This document shows, piece by piece, positions 1 to 48,359 of a stretch of 48,359 bases of DNA. The notes under the pieces are model-generated. The model was not told where the DNA came from. It was given only the letters and a program-made list of their open reading frames with translations, and ran no database searches. This stretch comes from a bacterium (GTDB taxonomy: Archaea; Nanobdellota; Nanobdellia; SCGC-AAA011-G17; GW2011-AR17): NCBI GenBank assembly GCA_030697685.1, contig JAUYPF010000038.1:1-48359 (forward strand), read 5' to 3'. A program made the position numbers and the translations under genes. Within the stretch, counting starts at the first letter, position 1, and each line of letters begins with the position of its first letter.

Positions 1-203
1 ATGAGAAAAAGCTTATTACTATTCTTAAAGAAAATGATAATAAGTTATGGCAAAAACAACTCGAAATAAAGTCAGGCCTATCGAAAGTCAAACTCAGTCG
101 TTTACTCTATAGTATGGAAAAGCGAGGCTTAGTAAAGAAAGAAGCCTATGGGGCAAGTAATATTATTCATTTGCTAGAAGAAAACAAGTCTCAGGAAGTG
201 TAA
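1..203 (+). CDS. Winged-helix DNA-binding protein, C-terminal part (5' end outside window)
   Basis: An open frame enters from the left edge (first full codon at base 3) and ends in TAA, giving 66 residues. The visible part reads as a winged helix: a helix with WQKQLEIKSGLSKVKLSR, then LLYSMEKRGLVKKEAYG, which looks like a recognition helix followed by a wing. The pattern resembles the C-terminal HTH of archaeal membrane-associated regulators (COG2512-like). That assignment is inference, because the N-terminus is missing. It is probably a transcription regulator; its target is unknown. A copy of the dispersed structured repeat follows about 100 bases downstream. Confidence 0.6.
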   Translation, partial: EKKLITILKENDNKLWQKQLEIKSGLSKVKLSRLLYSMEKRGLVKKEAYGASNIIHLLEENKSQEV

Positions 204-305
204 TGCCTATTCCTTTTAAAAATGAAAGAGAAAAATGTACATTTTTGTTGTTATCTAGATTTTTGCGATATTGCTTAAGCTTTTAAGAAACCAACCTAGT
301 ATAAT

Positions 306-357
306 CTTCGTCTTTTTGTTGAGCCTCTGCCGGTGACTAAGGCCTGGAGCGAAGCGA
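306..357 (+). repeat. Structured dispersed repeat, copy 1
   Basis: This intergenic element has the core AGCCTCTGCCGGTGACTAAG followed by GCCTGGAG. An outer stem CTTCG/CGAAG closes it. An inner hairpin can form from CTC-T-GCC against GGC-CTG-GAG, capped by GGTGACTAA. It matches copy 3 at 49 of 51 positions (307-357 against 46841-46891) and shares an identical 28-base core with copy 2. It sits between the partial winged-helix gene and the 240-residue orphan gene. Confidence 0.8.
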
Positions 358-444
358 TAATAAAACTACAAATCTCTAGCTATTTTTAGAAGTACATAAA
401 GTACAAGGATTAGGCTTAAATAGTACTACTCATTAGAGGTTATT

Positions 445-1167
445 ATGATAGACACAGAAAAGACTTTAGAGGAACTTTTAGAACAGAGAGTTATTACAGG
501 ATATAATGTTTTTGATAGACCATTAGAAAGACAAAATTACGCCTTTATTCTTTCTAATTTACATAATACAGAAGGCTATTTAGAAGATGTAAAAAAAGAT
601 CTCAGCCTCTTAACAAGATCAAATAGGCAAATAAAATACTCTCTTAGGAATAGGGATACGACTTTTATTTGGAGACCTAGTTATAAAATTAGAGATGATC
701 ATGGTAGGCTTTATGAGAATTTACTCATTAGAAAAGGAAAAGAATATTTGGATTTAGAGAAGATTTTTGGTAATACCTTGATGGATTCTGATCTTACAGA
801 GCAAGACCTTAAAAACCTCATTGCTGAAGCAAAAGGATATGAAATTGTTGTAGATTGCAAAAATAGAGAGGAAATATGTGCTCTTGCAAATCTCTTTAGA
901 AGAAAAAGTATTGCTGGAGGAGAAGTAGTTTGGAAAGATGCTTATGATGTGCCTTTGATACTATTAGAAGGAATTAGGAAAAGTTTTCCTGGATTTGAAA
1001 AGATCCGCTTTTTTAAGGCCCATTTTGGAGAACAGGAAATAAGTTTTATTACACCCTTATCCTTTGAGAAATCTGCTTGGATAAAAGGAAAAATATTCAA
1101 AGAGAGGATAAGATATGCAAATAAAGTCTTTATACAGGATATGTTACAAGACATTGAAAATACGTAA
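445..1167 (+). CDS. Hypothetical protein, 240 aa
   Basis: I do not recognise this family. The ATG start is supported by an upstream AGAGGT element and a TATA-like GCTTAAATAG about 25-30 bases further up. The protein is soluble, charged and mixed alpha/beta, with no membrane segment, signal peptide or catalytic motif that I can name. A coiled-coil-like N-terminus (EELLEQRV, YLEDVKKDLSLL) precedes a folded C-terminal half. The next gene, an unrelated small protein, starts 31 bases after its stop, so the two may be co-transcribed. It lies between two copies of the structured repeat, which suggests an accessory patch. Confidence 0.6.
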   Translation: MIDTEKTLEELLEQRVITGYNVFDRPLERQNYAFILSNLHNTEGYLEDVKKDLSLLTRSNRQIKYSLRNRDTTFIWRPSYKIRDDHGRLYENLLIRKGKEYLDLEKIFGNTLMDSDLTEQDLKNLIAEAKGYEIVVDCKNREEICALANLFRRKSIAGGEVVWKDAYDVPLILLEGIRKSFPGFEKIRFFKAHFGEQEISFITPLSFEKSAWIKGKIFKERIRYANKVFIQDMLQDIENT

Positions 1168-1198
1168 GGAATATAAACTCAAAAAAGAATATAATACT

Positions 1199-1507
1199 AT
1201 GCAAAGCTATATTGAAATCAGAGAAAGTATAGGAGATTTAAAAGAATATTTTACTTTTCCTGATGCACCTGGAGCTCTTATTCAAAGAAGACCAGAACTT
1301 GCTCAGCGTGCAATAAATTTATTAGATAAAATTCAAGAGATAAGTAATCAGGAATATGTTTTTCTCCATGTTCAAAGTGGACCTTTTGGGGGAATTTGTG
1401 CTCCTCGCCCAAAAAATTATAATCCTAACAGTGTAACAAATACAATTTTAGGCTCTTATGATCGTCAATATTTTGTTAATTTCATAGAGAAACATGTTGT
1501 TCAATAA
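1199..1507 (+). CDS. Hypothetical small protein, 102 aa (paralogue of the ORF at 1586-1864)
   Basis: The ORF track starts at 1115, but the ATG at 1199 avoids overlap with the upstream gene. The protein carries RRPEL, a helix, then NQEYVFLHVQ and a C-terminal YDRQYFVNFIEK. The same order of motifs appears in the frame on the opposite strand just downstream (KKRPE, GQEYVYKYIQ, YDKDSFEKRI), so the two are related. Family and function are unknown. Its stop lies 19 bases before copy 2 of the dispersed repeat. A convergent pair of paralogues around a repeat suggests local duplication with inversion. Confidence 0.6.
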   Translation: MQSYIEIRESIGDLKEYFTFPDAPGALIQRRPELAQRAINLLDKIQEISNQEYVFLHVQSGPFGGICAPRPKNYNPNSVTNTILGSYDRQYFVNFIEKHVVQ

Positions 1508-1526
1508 GGAAAGAGAAATTCTATAG

Positions 1527-1575
1527 CTCTTTATTTGTATAGCCTCTGCCGGTGACTAAGGCCTGGAGTGAAGAG
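1527..1575 (+). repeat. Structured dispersed repeat, copy 2
   Basis: The core is identical to copy 1 for 28 bases. The outer stem has a different sequence, CTCTTTA against TGAAGAG (seven pairs including one G-T), where copy 1 has CTTCG/CGAAG. Stem pairing is kept while the bases change, which supports a folded RNA. It lies between two convergent paralogous ORFs. Confidence 0.75.
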
Positions 1576-1585
1576 ACGACAAAAA

Positions 1586-1864
1586 TTAATTATATGCTTC
1601 TCCTTTCAATTCCCTTATACGTTTTTCAAAAGAATCTTTATCATATATTTTCACTATATGATTTACTGTAGGACTGGGACTAAAATCTTGAGGATAAAGT
1701 TCCATAAATGCTCCTATTCCTAGTTGTTGTATATACTTATAGACATATTCTTGACCAGTTACTTTTGAGGCAGCATCTATTAATTGCACTGCCCTTTCTA
1801 AAACACTGAGATCTGTAATTTTTTCAGGTCTTTTTTTAATTATCCATAAACTTGGAATGTAATG
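1586..1864 (-). pseudogene. Small paralogue of the 102-aa protein, probably 5'-truncated
   Basis: The frame is open from 1864 down to TAA at 1586. The first standard start is a GTG at 1789, which would give only 67 residues and cut the homologous region. Residues matching the paralogue at 1199-1507 begin upstream of that GTG (KKRPE...LERAVQLIDAASK). No ATG, GTG or TTG lies in the extension, which ends at a stop at 1865-1867. Either translation starts at a rare codon or at the GTG, or the N-terminal region equivalent to about 20-25 residues of the paralogue has been lost. I favour a decayed gene but a shortened functional protein is possible. Confidence 0.45.
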
Positions 1865-1912
1865 TTATTTCTCCACAAACAAACCTCAATAATGCAGAGT
1901 TTCACATTGTTT

Positions 1913-1938
1913 CAGGCAAGTTCTATATACTTTGCCTG
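1913..1938. promoter_or_regulatory. Inverted repeat straddling the TATA box of the secreted acidic protein gene
   Basis: CAGGCAA and TTGCCTG form seven-base arms around TTCTATATAC, which looks like the TATA box. The gene start lies about 45 bases downstream with a strong AAGGAGG in between. A dyad exactly over a TATA box is a classic position for a repressor in archaea. The regulator is unknown. Confidence 0.5.
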
Positions 1939-1973
1939 CCTAATAACATGAAACCGAAGGAGGTTTTGAACAC

Positions 1974-3011
1974 ATGAAAAAAATAATGGGATTATTCGTA
2001 CTTATACTCCTTTCATTGAGTATGGTAACAGCAGCACATACAGAGTCCTCTTTAGAGGTAGAGACTGTTGTTGACGCAGGTGTCACACCAGACAGTATAT
2101 TATATGGCATTGACCTTGCTCTAGATAAGATTTCTTTAGCATTAAAGGTGAGTTCAGAGAAAAAAGTTGCTAAAGGTTTAGAAATTGCACAAGAGCGATT
2201 ATTAGAAGTGCGAGCAATGTTGCAAGCAGGAAATGCTGAAGCAGCTGCAGAAGCAGAAGCAGAGCATGGAAAAGCTTTAACCAAAATAGAAACAGAACTC
2301 GAAACCTTTGATGCAGAAAGTTCTCAAGAAGAATTAGAAACGGAACTAGAACTAGAAGTAGAAGTGGAAAAACATAAAGAGCGAGTGAAGGATTTGAAGA
2401 TAACAATAAAAGGTGATTTTAGTGACGAAGAGATTTCTGCACTTGTAGAGAGTATCCTTTCGAACTTAGAAGGACAAACTTCTTCCTTAGAAATTAATAT
2501 AAAGCAGAAAAAAGGACAGACAAAAATTACTATTGAACAGGAAGGGACAGATGCAGAAGAACTCGAAGATAGTCTTGAAGAGAGTCTAGGTATTGATCTG
2601 GAAGAAGAAGAAGAGGATGCACGAAAAGATCTTTCTCAAGCAGAACAACAAATCACGAAAGCACAGGAGAAAATAGATAGTGAGATTGCACAAGGAAGAG
2701 ATGCTTCTGTTTCTGTGGCTTTGCTTCTAGAAGCACAAGAGTCCTATGCACAAGCATTAGTTGCCTTTGAAGCTGGGGATTTTGATGCTGTAGAAGACTT
2801 TGCAGAAGATGCATGGGATCTTGCGAATGAAGCACGAAAAGGAAAGAACTTTGAAAAAGAAGACTCTGGAGATGATGAAACAGAATCTACAGAAGTAGAG
2901 CTAGAACTTGATGAAGATGATTCTAAAGATAAAGGAAAAAATAAAGATGACTCTGAAGAGGAAGAAGAATCTGAAGAAGATGTCTCTGTAGATGCAGAAG
3001 TGGAGCTTTAA
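1974..3011 (+). CDS. Secreted acidic DUF5667-like protein
   Basis: The start follows GAAGGAGG by ten bases. An N-terminal signal peptide (MKKIMGLFVLILLSLSMVTA) leads into the segment TPDSILYGIDLALDKISLAL. That segment, and the helical stretch with EIAQERLLEVRAML and many Ala/Glu residues, are typical of DUF5667 proteins found in small-genome archaea. The middle is a long, highly charged helical region. The C-terminal 50 residues are almost all Asp, Glu, Ser and Lys, with no membrane anchor or cysteines. It is likely exported and soluble or surface-associated; its function is unknown. A T-rich run just after the stop probably ends transcription. Confidence 0.75.
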   Translation: MKKIMGLFVLILLSLSMVTAAHTESSLEVETVVDAGVTPDSILYGIDLALDKISLALKVSSEKKVAKGLEIAQERLLEVRAMLQAGNAEAAAEAEAEHGKALTKIETELETFDAESSQEELETELELEVEVEKHKERVKDLKITIKGDFSDEEISALVESILSNLEGQTSSLEINIKQKKGQTKITIEQEGTDAEELEDSLEESLGIDLEEEEEDARKDLSQAEQQITKAQEKIDSEIAQGRDASVSVALLLEAQESYAQALVAFEAGDFDAVEDFAEDAWDLANEARKGKNFEKEDSGDDETESTEVELELDEDDSKDKGKNKDDSEEEEESEEDVSVDAEVEL

Positions 3012-3013
3012 AC

Positions 3014-3040
3014 TCTCTTTTTTTTATTTTATTATTTTTG
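3014..3040 (+). terminator. T-rich termination signal after the DUF5667-like gene
   Basis: Runs of T separated by single A residues begin directly after the stop codon and precede the convergent HtpX gene. Archaeal RNA polymerase terminates at such oligo-T tracts without needing a hairpin. Confidence 0.45.
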
Positions 3041-3159
3041 CAGGAAATATTTCTGTTTTTTGTGTTGTGCTACTTTGCATAAATGTAATGCTATCTTTTA
3101 ATTGCCCAGAAATAGAACCTTTGCAAAAGATGGATGCAAAGCTCTTTAGAACATTTTAA

Positions 3160-4065
3160 TTACATTGCTCGTAATCTTCTTATCCTGTCATCTATATCTG
3201 GATGTGTAGAGAATAGCTTTGTTACTAGACCTTTTGTTTTTCTGAAAGGTGAAGAGATGAATAAATGTGCTGTTGCTTTGTTTGCTTTGTCTACTAATGG
3301 GTCTGGGTCTTCTTTAATTCTTTCTAGTGCACTTGCGAGAGCTTCTGGGTTTCTGCATAATACTGCGCCGTTTGCATCTGCTAAATATTCTCTTCTTCTG
3401 CTTACTGCTAGTTTTATGAGCTCTGCAATAATAGGTGCAAGAATTGCAAGAATAAATGCAGTTATGATAAGGATTATCGTGAGTTGGTTTGTGTCTCTGT
3501 TTTTATTTCCATGCCCGCCCCAGAGATAAGATCGAATGATTAAATCACTCAGCAAAATCGTGACCCCAATAAGTACTACAGTAATGAGCATGATTCTTAT
3601 ATCATAGTTTTTTATATGTGACATTTCATGAGCGATGACACCTTCTAGTTCTTGCCTGTTTAGTTTTTTTAATAGACCTGTTGTTACTGTGATTGATGCG
3701 TTTTCTGGTTTTGTTCCTGTTGCAAATGCGTTTAAAGCTGTATCTTCAATGACATAACATTTAGGTGTGGGAATACCAGCGGCAAGTGCGAGTCCTTCTA
3801 CTGTATGAAAAAGATGGGGATGTTCTTTTTTGGTTGCTTCCTTTGCACCTGTTGTTTTTAGAACAAGATTGCTTCCATTCATGTACATAATGACTGTGTA
3901 GAATAAAGCGCCTATGAGAGCAATTATAAGTCCTAGAATTGGTGTGGCAAGGATGAAACCAAGCACATAGCCTAATGCTGCAATGAAAAGAATGAAGGAG
4001 AATATCAATACATATGTTCTTCTTTTGTTTGCTCTGACTTCCTCATGAATATTTAGTTTTTCCAT
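3160..4065 (-). CDS. htpX: HtpX-like membrane zinc metalloprotease (M48B)
   Basis: 301 residues. Two N-terminal membrane segments (around residues 19-40 and 43-62) are followed by the zinc site HEMSH near residues 146-150. Another hydrophobic pair follows (IMLITVVLIGVTILL and LTIILIITAFILAIL), then the downstream glutamate in SRRREYLADANGA that completes the metal site. This is the usual HtpX order and length. The family degrades misfolded or damaged membrane proteins, with its active site on the cytosolic side. It starts three bases after the LemA stop, so the two form an operon, a pairing seen in many prokaryotes. Confidence 0.93.
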   Translation of the reverse strand: MEKLNIHEEVRANKRRTYVLIFSFILFIAALGYVLGFILATPILGLIIALIGALFYTVIMYMNGSNLVLKTTGAKEATKKEHPHLFHTVEGLALAAGIPTPKCYVIEDTALNAFATGTKPENASITVTTGLLKKLNRQELEGVIAHEMSHIKNYDIRIMLITVVLIGVTILLSDLIIRSYLWGGHGNKNRDTNQLTIILIITAFILAILAPIIAELIKLAVSRRREYLADANGAVLCRNPEALASALERIKEDPDPLVDKANKATAHLFISSPFRKTKGLVTKLFSTHPDIDDRIRRLRAM

Positions 4066-4068
4066 TCT

Positions 4069-4623
4069 CTAGAATTGCACTTTTATATTCTTTTTTTCTT
4101 CTTCAGGAACAGGATACATTTCTTTTTCCTTGAAAGAAAACATTTTTGCAAGAGTATTTGTTGGGAAGGATTGTATTTTGTTGTTAAATTCCATCACCAT
4201 GTCGTTGTAGTGCTGTCGTGCGTAAGCTATTTTGCTTTCTGTGCCTGAAAGTTCTTCTTGGAGCTGCATGAAGTTTTCGTTTGCTTTTAATTGAGGATAG
4301 TTCTCTGATACTGCAAAAAGGGATTTTAGTGTTCCTTCAAGCATATTTTCTGCTTTTCCTTTTTGGTCTACAGTTGTTGCATCCATAAATGCTGTACGTG
4401 CTTTTGTAACACCTTCTAATACACCTTTTTCATGTTTTGTGTAACCCTTAACTGTTTCGATAAGGTTTGGAATGAGATCGAATCTTCTTTTTAATTGTAC
4501 ATCAATTTGTGCCCAAGCATTTTCTACCTGGTTCTTTAATCGTACAAAACTGTTGTACATTATTATTACAGCTAGGATTATTACTACAAGAATTATTCCT
4601 ATTACCCAGATTATTGTACTCAT
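4069..4623 (-). CDS. lemA: LemA family protein
   Basis: 184 residues. A single N-terminal membrane helix ([18 protein letters not shown]) is followed by the LemA hallmark [22 protein letters not shown] and [13 protein letters not shown], then a long helical domain with an EKEMYPVPE-like tail. LemA proteins are membrane-anchored helical bundles whose exact role is unsettled; linkage to HtpX suggests envelope protein quality control. On the minus strand a TATA-like TTATATC lies about 20 bases before the ATG, so the message may be leaderless. Confidence 0.93.
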
Positions 4624-4722
4624 AGTCCACAGAGATATAAGCTTGTTTTTTTAAATGTTTGCTTTTTGGTTTTTATAGGAATCATTAGCTTTTTAAAGGT
4701 AGAATTTTTCTTTTTATTCTAG

Positions 4723-4848
4723 GCCGCGATGGCACAACCTGGTACTGCGCAAATTATTTTTCCTAGGGAGAGTAAGTGTAGGCCTGGAATTTCGTATCAG
4801 GGAGCTTGTTTCCGCAAGGATATCCCGGTTCAAATCCGGGTCGCGGCG
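4723..4848 (+). tRNA. tRNA gene with a long insert, isotype not resolved
   Basis: The acceptor strands GCCGCGA and TCGCGGC pair perfectly and are followed by G73. The D-loop AACCTGGTA and the T-arm CCCGG-TTCAAAT-CCGGG are canonical. About 50 extra bases lie between the D-arm and T-arm, containing AAATT/AATTT, CCTA/TAGG and CTTG/CAAG pairings. I could not reconstruct a normal 17-base anticodon arm, so I give no anticodon. The D-loop and G73 recall tRNA-Asn. A CTTG-TTTCCG-CAAG hairpin could instead be a long variable arm of a Ser type. A TATA-like TTTTTAAAGG lies about 25 bases upstream and a T6 run follows. It may carry one or more introns or be a decayed gene. Confidence 0.65.
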
Positions 4849-4860
4849 CTTTTTTATTAT

Positions 4861-5205
4861 TTATTTACTGTGCTCATCAAGTCTATTTACCATTTCTTCT
4901 AGTAGTGTAATATAATAATGACTCTTTATCTTGTCTTTATGTTCTGCAATTATTCTTCTTGATTCTGCAGAATCTCCTGCTTTGAAATATAATGCTGCGG
5001 TACTGATTATAAAGGATTCACATATTATTGGCATTGTTGGAAAAATAAGATTAATAGTTTCTTCTTCTTTTCTTGCAGCTTGTGCATATAATTCTTTAGA
5101 CTGTTTTGGATTTGTGTTGGTTAACTGTTTTGCTTCTATGGCAAATAGTTCAGACTCTTCATGCAATTCTCCCCATAGCCCATATCTTCTTAATCTTCCA
5201 TACAT
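4861..5205 (-). CDS. Hypothetical helical protein, 114 aa
   Basis: The ORF track begins at a TTG. The ATG six codons later lies 23 bases after a TTTAAATA box, so a leaderless start there is more likely. The sequence is helical with TPR-like alternation (ELYAQAARKEEETINLIF, AALYFKAGDSAESRRIIAEH). It has no membrane segment or catalytic motif, and I do not recognise the family. It follows the AF1577-type radical SAM gene on the same strand after 62 bases but has its own promoter, so it need not be functionally tied to it. Confidence 0.65.
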   Translation of the reverse strand: MYGRLRRYGLWGELHEESELFAIEAKQLTNTNPKQSKELYAQAARKEEETINLIFPTMPIICESFIISTAALYFKAGDSAESRRIIAEHKDKIKSHYYITLLEEMVNRLDEHSK

Positions 5206-5267
5206 TTTATTTTTCTTTCTCAAAATGATATTTAAAAGCTTTTCTATACTCTGGTATTTTGTTCATT

Positions 5268-6329
5268 TTAGGGGATTATTTCTACTCCATTATATTTTAA
5301 ATATGTAAAATCTTTTTCTTTTATGCTCTTGTCTTTTATATGATTTTCTATTTCTGGGAGTTTTTCTTCTATGCTTGTTATTAAAAAATGAATGGTTTGA
5401 CAAAGTGCAGCGTATGCTTCTTTTCCTCCATGCTGTGTGAGGTTTGTGTATAAACATCTTCCTCCACATTTCTCAAAAATATCACATTCTGTACAAGGAC
5501 TTTGTACTGATATTTCTTTGATGTTTGATCCTAGTTCTCCACAATAATATTTTTTCATAGACCCCATGATTGGACAAGGAGAAATTTTTCCATTTGTCGT
5601 GATTGTATAATTTGCAAAGCCTGCACCACAACGCAATCTTGTTTTTTCTTTTTTTCTGAGAGAATCCGTTAAGGCAAGGAATGGATATAATCGTAAAACT
5701 TTTCCTTTTTTCATTTCTTCTACCCAGAAGTCTAAAAGTTTTTTTAGCTCTAAATTATATTGGTTATACCAATCATAAGGGCTATCTTCGTAAAACATAG
5801 CATCCAATTGCCAGTGAATATTGCCAAAACCATTTTGTAAAAGCCACTGTACTTGGGAAAATAAAGATGAATTTCTTGTTATTGTTATCCTTGCAATGAG
5901 CTCACCCTTGAATCCATTTTCTTGGATGTATGATATATTTTTTACTATTTTTTCATGGACTCCTTTTCCTCTGTTTCTATTTGTTGCTTCTGCATCTCCA
6001 TCAATAGAAATTAGAATGGTGTGAAAACGTTCAAGGTAGTCTTTTTCTATTCTATTGAGAAGAATACCATTTGTTTGCAACATGTAGCCTTTGCATGGCA
6101 CTGTGTCCATAATTTCTTTTATTTTTTTGAGTGCTAAAAGGGGTTCACCGCCATAAAAGGTTATATAATCTTCTTTTTTGATTTGCTTTTTTAGATCTTC
6201 AATCTTATAGTTTGTTGTTTGAGGATTTGTGTACTCGTAGAGTTCTTCATCTGGATTGGCAAAATTCTCTCTGTCACAATAGGAGCAGGATAAATTACAG
6301 TCCGTACGCATAATAAGATGGTAAAACAT
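5268..6329 (-). CDS. Radical SAM/SPASM protein, AF1577-like (putative peptide-modifying)
   Basis: 353 residues. The radical SAM cluster motif CNLSCSYC (C11, C15, C18) opens the protein, followed by YGGEPLL, the usual SAM-binding GGEP motif. The C-terminal part has a SPASM-type array: CGAGFANYT, CPIMGS, then CTECDIFEKCGGRC, which would hold auxiliary iron-sulfur clusters. This matches my memory of the archaeal AF1577 family, described as putative peptide modifiers. No obvious short Cys-rich substrate peptide lies beside it. It is divergent from another radical SAM gene, with 52 bases between the two start codons and a TTTAAG/CTTAAA box in the gap. Confidence 0.85.
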   Translation of the reverse strand: MFYHLIMRTDCNLSCSYCDRENFANPDEELYEYTNPQTTNYKIEDLKKQIKKEDYITFYGGEPLLALKKIKEIMDTVPCKGYMLQTNGILLNRIEKDYLERFHTILISIDGDAEATNRNRGKGVHEKIVKNISYIQENGFKGELIARITITRNSSLFSQVQWLLQNGFGNIHWQLDAMFYEDSPYDWYNQYNLELKKLLDFWVEEMKKGKVLRLYPFLALTDSLRKKEKTRLRCGAGFANYTITTNGKISPCPIMGSMKKYYCGELGSNIKEISVQSPCTECDIFEKCGGRCLYTNLTQHGGKEAYAALCQTIHFLITSIEEKLPEIENHIKDKSIKEKDFTYLKYNGVEIIP

Positions 6330-6381
6330 AACTCTAAGGAAAAAGTAAAGTTTCTTAAATGCTTTCTTTTTCTTTTCTGCT

Positions 6382-7407
6382 ATGAAAAAGACTCCTTATT
6401 ATTCCTTTGCAAATGGGACGCTTCCTCCTGGATGCCAGATGTGTGTACAAGGAAGAAAACTTGTCCTTTTTGTTACAGGTCTTTGTCCTCGGTCTTGTTA
6501 TTTCTGTCCTCTTTCTGAACATAAATTCCATAAAGATGTTATGTATGCAAATGAACGGCCAATAACAGAGTTGAAGGAAATTATTGAAGAAGCAAGGATT
6601 TCAGGAGCTCATGGATGTGGTATTACTGGCGGGGATCCTCTTGCACAGTTTGAAAGGACAATAAAAATTATTCGAATGTTGAAGTCTGAGTTTCAGAATT
6701 TTCATATTCATTTGTATACTCCTCTTGAGCTTGTGAGTGAGGAGAAGATTCATATTCTTGAAGAAGCTGGGCTTGATGAAATTCGTTTTCATCCTGATTT
6801 AGATGATACAAAACTTTGGGAGAAGATAAAAATTCCTACAAAAATGATGAAAGGGATTGAAGTTCCTTGTATTCCAGGGAAAGATATTCAAAAACTTCTT
6901 CGCTTTGTTCAGGGGCATGTTACCTTTGTTAATTTGAATGAATTAGAATATGCTGATGCATCACAAAATAAACTTGAAGAAATGGGTTATACAACTAAAA
7001 ATATTTATTCTTATGGGATTGCAGGTTCAGAAACTTTGGGTTTACAGATGTTAGGGGCTTTTCCAGAGATGCGAATGCATTTTTGCACTGCAAAACTTAA
7101 AGATTCTGTACAGATGGTAAACAGACTTTCTCTACGTGCGAAAAATGTTCAGAAACCTTATGATCTTGTTCGAGGGATGTGTTTGCTTCGTGGAGCAATT
7201 TATGGTGAAGAGGATCTCCAGATCATGAAAGAAAAATTGCAAAAATTATTTTTTGTTGATATTGATCATTTGAAAAAAAGACTCCTTTGCTCGCAAAAAG
7301 ATTTGAAACTTTTTAAGAAGAAAATACGTACTCTTGGATATAAGCCTGTGCTTGTAGAAGAGCTTGCAAGTTATGATCAGATGGAAATTGAGTCTATGGA
7401 GGTATAA
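6382..7407 (+). CDS. Radical SAM protein, COG2108-like
   Basis: 341 residues. An N-terminal CQMC pair precedes the radical SAM motif CPRSCYFC (C35, C39, C42), then a GITGGDPL segment that corresponds to the GGEP motif. A TIM-barrel-like middle follows (FHIHLYTPLEL, IRFHPDL). The arrangement resembles archaeal proteins related to pyruvate formate-lyase activase (COG2108), whose substrate is unknown. The C-terminal region is Lys-rich and helical. A TTCTTAAATG box about 25 bases before the ATG serves as its likely promoter and may also serve the divergent AF1577-like gene. Confidence 0.82.
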   Translation: MKKTPYYSFANGTLPPGCQMCVQGRKLVLFVTGLCPRSCYFCPLSEHKFHKDVMYANERPITELKEIIEEARISGAHGCGITGGDPLAQFERTIKIIRMLKSEFQNFHIHLYTPLELVSEEKIHILEEAGLDEIRFHPDLDDTKLWEKIKIPTKMMKGIEVPCIPGKDIQKLLRFVQGHVTFVNLNELEYADASQNKLEEMGYTTKNIYSYGIAGSETLGLQMLGAFPEMRMHFCTAKLKDSVQMVNRLSLRAKNVQKPYDLVRGMCLLRGAIYGEEDLQIMKEKLQKLFFVDIDHLKKRLLCSQKDLKLFKKKIRTLGYKPVLVEELASYDQMEIESMEV

Positions 7408-7455
7408 CTTTTTTTCACCCGAAGGTTTATAAAAAGATTCTTTTGCTGTTTTAGT

Positions 7456-7911
7456 ATGAGTTTTGAAGAGCATCCATCTTTTTTGTATGATACAAGCATG
7501 TATAGGCCTATTCGCCTAGCACTACAACCATCTCGTCTCTATAGGTATACTTTACACCCTTTGGGATTTTCTGTTCCAAGTGATATTTCGAATAGAATTA
7601 TTCAAAATTTGGTTGATACGCTTCGTTCTGATAAAAGACTTCCTCCTTTTGTTTTTACAAAAGATATTGTGTTTGATCAAAAAGATGCTTTTGTCACAAA
7701 AAAAGTTTCTTTTTATAATACCTGCAGGGATTATGAGGATTTCTCTTGTTATGAAAAGTGTATTGAGGGGCAATTGCATGCATTTTCTTTTGCTGTTGGT
7801 TTAGAAATTCATTTTGCAGAAAAGAAACATTTAGATACTGAAAAAGAACGACGCTTGTATTTTGCTTTGCGTGAAATTGCACGAGAAAATAGATACCTTT
7901 GCAGTTTTTAG
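7456..7911 (+). CDS. Hypothetical protein, 151 aa
   Basis: I do not recognise this protein. A TTTATAAAAAG box lies about 25 bases before the ATG, which supports a leaderless start and a real gene. The sequence has no membrane segments. It contains a cysteine trio in the middle (YNTCRDYEDFSCYEKC) and a C-terminal helix with EKERRLYFALREIAREN. It converges with the exonuclease gene, overlapping its stop by four bases. Confidence 0.65.
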   Translation: MSFEEHPSFLYDTSMYRPIRLALQPSRLYRYTLHPLGFSVPSDISNRIIQNLVDTLRSDKRLPPFVFTKDIVFDQKDAFVTKKVSFYNTCRDYEDFSCYEKCIEGQLHAFSFAVGLEIHFAEKKHLDTEKERRLYFALREIARENRYLCSF

Positions 7912-8498
7912 TTTTTCAGATGCTTTGGAATAGGATATTTTTCAAATTCTTTTAGGAGATTTTTTCCGTGAATTAAGCGAGAAAATGCTTCTGCTTCCAT
8001 TTTTGCTCCTGTTAATGCATTGTGTGGTTTTGGTTCTTCTGGGAGACCAATATAAACAAGAATTGTATCTAACTTTACTCCTGTTCTTTTATTTTTTAGT
8101 TGTAAAACTCCTCTTTTGAGCATGTGTATGTATGCAATTGTATGAAGATCGATGGTTCTATACGTTGCTGTCCATTGTTCTTTCTCTCTTCTTGCAGTTG
8201 CTGTAATGAAATCTCTGTCAAAAGAAGGATTCTCTCCTGCAAAAGTGTGCTCTTCACAACTTTCTAACCACTTAAGAAAAGCTTTTATTAGCTCTTTTTG
8301 TGTTTTTTCTTTGTTTGTTATTTCTTCTCGTGTAAAGCCATTAATATTTAATGCTGCTTGTTCAATTTCTGCATTAGCCCATATTCTACATTCTGCGTAG
8401 AATTGATTTTCAGGATTTGCAAAGTCTATTGCGCCAATGCTTAAGATGGATGTTTTTTCTGGATTAATACCAGATGTTTCTACATCTACTACAATCAT
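7908..8498 (-). CDS. DnaQ-like 3'-5' exonuclease domain protein
   Basis: 196 residues. The ExoI motif is VDVETSG at the N-terminus and the ExoII region is NPSFDRDF. The last motif, expected as HxAxxDA, reads HNALTGAKMEAEA. The aspartate that normally completes the two-metal DEDDh site is therefore glycine, while the histidine is kept. Either a nearby acid (GAKMEAE) substitutes or activity is reduced. The fold assignment is firm, the activity less so. It overlaps the CYTH gene by ATGA, so translation is coupled. The substrate (RNA or DNA 3' ends) is unknown. Confidence 0.85.
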   Translation of the reverse strand: MIVVDVETSGINPEKTSILSIGAIDFANPENQFYAECRIWANAEIEQAALNINGFTREEITNKEKTQKELIKAFLKWLESCEEHTFAGENPSFDRDFITATARREKEQWTATYRTIDLHTIAYIHMLKRGVLQLKNKRTGVKLDTILVYIGLPEEPKPHNALTGAKMEAEAFSRLIHGKNLLKEFEKYPIPKHLKN

Positions 8499-9025
8499 TT
8501 TGTTAATGCCTCCCAGTTTTGTTCATAGTCTTTGAATTTTTGTTCAAATTCTTCTTTATTGGATAAAGGAATATTTAATTGTTCCAGTTTTTCTTTTAAA
8601 AATAAGATGTCTTTCTCTTTATTTTCCTCTGTAGACATTTTTTCTAGTTCTAAAATGTATCCATAACCTTTTGTATCATCAATCATTACTGATATTCCTT
8701 CCCATGCAAAGGTAGTTCGTGTTCTATACCATTTTATCTTTGGGGTTAAACCAATAATTGTAAATATCTTTTCTATTTTAGGAAAATCTTCTTTTTGAAA
8801 ATGTATTTCTATTTCTTCTCTTGCTTCATCGTGTAGTTTCCCTTTTTTTAACCAGACCTTTGCAAAGAAATCATTTTTTTGTATTCTTAGATCTTCATTT
8901 GTGTTTAGGTAATGTGTCTCTTGTTTTTCTGTTGCAATAAAACTAGCATTTTTTTGAAATAATTCTAAAAGCTCTTTATATTTTTCTGCTGTAAGAAATG
9001 TTCTGAGTTCTACTTCTATATTCAT
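8495..9025 (-). CDS. CYTH domain protein (class IV adenylate cyclase/triphosphatase-like)
   Basis: The ATG at 9025 is chosen because it places the CYTH signature EVELR (ExExR) at residues 4-8; the ORF track adds 19 unlikely residues. Further features fit the triphosphate tunnel fold: LRIQ, AKVWLKKGK, REEIEI, WYRTRTTF and LELEKM. The family binds triphosphates in a beta tunnel and includes thiamine triphosphatases, tripolyphosphatases and adenylate cyclases, so the exact substrate cannot be stated. It is the third gene of an operon with a small protein and CutA upstream and the exonuclease downstream. Confidence 0.87.
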   Translation of the reverse strand: MNIEVELRTFLTAEKYKELLELFQKNASFIATEKQETHYLNTNEDLRIQKNDFFAKVWLKKGKLHDEAREEIEIHFQKEDFPKIEKIFTIIGLTPKIKWYRTRTTFAWEGISVMIDDTKGYGYILELEKMSTEENKEKDILFLKEKLEQLNIPLSNKEEFEQKFKDYEQNWEALTK

Positions 9026-9057
9026 AGAGTTACATAAATATTTTTGTTTAATAAAGA

Positions 9058-9360
9058 TTATTGTGTTTCTTCTTGTATCCATTTATCAAAGGAATAATTT
9101 GCTTCTACATTCATCTTTAGAATACAAGGAGTTTCATAAGGGTGTATTTGTTCTATTTCTCTTTTAACTTCTCCCCAGAGTTTTTCTTGTGTTTTTAATA
9201 AAGAAACATATTCTTTTCCTGATTCTATCTCCCCTTTCCAAAGATAAGAGCTTTCTATTGGAAAGAAATTCGCACAAGCAATGAGTTTCTTTTCTAGAAG
9301 ATGTTTTACAATCTTTTCAGCTTCTTCTTTATTTTTATGCGTAGAATAAATAAGAATCAT
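9058..9360 (-). CDS. cutA: CutA-type divalent ion tolerance protein
   Basis: 100 residues, the usual CutA size. The family pattern is clear: an N-terminal strand MILIYSTHKNKEEAEKI, then LIACANFFPIESSYLWKGEIES, then EYVSLLKT and HPYETPCIL near the C-terminus. CutA forms very stable trimers. It was linked to copper tolerance in bacteria but its role in archaea is uncertain. It starts one base after the stop of the small upstream gene, so the two are in one transcript. Confidence 0.93.
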   Translation of the reverse strand: MILIYSTHKNKEEAEKIVKHLLEKKLIACANFFPIESSYLWKGEIESGKEYVSLLKTQEKLWGEVKREIEQIHPYETPCILKMNVEANYSFDKWIQEETQ

Positions 9361-9361
9361 T

Positions 9362-9583
9362 TTATTTTAGTCTCTCATGTAAATCGTCTTTTGACTTTTC
9401 TTGTACTTTCTTTGCTTCAGCTTGCAAATCAACACCAAGTTCTTTCAATGCTTTTACATGTGCATCGATTTGCTGTTGAACTATTTGTAAAAGCTTTACA
9501 AATTCTTGTTGTTCCATTACGAGAACTGAAAGTGCGCCTTTGTGAACACCAATTTGTTCTTCCTTGTTGTTATTTGTAGTCAT
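9362..9583 (-). CDS. Hypothetical small helical protein, 73 aa
   Basis: The ATG at 9583 is preferred over the ORF-track start because a palindromic TATTTAAATA box lies 25 bases upstream, as for a leaderless message. The protein is one long amphipathic helix region (VMEQQEFVKLLQIVQQQIDAHVK) with a charged C-terminus, suggesting a coiled coil. I recognise no family. It is the first gene of the CutA-CYTH-exonuclease operon and shares its TATA box with the divergent gene at 9639. Confidence 0.65.
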   Translation of the reverse strand: MTTNNNKEEQIGVHKGALSVLVMEQQEFVKLLQIVQQQIDAHVKALKELGVDLQAEAKKVQEKSKDDLHERLK

Positions 9584-9608
9584 TTTATCTTTTTTTTTAA
9601 TCAAAAGC

Positions 9609-9618
9609 TATTTAAATA
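9609..9618. promoter_or_regulatory. Palindromic TATA box shared by two divergent genes
   Basis: TATTTAAATA is a perfect palindrome. It lies 25 bases before the ATG at 9583 on the minus strand and 20 bases before the ATG at 9639 on the plus strand. One TBP site could therefore drive both directions. Confidence 0.6.
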
Positions 9619-9638
9619 CTTGTCTTTTTACTTATTTT

Positions 9639-10079
9639 ATGGGTCTTGAAGATATTGTTAATTTTTTACTGAAACCTGTGGAATCATTAGGGAGTATTAT
9701 TTATGATATATGTTTTACAACAAAAATAGATAAAGTAGTTACGAAAAAAGATGGAATAGAAGTAATAAGTTATAAGAGAACATATTCTGGAAGTGATCTT
9801 CAGAAAGCATTTGAGATTATGGGGAGAGATTACCTTGGCGTAAAAGAGTTTCTAATGAAATATACTCTTCGTCCTGTAGATACTGTTGCTGTAACTATTT
9901 ATGATGTGATAGAAGCTCCTGTAAAAGCTTTGTATGAAACTTTAGATAAAAAAGTCTTTACTCCTTCTATAGAATTGGTGAAAAATAATCCTTGGAAAGT
10001 AGCTGGTCTTGTTTCACTACCATTAGCTTTGTATGCTAGTTCTTTGTTTTATGCAGCTGGATATCCTTTATATGTCTAG
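9639..10079 (+). CDS. Hypothetical protein with C-terminal membrane segment, 146 aa
   Basis: The ATG at 9639 follows the shared TATTTAAATA box; the ORF-track start lies upstream of the promoter. The protein has a charged, helical body containing two similar segments, FLLKPVESLGSIIYDICF and TLRPVDTVAVTIYDVIEAPV, which suggests an internal duplication. It ends in a probable transmembrane helix (VAGLVSLPLALYASSLFYAAG). Family and function are unknown. It converges with the Dph2-like fragment, overlapping its stop by four bases. Confidence 0.65.
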   Translation: MGLEDIVNFLLKPVESLGSIIYDICFTTKIDKVVTKKDGIEVISYKRTYSGSDLQKAFEIMGRDYLGVKEFLMKYTLRPVDTVAVTIYDVIEAPVKALYETLDKKVFTPSIELVKNNPWKVAGLVSLPLALYASSLFYAAGYPLYV

Positions 10080-10324
10080 AATGTTGGCGGCAATTCATTG
10101 TGGCCAAACTGAATAACCAAATCTACTTCTGCATCTGGGACATCACAGACACCATAACAAGTATCTAACCAAAGAAAGATTTGTGCGTTTGTTTTTGTGT
10201 TCAGAATATCAATAATTTCTGTGCCTTGCGGTTTGAGTCCATCACCTAATTGGATGAGCACAGTTTTTGCTTTGCTTTCATTAATTTCTTTTGCTACTCT
10301 TTCCAATTCAAGGTCGTATTCCAT
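10076..10324 (-). CDS. Dph2-like protein, N-terminal domain only (82 aa)
   Basis: The sequence aligns by eye with the first domain of archaeal Dph2, the radical enzyme that transfers 3-amino-3-carboxypropyl to His of elongation factor 2. It has VLIQLGDGLKP, WLDTCYGVCDVPDA and VIQFGHNELP. Full-length Dph2 is over 300 residues, with one cluster-binding cysteine in each of three domains. This copy stops right after domain 1, so it could hold only one of the three. It abuts the upstream 98-aa gene with no gap, so it is probably expressed. It may be a relic or a reused domain. Confidence 0.75.
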   Translation of the reverse strand: MEYDLELERVAKEINESKAKTVLIQLGDGLKPQGTEIIDILNTKTNAQIFLWLDTCYGVCDVPDAEVDLVIQFGHNELPPTF

Positions 10325-10621
10325 TTATTTTTCCTTTTCAATAAGCATTCCATCAAGAGAACACAGTGTTCCAATGAGATATCTTGAACCTTTGTAAATA
10401 CTTTGACAGCCTTCTACTCTTTCTCCATTGGGGATATATTCAATATCAACTGTAATTTTATAATCCCGTAATTGCCCATTATATTTTTTTTTAAAGTAAT
10501 CATAAATATAACCTGGAATAATAACTGTTGTTTTTTCTGAGCCTACAAATGGATATACTTCATCATGTGTGTGTTTATCAACTATATTACTTCCAGAAAA
10601 AGTGATTCTATGTTTTTCCAT
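10325..10621 (-). CDS. Hypothetical protein, 98 aa
   Basis: I do not recognise this small beta-rich protein (TTVIIPGYIYDYFKKKY, YKITVDIEYIPNGERVEG). A GCTTAAATAG box about 25 bases before the ATG supports transcription from its own leaderless promoter. The Dph2-like fragment follows with no intervening base, so the two are one operon. No metal-binding or membrane motif is visible. Confidence 0.6.
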   Translation of the reverse strand: MEKHRITFSGSNIVDKHTHDEVYPFVGSEKTTVIIPGYIYDYFKKKYNGQLRDYKITVDIEYIPNGERVEGCQSIYKGSRYLIGTLCSLDGMLIEKEK

Positions 10622-10662
10622 AGTTTTTTGTTGTATAGAAGGTCTATTTAAGCTTTTCTTCT

Positions 10663-12351
10663 TTATGAAGATTTCTCTTTTCCTTTCAATATCTTATACA
10701 ACTCATTCACATTTAACTCAAAAGCACACACAGGGAATTCCAAAGAAAAGTTCTTCAACACTTGAGGATGTATTTCTCCCACATATGCTAATTTAACGCC
10801 ATTCACAGAAACTCGTGCACATCTTCCAGAAATAAAAGAATCATGTTCTTCTTCTTTCATTTCATAATCTAAACCTAAACCTTTTAGAATATAATCCAGC
10901 ACTTGTTTTGCTTTAGTAAAGTTTGCTTCTTTTTCTGCATGTGCCCAAGCGAGACGTTTGATAGTTTGTGTTCCAGTCTCTGCTTTTTCATCTAAGATCA
11001 CACATTCTCCAAGTTCATAGATTTGTTGTGGATATTCCTGCGTTTTATTATTTTCTAAAAATTCCATTAATGATGGAAGCACCCAGGATCTAATACAGGA
11101 CCATTTGCTTGAAACAGGATTTGCAATTTCTACACAGTCTTGTTCTTTGATATTCATTTTCTCAAAAAGAATTTCTTTATTTGAAAGTGTGAAGTTGAGT
11201 AATTCTTGTGCTCCAAAGCCAGGAAGAACATTTCTAATGGATTCACAGAATTGTTCAAAGTCTGAGAGTTCTCCTCGTGTTGCAAGATTTGGAATAATTG
11301 TTTCTATATTATTAAATCCATAAGAGATGAGAATGTCTTCAATGACATCAACTGGGTGAAGAATATCTTGCCTAAATGAAGGATATTCTACGTCCAAACA
11401 ATCTTTTGCTTTCTTTACATCGTAACGAAATCTTTCCAGGAGTTCTTTGAGTTCTTTTAAGGATAGTTTTAGACCTGTTATTCTTTCAATGTCTTCAAAT
11501 TTTACTTTTATTTTTTTTGGGGTAAAGTCTGGAGTGATTATTTTTTGTTTTCCATAATCTATTGTTACAGAGTGAATTTTTCCTCCACGGTCTGCAAGTG
11601 CACATGCCATAACATTTAAAGCAACTTTACAGTCTTCGAGATTTGTTCCTGTTATCTCTAAAAAAATATTTTTTGTTTTTTCTGTTACTTTTCCTGTAGT
11701 TTCAGAGTTTGTAATAGGAGGCATGGAAGCAACAACATTATTTTTGTCGATAATAATAGGATAGCGATCATGCCCTTTCAATAAGTGTGCATATTCTATT
11801 CCTTTTGGATGCTTTTCTAGGACTTCTTTCAAAGTCATTTCTTTTGTAAAACCTAAAGGAACAAATTTTATCTCTGTAGGCTTGCATGCTTTGTATGTAA
11901 GTGGAGCAGTTATTTTATCATAATCATAAATACCTAAACCAACTGTTTTTCTTTTTCTACCAAAAGTCATGGATACTTTTTCTTGTAATTGAATTAATTG
12001 TTTGAGCAGTTCTTCTGTAATGGAAATATCTGTAATGACTGCTGCAGTAATGAAAGGACGAACTTCGTCTACTGTTCTATCTACATGAATATAAAGATCT
12101 GACGCTTCTGCAGTATATTTTCGTATGCCTCTTTCTTTAGTGTAGAATGGAGAAAGTGCTCGGGCCATACCTTCTGTAGACCAAAGGTCAGGGCGATTGC
12201 TTTCTTTACAATCAATTTTTAGAAGATCACCTTCTTGTCCATCAATTTCTCCTTTTACCCAAAGTAAAGCTTCTGCTTCTAGATTCTCACGAGTAATTTC
12301 TTTTCCAATAAGTTTACTGAGATCTTTTAATGAAATATCAATGGTTGGCAT
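10663..12351 (-). CDS. pheT: Phenylalanyl-tRNA synthetase beta subunit
   Basis: 562 residues, the short archaeal/eukaryotic form without the bacterial N-terminal tRNA-binding extension. It begins with a typical IDISLKDLSKLIGKEIT and shows ESNRPDLWSTEGMARAL. The B3/B4 editing region and the B5 domain (EDIERITGLKLSLKELKELLERF) follow, then the catalytic-like module with SFRQDILHPVDVIEDILISYG. The subunit supports the alpha subunit and edits mischarged Tyr-tRNA(Phe). It starts one base after the pheS stop, so the two are translated from one message. Confidence 0.97.
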   Translation of the reverse strand: MPTIDISLKDLSKLIGKEITRENLEAEALLWVKGEIDGQEGDLLKIDCKESNRPDLWSTEGMARALSPFYTKERGIRKYTAEASDLYIHVDRTVDEVRPFITAAVITDISITEELLKQLIQLQEKVSMTFGRKRKTVGLGIYDYDKITAPLTYKACKPTEIKFVPLGFTKEMTLKEVLEKHPKGIEYAHLLKGHDRYPIIIDKNNVVASMPPITNSETTGKVTEKTKNIFLEITGTNLEDCKVALNVMACALADRGGKIHSVTIDYGKQKIITPDFTPKKIKVKFEDIERITGLKLSLKELKELLERFRYDVKKAKDCLDVEYPSFRQDILHPVDVIEDILISYGFNNIETIIPNLATRGELSDFEQFCESIRNVLPGFGAQELLNFTLSNKEILFEKMNIKEQDCVEIANPVSSKWSCIRSWVLPSLMEFLENNKTQEYPQQIYELGECVILDEKAETGTQTIKRLAWAHAEKEANFTKAKQVLDYILKGLGLDYEMKEEEHDSFISGRCARVSVNGVKLAYVGEIHPQVLKNFSLEFPVCAFELNVNELYKILKGKEKSS

Positions 12352-12352
12352 T

Positions 12353-13837
12353 TTATATTATCCTTGGCTCACGAAGCCATTTTAGATCTTGACTGAATAA
12401 ATATCTAATGTCTTTGATTCCTAATTTGAACATTGCTAATCTATCTATACCTAAACCCCATGCCATGACTGGTGTTTCAATGTTGAGAGGTTGTGTAATT
12501 TCAGGGCGGAAAATTCCTGCACCACCAAGTTCTACCCAGCCAAGTTGTGGATGTTTTGCAGAAATTTGTACAGATGGTTCTGTGAATGGATAATAGTCAG
12601 CAAAAAATTTTACTTCTTCTGCACCTGCAATTTCTATTGCAAAAAGTTTGAGCATTCCTAAGAGTGTTCTAAATGAAATAGATTTATCTGTGATAAAACC
12701 ATCAAGCTGATTAAATTCAATAAGATGTGTTGCATCAAGGACATCTGGGCGATAGACTCTTGAGATTGTAAAATATTTAGAAGGGTTTTCTATGCCTTTG
12801 ACCATTTGTCGCGCAGAGACTGCTGTTCCGTGTGCTCTAGGCATAAGCTGCATTGCGATTTTTGCATCCCATTTATAGCCCCAGCCTGTGGAACCAGTGC
12901 GTGCTCCATCCTGATGTGCATTTTTTATTCTGTTTACGACAAGATCATTTGGCAGTTTTCCATGTGTAGGATGTTTTAAGTGATATGTATCTGTCCATGT
13001 TCGTGCTGGATGGTCTTGTGGCTGAAAAAGAACATCAAAATTATAAAATTCTGTTTCAATTAATGGACCATTCATCTCTTTGAAACCTAGTTGTACTAAT
13101 TGCAATTTAATTTTATTGAGGAATTCCATATATGGCTGTCTTTTTCCTCCATAGATTTTTGGGACATTAATTTTTACATCATATTTTCTGAAATTTTTTC
13201 CTTGCCATTTCCCTGTTTTGAGTAGATCAGGAGTAAGTGTTTCGATAAGGTCGAAATCAATCTTTTCTTTGAGAAGCTTTTTTCCTAGTTCTGTGAGTGT
13301 GATTGTTTTTGTTTTTTCTATTGTTACTTGGATAATCTCTTTTCTTTTTTTGAGGTTTTCAAAAGCTAGTTTTTCTTCTTCTGTTAAGGTCTTTTGATCT
13401 TTGGGAAGCCCCTTAAGAAATTTTTCTTCTAAAAACTCTTTGTCTAGAAGTTTTTTTCCTTGTTCTGTAATTTCTATTTCTTTGCCCATTGAAATTGCAG
13501 CTTTTTTCTTTAATTCACCTATGGCAATATTTTTCTCGCTGTCTTCTAGTTTTATTTCTTCTAAGGTTAGCTTTTTCTTTTTGAGTTGTTCTAGTAGACG
13601 CCTTTCTGGAAGACCTGCTATTGCATACTTTTTTCCTAAGTTTCCAAAAGTAATTATTTCTGTAATTTCTGTTTTTATTTTGAGAAGTTCTTTGTTCTCC
13701 ATCCACTGCAAGGCTCGCATGACTTCTACTTCCTGCATTTTGGTTTGTTCAAGCAAATCTTGGAAGAGTATATTGTTCTTTAGAAAAGGAATGATCTTTC
13801 TTTCTAAAGGGTGGAGACTCTGTATAATGTTTTGCAT
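12353..13837 (-). CDS. pheS: Phenylalanyl-tRNA synthetase alpha subunit
   Basis: 494 residues. The N-terminal half contains the repeated winged-helix domains typical of archaeal and eukaryotic PheS. The catalytic half has GSTGWGYKW, class II motif 2 around FTISRVYRPDVLDATHLIEF, and motif 3 in AWGLGIDRLAMFKLG. It charges tRNA(Phe) with phenylalanine as an alpha2-beta2 enzyme with PheT, encoded directly downstream. A CCTTAAAAAG box about 25 bases before the ATG suggests a leaderless transcript. Confidence 0.97.
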   Translation of the reverse strand: MQNIIQSLHPLERKIIPFLKNNILFQDLLEQTKMQEVEVMRALQWMENKELLKIKTEITEIITFGNLGKKYAIAGLPERRLLEQLKKKKLTLEEIKLEDSEKNIAIGELKKKAAISMGKEIEITEQGKKLLDKEFLEEKFLKGLPKDQKTLTEEEKLAFENLKKRKEIIQVTIEKTKTITLTELGKKLLKEKIDFDLIETLTPDLLKTGKWQGKNFRKYDVKINVPKIYGGKRQPYMEFLNKIKLQLVQLGFKEMNGPLIETEFYNFDVLFQPQDHPARTWTDTYHLKHPTHGKLPNDLVVNRIKNAHQDGARTGSTGWGYKWDAKIAMQLMPRAHGTAVSARQMVKGIENPSKYFTISRVYRPDVLDATHLIEFNQLDGFITDKSISFRTLLGMLKLFAIEIAGAEEVKFFADYYPFTEPSVQISAKHPQLGWVELGGAGIFRPEITQPLNIETPVMAWGLGIDRLAMFKLGIKDIRYLFSQDLKWLREPRII

Positions 13838-13927
13838 GCTTAGAAAGATAAAATAGAACTTTTTAAGGCTTTTGGGGTTTACTTTAATCTATATTGGTTT
13901 AGTTTAGCATATAGTTATTGTAAATTT

Positions 13928-14518
13928 CTATAAAGAAATAGTTGGTATATGATATTCTTCTAGTTTGTGGAATAAATCTTTTATTCTTCCATTTCCAGTA
14001 TTTTTTCTTTCCATTGCATGAAATTCAAGTTCAATTATTTTTACTCTTCTTTTTTGTTCTTCTCGTGATAGGAGATATATGTTTGGAGCGACAATAGTTA
14101 TTGCTGGAACAAGACTCCATAGTAAAGTATAAGGGTTCATTTTTTCTGATGTTACTATTATTGGTGGAATGAAACTCAAAAAAACGCCTAAGGCCATGTA
14201 TGATGCATATTTTTCTATTCCATCTCCTTCTGCTGGTTTTACTCGTATTGTTCCATGTGATTTATGTGTTTTAAAAGGAATTTCTGCTGAAAAATTAAAA
14301 ATGTTTCCGGCATTTTGATCTTGTGCGATGCTTTCTAAGCTTCTCTCGTTTCCTTCGAGATATATTCTTTCTTGTGTTACTTCTAATGGTTCATATGCAT
14401 GTGTGATAATTTTTAGAATGTCTCTGGTTGTTATGCTAAAGTCTTGTAAGGAAATATCTATCGGCCAGTTCCATTTGCTGCTGGCTTCATAGAAAAATGT
14501 TTTAGTAATTTGGTTCAT
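13928..14518 (-). CDS. Hypothetical membrane protein, 196 aa
   Basis: A GAGGAGAT element seven bases before the ATG supports this start. The first 110 residues look soluble. Two membrane helices follow (YMALGVFLSFIPPIIV and LLWSLVPAITIVAPNIYLL), then a basic tail with KRRVKIIELEFHAMERK, so both ends are probably cytosolic. I recognise no family. It lies downstream of the TrmB-type regulator on the same strand but has its own ribosome site and a TATA-like TTTTATAGTA. Confidence 0.65.
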   Translation of the reverse strand: MNQITKTFFYEASSKWNWPIDISLQDFSITTRDILKIITHAYEPLEVTQERIYLEGNERSLESIAQDQNAGNIFNFSAEIPFKTHKSHGTIRVKPAEGDGIEKYASYMALGVFLSFIPPIIVTSEKMNPYTLLWSLVPAITIVAPNIYLLSREEQKRRVKIIELEFHAMERKNTGNGRIKDLFHKLEEYHIPTISL

Positions 14519-14568
14519 AGAAATATCTCCTCTTTCACCCCTTAATATTATTTACTATAAAAGAAAAA

Positions 14569-15372
14569 CTACATTCTTTTTAGGCCTTTCCAACCAAGTT
14601 CAAACATTTGGTTTAATGCTTGTGCAAAGTAAGGAGTTTTTACCCAAATTCCCATATCATAAGCTTCATGCACGTCTTGGTCATCTGCAAGCATAAAGAG
14701 CAATTCTTTTCCATCTACAACAATGAATCTTGCTTTGGTATTTTCATCAGAAGCTCTTAATTCAATTGCATCTCTTATTTCTTTAGGAATAAAAGAAAGT
14801 TCTTTTACAGGTGCAACAATTTTTACTTTCACACCATTACTTTTTGCTTTTTTAATTACAGATTTGAGAAGGTCTACTTTTCTTACAAGGCCTTTTTCTG
14901 TAGTCATAATACATACAGATTTTTCTGCATTTGCGATAAGAGTTTTTATGTGATCATAGATGTTTTTTCTTCCTTTTAAGACACCAGAAAGTTCGGAAGG
15001 TTCTACTTTATCAATTCCTTGCTTGTAAAGGAGTTCAATTTCTCTGTAAATATCAGTATCATTTACTTTTTCTAGGATAGATAATTGGTGATCTGCATCT
15101 TCTTGTACTTTTTTTCGGATTCTTTTGAGAATTTCTTCAGGTCTCACTGCGATATATTTGATTGGCTTTCCTAATTTCATTATAATGAAGCCTTTCTTTT
15201 CTAAATTTTCTAGAACATCATAGGATCTGCTTCTTGGAACACCAGAAATATCTGCTAATTCCCCTGCTGCAGCAACTCCTCGAGAGAGTAATGCTGCCCA
15301 AACTTTAACTTCATAAATATTTAAATCAAAATGAGATCTTAATTTTTTTAAAAATTCTTCGTTTACTATCAT
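14569..15372 (-). CDS. TrmB family transcriptional regulator
   Basis: 267 residues. The N-terminal winged helix reads NIYEVKVWAALLSRGVAAAGELADISGVPRSRSYDVLENLEKKGFI, the standard TrmB DNA-binding domain. A coiled-coil linker follows (ILKRIRKKVQEDADHQLSILEKV), then an effector domain with a phospholipase D-like fold pattern (GRKNIYDHIKTLIANAEKSVCIMTT). The gene has AAGGAG before the start and a perfect dyad ACCTATA/TATAGGT between its TATA box and ribosome site, suggesting autoregulation. It lies downstream of the ABC-2 exporter genes, a possible target. Confidence 0.9.
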   Translation of the reverse strand: MIVNEEFLKKLRSHFDLNIYEVKVWAALLSRGVAAAGELADISGVPRSRSYDVLENLEKKGFIIMKLGKPIKYIAVRPEEILKRIRKKVQEDADHQLSILEKVNDTDIYREIELLYKQGIDKVEPSELSGVLKGRKNIYDHIKTLIANAEKSVCIMTTEKGLVRKVDLLKSVIKKAKSNGVKVKIVAPVKELSFIPKEIRDAIELRASDENTKARFIVVDGKELLFMLADDQDVHEAYDMGIWVKTPYFAQALNQMFELGWKGLKRM

Positions 15373-15384
15373 TATAACTCCTTC

Positions 15385-15408
15385 ACCTATATTCTAGAAA
15401 CTATAGGT
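15385..15408. promoter_or_regulatory. Operator-like dyad in the TrmB promoter
   Basis: ACCTATA and TATAGGT are perfect seven-base arms ten bases apart. They sit just downstream of TTTATAAATA (the minus-strand TATA box) and upstream of the ribosome site. A protein bound here would cover the transcription start. The obvious candidate is the TrmB protein itself. Confidence 0.55.
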
Positions 15409-15452
15409 TATTTATAAACCTTTCCTTTATTTACTAAGCCTTAGTAGTGAAT

Positions 15453-17120
15453 TTATGTCCTATTTAGGTATTTCTTTGATAAAATCCTTGCTATAATTGC
15501 AACTATAAGAAGTATTCCAAAGAAAACTAGGAGTGTATATAAAGGTTCTGCAATGCTGCCTATGCCTGAACCAAAAAGAAGGATTTTCTTGAGCATGGTT
15601 TCTCCAATGATAAAGGGGTTGTATTGGACAATATTTCTTGTGTATATAGAGAGTGTTTCTAATGGAAGAATGGTATTTGAGAAAAAAAGCATAATCATTG
15701 CTGCGGAGATTGTTGCAAGGGTTACTGTTTGCTTTGTATTGAAGAGATAGCCAAAAAGCATCCCTAATAAGATGAAAAAAGAGCCTGTGGCTAAGAGCGC
15801 AAAGCCTGCGATAAAGAATGTTTGCAGGCTTAGAGTTGTGCTGAGGAAATAATAAATAACTGCTAAAAGGATGGTAATTTGAAAAGCAATGATGATGAAA
15901 TTACTTATGAATTCGCCTGCCATAAACAAAAATGCATTTGTTGGAGTAATGAAGTTTCTAAAATATGCACGTGATTCTTTTTCTGTGATTATACTTGCGG
16001 AGCTCATAAGCAGTGCGACGAACATAATAAGAAGTACAAGGATTGTTGGAAGGATGTATAGGAGATAGGAGTTTATAGAGCTAATTGGTTCTATTGCTGT
16101 TTTAATAGGAGAGACAATGCTTGCAACATTGGTGATTTTAATAGATTTAATATTGTCAGAAATTTCTTGCAGGTTTGTTGTAGCTGTTTCTAAATTTGTT
16201 TTTTCTGTGTTGAGTTTTGCAGTGATACCTGAAGCACTTGTTGTTAGAGTTGTTACTGATGCTTTACTGGTATCTAATTTTGCTCCAAGGCTATTATAAC
16301 TTGTTTCTAGACTATCGATAAGACTGTTGAGATTAGTAATATCTGTGCTAGAAATGTTATATTTGCCTTTTATGGAATTTACTTCTGTATCTAAAGATGT
16401 TGTATCTAAATTTGTATAGCTAAAATCTATTGCTGCTAAATCTGATGCAATGCTAGTTGTAGTTGTTTGTGCTTCTTCATTATTTGCAATTATTGATTGA
16501 ATATTTGCTTGGGTTTGGATTGTTTCTGTGTTTGTCGTATCCAAGACTGTGAGTATATGTGTAATAATTTCGGAACTCAATTGGGAGGCTTCTATTGATA
16601 CTTTTGTTGTAATTTGGCTTGCAATCAGGTTTGCAACGTTTAGGCGGGAATTATCAACATAAATTTTTACGATGTTATTTGCACTATTGTCTAAGACCAT
16701 GTTTGGTGGAAATATGACACACACCTGAAAGTCACTTGATTTTACTGCATCAATACATTCTGCTTCTGAATTCATTTTGAGAATATTGTATTGACTATCA
16801 GAAAGATTTGTAATAATAGAATCAGAAAGTGTTGAATAAGATTCAGAGTATGCTGCGATATTCAGATCAAATAATGTTGAAGTGTTGAATGATAAGGCAA
16901 CTAAAGTAATAATAAGTAATGGACCAAAGATAAAAATAAGTGCAGATACTTTTGAACGAATGAGTAATTTAATGTTTTTTGTGACTGCATAGAAGAGTTT
17001 TATGAAAGGATTTATTGGAGGTCTTTCTACAAAGAGATTAGGGCTTGCTAGCTGTGTTGGTAATTTTAATGGTGTTATTTTCTCTTTTTTCTCTGCTAAT
17101 CTTTTAATAAAACCCATCAT
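15453..17120 (-). CDS. ABC-2 type exporter permease with large extracellular loop
   Basis: 555 residues. After a cytosolic start, one membrane helix (SALIFIFGPLLIITLVALSF) leads to a long extracellular region of about 270 residues rich in Thr, Ser, Asn and coiled-coil heptads. Five or so helices follow from YLLYILPTILVLLIMFVALL to TLLVFFGILLIVAII. This is the ABC-2 permease plan seen in drug and polymer exporters. It overlaps the ATPase gene by four bases (ATGA). The substrate is unknown. Confidence 0.88.
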   Translation of the reverse strand: MMGFIKRLAEKKEKITPLKLPTQLASPNLFVERPPINPFIKLFYAVTKNIKLLIRSKVSALIFIFGPLLIITLVALSFNTSTLFDLNIAAYSESYSTLSDSIITNLSDSQYNILKMNSEAECIDAVKSSDFQVCVIFPPNMVLDNSANNIVKIYVDNSRLNVANLIASQITTKVSIEASQLSSEIITHILTVLDTTNTETIQTQANIQSIIANNEEAQTTTTSIASDLAAIDFSYTNLDTTSLDTEVNSIKGKYNISSTDITNLNSLIDSLETSYNSLGAKLDTSKASVTTLTTSASGITAKLNTEKTNLETATTNLQEISDNIKSIKITNVASIVSPIKTAIEPISSINSYLLYILPTILVLLIMFVALLMSSASIITEKESRAYFRNFITPTNAFLFMAGEFISNFIIIAFQITILLAVIYYFLSTTLSLQTFFIAGFALLATGSFFILLGMLFGYLFNTKQTVTLATISAAMIMLFFSNTILPLETLSIYTRNIVQYNPFIIGETMLKKILLFGSGIGSIAEPLYTLLVFFGILLIVAIIARILSKKYLNRT

Positions 17121-18049
17121 TTTCTTGTTGCCGCCTCAAAAACTTCTTCAATAGAAGGTTTGCTTACTTCCACATTTAGTAATTCGTCTCCTTTTGTTTT
17201 GACATAGGATAAAATAGTAATAAGAATTTTTTCAGGATCCCTTGTATAAATGTAAATATATCTCTCTTTTTGAAAAATATTTTTAGCTCCAGCTTTTTTT
17301 AGATAAGGAATAAGATTTTCGTATGTTTTCTTCTTTGTTTCAATTTTTATTATTTGGTCTTTTGTGTATTTGTCTTTCAGTTCGTCTGGGCTTCCCATTT
17401 CTAAAATTTTTCCATGATGAATAATCGCCAGAGTGTCACAAATCTTTTCAATTTCTCCAAGTAAATGTGAGGTTATGATAACTTTTGTACCATTGTCATC
17501 GATTCTTTTAATTAGTGCCATAATTTTTTTTCTTAGTACAGGATCAAGGTTTCCTGTTGGCTCGTCAAGAATAAGGATTTTTGGATTGTGAATCATTGAG
17601 CATGCGATATCTAAGCGTCTATACATTCCTGTAGAAAGCTCTTCTGCAATGACATGGCGAGAATCTTCTAATTCTACTAATTTAAGTAGCTCTTCTATTC
17701 TTTGTTTTAGATCTTGTTTTTGCATATTGTAGAGTCTTCCAAAATATTCTAAATTTTCTTCTACAGTTAATTTTTGATAAACTGAGCCTGCTTGTGTTGC
17801 AAAACCAAATAACTGGTTCATGACTCGTTGATGTTCACGAGTATTAATTCCATTGTAATATACTGCGCCTGAGTCTGGACGCCAAAAACCAATAATTATA
17901 TTTAGAAGGGTTGTTTTACCGCAACCTGAAAGGCCCATGATACCAAAGATTCCTTTATATGGAATAGAAAGATTGAGATTGTTTAGAACTATTTGTTTTC
18001 CAAATCTTTTTGTAACATTATCAATTCTAATAAAATCCTCTTTTTCCAT
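17117..18049 (-). CDS. ABC transporter ATP-binding protein
   Basis: 310 residues. Walker A is GLSGCGKTT near residues 38-46, the signature is ELSTGMYRR, Walker B is ILILDEPTGNLDP, and the switch histidine lies in ITSHLLGEIE. A C-terminal extension with a ferredoxin-like pattern (KIETKKKTYENLIPYLKKAG) is common in ABC-2 exporter ATPases. It energises the permease encoded immediately downstream. A GATATTTAAAG box before the start is a likely promoter for the pair. Confidence 0.95.
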   Translation of the reverse strand: MEKEDFIRIDNVTKRFGKQIVLNNLNLSIPYKGIFGIMGLSGCGKTTLLNIIIGFWRPDSGAVYYNGINTREHQRVMNQLFGFATQAGSVYQKLTVEENLEYFGRLYNMQKQDLKQRIEELLKLVELEDSRHVIAEELSTGMYRRLDIACSMIHNPKILILDEPTGNLDPVLRKKIMALIKRIDDNGTKVIITSHLLGEIEKICDTLAIIHHGKILEMGSPDELKDKYTKDQIIKIETKKKTYENLIPYLKKAGAKNIFQKERYIYIYTRDPEKILITILSYVKTKGDELLNVEVSKPSIEEVFEAATRK

Positions 18050-18122
18050 TAAAGTATAAAGGGTATTATTTCTTTAAATATCTTTGCAAAAGTTTATTAA
18101 AGTTATTTGCTTTAAAAAATGT

Positions 18123-18923
18123 ATGAAACACAAGTGGTGGGTTATTTCTCTTCTTTTACTTTTATTTATTCTTGCACAGGTTATTGGGCTCATTGTGAGT
18201 GTTCATTATACTACTGGTGCAGATCTTCCTTTAGGTATTGAAAGACCAGAAGTTAATCCAGAAACCTCTTATATTTCTTTATTTTTGATTTTACTTGTTG
18301 CAACTGGAATGGTTCTTATTTTACTTCACTTTCGACTTTTTCTTTTGTGGAGAATATGGTTTCTTGTGAGTGTGTTTCTTACTTTAGTTATTAGTTTTGG
18401 TGTTTTCTTTTCTGCATCTGTTGCATTAGTATTTGCGATTATTTTTTCTGTATGGAGAGTTTTTAAGCCAAATCCAATTGTGCATAATCTTACAGAACTT
18501 TTTATTTATGGTGCGCTAGCTGCAATTTTTGTTCCTTTGCTGACACTTTTTTCTGTTTCTGCTTTGCTTATTCTTATTTCAGTGTATGATTATATTGCAG
18601 TGCGAAAAACAGCACATATGATCAAGTTGGCGAAGTCTCAAGGTGAGGCTAAAGTGTTTGCTGGGTTGCTTATCCCTTATGAAAATAATGTTGCCTTGCT
18701 CGGTGGGGGAGATATTGGTTTTCCATTACTCTTTGCTGCTGTTTCTATGAATACTTTTGGTTTAGGGATGCTTGATTGGAGAGCGTATATTATTCCTGTT
18801 TGTGCAGGATTGTTGTTATTTGCTTTATTTGTGAAAGGTGAAAAGAAGAAGTATTACCCTGCTATGCCCTATGTGAGTTTGGGTTGTTTATTAGGATTGG
18901 TTATTTTGCTTTTAGTTCTTTAA
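18123..18923 (+). CDS. Presenilin-type intramembrane aspartyl protease
   Basis: 266 residues from the ATG at 18123, chosen because TTTATTAAAG lies about 25 bases upstream. Multiple membrane helices carry the presenilin/SPP signatures: YD in SVYDYIAVRKTAHMI, GxGD as LLGGGDIGFPLLF, and a PAL-like motif PAMPY in the C-terminal region. Archaeal homologues (PSH) cleave transmembrane segments inside the lipid bilayer. Here the PAL motif has Met in place of Leu. Native substrates are unknown. It is divergent from the ABC exporter operon. Confidence 0.88.
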   Translation: MKHKWWVISLLLLLFILAQVIGLIVSVHYTTGADLPLGIERPEVNPETSYISLFLILLVATGMVLILLHFRLFLLWRIWFLVSVFLTLVISFGVFFSASVALVFAIIFSVWRVFKPNPIVHNLTELFIYGALAAIFVPLLTLFSVSALLILISVYDYIAVRKTAHMIKLAKSQGEAKVFAGLLIPYENNVALLGGGDIGFPLLFAAVSMNTFGLGMLDWRAYIIPVCAGLLLFALFVKGEKKKYYPAMPYVSLGCLLGLVILLLVL

Positions 18924-18959
18924 GAAAGACTTTTAAGTACGATCTTTTCATGTTCTTTT

Positions 18960-19514
18960 ATGGTAAATGTTTGGAGTAGTGATTACACGTATCCAGGAAG
19001 ATTTAGGAGAATATTTTTCCTTCCTCCAGTTGTAGCTAGAGAAGGAAGGTTATTAGACTGGGGATGTTCTTATGGTTATACGAGTTCTGATATTTCTTTA
19101 GCATATCCTGAAAGAGAAGTTTTAGGTGTAGATATTTATCCTGAGCGTATTGCACGTGCGCAATGTATTACTTTACATGGTAGACTTGCTTTTTTAGCTG
19201 AAGATGGATTTGATTTTTTACGAAGAGGAGAGAAATTTGGTGCGATCTTTGCTTTGAATAATGTCCTTCCTGGGTTTATTGAAGGAGAACCAGAGCCTTC
19301 ACTTATTCGTGAATTAGGGTTGCTTATGCGTGAGAGTCTTCTCCCTAGAGGAGTTCTTCTTGTTAGTTCAGAAAGATCGCGAGATGATTATCAACATCAT
19401 ATTTTTGCATATCGTAAGGGTAAAGGAATAGAAATTGAACCGTTTTTAGAATATGGGCCTGTGAATCCTGATGCTTCTAAACTTAGAGAGTTTAAGGGAC
19501 TTTTCTTTTATTAA
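18960..19514 (+). CDS. Class I SAM-dependent methyltransferase-like protein
   Basis: 184 residues. Motif I is RLLDWGCSYGYTSSDIS, followed by an acidic end of strand 2 in VLGVDIYPERIARAQ and FGAIFALNNVLPGF as the motif IV region. The fold is clear, while the substrate cannot be read from the sequence. It is short and lacks accessory domains. It follows the protease gene by 36 bases and may share its transcript. Confidence 0.8.
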   Translation: MVNVWSSDYTYPGRFRRIFFLPPVVAREGRLLDWGCSYGYTSSDISLAYPEREVLGVDIYPERIARAQCITLHGRLAFLAEDGFDFLRRGEKFGAIFALNNVLPGFIEGEPEPSLIRELGLLMRESLLPRGVLLVSSERSRDDYQHHIFAYRKGKGIEIEPFLEYGPVNPDASKLREFKGLFFY

Positions 19515-20221
19515 GAAAGAGTAATTACAATCCTTCGATTATTCTTCCCTTTATTTTCGGCTTTGACAAAATGAATTTCTCCTACTTCAGCAGTATTCTT
19601 TAAATGTGTGCCACCACAAGCTTCTTTTCCAAATCCTTCAATATCTACAATACGAACTTCTTGAATTTCTTCAGAAAAACCTTTTGCAAGAGAAGTCATT
19701 TTCTCTCCAAGAATAGTTTCTGCTTCTTTTCGTGGAAGCAAAGAGAAATGAATAGGATGTGCTTCTTTGATAATTTTATTTGCTTGTGTAATATATTCTA
19801 AAACTTTATCTTTCTCATAATTCTCTAAAGAAAAATCTATGCGTGCTTTGTCTATTTCTAGTTGGTTTCCTGTAATCAATGCACCAGTTGCATGGGAAAT
19901 AACTTCAGAAAGAATGTGCGCAGCGGTATGATAACGCATGAGGATGTATCTTCTGCCCCAATCAATGGTTCCATGAATATTATCTCCTTCTTTCAAACCA
20001 AGATCAGAAAGTTCATGAATAATTTCTCCATCTTCTTTTTTGACAAAAACTATTTTGTATGTATTTCCATTACATGTAATGACACCAGTATCATATGGTT
20101 GTCCACCACCAGCAGGATAGAAGTATGTTTGATCTAATACAATAAAAACTCCTTCTTTTACTTTTGTGACTCGTGCATCAAATTCTTTCTTGTAACAATC
20201 TAGAAGATAAGGTGCTTTCAT
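19511..20221 (-). CDS. alaX: Alanyl-tRNA editing protein AlaX
   Basis: 236 residues, the AlaX-M size class. It carries FYPAGGGQPYDTG, the first zinc half-site HTAAH and the second in CGGTH, in normal order. These free-standing relatives of the AlaRS editing domain hydrolyse mischarged Ser- or Gly-tRNA(Ala) in the cytosol. Its start overlaps the DHH gene stop by ATGA, so translation is coupled to that enzyme and to the surface protein upstream. Confidence 0.95.
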   Translation of the reverse strand: MKAPYLLDCYKKEFDARVTKVKEGVFIVLDQTYFYPAGGGQPYDTGVITCNGNTYKIVFVKKEDGEIIHELSDLGLKEGDNIHGTIDWGRRYILMRYHTAAHILSEVISHATGALITGNQLEIDKARIDFSLENYEKDKVLEYITQANKIIKEAHPIHFSLLPRKEAETILGEKMTSLAKGFSEEIQEVRIVDIEGFGKEACGGTHLKNTAEVGEIHFVKAENKGKNNRRIVITLS

Positions 20222-21261
20222 TTTTTATTTGCTTCTGCAACCAATTTTTTAAATTTTGCTATAAAAATGCCAAATTCTTCGTTGAGAACATTTGCACCAC
20301 AAGCAAGATCATGGCCACCGCCATAACCAGTTAAACCTTCTAAAGATTTTTTAATTATGTCAGGAAGTTTTATTTTTGTAGAACGAAGGCTCATTACTAC
20401 TTTGTCGTCTTTTATTCTTCCAATAATAACTATTTTTTCTGGTCTTCTGTAAATAATTTCATTTGAAATGAGACTCGTAAAACTATCTTGACTTGATGGA
20501 TAGGTATAGAGAAGGATTTTGTTCTTGGTTTTTACTTTTTTTGCTTCCTCCAATGTCTTTTGATATTTCTTTTCCATTTCAGAAAAATGCTTCCAAACGA
20601 ATTTTCCTCGTGCAGTTTCTTGTTTGAGGATTTCCCATGGACTTTCTATTCTCGTGAGAACTTTTATACATTGTTTTGAGTCTTGACTTTTTCCTTTCAA
20701 AGAAAAAATGAAACTTCTAATCAATATACCAAAATTTGTATCGAACATAATTTGCCCTGGATGTTTTGCTTCAAGAATCAAGCCTGGATATTGCTTTTGA
20801 AAGTCTTCAATAAGGTCTGGAGGGATATACCAATCTCCAATAATTCCAATCATTGCTATCCACATATCTTTTTTGGTTACTTGGTATGCCCAATAGGATG
20901 TTGGACGATTATCCTCATCATTTTCCTTTCTTGGATTGTAATAATGGTAATGTGGAGATTTTATTATTAATGGGAAGTGGTGGTCAATGTGAATGATTGG
21001 TGTTTTTATTGCCATAACAAAATCTTCTTCAATAACTGCTTTGTCTAAAATAATAATCAAGTCTGCATTCTCTCTTATTACTTTTTCTGCTATTGCTTCA
21101 TTGAGCTGCCCTTTAATTGGCATTCCTTTTCCTTTTTGTGTATATTTCCAGAGTACGAGAAAAGAGCATAAGCCATCTTGATCATCATCAAATAGAAAAA
21201 GAGGATTCTCTGCTTTATTTAGAAGATTTCTAATCTCTTGGAGTTCAGTTTCTGTAATCAT
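20218..21261 (-). CDS. DHH-DHHA1 family phosphoesterase
   Basis: 347 residues. Motif I is FLFDDDQDGLCSFL, the DHH motif appears as HIDHHFP, and the C-terminal DHHA1 signature is GYGGGHDLACGA. Archaeal members include RecJ-like nucleases such as the GINS-associated GAN and small nucleotide phosphoesterases. Which one this is cannot be decided by eye. Upstream it overlaps the surface protein gene by four bases and downstream the AlaX gene by four. Confidence 0.9.
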   Translation of the reverse strand: MITETELQEIRNLLNKAENPLFLFDDDQDGLCSFLVLWKYTQKGKGMPIKGQLNEAIAEKVIRENADLIIILDKAVIEEDFVMAIKTPIIHIDHHFPLIIKSPHYHYYNPRKENDEDNRPTSYWAYQVTKKDMWIAMIGIIGDWYIPPDLIEDFQKQYPGLILEAKHPGQIMFDTNFGILIRSFIFSLKGKSQDSKQCIKVLTRIESPWEILKQETARGKFVWKHFSEMEKKYQKTLEEAKKVKTKNKILLYTYPSSQDSFTSLISNEIIYRRPEKIVIIGRIKDDKVVMSLRSTKIKLPDIIKKSLEGLTGYGGGHDLACGANVLNEEFGIFIAKFKKLVAEANKK

Positions 21262-22784
21262 TTTTTCCTTTTATAAAAATCAGTATAGTCTGTTGGTGGT
21301 GCTGCTGCTGCAGGACTATATTGAAATGGTGTTGTATCTTGCTTTCTCTCGCCCTTTTTAAGGGTTGTGAAATAATATATGAGGAAGGAAATGAGAACTA
21401 TTCCAATGCTCACTATTGCAAGTAGAATAATTGCTTTTGCTGCAGATTTTTTCTTTTCACAAACTCCTTGTTTACAGACTTCTTTAGAATTACAAGAAAC
21501 ATCTAAGGAACATGAAGAACAAGTTTCTCCAGATTCTATGATTTTATTTCCACATACTGCAGAGCTTGTACTTTCTGTGAGAATAGAATCTACATCTATT
21601 TCTGAGATTACTATATTCCCTACCGTTAGTGTCCATATTTGTGTTGTTTCTGTTGTGCCATCAGATACTGTTGCCTTGATTGTAAATACTCCTTCTTCTA
21701 TTGCTGTGTAGGAAAAGTTTTCATCTGTATCTGTTTGTATTATATCATTCACATACCAGGTATAAGTTAAAGTATTGCTTTCTGCATCTGAAACAGAAAG
21801 AGAAAAGTCTTGTGTGTCTCCAGGCTCTATTGCTGGATCTGTATCTGGAGAATGGGAATTTATTATTGGTGCTGTATTTGTTGTTGATGCTGAGCCTACT
21901 GTTATCGTAAAACTATTACTTGTTGCAGAAGCAGAGCCATCACTTGCGGTGATTGTTAGATTTTCTGTTCCTTCCCAATCTTTATCTGGACTAAGTATTA
22001 ATATTGAAGCATTTTGTACAATGTCAATATGTGCTGCAGAAGTAGAATAAGTGAGATTTGTATTTGGATCAATGTCTGAAAAATAACTATTCATGTTGAG
22101 TGTGGTATTTACATTTTTCTCTAGGATTATGCTGGAAATATTTGCAATTTTTTGTGGTGCATCATTGACATTTGTTATATTTATAAGAATTTCATTGCTT
22201 GTTTTTGTGCTTGTTTCATATTTTCCTGTAATGGTAATGTTTTGTGAGCCTGTAAAATTTGCTGAAGGCTGAATGCTTAGTTGGTTATTAGAATCAATAC
22301 TTAAGAGAATACTTGTGTTCCCAGAAAAAGTATAGTAGCTTGCCCCAGTAAAATAGTTGTCTAAATCAAAGAGTGCAGAACTATTTGCATCTTCTTTAAT
22401 TGATTGATTTGGAATTATACTCGAAAATGCTAAAGTGGAAATTGTTAAAGAATTATTGCTTGACGCTGAGATATTTTCGTTGTTTGAATTGAATGCAAAA
22501 CAATTCCAAGTATATGTGCCTTGGGAAAGGCTTGATATGAGAAAGTTTGCAGATGTGCTTGCATTTGTTTGCGTTGCAATTTGTATCCATGAAGAGCTGG
22601 GTGTATTCATGTATAAACTTATTGAACTTATTGTGTATGTTGCTTCTGTTGCTGTACATGAAAAGATAATAGAAGTCATGTTTGTTGTATTTCCAGAGCT
22701 TGGTGTATTTAAAGAAACAGAAAGTGCCAATACTGATTGGAGGAAGAGCACTAGGACTAGAAGAATGAGAGCCTCTTTTTTCAT
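21258..22784 (-). CDS. Secreted, membrane-anchored surface protein with Ig/cadherin-like repeats
   Basis: 508 residues. A signal peptide (ALILLVLVLFLQSVLA) is followed by Thr/Ser/Asn-rich beta domains with cadherin- or Ig-like patterns (ISSIILEKNVNTTLNMNSYF, LTITASDGSASATSNSFTI, FTIKATVSDGTTETTQIW). Next comes a small Cys-rich module CGNKIIESGETCSSCSLDVS, then a membrane helix (AIILLAIVSIGIVLISFLIYYF) and a short Pro/Ala-rich cytosolic tail. It is probably a cell-surface or adhesion protein. It heads a coupled operon with two cytosolic RNA/nucleotide enzymes, an odd combination. Confidence 0.85.
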   Translation of the reverse strand: MKKEALILLVLVLFLQSVLALSVSLNTPSSGNTTNMTSIIFSCTATEATYTISSISLYMNTPSSSWIQIATQTNASTSANFLISSLSQGTYTWNCFAFNSNNENISASSNNSLTISTLAFSSIIPNQSIKEDANSSALFDLDNYFTGASYYTFSGNTSILLSIDSNNQLSIQPSANFTGSQNITITGKYETSTKTSNEILINITNVNDAPQKIANISSIILEKNVNTTLNMNSYFSDIDPNTNLTYSTSAAHIDIVQNASILILSPDKDWEGTENLTITASDGSASATSNSFTITVGSASTTNTAPIINSHSPDTDPAIEPGDTQDFSLSVSDAESNTLTYTWYVNDIIQTDTDENFSYTAIEEGVFTIKATVSDGTTETTQIWTLTVGNIVISEIDVDSILTESTSSAVCGNKIIESGETCSSCSLDVSCNSKEVCKQGVCEKKKSAAKAIILLAIVSIGIVLISFLIYYFTTLKKGERKQDTTPFQYSPAAAAPPTDYTDFYKRKK

Positions 22785-22858
22785 ACACTTATTAGAGAAA
22801 GGCTATTTAAATATCTTTTGCCAATAGTTTTAAATAATGTTTATTCTTTATAGAAGCA

Positions 22859-23176
22859 ATGGATTGGAAAATATTTTTATATATCTTTTTGATCATTGCA
22901 TTTCTTGTATTCCTGAAATTAAGCAATCTCAAAGTAAATGGAAAAAAAGTTTTAAGTTTTCCTTTGCGTCTTTTGATTGCATTATTTTTCCCTATACTCT
23001 TTCTTTTGATTATTCTTTTTAGTTCAGTATTCTTTCTTCTTCTTTTTGCTTTACTTTTGTTTCTCTTTTTTGTATTTCTTATTTTCTTTATTTTGGGAAG
23101 AGTTCGTTTGTTCTCTAGAAAAAAGAAGCATTTAGATGGTGATATGATTACTGTACATAAAGTGAAGAGAAAGTAA
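22859..23176 (+). CDS. Small membrane protein, 105 aa
   Basis: One N-terminal helix (IFLYIFLIIAFLVFLKL) and two more very hydrophobic helices (LLIALFFPILFLLIILF, LLLFALLLFLFFVFLIFFILG) are followed by a basic tail ending in KVKRK. It has no polar residues inside the helices and no known motif. A TTTAAATAA box about 21 bases before the ATG supports expression. It is divergent from the surface protein operon. Confidence 0.65.
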   Translation: MDWKIFLYIFLIIAFLVFLKLSNLKVNGKKVLSFPLRLLIALFFPILFLLIILFSSVFFLLLFALLLFLFFVFLIFFILGRVRLFSRKKKHLDGDMITVHKVKRK

Positions 23177-23579
23177 GATATTCTGTAAATGCCTTTGAGT
23201 CTTTTATAGCGTCTCTTTTTATTTGTCTATATTTTGTAAGAAGCTCTCTTACGCTCGTTTGTTTTTCTCCTTCTCCAAGAAAAAGATCTTCAATCCCTGT
23301 TAGAACTTCATTTTTTAGATAGTCTGGGCACATTGCTCGTAGCTCATAATAACCACTGCTTTCTCTGGGTTCTATATATAGTCCATAAAGAAGGCCATGT
23401 TCTAAAGAGTGATATGCTTTTATGATTTCAAATTCCACATCTCCAAATTCTATTTTTTCTGTTTTAGAAGTTCCTTGCCATTCAGTTACATTTTCTTTTT
23501 TTTGGAGTTTTATTTCCTTGAAGAAATCTTCTAAAGCTTTGCAATTTCCTTCTAATATCTCAATCCAAGTATATTTCAT
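23148..23579 (-). CDS. Hypothetical protein, 143 aa
   Basis: The ATG at 23579 is preferred; the ORF-track start would run back through the T-rich spacer into the L15e gene. The protein is soluble and mixed alpha/beta (EIIKAYHSLEHGLLYGLYIE, then a Lys-rich helix TKYRQIKRDAIKDSKAF). I do not recognise it. It lies directly downstream of L15e on the same strand and converges with the small membrane gene, overlapping its 3' end by 29 bases. Confidence 0.6.
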   Translation of the reverse strand: MKYTWIEILEGNCKALEDFFKEIKLQKKENVTEWQGTSKTEKIEFGDVEFEIIKAYHSLEHGLLYGLYIEPRESSGYYELRAMCPDYLKNEVLTGIEDLFLGEGEKQTSVRELLTKYRQIKRDAIKDSKAFTEYLTFSSLYVQ

Positions 23580-23640
23580 AATTTTTGTTTTTTTCTTCTT
23601 CTTTAAAAATAGAAAGGTAAAAAAATAAGAAATAAAAGGT

Positions 23641-24219
23641 TTACTTTGAGAGCCTTTTATTTGCTCTTCTTCCAGGACGGATTTTTTCTCTTCCTTTTCC
23701 TGTATGAAGCATTCCACGGGATTTCTGACCAGCAGATGTTTTTCCTCGTAAGACTCTGTTTGTATGTTTTCTGTAACAGATCCAATTGAGATTTTTGTCT
23801 GCTTTTATTTCAGGCATATATGGATCAACCATGACTACTTCGTACCAATAATGTATACCATCTTTGCCAACCCAATATGAGTTTAGTACTTCAAGATTTT
23901 TGAAGGATCTTTGTACTTTTTGTTCAGCTATCCATTGATAAGACATACCGACGATTTTTTTTCGTCTCATAGTTCGAGATCTTCTACCATGCTTTCGTGC
24001 TTCTCTCTTTCTTCCACCACGCTTCACACGTACACGGACTACAGTAATTCCTTTCTTTGCTTTGTAGCCAAGTGATCTAGCACGATCTAATCTTGTTGGT
24101 CTTTTAATAGAAGTAATAACATTTTCTTTTCGCCATGCGATAAGTCTTTCTTTATAGAGTGGGCCTAGGTTTTCTTTTGGTTGCTTCCAGAGCTCACGTA
24201 TTGCTTGATACATTCCCAT
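23641..24219 (-). CDS. rpl15e: Large-subunit ribosomal protein L15e
   Basis: 192 residues, basic throughout. Recognisable family segments are MYQAIRELWKQP, RPTRLDRARSLGYKAKKG, GGRKREARKHGRRSR and the C-terminal LRGKTSAGQKSRGM. L15e is an archaeal/eukaryotic protein of the large subunit that contacts 23S rRNA deep in the particle. Length and motifs are complete. It is expressed apart from the main ribosomal clusters, as is common for this protein. Confidence 0.98.
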   Translation of the reverse strand: MGMYQAIRELWKQPKENLGPLYKERLIAWRKENVITSIKRPTRLDRARSLGYKAKKGITVVRVRVKRGGRKREARKHGRRSRTMRRKKIVGMSYQWIAEQKVQRSFKNLEVLNSYWVGKDGIHYWYEVVMVDPYMPEIKADKNLNWICYRKHTNRVLRGKTSAGQKSRGMLHTGKGREKIRPGRRANKRLSK

Positions 24220-24306
24220 TGTTTTTCTCCGTATTTCCTTAAGGATTCAGGTTGCAAAGCCTACATTTCCTGTGTAAAGGATAGAATCAAGGATTTTTCT
24301 TGCTTT

Positions 24307-25104
24307 TTAAAGGTTTCTCTTTAAAATTTGTTTATATTTCTTTGTAATATGTTTTAAAACTTCTTCATGTATCACTTTATTAGTTCCTAAAAAGCTTGGT
24401 CCTTCTTTTGAGGATTTTCCATAAAAATCAGTCCATTTTCCTTTTGCTTCTTCAAGAATTAAACTTGGCCCTGCAATATCCCATGGCCCTAATCCTGGAT
24501 ATGTAACAATATCAATAGATCCTTTTGCAAGTTCACAAATACCAACTGATGCTGGGGATTTTACATATCTGTGCTCAACGAGAGGAGTAAGAGTTTTATC
24601 AAAAATTTCACTCATTACTGTTCGCATTGGTTCTTTATTTCTGTAATCATAGATATAGATACATTCTTGTAATTTTTTTCTTTTACTTACTTGAAGTTTT
24701 ATCCTTTTGTTTTTTTCTATAAGATAAGATCCTTTCCCTTTCTCTGCGTAAAATAGTTGTTTAGTTGTTGGTTTATATACTGCTCCAAGAGTAGCTTCAT
24801 TATTTTTTATAAGGGAAATGACAATAGCATAATCTTCCATTCCTTGTTTATATGCCTTTGTTCCATCAATAGGATCAACAAGCCACATGAAGGAAGAATG
24901 TTCTTTTTTTGTTTCTTCTCCAACAAAGGTTGCTTTTGGTTCAATTTTCTTTAATTCTTGTTTTAGAAATAGTTCTATTTCTTCATCTGCATTTGTTACC
25001 CATGTATTATCTTCTTTTTTCTTACTTTCCACAGTACTTTGAAGCTTTATTGTTTTTTCACCAGCCTTTTTTAGGATTGGAAAAATCTTTTGTAAATATT
25101 CCAT
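24307..25104 (-). CDS. Inositol monophosphatase/CysQ-family phosphatase
   Basis: 265 residues. The metal-binding motifs of the lithium-sensitive phosphatase superfamily are in order: GEET, WLVDPIDGTKAY, then GPWDIAGPSLILEEAKG near the C-terminus. Family members hydrolyse inositol monophosphate, fructose-1,6-bisphosphate or 3'-phosphoadenosine 5'-phosphate. The sequence around the DPIDGTK loop alone does not settle the substrate. No neighbouring sulfur or inositol genes help. Confidence 0.9.
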   Translation of the reverse strand: MEYLQKIFPILKKAGEKTIKLQSTVESKKKEDNTWVTNADEEIELFLKQELKKIEPKATFVGEETKKEHSSFMWLVDPIDGTKAYKQGMEDYAIVISLIKNNEATLGAVYKPTTKQLFYAEKGKGSYLIEKNKRIKLQVSKRKKLQECIYIYDYRNKEPMRTVMSEIFDKTLTPLVEHRYVKSPASVGICELAKGSIDIVTYPGLGPWDIAGPSLILEEAKGKWTDFYGKSSKEGPSFLGTNKVIHEEVLKHITKKYKQILKRNL

Positions 25105-25190
25105 TGTTTTTTTCTTTCCTTTACAAAGGATGAATGAATGGATTTTTCTTTATTAATGTTTTGGCATGTTTATTTGGTCTTTAGGGATAT

Positions 25191-25490
25191 TTATTCTTTT
25201 TGTGCTTTTACAATAGGCTTGTATGGATCATAGAAAACATAGACTTCTTGGCCGCCTTCACTTCTAAATTTAGATGGAAGTTTTGTTGCATCTATTCCTT
25301 GTTTTAGATATACATGAAGACATAGATCCTCTAGACTTTCATCTTCTTGAAAGACAAATCCTGAAGGAAAGAATCCTAGTTCATTTATTCTTGCCATTGT
25401 TTCTAATGCTGCACCAACAAAACCTTCTAGTCTTTTTTCAATAGAAAATTCTAATAAGAGTTCTTTTAATTCTGGTTTTTGGTATTTCAT
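25191..25490 (-). CDS. Hypothetical protein, 99 aa
   Basis: I do not recognise this soluble protein. It has a helical N-terminal half (ELKELLLEFSIEKRLEGFVGAALETMARINELG) followed by a beta-rich C-terminal half (HVYLKQGIDATKLPSKF, EVYVFYDPY). No catalytic motif is visible. It lies alone between the phosphatase and the VapC-like gene, on the same strand. Confidence 0.6.
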   Translation of the reverse strand: MKYQKPELKELLLEFSIEKRLEGFVGAALETMARINELGFFPSGFVFQEDESLEDLCLHVYLKQGIDATKLPSKFRSEGGQEVYVFYDPYKPIVKAQKE

Positions 25491-25582
25491 TATTGATGTT
25501 TTCTAAAGTTATGTTTTTCTTTTCTCTTTTTAAATATTCTTTATGGGCATGGTATAAATGCGCAGTACTTATGTGGGATATC

Positions 25583-25948
25583 CTATTTCTTTACAAATTC
25601 TACATTTTCTAAGTTTCTAAAGCCCTCATCACCAGTGAGAAATTTTACTCCACATCTTTTTGCAACAACATACCCTATCACATCTGGTAAGGAAAGTTCT
25701 TTGTATTTTCTTTTTAAATTACTTGCTTCTTTTAGGTCTTCTATTTTTACTTCTACAAGAAAATGTTTGTATTTCTCTATAAAATTATCTGCTACTTTTG
25801 AGTCTATCTCTTTTTTTAAACCATAACTTAATTCTGCAAGATTAAAAATGGTTGTCATTGCTTCGGCTTCTTTATATTTACTATATTTTGGATTCCCATA
25901 AATAATTTCGAAGAATGCATAAGTATCAAAGAAATAGGTTTCAGTCAT
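25583..25948 (-). CDS. vapC: PIN-domain toxin, VapC-like
   Basis: 121 residues. The PIN acidic quartet is visible: the first Asp in FFDTYAFFE, Glu in NLAELSYG, Asp in SLPDVIGYVVAKR and the last Asp in FLTGDEGF. VapC toxins are magnesium-dependent ribonucleases that cut tRNA or rRNA until bound by their antitoxin. The start codon lies inside the end of the antitoxin frame, the usual VapBC arrangement. The antitoxin frame carries an in-frame stop, so how this toxin is controlled here is unclear. Confidence 0.88.
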   Translation of the reverse strand: MTETYFFDTYAFFEIIYGNPKYSKYKEAEAMTTIFNLAELSYGLKKEIDSKVADNFIEKYKHFLVEVKIEDLKEASNLKRKYKELSLPDVIGYVVAKRCGVKFLTGDEGFRNLENVEFVKK

Positions 25949-26162
25949 TCCAAGCTTCCTTGTCTACTTCTCTGAGAATAGTCTCTATTGGTCTTTTAAA
26001 TTTTATTTTTCAAAAAGTTTCTTTGAGTGCATTTGTTCTTTTTAAAATGATGAGTTCGATCTTTTCTCCTTCTTTTAGAGAGTCTTTACTGACAATTTCT
26101 TTAGGGATTACTACACCTAAGGATTGCCCCCATTTTCTCATTTGTACTTGAACGGTTACCAT
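25941..26162 (-). pseudogene. vapB: AbrB/VapB-like antitoxin with an in-frame TGA
   Basis: Not in the ORF track. From the ATG at 26162 the frame reads MVTVQVQMRKWGQSLGVVIP and EIVSKDSLKEGEKIEL, a clear SpoVT/AbrB swapped-hairpin domain. TGA interrupts it at codon 51 (26010-26012), after ALKETF. The same frame continues KIKFKRPIETILREVDKEAW to a stop overlapping the VapC start, as in intact antitoxins. The break separates the DNA-binding part from the toxin-binding tail. A CTTATATAG box precedes the gene. It may still make a 50-residue repressor. Confidence 0.75.
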
Positions 26163-26246
26163 AAGTTATATTAGTATAATTATCTATATAAGGGTTTGCT
26201 TTTTCAAATAGTAGACCTTAAAAAGTTCAGTTCTGTCCTTTTTTCT

Positions 26247-27488
26247 ATGAAAAAAGATTGCCATAGTTGTCATGGAAAATGGTATGCTCAGCAATTGAAC
26301 TGTGGGCATAGTTTTTGTCCTATTTACACCAAACTTCCTCAATTGAAAACAGTACGTTTAGATAAAGAAAATTTTCAAGGAACTGCTCCGAGTGTTTTTG
26401 TTGGTAGATATGGATATCCTAATTTGAATGTTGGTATACTTGCTCCACCAGAAAAGATTGAAAAGGATGGTGAATTGTATGACTCTCCAAAAGAATGGAG
26501 TAAAAGAGGATTTCAAATACAGGATGTTTTGGATTTTCGTTCTGTGTTGATTAATTCGCGAACACAAGTATCTGTGAAGCAGCCACACAAATATGTAGAA
26601 ATTACTCAGGAAGTTGCGATGGCTTCGAAGCCTGTGGATGTTGAATTCTTTTTACAGAAAAAACCAGTGTATCAAATAAAAACTTCTAATGTAGAGACTG
26701 TGATTGGAGCGCATGCAGAGTTGAAGAAGGCTGTATTGGTTAGTAATCCAAAAATTAATCAACATGTTGAGAAAGCTTTTTCTGATACTGATTTGAAAGC
26801 TACGGAGGCTTTGAATATTTTGTATAAGAAAGGAATTGATGAAACTGCGTTGACACGCATTCTTTCTGTAGGAAGTTTAGGAGTGAAAATGCAGAGGAAG
26901 CTTGTGCCGACACGATGGGCTATAACAAGCGTTGATGATATTCTGGGAAAATATTTGGTAGAAGAAATAAAAGACTACAAAGAAACAGATTATCAGATGT
27001 TTTTTGGTGGGTATTTAGGAAATTATTATTTGATACTTTTCTTTCCATGGGTGTGGAGTTATGAACTATTTGAAATGTATATGCCTTCTACACTTTTGAA
27101 TCCTGAAAAAGAATTAAAATTTAGTACTGATCATGAGTTTTATGATGGAAGAAAGAATTATGCTGAACATTGTGTGGGGGGCTATTATGCTTGTCGTATG
27201 GGGATATTAGAAAAATTACAAAGTATGAAGAGACAGGGAACTGTGTTGGTATTACGATTTATTACAGATGAGTATACTACTCCGTTAGGTGTTTTTGTTT
27301 GTAGAGAAGCAACGAGAAAAGCTTTAGAAAATGGGAGAGAGTTTGCTTCTGAAGAAGAGATGATGAGATATGTGAAAGATTTTGTTCTTACTCGCTTCCA
27401 TTTTGATGTTGATAGTATTTTTAAGAAAAGTAAAGTTTTAGAACATATACATTCTCAAAAGACTTTGTTTGATTATGGTTCTAAGTAA
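26247..27488 (+). CDS. nreA: NreA-like DNA repair protein with PCNA-binding C-terminus
   Basis: 413 residues from the ATG at 26247; the track start lies upstream of the CTTAAAAAG box. The N-terminus has a zinc-binding pattern, CHSCHGKWYAQQLNCGHSFC. Core segments APSVFVGRYGYPNLNVGILAPP and the C-terminal QKTLFDYG, a PCNA-interacting (PIP) motif, match archaeal Nre proteins. Those proteins are implicated in DNA damage repair through PCNA. The sequence gives the family but not the enzymatic step. It is divergent from the VapBC-like pair. Confidence 0.9.
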   Translation: MKKDCHSCHGKWYAQQLNCGHSFCPIYTKLPQLKTVRLDKENFQGTAPSVFVGRYGYPNLNVGILAPPEKIEKDGELYDSPKEWSKRGFQIQDVLDFRSVLINSRTQVSVKQPHKYVEITQEVAMASKPVDVEFFLQKKPVYQIKTSNVETVIGAHAELKKAVLVSNPKINQHVEKAFSDTDLKATEALNILYKKGIDETALTRILSVGSLGVKMQRKLVPTRWAITSVDDILGKYLVEEIKDYKETDYQMFFGGYLGNYYLILFFPWVWSYELFEMYMPSTLLNPEKELKFSTDHEFYDGRKNYAEHCVGGYYACRMGILEKLQSMKRQGTVLVLRFITDEYTTPLGVFVCREATRKALENGREFASEEEMMRYVKDFVLTRFHFDVDSIFKKSKVLEHIHSQKTLFDYGSK

Positions 27489-27540
27489 TCCCTAAAAATG
27501 AAATTCTCTTTTTCAAAAATATCGTAGAAATATTAAAGGT

Positions 27541-27630
27541 TTAGAGGGGGCAGCTTGTGGCTGCCACCAATAAACACAGGGAGGGATTGCCTTAATGAAC
27601 TACTCTTAGGGAGTAATTAGTTATTTATAA
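27541..27630 (+). ncRNA. Candidate small structured RNA or leader
   Basis: The gap between NreA and the HTH gene has GC-richer sequence than its surroundings. One hairpin is GGCAGC-TTGTG-GCTGCC and another TACTC-TTAGG-GAGTA. A TATA-like AATATTAAAGG lies about 20 bases before the first. No ORF of note is present. I cannot assign an RNA family. It could also be the end of a lost mobile element beside the duplicated HTH genes. Confidence 0.35.
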
Positions 27631-27695
27631 AGGTTTTGTTTTGTAGTTACTTTGAAGTGGAAATATTTATAAATAAATCCTTTTATTGGATGAAT

Positions 27696-28940
27696 ATGCC
27701 TGGGTTCAAGCGAAGTTTAGATTATAGAAAATATGTTTATGATCTGTATCTTCATTTAAAAGATGATCCTTCTCTTTTAGAGTCTTCTCCACCCCCTTTG
27801 CAAAGAGAACTTTACTTGCTTCAGGATATTACTAAAAATGATCTCTCTTTAAGTGACTTAGAAAAAAAATATTTATTGAAAAGAGAAGTTATTTCTAGCT
27901 GGGCTAGATATCTTCAATCGAAAGGTATTTCTTTTGAGATGCCTTTTGTAAGAAAACATTATCTTTCTGCTGATCTTGAACAAGAAGCACTTGCATATCT
28001 TCAAGATCCAACAATCAGTGTTAAAGAAATTGCAGACACTCTTTCTTGTTCTTATACAACTCTCCATAGGCTTTATCATGCCCATGCAGATATGCTGCCT
28101 GAAAGAAAATCAAGAAGCTTTTCTTCTTCTCCTCCTGAAATTAAGGGAAAAAAAAACAATTTACGTGATGAGGCTATCCTTGAGGATGCAGAAACTTCTC
28201 GTTTTACTCTTAATGAAATGGGACAGAAAGATGGAAGAAATCTTAGTAAGCAAAGAGTAAGCCAGATTCTTCAAAGATATTACTTTGAGGATTATAGAAA
28301 AAGAAGAAGTACGTATAAAAGAGCTTTGAATATGGAATATAAGAATCTTCTTGATGTTCTTCAACAACATTATTTTGATAGGCTCATTGAAGAGAATGGT
28401 TTGAATCATGCTCTTGCATGGAGGTGCAAAGAAGTGTATGGTTGGGGTAAAAAATATTCTTTGGAGACTTTGGAAAAGCTTATTGCTGCGCGACGAGCTG
28501 GAGAGGGATATTATCGCTGTGTCAAACTTGGTGGTATAGCAGAAACTCAGAAGGAGAGTATGAAAAATGTCTCTCCCGTAGCTAGGATTTTGGATAGAGC
28601 CCTTTGTGATATTGTTTTAGATATTCATCAAAGAAATTTTGCTGAGGGAAGAAGTCTTAGTTCTGAAGAGGAAGAAAGGCTTAAAAAAATGTGGAATACA
28701 GGGGTATCTCCTACTGAGATTCAAGAAACTCTAGGATTAGTAAGCCCTGCTTCATATTATGCTCGAAAGTTTGGCTTGGGAAAAAGGCATTCTTCTATTA
28801 ATTATTCTCTTTTAGATACATTAATCTCTGAGGGGAAAAAATCTAAGGAAATGGCTGAGTTTGGTTTTTCTGGGCGTACTATTCAACGAAGAAAAAGAAA
28901 ACTCCGTTTGACAAAGGAGAAAAATGGATCCTGCACATAA
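27696..28940 (+). CDS. Multi-helix-turn-helix protein, copy A (414 aa)
   Basis: The ATG at 27696 lies about 25 bases after ATTTATAAAT; the ATG two codons earlier (27690) is also possible. The protein is a chain of HTH-like modules: LSDLEKKYLLKREVISSWARYL, ISVKEIADTLSCSYTTLHRLY, SKQRVSQILQRYYF, VSPTEIQETLGLVSPASYYAR and SKEMAEFGFSGRTIQRRKRK. There is no catalytic domain. From its middle onward it matches copy B over a 446-base direct repeat. It is probably a nucleic-acid-binding protein; its function is unknown. It overlaps the start of copy B by 17 bases. Confidence 0.7.
   Translation: MPGFKRSLDYRKYVYDLYLHLKDDPSLLESSPPPLQRELYLLQDITKNDLSLSDLEKKYLLKREVISSWARYLQSKGISFEMPFVRKHYLSADLEQEALAYLQDPTISVKEIADTLSCSYTTLHRLYHAHADMLPERKSRSFSSSPPEIKGKKNNLRDEAILEDAETSRFTLNEMGQKDGRNLSKQRVSQILQRYYFEDYRKRRSTYKRALNMEYKNLLDVLQQHYFDRLIEENGLNHALAWRCKEVYGWGKKYSLETLEKLIAARRAGEGYYRCVKLGGIAETQKESMKNVSPVARILDRALCDIVLDIHQRNFAEGRSLSSEEEERLKKMWNTGVSPTEIQETLGLVSPASYYARKFGLGKRHSSINYSLLDTLISEGKKSKEMAEFGFSGRTIQRRKRKLRLTKEKNGSCT
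28341..28786 (+). repeat. 446-bp direct repeat, left copy
   Basis: This stretch matches 29128-29573 at a constant offset of 787 bases with no insertions or deletions. Most of the differences are single substitutions, many silent, with one more diverged stretch in the middle. The repeat lies inside the two HTH genes and indicates recent tandem duplication. Confidence 0.9.
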
Positions 28941-29733
28941 ATATACTCATAGGAATAGAAAAATTCTTGAAGATGCTCTTCAGGGTGCCACTTTTTTACA
29001 TATTGCCAATACAAATAATCTTACCCCTGAAAGAATACGCCAAATTGTAGGAAAATATAGTGGTTTTACTGGAAGAGATTTACAAACTGCGAGAAAAGAG
29101 TATGATAAAGCTCTTCATCAGAATTATAAGAATCTTCTTGATGTTCTTCAACAACATTATTTTGATAAGCTCATTGAAGAGAATGGTTTAGATCATGCTC
29201 TTGCGTGGAGGTGCAAAGAAGTGTATGGTTGGGGTAAAAAATATTCTTTGGAGACTTTGGAAAAGCTTATTGCTGCGCGACGAGCTGGAGAAGGATATTA
29301 TCGTTGTGTTAAACTTGCTGGCATAGCAGAGACTCTGAAAGAGACAAGGATTAGAACTCCTCACGCAGCTGGGATTTTGAAAATGGCACTTTGCGATGTT
29401 GTTTTAGATATTCATCATAAAAATTTTGCTGAGGGAAAAAGCCTTAGTTATGAAGAAGAAGAAAGGCTTAAAAAAATGTGGAATGCAGGGGTATCTCCTA
29501 CTGAGATTCAAGAAACTCTAGGATTAGTAAGCCCTGCTTCATATTATGCTCGAAAGTTTGGCTTGGGAAAAAGAAAAGCTACAACTGCTTCGGAAATTCT
29601 TGTTGACCATTCTTATTTGGATAGACTTATTTCTGAAGGAAACACCTATTCAGAAATGAAGAGTTTAGGTTTTTCTGAGTATACTATTCGAAGAAGAAAA
29701 AAGGCACTTGGTGTTACAAGGTTGACTTCTTAA
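28924..29733 (+). CDS. Multi-helix-turn-helix protein, copy B (269 aa)
   Basis: The first 60 residues are unlike copy A and contain an HTH-like ATFLHIANTNNLTPERIRQIVG. The rest matches copy A closely (NLLDVLQQHYFDKLIEENGL, CKEVYGWGKKYSLETLEKLI, VSPTEIQETLGLVSPASYYAR). It ends with its own diverged C-terminal module, YLDRLISEGNTYSEMKSLGF. Immediately after the TAA the same frame continues into another copy of that module, so the present stop may be a truncation. Function is unknown. Confidence 0.68.
   Translation: MDPAHKYTHRNRKILEDALQGATFLHIANTNNLTPERIRQIVGKYSGFTGRDLQTARKEYDKALHQNYKNLLDVLQQHYFDKLIEENGLDHALAWRCKEVYGWGKKYSLETLEKLIAARRAGEGYYRCVKLAGIAETLKETRIRTPHAAGILKMALCDVVLDIHHKNFAEGKSLSYEEEERLKKMWNAGVSPTEIQETLGLVSPASYYARKFGLGKRKATTASEILVDHSYLDRLISEGNTYSEMKSLGFSEYTIRRRKKALGVTRLTS
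29128..29573 (+). repeat. 446-bp direct repeat, right copy
   Basis: Right-hand copy of the repeat at 28341-28786, with the same length and no gaps. The strongest identity is in the stretch encoding WGKKYSLETLEKLIAARRAG, which is unchanged at the protein level. Confidence 0.9.
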
Positions 29734-29853
29734 GGTACTATTAATTATTCTCTTTTAGATAAACTTATCTTTGAAGGAAAAACAAGAAAAGAAATAATCT
29801 ATGTAAGTTTTTCTTCTAGGACTATCACACGAAGAAAAAGAAAACTACACTAA
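29734..29853 (+). pseudogene. In-frame HTH module remnant after the stop of copy B
   Basis: Directly after the TAA of copy B, in the same frame, 39 codons read INYSLLDKLIFEGKTRKEII and SSRTITRRKRKLH before a second TAA. This matches the C-terminal module of copy A (INYSLLDTLISEGKKSKEMA, GRTIQRRKRKLR); the DNA aligns with 28795-28903 without gaps. There is no start codon. Its end overlaps the convergent aCPSF1 gene by nine bases. Confidence 0.75.
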
Positions 29854-31746
29854 TCTTATTGTATCTAAATTTCTTGGGACAGAAGTTTCCACGTGCATGA
29901 CTTTATGCACTGTTGAAGCAAGGTCTAAACATTTGGATGCCTCTCCATGCTGTGTAATCACTCGTTTTGGCTTTGGATCTAAATTTCTTAAGAAAGCCAT
30001 GAGCTGCGGACGAGAAGAGTGACCTGAGAATCCTTTGATGACTGCAATTTCAGCACGTACTTTCACTACTTCACTTCTACTTTCTCCAGAGGCAAAAGAA
30101 ATTTCTTTTTCTCCATTTTGTACACGACGACCTAGAGATCCTTCTGCTTGGTAGGAAGTTAAGATAACAATATTTTTTGGATTTTCTGAGAGAACTTTGA
30201 AGTATTCTACAGAGGCTCCACCAGTGAGCATACCAGAAGTTGCAATAATAATGCTTGAGCCTTCAGAGTGCATAACTTCTTGCATTTCTTTTTGTGAGCC
30301 TACACGTTTGAAAATATCAGAGAGGAATGGATTTTTTTCTTCAAAGAAGATTTGTTTTCTCACTATTGGATTGAAAAATTCTGGATATGTTGTATGAATT
30401 GCAGTGACGTCCCATACAAGGCCTTGTACATGAATAGGAATCTTTGGGAGTGTTCCTTCACGAACAGCGCGCTCGACCATAAGCATAATTTCTTGAGAAC
30501 GACCAACACCTAATACTGGAAGTAAAATCTTTCCACCTCTTTCAATAGTTTTTTTAATTAGATCCATAAAGAGATCTTCAGATTCTTTTCTCGGAGGGAG
30601 AATATCATCTTTACTGCCATAGGTACTTTCAATGATGACTGTTTCTAGTCGTGGGAATTTTGTTATTGCCTTTGCTAATAAATTTGAAGTATCATATAAC
30701 ATGTCTCCTGTATAAAGTAAATTGTGTAAACCATTTCCAATATGCAAATGTGTCATTGCTGAACCCAGGATGTGGCCTGCATTGTAAAAAGTCATACGAA
30801 TATCTGGAGTAATATCAGTTACCTCCTCATAATTGATGCAGATGGTTTGCTTGACCATTTGTTTGACATCTGCAACATCAAAAGGAGGTTTTCGTGCATC
30901 TTTGAATCCAATAGAAATAAAATCTAAAGCTAAAAGAGACATAATATCTCGTGTTGGTTCTGTACAATAAATAGGACCGCTGTAGCCATATTTTACTAAT
31001 AAAGGAACCATGGCAGAATGATCAAGATGGGCATGCGATATGATAACAGCGTCGATTTCATTTATTCTAAATTCAGGACTATCAAAATGTGGATAGGCAA
31101 ATTCTTCTGGTGCTGCAGGATTTATTCCACAGTCAAGAACAATGCGAGATTCTGGCGTTTGAAGAAGGAAACAAGATCTACCAACTTGGCGTCCAGCACC
31201 TAAAACAGTAACACGAACCCATTCATTTTTTCTTCCACGAATCCAACCATTGTAGATTCTTTTTCCTACTTCATTCAAGAATTTTTTTCTTGAGTCGTTA
31301 TTTTCATAGAGTACTGCGCGAATATTTTCTGTGATCTTTGAACGAATAGAAGGCATTCTTCGAATAATTGGAACCCAGAGAGTTTTTTCTTTGATGATTT
31401 TAAGTAATTCTCCTGATATGCCTATAGCCACACCAGGTTTTTCTGTTTCAATAATAACTGTACTTCGTGGTGCATCAAAAATAATATTATCTACATTTGC
31501 TTCAGCTGGAATAGTTTCACGAATAATTTTTTCTGCCTGTTCTATATCTAAACTAATAGATGGATCTGGTCTAAGTTCTATTCTTTTTTTAAAATCTGAA
31601 ACAAGTTTTTTAATTTCTCCTCGATTATCTAAGAAGAATTCTTTGCTTTTTGTATACACAATAATATTTGCAGCTTCAAAGCTAGTATGACTAATTTCTG
31701 CATTTTTAGGTAATTTTGCTACTATTTCATTCAGTATATCTGCCAT
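29845..31746 (-). CDS. aCPSF1/FttA beta-CASP ribonuclease with KH domains
   Basis: 633 residues. The N-terminal 150 residues hold two KH-like RNA-binding domains. The metallo-beta-lactamase core shows RSCFLLQTPESRIVLDCGINP, HAHLDHSAMVPLL and YTGDMLYDTSNLL. The beta-CASP part has VIIESTYGSKD, ILLPVLGVGRSQEIML and IATSGMLTGG. The C-terminus has GFSGHSSR and ITQHGE. This is the nearly universal archaeal factor that cleaves 3' ends of transcripts and ends transcription. It starts 25 bases after the proteasome beta gene and may be co-transcribed with it. Confidence 0.97.
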   Translation of the reverse strand: MADILNEIVAKLPKNAEISHTSFEAANIIVYTKSKEFFLDNRGEIKKLVSDFKKRIELRPDPSISLDIEQAEKIIRETIPAEANVDNIIFDAPRSTVIIETEKPGVAIGISGELLKIIKEKTLWVPIIRRMPSIRSKITENIRAVLYENNDSRKKFLNEVGKRIYNGWIRGRKNEWVRVTVLGAGRQVGRSCFLLQTPESRIVLDCGINPAAPEEFAYPHFDSPEFRINEIDAVIISHAHLDHSAMVPLLVKYGYSGPIYCTEPTRDIMSLLALDFISIGFKDARKPPFDVADVKQMVKQTICINYEEVTDITPDIRMTFYNAGHILGSAMTHLHIGNGLHNLLYTGDMLYDTSNLLAKAITKFPRLETVIIESTYGSKDDILPPRKESEDLFMDLIKKTIERGGKILLPVLGVGRSQEIMLMVERAVREGTLPKIPIHVQGLVWDVTAIHTTYPEFFNPIVRKQIFFEEKNPFLSDIFKRVGSQKEMQEVMHSEGSSIIIATSGMLTGGASVEYFKVLSENPKNIVILTSYQAEGSLGRRVQNGEKEISFASGESRSEVVKVRAEIAVIKGFSGHSSRPQLMAFLRNLDPKPKRVITQHGEASKCLDLASTVHKVMHVETSVPRNLDTIRLV

Positions 31747-31771
31747 TTTTACTTTAATATTAAGAAAAAAT

Positions 31772-32407
31772 CTATTTGATAATAGACTTTACTTCTTTTT
31801 GTACTATGTACTCTACTCCGTTTGAATTAATGACAAGGACATCAATTCCATTTCCTGTTGCTGAGTCTCTGCTCATTGCAGCACTTAATGCTCGAACTGC
31901 AATATCTTTTCCTTCTTCTACGGAAAGGTCTTTTTTGTATAGTGTTTCTAAGACTCCAATTGCTACAGAAGATCCAGATCCATCAGATGCGTAGTCATCT
32001 ACTTCCATGATGCTTCCATCAAATGAAATTTCATAGAGCTGGTAGCCTGTTTTATCATAGCCACCAAAAAGGAAACCTACGATTCCTGGGATCATACTTG
32101 GTCTTCGAATGTTGGAATATGCGAGATTTGCGAGAAGGTTTGCTGCTTCTTTAACTGAAGGTTCTTTGCCTTTTCGTATTTTTAAGAGCATTATTTGACT
32201 TCGGATAATTTTAGTAAAGAGTTGAATGTCTGAAACAAGGCCTGCTGTAGTAATCGCCATGTGATCGCTTATAGGAAGAACTTTTGTTGTTTTTTTGTGC
32301 GCGATTAAATAACCTGCAGTTGCTCGTCTATCTGCTGCCATAACAACGCCATCTTTGCAGATCATTCCTAAGGTTGTTGTTCCATGTTTTGGGTTTGCTT
32401 CCATCAT
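31772..32407 (-). CDS. psmB: Proteasome beta subunit
   Basis: 211 residues. A very short propeptide (MMEANPKHG) precedes the catalytic threonine of TTTLGMICKDGVVMAADRRAT. The family landmarks are present: Asp/Arg in AADRRAT, Lys in HKKTTKV, and SGSGSSVAIGVLE and MSRDSATGNGIDV toward the end. Autocleavage before the first Thr would expose the nucleophile inside the 20S chamber. A GCTTATAAAT box and GAGGTG site precede the gene. The alpha subunit is not in this window. Confidence 0.97.
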   Translation of the reverse strand: MMEANPKHGTTTLGMICKDGVVMAADRRATAGYLIAHKKTTKVLPISDHMAITTAGLVSDIQLFTKIIRSQIMLLKIRKGKEPSVKEAANLLANLAYSNIRRPSMIPGIVGFLFGGYDKTGYQLYEISFDGSIMEVDDYASDGSGSSVAIGVLETLYKKDLSVEEGKDIAVRALSAAMSRDSATGNGIDVLVINSNGVEYIVQKEVKSIIK

Positions 32408-32476
32408 TTTTGATTAACACCTCGTAAGAAGAATTTCTTTTTCTAATGATAGGGAGTTTTGTTGGATTTATAAGCT

Positions 32477-33682
32477 TTATGGTTGTGATTTTATACTTTT
32501 TATCTTAGACTTTATAAAATCTGACTCTATAAGGTTAGAAATAAGTTCTTCTGGGGACTTATATTTCCTTGGAAGGAGCACATATACCTTACCTTTTTCT
32601 TTTTTTAGTGTATATCTTTTCCATTTTTCTTGAAAATGCTTCAGTCTTTCTTTTTCTTTTAAAGGTGGGCCATCATGTCTGACAAGATTAGAGAGCTTTT
32701 TTTCTTTGAAGATAAAATACACTATTGCATTTTCGCCTTCTTTCCAATGCCAATTTGCTTCTTTTATGTCAAAGTCGTTTTGTTTTAATTGTTCTTGTAT
32801 ATATTCAAAGCATTTCAAAAGTTTTGCACCAACAACATCTCTTTTTCCATCTAGTGGTATGAGTTCAAGGATAATTTTTTCTCCTTTTTTCTTTTTTATT
32901 TCTTCTAGAGAAAATTCTTTTTTGACAAACATTTCTTTTTTGGGATGTTTGAGATATTCTTTTGCTTTCTTTTTGAAAAGATCATATTTTTCTTGAGAGA
33001 CTACTGCTGTGACGTTTCGTGTTGCTTGTACTGGGTCCACTAATATTAAAGGAGAGAGCATTTTTGCTTCATTGAGTTGTACTTTCTTCTTATGATGCTT
33101 TTCTGTATCAATAACTGTGCTTCGTTTCCATTGTGCAACATTTTTTAACAACTTTTTAAACCCTTTATAGTGAATTGTAAGCACTTCTATAGAATAGCCA
33201 GAGAATCCTTTAATGAAAGATTCGGCGCCATAGAATCCATTTGCTTTTGCAAAGGCTTTTGCGAGCATAATATCATCTTTGTATTTTTTGTGTTTATTCA
33301 CCCATTTGGCATGAAATGGAGAGACATCTGTAATGTTTTTTGCTTGTTCTACTTTTTTAATTTTGAGAATGGGGATGAGTTCAATGGTATATGTTCCTTT
33401 CTTCAATTGTAAATAATCTCTGCTCCCATGAAGCACTGTTGCATTTTTGACATTGTCTTTCAATACTTCTGCAATGTCCATGCCTTCATACTTTTTCTTA
33501 TCAAATTGTATATAAATATCAATATCATGATTGTCTTTTAACCATGTGCCTTTTGCTGAAGAACCACCTAGTATTACTTTTGTATAAGGAATTTTAATTG
33601 ATTTTGCAATCTCATGAAATGTTTTTTTTACTTCTTGTTGTTCTTTCTTTGAAGGTTTTAGTTCTTTGAGTATTTCTTTCAT
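32477..33682 (-). CDS. cca: Class I (archaeal) CCA-adding enzyme
   Basis: 401 residues. The nucleotidyltransferase motif is VILGGSSAKGTWLKDNHDID with the catalytic carboxylates in DIDIYIQF. Archaeal CCA-enzyme regions follow (VSPFHAKWVN, IKGFSGYSIEVL, DPVQATRNVTAVVS). It adds or repairs CCA at tRNA 3' ends. The tRNA-Gly(CCC) gene here lacks an encoded CCA, while tRNA-Gly(GCC) appears to encode it. The start overlaps the upstream HTH-nucleotidyltransferase gene by one base. Confidence 0.95.
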   Translation of the reverse strand: MKEILKELKPSKKEQQEVKKTFHEIAKSIKIPYTKVILGGSSAKGTWLKDNHDIDIYIQFDKKKYEGMDIAEVLKDNVKNATVLHGSRDYLQLKKGTYTIELIPILKIKKVEQAKNITDVSPFHAKWVNKHKKYKDDIMLAKAFAKANGFYGAESFIKGFSGYSIEVLTIHYKGFKKLLKNVAQWKRSTVIDTEKHHKKKVQLNEAKMLSPLILVDPVQATRNVTAVVSQEKYDLFKKKAKEYLKHPKKEMFVKKEFSLEEIKKKKGEKIILELIPLDGKRDVVGAKLLKCFEYIQEQLKQNDFDIKEANWHWKEGENAIVYFIFKEKKLSNLVRHDGPPLKEKERLKHFQEKWKRYTLKKEKGKVYVLLPRKYKSPEELISNLIESDFIKSKIKSIKSQP

Positions 33683-34194
33683 TACCAGTTTCCTCCCATT
33701 TTATACCCATTTAAAATATTATTTAATAGTTCTTTATTCTTTATTTCTTCTCTTTTCTGAAAATAGAAGATTTGGATCTTTCTTCCTAAATTTTTCTCAA
33801 AAGAATTTAGATCTAGTCTCTTTTTTGTATGAGAAAAAATTGCAATGTCAATATCTGAATTCTCTGTGATTTCTGCTTTTGCAAAAGAACCAAAGAGAAT
33901 AATCACTGGGTTTATGAGCTCTTGTTCTATATATGTAAGTAACCCTGTTTTTTTAAATTGTTGGTGCCAGTAGATTTGAGAAAGTGAAATGAATACTACA
34001 TTTTTTTTATTTGCCACGTAAAAAATATAGTTGAGTTCTTCTTCTTTTTCAAGCATATTTTCTTTATGAAAATTTTTAAGGTATTTTGATGCTGATGGTG
34101 GGCTTATTTTTTCCATTCGTGCATATTCTCTCACATTAATTCTTCTGTAACTTTCTTTAAAGAAAGGCTCTAAACTGTTAAATATCTCTAACAT
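33682..34194 (-). CDS. HTH and minimal nucleotidyltransferase fusion protein
   Basis: 170 residues. The N-terminal half is a winged helix (INVREYARMEKISPPSASKYLKNFHKENML). The C-terminal half has the minimal nucleotidyltransferase signature ILFGSFAKAEITENSDIDIAIF. Such MNT proteins often work with HEPN partners or regulate transcription. No HEPN gene is next to it; instead it is joined to the CCA-adding enzyme gene by a one-base overlap. Its substrate is unknown. Confidence 0.85.
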   Translation of the reverse strand: MLEIFNSLEPFFKESYRRINVREYARMEKISPPSASKYLKNFHKENMLEKEEELNYIFYVANKKNVVFISLSQIYWHQQFKKTGLLTYIEQELINPVIILFGSFAKAEITENSDIDIAIFSHTKKRLDLNSFEKNLGRKIQIFYFQKREEIKNKELLNNILNGYKMGGNW

Positions 34195-34297
34195 GTGTTA
34201 AATTATGCTAACACTTCTATTTAAGCTTTTCTGTTCTTTCTTTGAGAATATTTTCTATTGTTTTTCTTATCCTCTTAGAAATTATAAATCTGTTTCT

Positions 34298-34648
34298 TTA
34301 TGGGCTGATTGCATAGCCTTCTGTTTCTGGAAGTAAATAGTATAATTTGGGCATTTTTGTTTTGCAGTTTTGTTTTAAAAGATTGTAGCTTGCTTCAGAA
34401 ATGTTGAGCTCTAATTCTCCATAGTATTTTGCATCAGGAGCATTTTCTGCAAGTTTTGAACGAAAATCCATTTTTTCTTGTCCATTTTTATAGTGGAAAA
34501 ACCATCCTGCATACCATATATTGTGTACTCGTTCAAGACATGGAGGAGAACCAAAATCTTCTTTTTCTGAAGTACCTAGAACTTTATCTAGGATTTTTTC
34601 AAGAGTATCTATCTCTGGTTTTGTGATTGTTTCTAACTGGATTATCAT
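34298..34648 (-). CDS. Hypothetical protein, 116 aa
   Basis: I do not recognise this protein. It begins with a helix (PEIDTLEKILDKVLG) and contains ERVHNIWYAGWFFHYKNGQEKMDF and ELELNISEASYNLLKQNC. It has no membrane segment or catalytic motif. It follows the PD-(D/E)XK-like gene by 23 bases on the same strand and may share its transcript. Confidence 0.6.
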   Translation of the reverse strand: MIIQLETITKPEIDTLEKILDKVLGTSEKEDFGSPPCLERVHNIWYAGWFFHYKNGQEKMDFRSKLAENAPDAKYYGELELNISEASYNLLKQNCKTKMPKLYYLLPETEGYAISP

Positions 34649-34671
34649 AGAGATTATAAGTCATTCTTTCC

Positions 34672-35073
34672 TTATAAATCTTCGTCTTCTAAAAATGGGA
34701 TTGGATCATCTAAAAAAAGAGGATCAAGAAGAAGTTCTTTTTTGGCTTCTAGGTTTACAATCTTATTTTCCATTTCTGAAATGTAAAAAAGGCTGATCTT
34801 TGTATAAGGAAAAAGTTTTCCCTCCCAATATTGGTCTCTTTTTGTATTCTCTAATGCTTGTTTGTGAAAATGTAGTTGTTTTTCTGCTTTGTCTCTTTTC
34901 CCTTTTTTTTTACATTCAAAGAGAAAAAGATGATTGCTTTTTTGTGCAAGTATATCAATGTAAAATGTTTCTCCTCTGTATCGATATTGAAATTCTATAA
35001 ACACTTTTTCTAGTTTAGCTCTTTCTTTCAAGGCTTTCACTATTTTTACAAGTAATTCTTTATGTTCCTCCAT
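34672..35073 (-). CDS. PD-(D/E)XK-like nuclease domain protein
   Basis: 133 residues. An N-terminal helix (VKIVKALKERAKLE) precedes FQYRYRGETFYIDILAQKS and LFLFECKKKGKRDKAEKQL. The spacing of the Asp in YIDILA and the E-x-K in ECKKK, after a strand and before a Lys-rich helix, fits the restriction endonuclease-like core. The C-terminus is acidic. It could be a nuclease in repair or defence; no methylase or other defence gene is adjacent. It is divergent from the MFS transporter gene. Confidence 0.62.
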   Translation of the reverse strand: MEEHKELLVKIVKALKERAKLEKVFIEFQYRYRGETFYIDILAQKSNHLFLFECKKKGKRDKAEKQLHFHKQALENTKRDQYWEGKLFPYTKISLFYISEMENKIVNLEAKKELLLDPLFLDDPIPFLEDEDL

Positions 35074-35127
35074 CTCTTACGATGAAGAACTATAAGTATA
35101 TAAATTCTTTTGCCCCATATATACCAT

Positions 35128-36258
35128 ATGCTTAATGGCTATGCACATCAATACAAACATCTCTTTACTAGAAATTTATTTGAGATTTATTTCCTTCTTA
35201 CTTTTCGTGCCTTAGGTTTTTCAATGATAGGGGTGTTTCTTCCTCTCTATTTATATATTGAATTAAGTTTTCCTTTCTCTTCTGTGATTTATTATTTTAT
35301 AGCCATGACTTTATCTTTTGCTTTAGGTTCGTATTTTTCACTTAATTTGATTACTAAGTTTGGCGCGAAACATACAATTATTTGGAGTTATCCTCTTTTA
35401 CTGAGTGGTGTTGCTTTGACATTGTATTTAGATAACTATCCCTCTTTGTATCTTCTTGCTTCTGGACTAATGGGCTTAAGCATGGGGATCTTTTGGATTG
35501 GATTTCATATTGATGTTGCTGTGCATTCCCATAAAAAGTCTGTTGGGAAGGAATCAGGAACTATTCATTTTTCAAGTATTCTTGGAGCAATTGCTGGGCC
35601 ATTATTAGGGGGATTTATTCTTTATTATTATAGTTTTACGCCGCTCTTTTTTACTGCATTGCTTATGTTTATTATTTCCGTCATCCCTATGCTTTTTTCC
35701 AAAGAACTTTTTGTGAAAACAGGCTTTGATTTTCGTTCGTTATTTATCAAAGAGCATATTAAATATTTTTTTGGATATTTTGCACAAGGGGTACGTTCGA
35801 CTGTTGCAACAGTTGCTTGGCCAATCTTTATTTTTAGTATTTTTGGGAGTTATGTTGTTTTAGGAGAATATGCTGCCTTTGCAACTTTTTCTATTGGCAT
35901 CTTAGGCTATTTTGCTGGAAGTGCGATGGATCATGTGAAGGAAAAAGGAATTCTTATACGCATAGCTGCACCTTTTGAGTCTATGCTTTGGGTGTTTCGT
36001 GCGCTGATATCTACAACTACTGGTGTTTTTCTTGTAGGGTTGTTTGGAGGCATAACGAGCTTAGCGATTGATGTGCCACTCTTAGCAAAAACTTACACGC
36101 GCGCGAAGAAAGAGCAGATTGCTGCTTTTGTTTTCTTTCGAGAAAGTTCTATTCGTGTTGGAGAGTTAACTGCTTTGTTATTTCTTCTTTTTGTAGTTAA
36201 TTTGAAGGCTTCTTTCTTTTTAGCAGCTGCAAGTTCTCTTTTGTATTTATTGTTTTAG
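35128..36258 (+). CDS. Major facilitator superfamily transporter
   Basis: 376 residues from the ATG at 35128, which lies about 25 bases after AGTATATAAAT; the track start is an upstream TTG. There are about twelve hydrophobic segments, including LGFSMIGVFLPLYLYIEL, YLLASGLMGLSMGIFWIGFH and ILGAIAGPLLGGFILYYYSF. A loop with KFGAKH after helix 2 resembles the MFS A motif. The substrate is unknown. It shares a compact 54-base promoter region with the divergent nuclease-like gene. Confidence 0.85.
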   Translation: MLNGYAHQYKHLFTRNLFEIYFLLTFRALGFSMIGVFLPLYLYIELSFPFSSVIYYFIAMTLSFALGSYFSLNLITKFGAKHTIIWSYPLLLSGVALTLYLDNYPSLYLLASGLMGLSMGIFWIGFHIDVAVHSHKKSVGKESGTIHFSSILGAIAGPLLGGFILYYYSFTPLFFTALLMFIISVIPMLFSKELFVKTGFDFRSLFIKEHIKYFFGYFAQGVRSTVATVAWPIFIFSIFGSYVVLGEYAAFATFSIGILGYFAGSAMDHVKEKGILIRIAAPFESMLWVFRALISTTTGVFLVGLFGGITSLAIDVPLLAKTYTRAKKEQIAAFVFFRESSIRVGELTALLFLLFVVNLKASFFLAAASSLLYLLF

Positions 36259-36983
36259 TTAGTACTTCTTACTCCTAAAATCTTTCTGTGAATAAAGAAG
36301 TAATGGGTAGAAATGCCACTATCACTAAGATATAAAGTACGTCCTAGTACCTGTTCACTTTCAATAAGTTCTGAACAAGATTCAAATCCTATAAATACAT
36401 TTTCTGTTTCCCCTTCACGATTATAATAAGGAAGACAGGAAGGAGGAATATTTGCATTATATGTTTTAAAATATCTCTCTGCTAGTTTTTCAGAACCAAA
36501 AGAGGCAATAACTCTAGGATCTTCTAAAGCTTTATTAGGACTAACTATCCCATTTCTTGTTTTAGAGACTATTTCTTTATGGTCCAAAACTGTAACTAAT
36601 CTTCTACCCTGAATACTTTCCCCTTCTCTATTTATGAGTGCATCAAGACATTTTTGAGATAAAACTAATGAACCACCTAATGTACCACTTGAAGACTTAT
36701 CCTTTCTTTCTACTGCTATATATTGGGGATCTGTCCACTCTCCTGGAATATGTGCATAAACTTGTACGGCAGTTCCTCTAGAAGTTCTTCCTGTTATACG
36801 AATACTCAATGGTCTTATATCCCAACTCATAATTTCAGGATTTGTGATTAGTACCTCTGCAAGCTCAGGTAGAAATACTGGGCTGTGGCCTGTATTTTCA
36901 CATTTCTCTAAAACTGTTGATAAAGATAGAAATTCTGCCTTTCCATTAAAAAAGGTATATTCTTTTTTGTTTATTCTATGCAT
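36255..36983 (-). CDS. Hypothetical protein, 242 aa
   Basis: I do not recognise this family. TTGGAGAA just before the ATG supports the start. The protein is soluble with a mixed alpha/beta pattern (LSIRITGRTSRGTAVQVYAHI, GRRLVTVLDHKEIVSKTRNG, NVFIGFESCSELIESEQVLG). No membrane helix or recognised active site is present. It converges with the MFS gene, overlapping by four bases. Its style recalls the 240-aa orphan at 445, but I see no clear sequence match. Confidence 0.6.
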   Translation of the reverse strand: MHRINKKEYTFFNGKAEFLSLSTVLEKCENTGHSPVFLPELAEVLITNPEIMSWDIRPLSIRITGRTSRGTAVQVYAHIPGEWTDPQYIAVERKDKSSSGTLGGSLVLSQKCLDALINREGESIQGRRLVTVLDHKEIVSKTRNGIVSPNKALEDPRVIASFGSEKLAERYFKTYNANIPPSCLPYYNREGETENVFIGFESCSELIESEQVLGRTLYLSDSGISTHYFFIHRKILGVRSTN

Positions 36984-37072
36984 AGTTTCTCCAATTCTGT
37001 TTCTATTTTAAGAAGTGATTGATTATATCTCATTTTACCCTTATATGTGAGGTCTGTTAAACTTGATGTAAT

Positions 37073-37744
37073 TTAGTTTGAGAGATGATATTTCTTTATT
37101 AGTTCTGGGAGAAACTTTTGTTCTGCTCGTTTGAGATGTTCTCTGTATGTTGGTAAAGAAACTTTCATGAGCTTTGCAAGCTTTCCAAGACTAGTTTTCT
37201 TTGGCCACTCATAGAACCCGTACTTATATGCAAGTAATAATGCTTGCTTTTGTTTTTCGGTAAGTTCTGGTAATAGTGTACTATAATAGATATTATCTAG
37301 AGATGTGTTTTCTATACTTTCTAGGCTTATTCTTTTTGCAATCTTTTTAACTTTATGAATAAACTCCATTATGAGCTCTTTTTTCCAGCTTGCAATTTCC
37401 CATACCTCTTCTCCTTTTGTATTAATATAAATTGGTTTTGTGAAAATTATTTGGTGACCAATTGCTGCCCTTATTGACACTGGGATTTTATTCTTTGTTA
37501 CTTCCATGAGAAAAATTTTGTTTCCATTAACTTCAATATTCTTAATATTCTTATCTTTGTGTAATGCTTCAATAAACTGTTTAATATTATTTTCTTCTCC
37601 CCAAACAGTATGAAACTCTGGTGAGTAGGTTATTCCTTTTTTTATGTAAATACTAAAAGGAACAGAAATAGTTGAAATATTATATTTTTCGCACTTATTC
37701 CCTATAAGACAATCATGTTTTATTCGTAATTGGCAAATCCACAT
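37073..37744 (-). CDS. HTH_10 (Bat-type) transcriptional regulator
   Basis: 223 residues. The C-terminal 60 residues, LTEKQKQALLLAYKYGFYEWP then SLGKLAKLMKVSLPTYREHL, form the bacterio-opsin activator type HTH. The N-terminal 150 residues would be the sensor or effector region and include an early CLIGNKC pair. A TTTTATATAG box about 25 bases before the ATG suggests a leaderless message. Its target is unknown. Confidence 0.88.
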   Translation of the reverse strand: MWICQLRIKHDCLIGNKCEKYNISTISVPFSIYIKKGITYSPEFHTVWGEENNIKQFIEALHKDKNIKNIEVNGNKIFLMEVTKNKIPVSIRAAIGHQIIFTKPIYINTKGEEVWEIASWKKELIMEFIHKVKKIAKRISLESIENTSLDNIYYSTLLPELTEKQKQALLLAYKYGFYEWPKKTSLGKLAKLMKVSLPTYREHLKRAEQKFLPELIKKYHLSN

Positions 37745-37789
37745 ATAATTTATTAAGTAAAAAGAACTATATAAAACTTCTTTATTGTT

Positions 37790-38680
37790 TTAATCTTTCT
37801 TAATCTTTGTCACGAAGAATCCTTCCGTATCATTATCCTGGGGCCAAATGCGTAAGCACTTCTTTACTTCAGAAGAAAAGACTTGATTTTCAAATTCTTC
37901 CACTGGTTTTCCGCGTTTGATATCTAAAAAAATTTTTTCTATTTTTGCTTGAGGATTTTTTTCTAATAAGAAATTAATTACTGCTTCGTTTTCATCAGGT
38001 TCAAGTGTACAGGTTGAGTAAACTAATGTTCCACCTTCTTTGAGAGCTTCGAAAGCTGTGCTAAGGAGTTGTTTTTGTATACCTGCCATTTTTTTTACTG
38101 TATGAGGATTCCACATGCCAATTGTTTTATAGGATTTTCTAATGGTGCCAATGCCAGAACATGGAGCATCACAAAGAATTTTATCAAATTTATGCTTGAA
38201 CCAGCGGCCTTCCATTCTTGTGAGAATTGTATTATATACTCCACAGCGCTGGAGATTAATTGTGAGAGGCTTTAATCGGTCAATTTTGTTGTCATTTGCG
38301 ATGATAATGCCTTGATTGTTCATCATTGCTGCCATTTGCGAAGTTTTTGATCCAGGAGAAGCACACATGTCTAAAACAATATCTCCAGGTTTTGGTTCTA
38401 GAACTACAGGTGGAATCATGGACGCTGCGCCTTGAATGTAGATGTAGCCTAAGAAATGTTCTTTTGTATTTCCCACTGCTTTTTTCTTAATAAAAAAACC
38501 TTCTTTACACCAAGGAATTTGTTCAAGGTCTTCAAAGCGTTCTTTTATTTCTTTAACTGTTGTTTTTATGGTGTTGACTCTTATTGATTTTCGCATTGGT
38601 TGGAGAGATGCTTCTGTGAATTTTTCGATATCTGTTAATTGAGAGTATCTTTCTAAGAACTTTTCTTTCCAGTCTGGCAT
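37790..38680 (-). CDS. NOL1/NOP2/Sun family RNA m5C methyltransferase
   Basis: 296 residues. The SAM site is DMCASPGSKTSQMAAMM. The two catalytic cysteines lie in CDAPCSGIGTIRKS and VYSTCTLEPDENEAVI. The start IRVNTIKTTVKEI and the loop YIQGAASMIPPVVLEP are also typical. The family methylates cytosines in rRNA or tRNA; which RNA is used here cannot be read. Two tRNA-Gly genes follow on the other strand, but that proximity is not evidence of substrate. Confidence 0.95.
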   Translation of the reverse strand: MPDWKEKFLERYSQLTDIEKFTEASLQPMRKSIRVNTIKTTVKEIKERFEDLEQIPWCKEGFFIKKKAVGNTKEHFLGYIYIQGAASMIPPVVLEPKPGDIVLDMCASPGSKTSQMAAMMNNQGIIIANDNKIDRLKPLTINLQRCGVYNTILTRMEGRWFKHKFDKILCDAPCSGIGTIRKSYKTIGMWNPHTVKKMAGIQKQLLSTAFEALKEGGTLVYSTCTLEPDENEAVINFLLEKNPQAKIEKIFLDIKRGKPVEEFENQVFSSEVKKCLRIWPQDNDTEGFFVTKIKKD

Positions 38681-38756
38681 TGTCTTGTGAAAAGAATGAT
38701 TGTTAATAAATATACTGGAAAGCTATTTTAATGAGGACTCTGTTTTTAGTTTGTAT

Positions 38757-38828
38757 GCGCTAGTCGTATAGGGGCTAGTATCGGACCTTCCCAAGGTTCG
38801 GACCTGGGTTCAAATCCCAGCTAGCGCA
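38757..38828 (+). tRNA. tRNA-Gly (anticodon CCC)
   Basis: A complete 72-base cloverleaf without introns. The acceptor is GCGCTAG/CTAGCGC with A73. The anticodon arm GGACC-TTCCCAA-GGTTC gives CCC, and the T-arm is CTGGG-TTCAAAT-CCCAG. CCA is not encoded. AT-rich sequence with a TATA-like AATAAATATAC lies upstream. Confidence 0.95.
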
Positions 38829-38968
38829 TTTATAAATTTTAAATAAAATAGGATATGAAAAAAGTTTTTCTTCAATTATTTCATATGTTGCCTTGAGAAA
38901 GGTATATAAAGGATTGTTCTGTTTTTGGACTTAGATGCGCGGGTAGTTCAGTGGTTAACTGTAAAGTC

Positions 38969-38985
38969 CACAGAGAATCCGGCCT
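38969..38985 (+). other. tRNA intron in the D-loop (17 nt)
   Basis: Predicted intron AACTGTAAAGTCCACAG. The 4-bp central helix GTGG/CCAC has bulges TTA and AGA. The D-stem GTTC/GAAT serves as the exon helix. Cutting after the second bulge base on each side joins GTGGTT to AGAAT exactly. Coordinates may shift by one base. Confidence 0.75.
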
Positions 38986-39005
38986 TGCCAAGGCTGGGAC
39001 CCGAG

Positions 39006-39034
39006 AAATAATTTTTTAGGAAGTTATTTGGGAT
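39006..39034 (+). other. tRNA intron in the T-arm (29 nt)
   Basis: The intron starts AAATAATTTT and ends TTTGGGAT. The central helix CCCG/TGGG (one G-U), bulges AGA and ATT, and intron helix AATAA/TTATT form a bulge-helix-bulge. Canonical cuts join CCGAG to TTCGAAT. Confidence 0.75.
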
Positions 39035-39208
39035 TTCGAATCTCGGCCCGCGCACCATTCTTTTTTCTCTCTTTCTAAACGATCCTGAATGAGAATTCTT
39101 CTAATTGGCTATTCTTGGGATAATTTATGCCTTTAAAGATGGGGGGGTAAGTTATCCTAATAGAGTTATTTAACCCCTTTCTCTTTTTTTTTGAAAAGGG
39201 AGGTATTT

Positions 39209-39256
39209 ATGTTATTACTATCTAATAGTAAACTATATAAACTTGTTCAGTATTAA
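39209..39256 (+). CDS. Possible 15-codon leader peptide
   Basis: A strong AAGGGAGG lies just before an ATG that opens a 15-codon frame (MLLLSNSKLYKLVQY) ending seven bases before the next gene start, in the same frame. The sequence overlaps a TATATAAA box that could drive the downstream gene. It may be a leader peptide, an older start of the downstream gene now cut by TAA, or chance. Confidence is low. Confidence 0.25.
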   Translation: MLLLSNSKLYKLVQY

Positions 39257-39262
39257 AAAGGT

Positions 39263-39538
39263 ATGAAAAACGATACAAATACACCTATTTTTGTTAAGGA
39301 TGGCCATCAGACTCGTCTCTCTGAAGTTCATATAGATGATCATGTTGTTATCTATGCAAAACCAGGGTTACGATTAGAAGGTTTAGTAGATTTTGCTTAT
39401 CTTGTTACATTACCTGTAACTGTTGTGCGTAGTTCTTCTCCAGAGGTACATGAAGTATTAAAAGATAAGGGTTATAGGATTCTCTCTCTGCCTGTTCATT
39501 ATGGGGAAGGAATAGCTGATCAGAAAGATTATTTTTAA
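39263..39538 (+). CDS. Hypothetical protein, 91 aa
   Basis: The ATG follows AAAAGGT and lies about 25 bases after CTATATAAAC. The protein is soluble and beta-rich (VHIDDHVVIYAKPG, FAYLVTLPVTVVRSS, GYRILSLPVHYGEG), with no known motif. Family and function are unknown. It converges with the 305-aa protein gene, ending four bases before it. Confidence 0.6.
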   Translation: MKNDTNTPIFVKDGHQTRLSEVHIDDHVVIYAKPGLRLEGLVDFAYLVTLPVTVVRSSSPEVHEVLKDKGYRILSLPVHYGEGIADQKDYF

Positions 39539-39542
39539 TTTT

Positions 39543-40460
39543 TTATAATTCTTTAGAATAGTAAGGTATAACTTTTCCTTTTTCCATTGTGGTCTTTTTT
39601 TTATATCCACACCCTTCGAGCATTTTTATTTCTTGATTATCTTTCGTTGGAATTATTAGTCGTTTTTCACCTTGGTCTTTTATTATTTGCTCAATACTAT
39701 GCAACATGATTCCTTCTATTTCTAAAGGGTTTAGTTGTTCATACTTTTTATAGGCCTTTTTATTTGTAAATGTTGCTCTGAGCATTACTCCTTCTAGTAA
39801 TAGAGGTCTTGAAAATACTGTTAAAAAAAGAAAGCCTGCTTTGTCTTCTCCAAGGTAAAAGCCTTTGCTGAATTTTTCTACATTTTTATAAAATTCGCTC
39901 CATGCTTCTCTTTCTTTTCCTAATGGAATTTCTTGCTCTATTGTGTTATATTCATGTTTTTTTATTGTTCTCCAGTGAAGCTGTGCTAAAAGAGAAAGAC
40001 CTTGTGCGTTTTTCTCTCTTTCTTTGAGTATTTTTAGAAATGCTTTTTCTTTATTTTTATATTCTTCTCTTTCACTTTCCTCTCTAAAGTATAAAGTTGG
40101 TTGCACTCTTTGTATTGTTTCTCGCATTTTTTGTGCATAGGCTATTTCTGGTGTATTTTCTCTTCTTGCATTCCATATTTCTATTGCTTTTGTGTAGACC
40201 TCTATTGCTTCTTTATAGGATACATCATTTTCTGTTTGTGATCTTGCGAGAATATATCCATCTTGATAGCTTGTAATTACTACTTCTTCTGTACTGTTTT
40301 CTCCTTCAATTATCAGTGTAAGATTTTTTTCTAAACGGAAACCTCTTGTTTTTTCTATTAGGTTATCTTCTACAATTTCAAATTCTTCTCCTTTCTTTCC
40401 AGAGAGATTAAGGATTTTTCCAAGAGGGTATTTTTTGGATATATTTTTGTTAACCGACAT
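39543..40460 (-). CDS. Hypothetical protein with GNAT-like C-terminus, 305 aa
   Basis: The N-terminal 80 residues are beta-rich. A charged helical middle follows (YKEAIEVYTKAIEIWNARRE, EEYKNKEKAFLKILKEREKN). The last 100 residues run IEGIMLHSIEQIIKDQGEKR, LIIPTKDNQEIKMLEGCGYK and KVIPYYSKEL, the helix-strand ending seen in GNAT acyltransferases. The acetyl-CoA loop is not clear, so this is inference. Substrate unknown. Confidence 0.55.
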   Translation of the reverse strand: MSVNKNISKKYPLGKILNLSGKKGEEFEIVEDNLIEKTRGFRLEKNLTLIIEGENSTEEVVITSYQDGYILARSQTENDVSYKEAIEVYTKAIEIWNARRENTPEIAYAQKMRETIQRVQPTLYFREESEREEYKNKEKAFLKILKEREKNAQGLSLLAQLHWRTIKKHEYNTIEQEIPLGKEREAWSEFYKNVEKFSKGFYLGEDKAGFLFLTVFSRPLLLEGVMLRATFTNKKAYKKYEQLNPLEIEGIMLHSIEQIIKDQGEKRLIIPTKDNQEIKMLEGCGYKKKTTMEKGKVIPYYSKEL

Positions 40461-40578
40461 TCTAAAAAAATTTTTTCCACCTTTTATAATCTTATCGCTC
40501 TCTCGTTCATTAGAAATCTCCTATAAAGAATTTTAAAAGTCTTTTTTGTTGTTTACAAAGAAGGATGGATAAATGGTA

Positions 40579-40674
40579 TTACTCTTTCTCATGCTTATGC
40601 TTTCCAGCTCTATGGTCTTTACAACCCATAAGCCAATGCTGAGAACAGCCACAAACAATACATTTCTTTTTCAT
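40579..40674 (-). CDS. Tiny zinc-finger-like protein, 31 aa
   Basis: Too short for the ORF track. The ATG overlaps the previous stop as ATGA. The protein reads MKKKCIVCGCSQHWLMGCKD then a His/Lys-rich tail, with a CxxCxC cluster, another cysteine and several histidines. It is probably a small zinc-binding knuckle. It is the last member of a five-gene coupled operon. Function unknown. Confidence 0.6.
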   Translation of the reverse strand: MKKKCIVCGCSQHWLMGCKDHRAGKHKHEKE

Positions 40675-40820
40675 TTTTTTCTCCAGATATTATAAACCCC
40701 AAGAAGTATCCCTGCTGCACCAATAAAATAATTTATGATGAAAAATCCTCCAAGAAAATATCCTAAGATGATTAATCCGATACCTGCAGTAATAATACTC
40801 CATGTAGGACTTTCTTTCAT
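40671..40820 (-). CDS. Small membrane protein, 49 aa
   Basis: Too short for the ORF track. It starts inside the end of the 118-aa gene (ATGA) and ends in the start of the 31-aa gene (ATGA). Two short hydrophobic segments (SIITAGIGLIILGYFLGG and FIINYFIGAAGILLGVYNIW) form a helical hairpin, followed by RKK. The double overlap strongly suggests it is translated. Confidence 0.65.
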   Translation of the reverse strand: MKESPTWSIITAGIGLIILGYFLGGFFIINYFIGAAGILLGVYNIWRKK

Positions 40821-41173
40821 TTGAATGCCTGCTCAACTTTTTCTTTTGGCCAGCCTTCTTTTATTAATGCTTCTTTAATTCGCTCTGCTTTAAAACCTTG
40901 TTTGAGATTTTTTTGAATGAAGTCTTTGAGTCTTTCTAGGTCTTTATCTTGTACTTTTTCTTTTTGGCTCATTGCAGTTTGCATAGGAGTTTTTTCTATT
41001 ATTGTTAGTTCTATTTTCTTTGTGTAGGAATAGACGAGCTTCACTGCGACATAACAGATATAAAATGTCAAGGATATAAGGAGTACCCACAGATATATGT
41101 CATACATAAATTGGTAGACTAAACCAATAATGATGAATAAAAGAATAAATATAACTATGAATTCAAAAATCAT
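40817..41173 (-). CDS. Membrane protein with C-terminal UBA-like helical domain, 118 aa
   Basis: Two adjacent N-terminal membrane helices (FIVIFILLFIIIGLVYQF and WVLLISLTFYICYVAVKLVY) are followed by a charged linker and a small helical domain, LERLKDFIQKNLKQGFKAERIKEALIKEGWP, which resembles UBA/CUE-like three-helix tails that I associate with many DPANN membrane proteins. It is coupled by ATGA to the GspE-like gene upstream and to the 49-aa gene downstream. Confidence 0.65.
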   Translation of the reverse strand: MIFEFIVIFILLFIIIGLVYQFMYDIYLWVLLISLTFYICYVAVKLVYSYTKKIELTIIEKTPMQTAMSQKEKVQDKDLERLKDFIQKNLKQGFKAERIKEALIKEGWPKEKVEQAFK

Positions 41174-42120
41174 TCTAATCTCCTTATTGTTACCCTAGAG
41201 TTCCCACCGCCAATACCCATAATTCCTTCAAAGCGTAAGCCTTGGAAGTCTATTTCAAGTATAGGATTTTGTTCGTTGATTGTTTTTCCTGCAGCAATAG
41301 CAAGGCGTTTAAGGAAGCGATTAAGGCCTTCATTGCTGATAGTTACATTTGTGTTCATAGAACCAAAATCTGTATAGTCTACTTTTATCGCTCTATCAGG
41401 ACCTTCACATATAATTGTTTTTATTTTCTCATCATATAGTAGAGGATCGAATGGCCCTGCCCCAAGAATATCTCTTTCTAAATAATATTGTATTTGTTGT
41501 GGAAGAAGCTCTGTGTATTGCATCGCTAATTTATTTGTTACTTTTTCTGCAACTTTTTTGAGAAAGGCTTGGTTGTCAAAAAGGCTATTATCCCGTTCAA
41601 AATCTCTTCCATAGATTTCTTTTGCTTTTTCAATAAGTTTTTTTTCTATGTATGGCTCTATAATATGGTATTGATAGCTTCCATCTTGTTCTTTCTCTAC
41701 AAGTACTCCTATTGGATTTTGATAGAGTTGTAAAACATATTCTCTTTTTGCAAGCCCTGGGGCTGGAACTTTGTCGAAATTAAAATCCTCTAATAGAGGA
41801 AGCTCTGGAACTTCTAAAAGTGGAAGTTCATTTGTTTCTGGAGTAGGTGCAAGTGCTTCTAATTCTTTTTTTCTTTGTTCATCAAGAAGTTTTCTTTGTT
41901 TTTCTGCTTGGAGAATTTCCTTTTTATTTTTTTCTTCTTCTTTTTTTTGGAATTCCTTCTTTTTTACATCTTCGATTACATAGAAACAGGCATCTACGAA
42001 ACGTGCTAAGTGTATAGTCTCTTTTGTAGGATAAGGTCTTTTTTTTGTTAAATCTAGAATCTCTTGTATAGTTTGCTCTGCTTCTTGTTGTTTTCTATCT
42101 AAAATAAAGTGTGTAGGCAT
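41170..42120 (-). CDS. GspE/VirB11-like secretion ATPase N-terminal domain, no ATPase domain
   Basis: 316 residues. A Lys/Glu coiled coil and Pro-rich linker precede a region typical of the N-terminal domain of archaeal type II/IV secretion ATPases. It includes EYVLQLYQNPIGVL, IQYYLERDILGAGPFDPLLY, IKTIICEGPDRAIKVDY, LNRFLKRLAIAAGKTINEQNPIL and GGGNSRVTIRRLE. In those enzymes this point is followed by the RecA-like domain with Walker A. Here TGA follows, overlapping the next ATG. No Walker motif is present, so it cannot hydrolyse ATP in the usual way. Confidence 0.78.
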   Translation of the reverse strand: MPTHFILDRKQQEAEQTIQEILDLTKKRPYPTKETIHLARFVDACFYVIEDVKKKEFQKKEEEKNKKEILQAEKQRKLLDEQRKKELEALAPTPETNELPLLEVPELPLLEDFNFDKVPAPGLAKREYVLQLYQNPIGVLVEKEQDGSYQYHIIEPYIEKKLIEKAKEIYGRDFERDNSLFDNQAFLKKVAEKVTNKLAMQYTELLPQQIQYYLERDILGAGPFDPLLYDEKIKTIICEGPDRAIKVDYTDFGSMNTNVTISNEGLNRFLKRLAIAAGKTINEQNPILEIDFQGLRFEGIMGIGGGNSRVTIRRLE

Positions 42121-42123
42121 TTT

Positions 42124-42450
42124 TTAGTATGAGTTTGTTGATAATGAAAGTGGAGGTTGTTGCTTTTCTTTTACGAATTTTTCTAAAAGCATCAATGCTT
42201 TTGCAAGATTTTTATTTTGTTCAAGAAGTTCGTTTAATCTATTTATCATAGGGTCTTCATATTTATCTGCTTTAATATGCTCTCCAGCACTTTTGAATAT
42301 ATGTACAAGATTGGAAACATTTTCATTAAGTTCTTTTACTCCAAGAAGCACATCAACCATTTTATGTTGTAATTCAATATTTGATGTGATTAAACGATCA
42401 GTAGAAGAAGCATTTTGAGCTAAAGCTTTCTTCACCACTTTTTTTCCCAT
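42124..42450 (-). CDS. Coiled-coil protein, 108 aa
   Basis: The sequence is helical with heptad spacing (NIELQHKMVDVLLGVKELNENVSNLVHIF, MINRLNELLEQNKNLAKALMLLEKFV), a basic N-terminus and a Pro/Ser-rich tail. It begins 45 bases after the upstream orphan gene and ends three bases before the GspE-like gene, so it heads the coupled operon. It has no membrane segment. Function unknown. Confidence 0.65.
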   Translation of the reverse strand: MGKKVVKKALAQNASSTDRLITSNIELQHKMVDVLLGVKELNENVSNLVHIFKSAGEHIKADKYEDPMINRLNELLEQNKNLAKALMLLEKFVKEKQQPPLSLSTNSY

Positions 42451-42495
42451 AGCTTATTTACAGAGAATGCCTATTTATATAGTTTTCTTTCACTT

Positions 42496-43158
42496 CTATG
42501 CAACTGCTTTTTCAACAAGTGCATTTGGATCATTTTTTGCATATACTATCTCTTCTCTTAAACATGCTACACGTACTCCAACAGAAGGATCATTATAATC
42601 AGGATGTTTTCTACATGCAATACCCTTTTTTTGATCTTCTGCAAGCCAACGCATTACTCCATCGAGTCTTGGAGATAAAAAGTAATCTTTTCCTTTTTGA
42701 ATATCTTTTGCTGGAAGTCCTGTTCCTGTAGGATGAAGAATTAATTCCATGAGATTTATTCCATTCGGAGGAATTCTGTTTGTTGCTAAATCCACATATC
42801 TATTGCTGATTTGTGGAGTGAGAACATTACCTTTCAGAAGGTGTGATCTTTCTAGGTATAAAACTCCTTCTAATTCTGTGAAATGCGCATCCAGCCATTC
42901 ATCTGTATATTGATGTAGTATTTGCAATTTTTCTTCATCAGAAACTCTATTTCCTTTTCCATTATAAACTTTTTCTTCATTTATATAGCGAAGAAAATGA
43001 AAGAAAACTCTTGGGGGAAGCATAAATGCATTTTTTTCTTGCAAAGTTATATGTGCTTGTTTCCAAGAAAAATTTTTGTGTGTTCTTTGTTTTGCAACAA
43101 GAAGATCTTTGCCATTATACACTTCTCCAGGTAGAATGATATAGTCTTGAAGATTCAT
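42496..43158 (-). CDS. Conserved-looking hypothetical protein, 220 aa
   Basis: The ATG at 43158 lies one base after the thermosome stop; the track start would read back into that gene. The protein has YIILPGEVYNGKDLLVAKQR, VFFHFLRYINEEKVYNGKG and RIPPNGINLMELILHPTGTG. It has no membrane segment or known active site, and I do not recognise the family. Tight linkage to the thermosome suggests co-expression. Confidence 0.65.
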   Translation of the reverse strand: MNLQDYIILPGEVYNGKDLLVAKQRTHKNFSWKQAHITLQEKNAFMLPPRVFFHFLRYINEEKVYNGKGNRVSDEEKLQILHQYTDEWLDAHFTELEGVLYLERSHLLKGNVLTPQISNRYVDLATNRIPPNGINLMELILHPTGTGLPAKDIQKGKDYFLSPRLDGVMRWLAEDQKKGIACRKHPDYNDPSVGVRVACLREEIVYAKNDPNALVEKAVA

Positions 43159-43159
43159 C

Positions 43160-44773
43160 TTACATATCCATTCCAGGCATTCCATGCATGCCTTGGGGCA
43201 TTTGCTGTTGTCGAGAACCAGAACCAGCAATGACATCGTCAATGCGTAGGATAAGTTCTGCAACTTCCGAAGCAGATTTCACTGCTTGAGTTTTGATCTT
43301 TAATGGTTCAATGACACCAGAGCTCCAAGAGTCCATAACTTTTCCTGTTATGACATCAATGCCTGCCCATTTCATACCTGCATCATGCTTTGCTTTTAAT
43401 TCTGTGAGAACGTCTATTGGATCAAGACCAGCATTTTCTGCTAAAGTTCGTGGAACCACTTCTACTGCATCAGCAAATGCTAATACTGCAAGCTGTTCTC
43501 TTCCTGAAAGGGATGTTGCAAAGCTTCTCAGGCCTTTTGCTAGTTCAATCTCTGCTGCACCTGCGCCTGCAACAACTTTTCCAAGCTGTACTGCAGCAAC
43601 AAGGCAACTTAAAGCATCTATCATTGCTCGTTCAATCTCTGCAACAACATGTTCTGTACCACCTCGTATAAGAATGGTTACTGCTTTTGGATTCTTACAA
43701 TTTTTTACATAAGTGAGTTGTTCATTATTGACTTTTAACTCTTCTACTTCTCCTGCTTCTCCTAGTTCTGCAAAGGAAAGTTCAGAGACTTTTGTGACAG
43801 TCTTTGCACCAGTTGCTTTTGCAAGCTTTTCCATGTCAGATTTCTTGACTCTGCGTGCTGCATAGATTCCATACTTTGCAAGGAAGTATTGTGCAATGTC
43901 ATCAATGCCTTTTTGGCAAAAGACCACATTTGCTCCTGAGGATCTAATTTTTTCTACCATCCCTTTTAAGATTGCTTCTTCTTGGTCTAAGAAAGCTTGT
44001 AGTTGTGTAGGATCAGAAATTTGAATTTTTGTATCTGTTTCTGGGGATTTTACTTCCAAGGCACCATCAATCAATGCAATTTTTGCATTTGTTATTTTTG
44101 TTGGCATTGCTGAATTGACACGTTCTTTGTCTAATACAATTCCTTTGATGAGTTCAGAGTCTTCGATACCACCACCAACTTTCTTTTCTAATTTTATTGC
44201 ATCCATATCAAATTTATTATTTTCTACAACTTCCTGCATTGCATCTAAAAGCAAGTTTGCTAGTTTTTCTTTTGCAGCGCCACTTTTTCCAATCATAGAA
44301 GTAATTGCAATTTTTTTTAATGTTTCTTTGTCATTTATGGATACTTGTTCTGCCATGCTTTGTAAGAGTATTTGTGCACGTTCACTTGCCATATTATATC
44401 CTTTTGTGATAATAGTAGGATGAATATTTTGATCGAGAAGTTTTTCTGCGTTCTTTAATAGTTCTCCAGCAAGAATTACTGCTGTTGTTGTTCCATCACC
44501 AACTTGTTCATCTTGTGTTTTTGCAACTTCGACAATCATTTTTGCAGCTGGATGTTCAATTTGCATTTCTTTGAGAATTGTTACTCCATCATTTGTGACA
44601 GTAATATCACCTAGAGAATCAACAATCATTTTATCCATACCTTTTGGACCTAATGTGGTACGCACTGTTTCTGCAACTAGTTTTGCAGCCATAATATTAT
44701 TTCTTTGTGCGTCTTTTCCCATGTATCTTTGTGTGTTTTCTGGTAAAATGTAAATAGGTTGTTGTTGGCTCAT
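43160..44773 (-). CDS. thsA: Thermosome subunit (group II chaperonin)
   Basis: 537 residues. The ATP site elements are [28 protein letters not shown] and [15 protein letters not shown], with the nucleotide-binding [14 protein letters not shown] later. The apical domain and the C-terminal [10 protein letters not shown] tail are typical. Group II chaperonins fold proteins in a closed ring with a built-in lid. TTATATATC and AAGGAGAAAT lie upstream. It is followed after one base by the 220-aa orphan gene. Confidence 0.98.
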
Positions 44774-44947
44774 TTTATTTCTCCTTTTGCTTGTTTTTCA
44801 GTAAAAAGCTGATATATAAGGCTTTTGGAGATATTTTCTTTTTTTACTGGGATAAAATCTTGATTGATTTTTACTAAAAAAGTATAGAAATCTTTTTATA
44901 GTACTTCCTATTCAAAAATTTCATTTAGATTATTAGGAGGGATTATA

Positions 44948-45067
44948 TTGGAAGAAGACCACGATAAAGAAGATGAGGATCTTAGTAACGAAGATTTTCT
45001 AGATGATTATGAAGAAGATGATTTTACAGGTGATGATGAAGACGGTGATGAAAAAGAGGAAATTTAA
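44948..45067 (+). CDS. Possible acidic micro-protein, 39 aa, TTG start
   Basis: Not in the ORF track. AGGAGGGATTATA precedes TTG GAA GAA GAC, and the frame runs 39 codons to TAA with more than half Asp and Glu. The strong ribosome site and a TTTTTATAG box about 55 bases upstream support it. The opposite strand carries an overlapping Phe/Ile-rich ORF, and at most one is likely real. Function unknown. Confidence 0.45.
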   Translation: MEEDHDKEDEDLSNEDFLDDYEEDDFTGDDEDGDEKEEI

Positions 45068-45247
45068 TTTTTTATTTTTATTTTTTCTGAGATATGGATG
45101 AAGGATATTTTTGTTTTTAATTTTTTTTTGAATGTATTCTGCAATTTTATATGCTGTCCAATTACAAACAGAATAAGTTGTCTTTTTTGCTTCAATTAGG
45201 CACATTCTGCCAGAAGTTTTATATAGGTTCTTTTCCTTCTCTTTTTG

Positions 45248-45811
45248 ATGGAACGGGCAATAAAAGATAGATCTATTTTAGATCAGTTCTGTATAGATTT
45301 CTGTAAAATAGTTGAACGACATACTCCTTATATCATTGTATCTGGATTTCTTGTAATTGCATCAGGAAGAGTGCGTGGAACAGAAGATATTGATATGATC
45401 ATTCCGCGAATTTCTCAAATAGTATTTTCAAAGATTCATGATGACCTTTACCAGCAGGGTTTTGTTTGTGTGCAATCTGAACTAACTAATGAAGTCTATG
45501 AGTATCTCAAAGATAATATCTCTGTACGATACACATGGAAAGACAAGCCTGTTCCTGAGATGGAAATAAAATTTGCAAAAGACAAGCTGGACAACATCCA
45601 GCTTCAAACTCGAGAAAAGCTTCCTTTGACTGGGCTTGATATCTGGTTTTCAAGTGTTGCGATGAATATTGCATTTAAGGAAGAATACTTAAAATCAGAC
45701 AAGGATATGGAAGATGCAAAACATCTACGATTGGTGTATAGCGAAAAAATAACTGAAAAAGAGATAACTAAAATCAAAAAATTAATAAGGAAGATAAAGC
45801 TAAGAGAATAA
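45248..45811 (+). CDS. Nucleotidyltransferase-like protein (AbiEii/DUF6036-type)
   Basis: 187 residues from the ATG at 45248, with TTTTATATAGG about 25 bases upstream. The core is IIVSGFLVIASGRVRGTEDIDMII, a GG/S-type helix plus the D-I-D metal motif of nucleotidyltransferases. A C-terminal DAKHLRLVYSEKITEKE helix resembles toxin-like AbiEii relatives. It is followed after seven bases by a 71-aa protein, so the two may be a functional pair. Confidence 0.72.
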   Translation: MERAIKDRSILDQFCIDFCKIVERHTPYIIVSGFLVIASGRVRGTEDIDMIIPRISQIVFSKIHDDLYQQGFVCVQSELTNEVYEYLKDNISVRYTWKDKPVPEMEIKFAKDKLDNIQLQTREKLPLTGLDIWFSSVAMNIAFKEEYLKSDKDMEDAKHLRLVYSEKITEKEITKIKKLIRKIKLRE

Positions 45812-45818
45812 TCAGAAA

Positions 45819-46034
45819 ATGCGAGAAACACATTTACATTTTATTGAGCGTTGGGTAGCTTTCATGAAAGAGCATCCTACAGAATGGAAAAAGATTCACA
45901 CTGACTTTATTAATTCACAATTTCATTCTCATGAACAATTTCTGGAGAGATTATTACAACAACCAAATGGAAAAAAGAAAGTAAGGGAGCTTTACAAAAT
46001 AAAAAATCTTGAAGGATATCCGAGATTTGTCTGA
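45819..46034 (+). CDS. Hypothetical small protein, 71 aa
   Basis: The sequence is helical and rich in His, Phe and Trp (HLHFIERWVAFMKEHPTEWKK, HSHEQFLERLLQQPNGKKKV, then LYKIKNLEGYP). No known motif is visible. It starts seven bases after the nucleotidyltransferase stop and is probably co-translated with it. It could be a partner or antitoxin, which is inference from position only. Confidence 0.6.
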   Translation: MRETHLHFIERWVAFMKEHPTEWKKIHTDFINSQFHSHEQFLERLLQQPNGKKKVRELYKIKNLEGYPRFV

Positions 46035-46091
46035 GTATTATTTTTACTAAAATGGTAGAAAATCCTGATTCTAAATATAAGATTTATGGCT

Positions 46092-46631
46092 CTAACTCCC
46101 TTTCTTCTTTGCTTTGAGTTTTTCAATAATTGTTCTTTCAGAAATAATTGCAGAGTTTCCAGAGGGATCTTCAATAACAATCTTTAATGGCATTTCTCCC
46201 CATTTGACTTTTCGAATCTTTTTGAGAAGGTTTTTTGCTGTTGTTTTTGCACTATCCTCTTCACTATTTTCTTTTTCATCCTCAATAACTTTTTCAAAGC
46301 GATTGAGAAGGCCTTCAATATTAGAAATATAGCCCTCAGATGCTGAGCCAGGTGTGACACTCATATGGAGTTGTGGTACTTTAATGCTCCCTTCAGAAGA
46401 TTTTACTACTCGTATTTTCATATCCTCTTCTTTTTCAATGGTAAACGTTAATCTACAGGGATCTTTCATTTCTGCAGCTTCAATATCTGCTTTATGAAAA
46501 GCACAGCCTTCACAATGCATAGAAAAAACAAATGTTTTTCCAAAATAAGGAATGTCCATTTCGTCTTCTGTTAAGCTTAGCTTTTTTTCTAAGCAAATTG
46601 GGCATGTTTCGCCTTTTAATGTATCTGCCAT
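46092..46631 (-). CDS. ZPR1-type zinc-finger protein
   Basis: 179 residues from the ATG at 46631, which places the finger near the N-terminus as in the family. The finger is CPICLEKK...HCEGCAFHKADIE. The beta-rich domain includes DPCRLTFTIEKEEDMKIRVVKS, VPQLHMSVTPGSASEGYISN and the acidic linker that follows. Archaeal ZPR1 is a single-module form of the eukaryotic protein that binds EF-1alpha. A GCTTTTAAAC box precedes the gene. Confidence 0.92.
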   Translation of the reverse strand: MADTLKGETCPICLEKKLSLTEDEMDIPYFGKTFVFSMHCEGCAFHKADIEAAEMKDPCRLTFTIEKEEDMKIRVVKSSEGSIKVPQLHMSVTPGSASEGYISNIEGLLNRFEKVIEDEKENSEEDSAKTTAKNLLKKIRKVKWGEMPLKIVIEDPSGNSAIISERTIIEKLKAKKKGS

Positions 46632-46939
46632 ACTTTGAAAAGATGTTAAATAGTTTAAAAGCTTTACTCTTGAGTGGCTCACACTTTTGTATTCTGAGAT
46701 TATAGGAACTATAAACAAGGACTATGAACATTGGTTTTTTGTAGTAACAAACAGTAGGTTTACTTAACTTTTGATTGCAATGATGAAATATTCTTCATCA
46801 ATGTTTAGACTGGTTTGTAGTTTGTCTTGTTTTTGTAGCGTTCGTCTTTTTGTTGAGCCTCTGCCGGCGACTGAGGCCTGGAGCGAAGCGACTACAGAAG
46901 ATATTAAGAAAAAGTAAGATATAAAAAAATAAAAATAAT
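46632..46939. other. Intergenic region with repeat copy 3
   Basis: This 308-base gap contains the ZPR1 promoter at its left end, an ATGATGA and GATGAA/TTCATC palindrome near 46780 and repeat copy 3 at 46834-46896. I see no protein gene. Confidence 0.7.
46834..46896 (+). repeat. Structured dispersed repeat, copy 3
   Basis: This copy matches copy 1 over 51 bases with two substitutions (T to C and A to G). In the fold where GCC pairs with GGC, those two bases pair with each other, so T-A became C-G. The outer stem is longer here: TGTAG-CG-TTCG against CGAA-CG-CTACA with two single-base bulges. It lies downstream of sepF and upstream of ZPR1. Confidence 0.8.
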
Positions 46940-47350
46940 TTATTCCATAGCATTTGTTGCTGGAGCAGCTCTTTGTTGATTTCTATCTACAGAAGCAAAG
47001 TTTGGCGTTGCCACTAACCAATCTTCTCCAAATCCAGCGATATCCCCATCAATTGCATCACAGGTCTTTTTTAGTTTGTTTACTACTCTTTTTAATTCAA
47101 TAAGATCCTTATCTTTTAAAGGTTTAATGTTAACAAGCGCAATAGTATAACCATCTCTTAATGCATCAAGAACGAGTTTTACATCTTGGAATTCTCTGAT
47201 TATGAAAGGTTTCACTAATACCTTAGATTTTTTTGCTGGTTGTTGTTCACTATCTATTTCTAAATAGTCTTCGCCAAATTCATCTGGAATATCTTCTTCT
47301 TGTGTTGTTCCTAAAATTTTATCTTTGATTCGTAAAAAGGTTTCTTTCAT
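46940..47350 (-). CDS. sepF: Archaeal cell division protein SepF
   Basis: 136 residues from the ATG at 47350, which has GGGAGGA before it. An N-terminal amphipathic segment (MKETFLRIKDKILG) would bind the membrane. The SepF core follows: KVLVKPFIIREFQDVKLVLDAL, YTIALVNIKPLKDKDLIELKRVV and DIAGFGEDWLVATPNF. SepF anchors FtsZ to the membrane during division. It ends the core operon below L37Ae, RpoP, prefoldin and UPF0147, with its own spacer of about 90 bases. Confidence 0.93.
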   Translation of the reverse strand: MKETFLRIKDKILGTTQEEDIPDEFGEDYLEIDSEQQPAKKSKVLVKPFIIREFQDVKLVLDALRDGYTIALVNIKPLKDKDLIELKRVVNKLKKTCDAIDGDIAGFGEDWLVATPNFASVDRNQQRAAPATNAME

Positions 47351-47442
47351 TTTATGGAATCCTCCCGTTAAGAAGCATTCATATTTGAAGAGATTTAAAT
47401 ATATTTCTATAGTGGCGAAGCTGTTGTTGTAGAATATAGAAT

Positions 47443-47676
47443 TTAATGGCTTTCTAATTGGCTCACAATGTTCCATAGTTGCGGGCGAATATACGAAGGG
47501 ATATTAGGATCATTTGAGAGCTCATCGAGCTCTTGCAATGCTTTATTTGCACGAAGACTTTCTTCTACATTTTCTTCCTGCAAAGCAGCTATAGCGCTTT
47601 CAATTTTTTGCTTTACATTCTTTGGGATTGTATCATCCTCAATGATTGCATATAATTCTTCAATTAGTTCTTCCAT
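47443..47676 (-). CDS. UPF0147 family protein
   Basis: 77 residues. The pattern EELIEELYAIIEDDTIPKNVKQKI, then EESLRANKALQELDELSNDP and IPSYIRPQLWNIVSQLES is characteristic of this all-helical archaeal family of unknown function. It overlaps the prefoldin beta gene by 17 bases, a linkage common in archaea. Translation is probably coupled. Confidence 0.93.
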   Translation of the reverse strand: MEELIEELYAIIEDDTIPKNVKQKIESAIAALQEENVEESLRANKALQELDELSNDPNIPSYIRPQLWNIVSQLESH

Positions 47677-48019
47677 CTTTGTCCATGTGCTTTTCTAATT
47701 CAGCCATAACCTCTGTTTGTAGGTTTTTTGCTTTTTCTTCGATTGCTTTTTCTTGTTTTTCAAAGCTTTTTATGCGAATATCTAAAACTTCTTTTCTTTC
47801 TTTTAAATCTTTGCTTAGTTTTTCTTTTTCAGAGTGGAACATGACTGTTCCTACAATTTTATATATTGCTCCTTGAGAGCTTTCTAACTCTTTTAAAGCA
47901 TTTTCAATCTCTAACATTTGTGATTGGATAGTTCTTTTTTGTGTGGAAAAAGAATGAAGATTTTGCTCGAATAGCTGCAATTGAGCAATCTTTTCCTGCG
48001 TATCCTTTGCAATATCCAT
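47660..48019 (-). CDS. pfdB: Prefoldin beta subunit
   Basis: 119 residues. Two long coiled-coil helices flank a beta hairpin (SSQGAIYKIVGTVMFHSEKEKL), the standard prefoldin beta layout. Prefoldin hands unfolded proteins to the thermosome, which is also in this window. It starts one base after the RpoP stop. Confidence 0.95.
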   Translation of the reverse strand: MDIAKDTQEKIAQLQLFEQNLHSFSTQKRTIQSQMLEIENALKELESSQGAIYKIVGTVMFHSEKEKLSKDLKERKEVLDIRIKSFEKQEKAIEEKAKNLQTEVMAELEKHMDKDGRTN

Positions 48020-48020
48020 C

Positions 48021-48158
48021 TTAAATTGCCTTCAATGTTGTAGGAACAGAACGTTGTTTATAGAGAATCTTACTTCCACAATATGGGCAACGAATTTTCT
48101 TTTTGACATATTCACTTTTGACTGCTTTTTCACAGTTAAAACATTTGTATTCAACCAT
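48021..48158 (-). CDS. rpoP: DNA-directed RNA polymerase subunit P (Rpb12-like)
   Basis: Not in the ORF track. 45 residues: MVEYKCFNCEKAV, then IRCPYCGSKILYKQR and a short tail. The two CxxC pairs make the zinc ribbon of subunit P, which sits on the polymerase back side. It lies two bases below L37Ae and one base above prefoldin beta, the usual archaeal order. Confidence 0.93.
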   Translation of the reverse strand: MVEYKCFNCEKAVKSEYVKKKIRCPYCGSKILYKQRSVPTTLKAI

Positions 48159-48160
48159 TT

Positions 48161-48359
48161 TTATTCTCCTACTTTGTATGCTTTTCCTGTAAATTTGGAA
48201 TCACATTTTTTACATTGAAAGATACCTACTGAAAGTCTTTTAACAGCAGTAGTTCTTGAACAGTATGGGCATTTTTGTGGTGATTTTTGCGCTTTCTCAA
48301 CAGTTAAGAATTTTGTTTTTGTTCTTTTTCCGTATCTTGCACCAAAACGTGCAGCAGAG
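48161..48359 (-). CDS. rpl37ae: Large-subunit ribosomal protein L37Ae (5' end outside window)
   Basis: Partial; 65 residues are visible from SAARFGARYGKRTKTKFLTV through KCPYCSRTTAVKRLSVGIFQ, CKKCDSKF to the end. The two CxxC pairs form the zinc ribbon of L37Ae, and the RFGARYG start is typical, so only a short N-terminal stretch is missing. It is first in the operon as far as the window shows. Confidence 0.93.
   Translation of the reverse strand, partial: SAARFGARYGKRTKTKFLTVEKAQKSPQKCPYCSRTTAVKRLSVGIFQCKKCDSKFTGKAYKVGE

Follow-up and report, generated by a model that had tools for sequence, protein, structure and literature searches.

Two adjacent archaeal genes, here called A and B, probably constitute an operon of basic proteins with multiple HTH units, derived from an older gene array at a fixed site. 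In our reading this pair was partly homogenised, exchanged its C-terminal tails and, in the case of B, was truncated by a stop codon. Both genes lie on the forward strand of the window (the whole 48,359-nucleotide stretch of DNA that was analyzed), with A at 27696-28940 (414 aa, pI 9.4; residues 1-205 form its head) and B at 28924-29733 (269 aa, pI 9.4). They are arranged head to tail between an Nre-family gene at 26196-27488 (Pfam Nre_N, 5e-82) and an antisense gene at 29845-31746 (-), which was named from its sequence as an aCPSF1/FttA-like ribonuclease with KH and metallo-beta-lactamase domains. aCPSF1/FttA is the archaeal transcription-termination ribonuclease (PMC7515710). The 17-nt overlap of A and B fits an operon, as do the 4-nt overlaps between neighboring array genes of a related genome, UBA10136, that is described below.

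The true start of A is most likely the ATG at 27696, rather than a TTG at 27636, since only that ATG is retained in UBA10136 and a TATA-like box lies ~27 bp ahead of it. This box, TTTATAAATA, starts at ~27669 within the putative promoter of A (27657-27695, +), which is nearly identical in UBA10136, and the A transcript is probably leaderless, beginning at 27696. A palindrome-like stretch ahead of the box, ACTTTGAAGT, resembled an operator and was set aside; the pattern was found twice in 48 kb. Elsewhere in the window, a possible PIN-domain (VapC-like) toxin gene was noted by eye at 25583-25948 (-), with a small ORF alongside it at 25191-25490.

The search for relatives of A and B covered 103 genomes from the order, 371 from the phylum, GTDB contigs and IMG/VR. 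The HTH-array family was present in only three genomes: that of the window, Nanoarchaeota archaeon UBA10136 (G002), a member of the same genus whose aCPSF1 is 96% identical to the window's, and SI047_bin70 (G010), from another genus of the same taxonomic family. UBA10136 carries three array genes at the matching locus (genes 1 to 3, of 500, 267 and 270 aa), and SI047_bin70 carries a single gene of 288 aa that lies against the aCPSF1 end. The site of the array is constant in all three genomes, with a conserved RNA-like element on one side and the aCPSF1 gene on the other; in the window this element, equipped with its own TATA box, forms the upstream border of the array at 27535-27604 (-). Five more genomes of the genus (G001 and G003-G006) have no family gene between aCPSF1 and nre, and A and B are without an additional paralogue in their own 1.07-Mb genome. 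Weak matches in three further genomes (G298, G111 and G257) were rejected; they span only the HTH/sigma-4-like part, and the one in G257 falls in a sigma-factor-like reading frame. A match in G007 was likewise rejected, as it sits in an unrelated HTH regulator gene. A viral, phage or plasmid origin was also considered and discarded, with no relatives found in IMG/VR (pattern scan and tblastn), among INPHARED phages or among PLSDB plasmids.

Several observations concern the two borders of the array in their own right. The RNA-like element is 70 nt long, shares the strand of aCPSF1 and lies downstream of it. A single copy is present in each of the seven genomes of the genus as well as in G010 and G012 (E of ~4e-11 or lower), with one weak match in G015 and none in the remaining genomes of the 103 in the order, and Rfam holds no family for it. 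Its hairpin, GGCAGC/GCTGCC in sequence, has become GGCACC/GGTGCC in G005. By eye this change is compensatory; RNAalifold counted no compensatory change on the alignment used. The aCPSF1 gene varies as well: in G003 (G003:C54:2235-5861) it contains an in-frame insert of ~536 codons within a single 1211-aa open frame, which is probably an intein, and G012 contains a second, diverged aCPSF1-like gene (L035, G012:C22:216-2096) whose product is 53% identical to the window's aCPSF1.

An earlier note on this DNA had described A and B as tandem genes of HTH-like modules, lacking any catalytic domain and belonging to no family with such a chain that its author knew, and our structural model and library searches agree with each of these points. 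An AlphaFold2 model of A (single run, six sequences; mean pLDDT 72, pTM 0.31) predicts several trihelical HTH-like units in one chain, at residues 33-75, 92-129, 149-195, 256-302, 323-358 and 370-411, with linkers and one long helix connecting the six units. Unit pLDDT is mostly 70-85, and lower, about 50-68, for unit 5; given the pTM of 0.31, the relative arrangement of the units is not fixed by the model. Sequence libraries returned HTH matches of the transposase type near residue 100 of A, of the sigma-region-4-like type near residue 180 and of the Xre-like type at the C-terminus, all of them under curated cut-offs. No match to sigma region 2 was found in Pfam or NCBIfam, and searches of Pfam, NCBIfam and PHROGs for a DDE catalytic domain gave nothing beyond the HTH parts. 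Foldseek searches with the A model likewise gave no significant match, with sigma factors at best at E 0.1 and TM 0.1; the closest structural resemblances are to sigma factors, the Tc3 and Mos1 DNA-binding domains, Pax and AraC.

Two further candidates were examined and rejected. The best PDB sequence match, the 'CAP repeat' of 8vd6, owes its E of 5.5e-5 to a sum over five repeats (~5-7 bits each); it has the appearance of a consensus repeat, and only the general HTH pattern is common to it and the A/B family. As for a defense system, PADLOC gave only a 27-residue HTH match to mads_1 (E 0.0013).

All family members are basic (pI 8.5-9.6), compatible with DNA binding. The dN/dS ratio of ~0.4 for the head of A (0.05 for aCPSF1) indicates that the genes are translated and constrained but fast-evolving. 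We infer that A and B most likely function as a pair of basic, modular, sequence-specific DNA-binding regulators. They would bind specific DNA through several successive HTH units, and their targets probably include their own leaderless promoter.

It is possible, but in our judgment unlikely, that A and B are instead leftovers of a mobile element, that is, transposase DNA-binding parts without a catalytic domain that are decaying or have been domesticated. The second HTH of A is best matched by transposase HTHs (ISL3 type, PF13542, residues 86-130, 5.5e-5; a phage transposase family, 2.7e-7), the A model resembles the Tc3 DNA-binding domain in fold (1u78; Z 5.5), and the family is patchily present, with empty sites. 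However, no DDE or other catalytic domain accompanies these units, there are no copies elsewhere in the genome, and no obvious terminal inverted repeats are present (no long ones at the array borders, short ends being possible). Purifying selection and an identical site in two genera also speak against such an origin.

We then turn to the 3' end of that array. Behind the stop codon of B (TAA, 29731-29733, +), the frame of B stays open for a further 39 codons before another TAA (29734-29853, +), reading GTINYSLLDKLIFEGKTRKEIIYVSFSSRTITRRKRKLH up to that stop. The earlier note had recognized here an in-frame copy of the C-terminal module of A, and this holds: the best matches of the cut-off module are the C-terminal module of A (64% protein identity) and the third module of UBA10136 gene 1 (62%). 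The cut-off module lacks the glycine of the GFS turn, which is present in all other NYS-type copies compared. The tail modules of UBA10136 gene 1 begin at residues 369, 415 and 459, and the modules in the frame of B begin at codons 227 and 273, so that the first spacing is 46 codons in both. The tail module of B corresponds to the first of the three in gene 1. The stop of B, codon 270, aligns with a CAA (Gln) codon in the linker of gene 1 and stands, as that codon does, three codons ahead of the next module. Based on this TAA/CAA alignment and the equal 46-codon spacing, the module behind the stop is most simply read as B's own last module, severed by one substitution. The tail of B would once have continued through one or more further HTH modules as far as the aCPSF1 boundary, until it was shortened by a linker stop codon that differs by one base from the Gln codon of the sister species.

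A less probable account holds that the module is the 3' remnant of a lost third gene, joined by a deletion behind B. The end of the module shares 9 nt with aCPSF1, precisely the overlap seen for UBA10136 gene 3, but the LH-stop ending common to both is imposed by the codons of aCPSF1 on the opposite strand. Moreover, UBA10136 gene 3 terminates in another kind of module, whereas the cut-off module has its matches among NYS-type tails and keeps the spacing and frame of gene 1. Expression of the module by readthrough of the stop, so that a longer B is made as a minor product, is very improbable: the frame is open and the module consensus largely preserved, but TAA is the commonest stop (11 of the 16 window genes checked), the GFS-turn glycine has been lost and no recognized readthrough signal is visible. 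The module might nonetheless be used in this way, or be intact in other strains. The earlier note had seen modules being both added and cut off in tandem; module number does indeed vary in the array (one, one plus one behind the stop, and three), so modules are truly gained or lost in tandem, although the three genomes do not set the direction of the change.

The two genes also share a gap-free repeat of 446 bp, as the earlier note had reported, with 406 of 446 positions identical (91%) between 28341-28786 and 29128-29573. The next-best ungapped match of this segment anywhere in the window is identical at 172 of 446 positions (39%), which rules out chance. The likeness extends over a middle tract at 28313-28786 (+) in A and 29100-29573 (+) in B (424/474), with a single dissimilar 15-bp patch at 28558-28572 (4/15), and falls to 29-32% in the flanks on both sides. 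An assembly artifact is unlikely, since the two copies are 9% divergent and the same type of array is found in an independent MAG from another species.

To relate these segments to the array of UBA10136, we carried out AU tests on a codon alignment of four sequences, namely A, B and UBA10136 genes 1 and 2. Head, middle and tail gave three different trees. In the head, A groups with gene 1 and B with gene 2, as old orthologues do (81% and 76% nucleotide identity, and 48% between A and B), with the alternatives at p-AU <1e-40. In the middle (148 codons), A groups with B and gene 1 with gene 2, with the alternatives at p-AU 0.016 and 0.041; the second half carries the strongest signal, and for the first half alone the alternatives (p-AU 0.09 and 0.24) are not rejected. 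Nucleotide identity in this tract is 89% between A and B, versus 81-84% with gene 1. In the tail, A groups with gene 2 and B with gene 1 (75% each, the latter pair reaching 81% on the module, and 69% between A and B), with the alternatives at p-AU 0.001. By this topology, HTH-like unit 6 in the tail of A (28787-28922, +) is of the gene-2 type and the HTH-like unit in the tail of B (29574-29730, +) is of the gene-1 type. The exchanges have their borders near residues 206 and 364 of A, in predicted linkers that separate HTH units.

Synonymous sites allow the middle tract to be set beside a background. In this tract, dS is 0.18 between A and B (fourfold-site identity 46/51) and 0.39 between A and its orthologue (30/39); for aCPSF1, it is 0.84 between the two species (147/249).

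Together, the three segment trees show that the A/B pair predates divergence from the sister species, that its middle was homogenised later, and that the C-terminal modules were swapped between genes 1 and 2 relative to the sister species, as seen with two informative species. The earlier note had proposed a recent duplication, and the head topology overturns this by placing the duplication before the species split. A recent tandem duplication in this lineage, followed by fast divergence of heads and tails, would account for the 91% identity across 446 bp and its sharp ends, but is highly unlikely, as the heads are just 48% identical in DNA and, for each head and each tail, a closer relative exists in another species. 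The recent events are, judging from these trees, homogenisation of the 446-bp middle and exchange of the tails.

A tandem array, occupying the fixed site from the RNA-like element to aCPSF1, was present before the species split. The middle of A and B was homogenised after the split; the conflict between trees documents the homogenisation itself, and gene conversion is, as the simplest account, its presumed mechanism. The C-terminal modules of genes 1 and 2 are exchanged when the two species are compared, and such a swap of tail modules would be expected to alter target specificity. A broader proposal, which we offer only tentatively and hold to be doubtful, is that this is a lineage-specific archaeal DNA-binding family in which specificity evolves by exchange of whole modules while gene conversion keeps the core uniform. 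If so, the array would be an archaeal analogue, on a small scale, of poly-zinc-finger arrays, located beside the gene of a global transcription-termination factor, in which tandem genes swap HTH units and vary the number of these units at linker boundaries. The family is a rare one, absent from the curated libraries searched, and the processes, module exchange and partial concerted evolution, are well supported here and familiar ones. The locus offers a clean, small example, from an uncultured archaeal lineage, of repeated-unit DNA-binding regulators being rebuilt in place. It also illustrates that a near-identical adjacent repeat is not necessarily a recent duplication.

Among known systems, sigma-70 region 4 (PF04545) is weakly matched in four of the six family members by the third HTH unit, at its ERIRQI stretch (best 7.4e-4). 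However, the A/B family stays under the gathering score (13.6 bits for B, versus a cut-off of 24.1) and lacks sigma regions 2 and 3, and the archaeal host, in contrast to the setting of sigma-70 region 4 proteins, has no sigma-dependent polymerase. Transposase HTHs, including HTH_Tnp_ISL3, IS630 and the bipartite domain of Tc3 and Mos1, resemble the adjoining HTH units of A, but A has no catalytic domain, scores below cut-off and has six units instead of two. Pax domains and tandem homeodomains also carry a chain of trihelical HTHs on a linker (Z ~5 for Pax5, Pax6 and tandem engrailed), although these Z values are within the range of common arrangements and A and B have no evident sequence relation to them. 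As in prokaryotic concerted evolution (PMC6053082), the middle of A and B is more alike within the genome than between orthologues, but homogenisation affects only part of the gene and the tails have been exchanged. Finally, with archaeal HTH units of ~45 residues, A and B differ from poly-zinc-finger and other modular DNA-binding arrays (PMC2604467), which they nevertheless resemble as tandem genes built from variable numbers of recombining modules.
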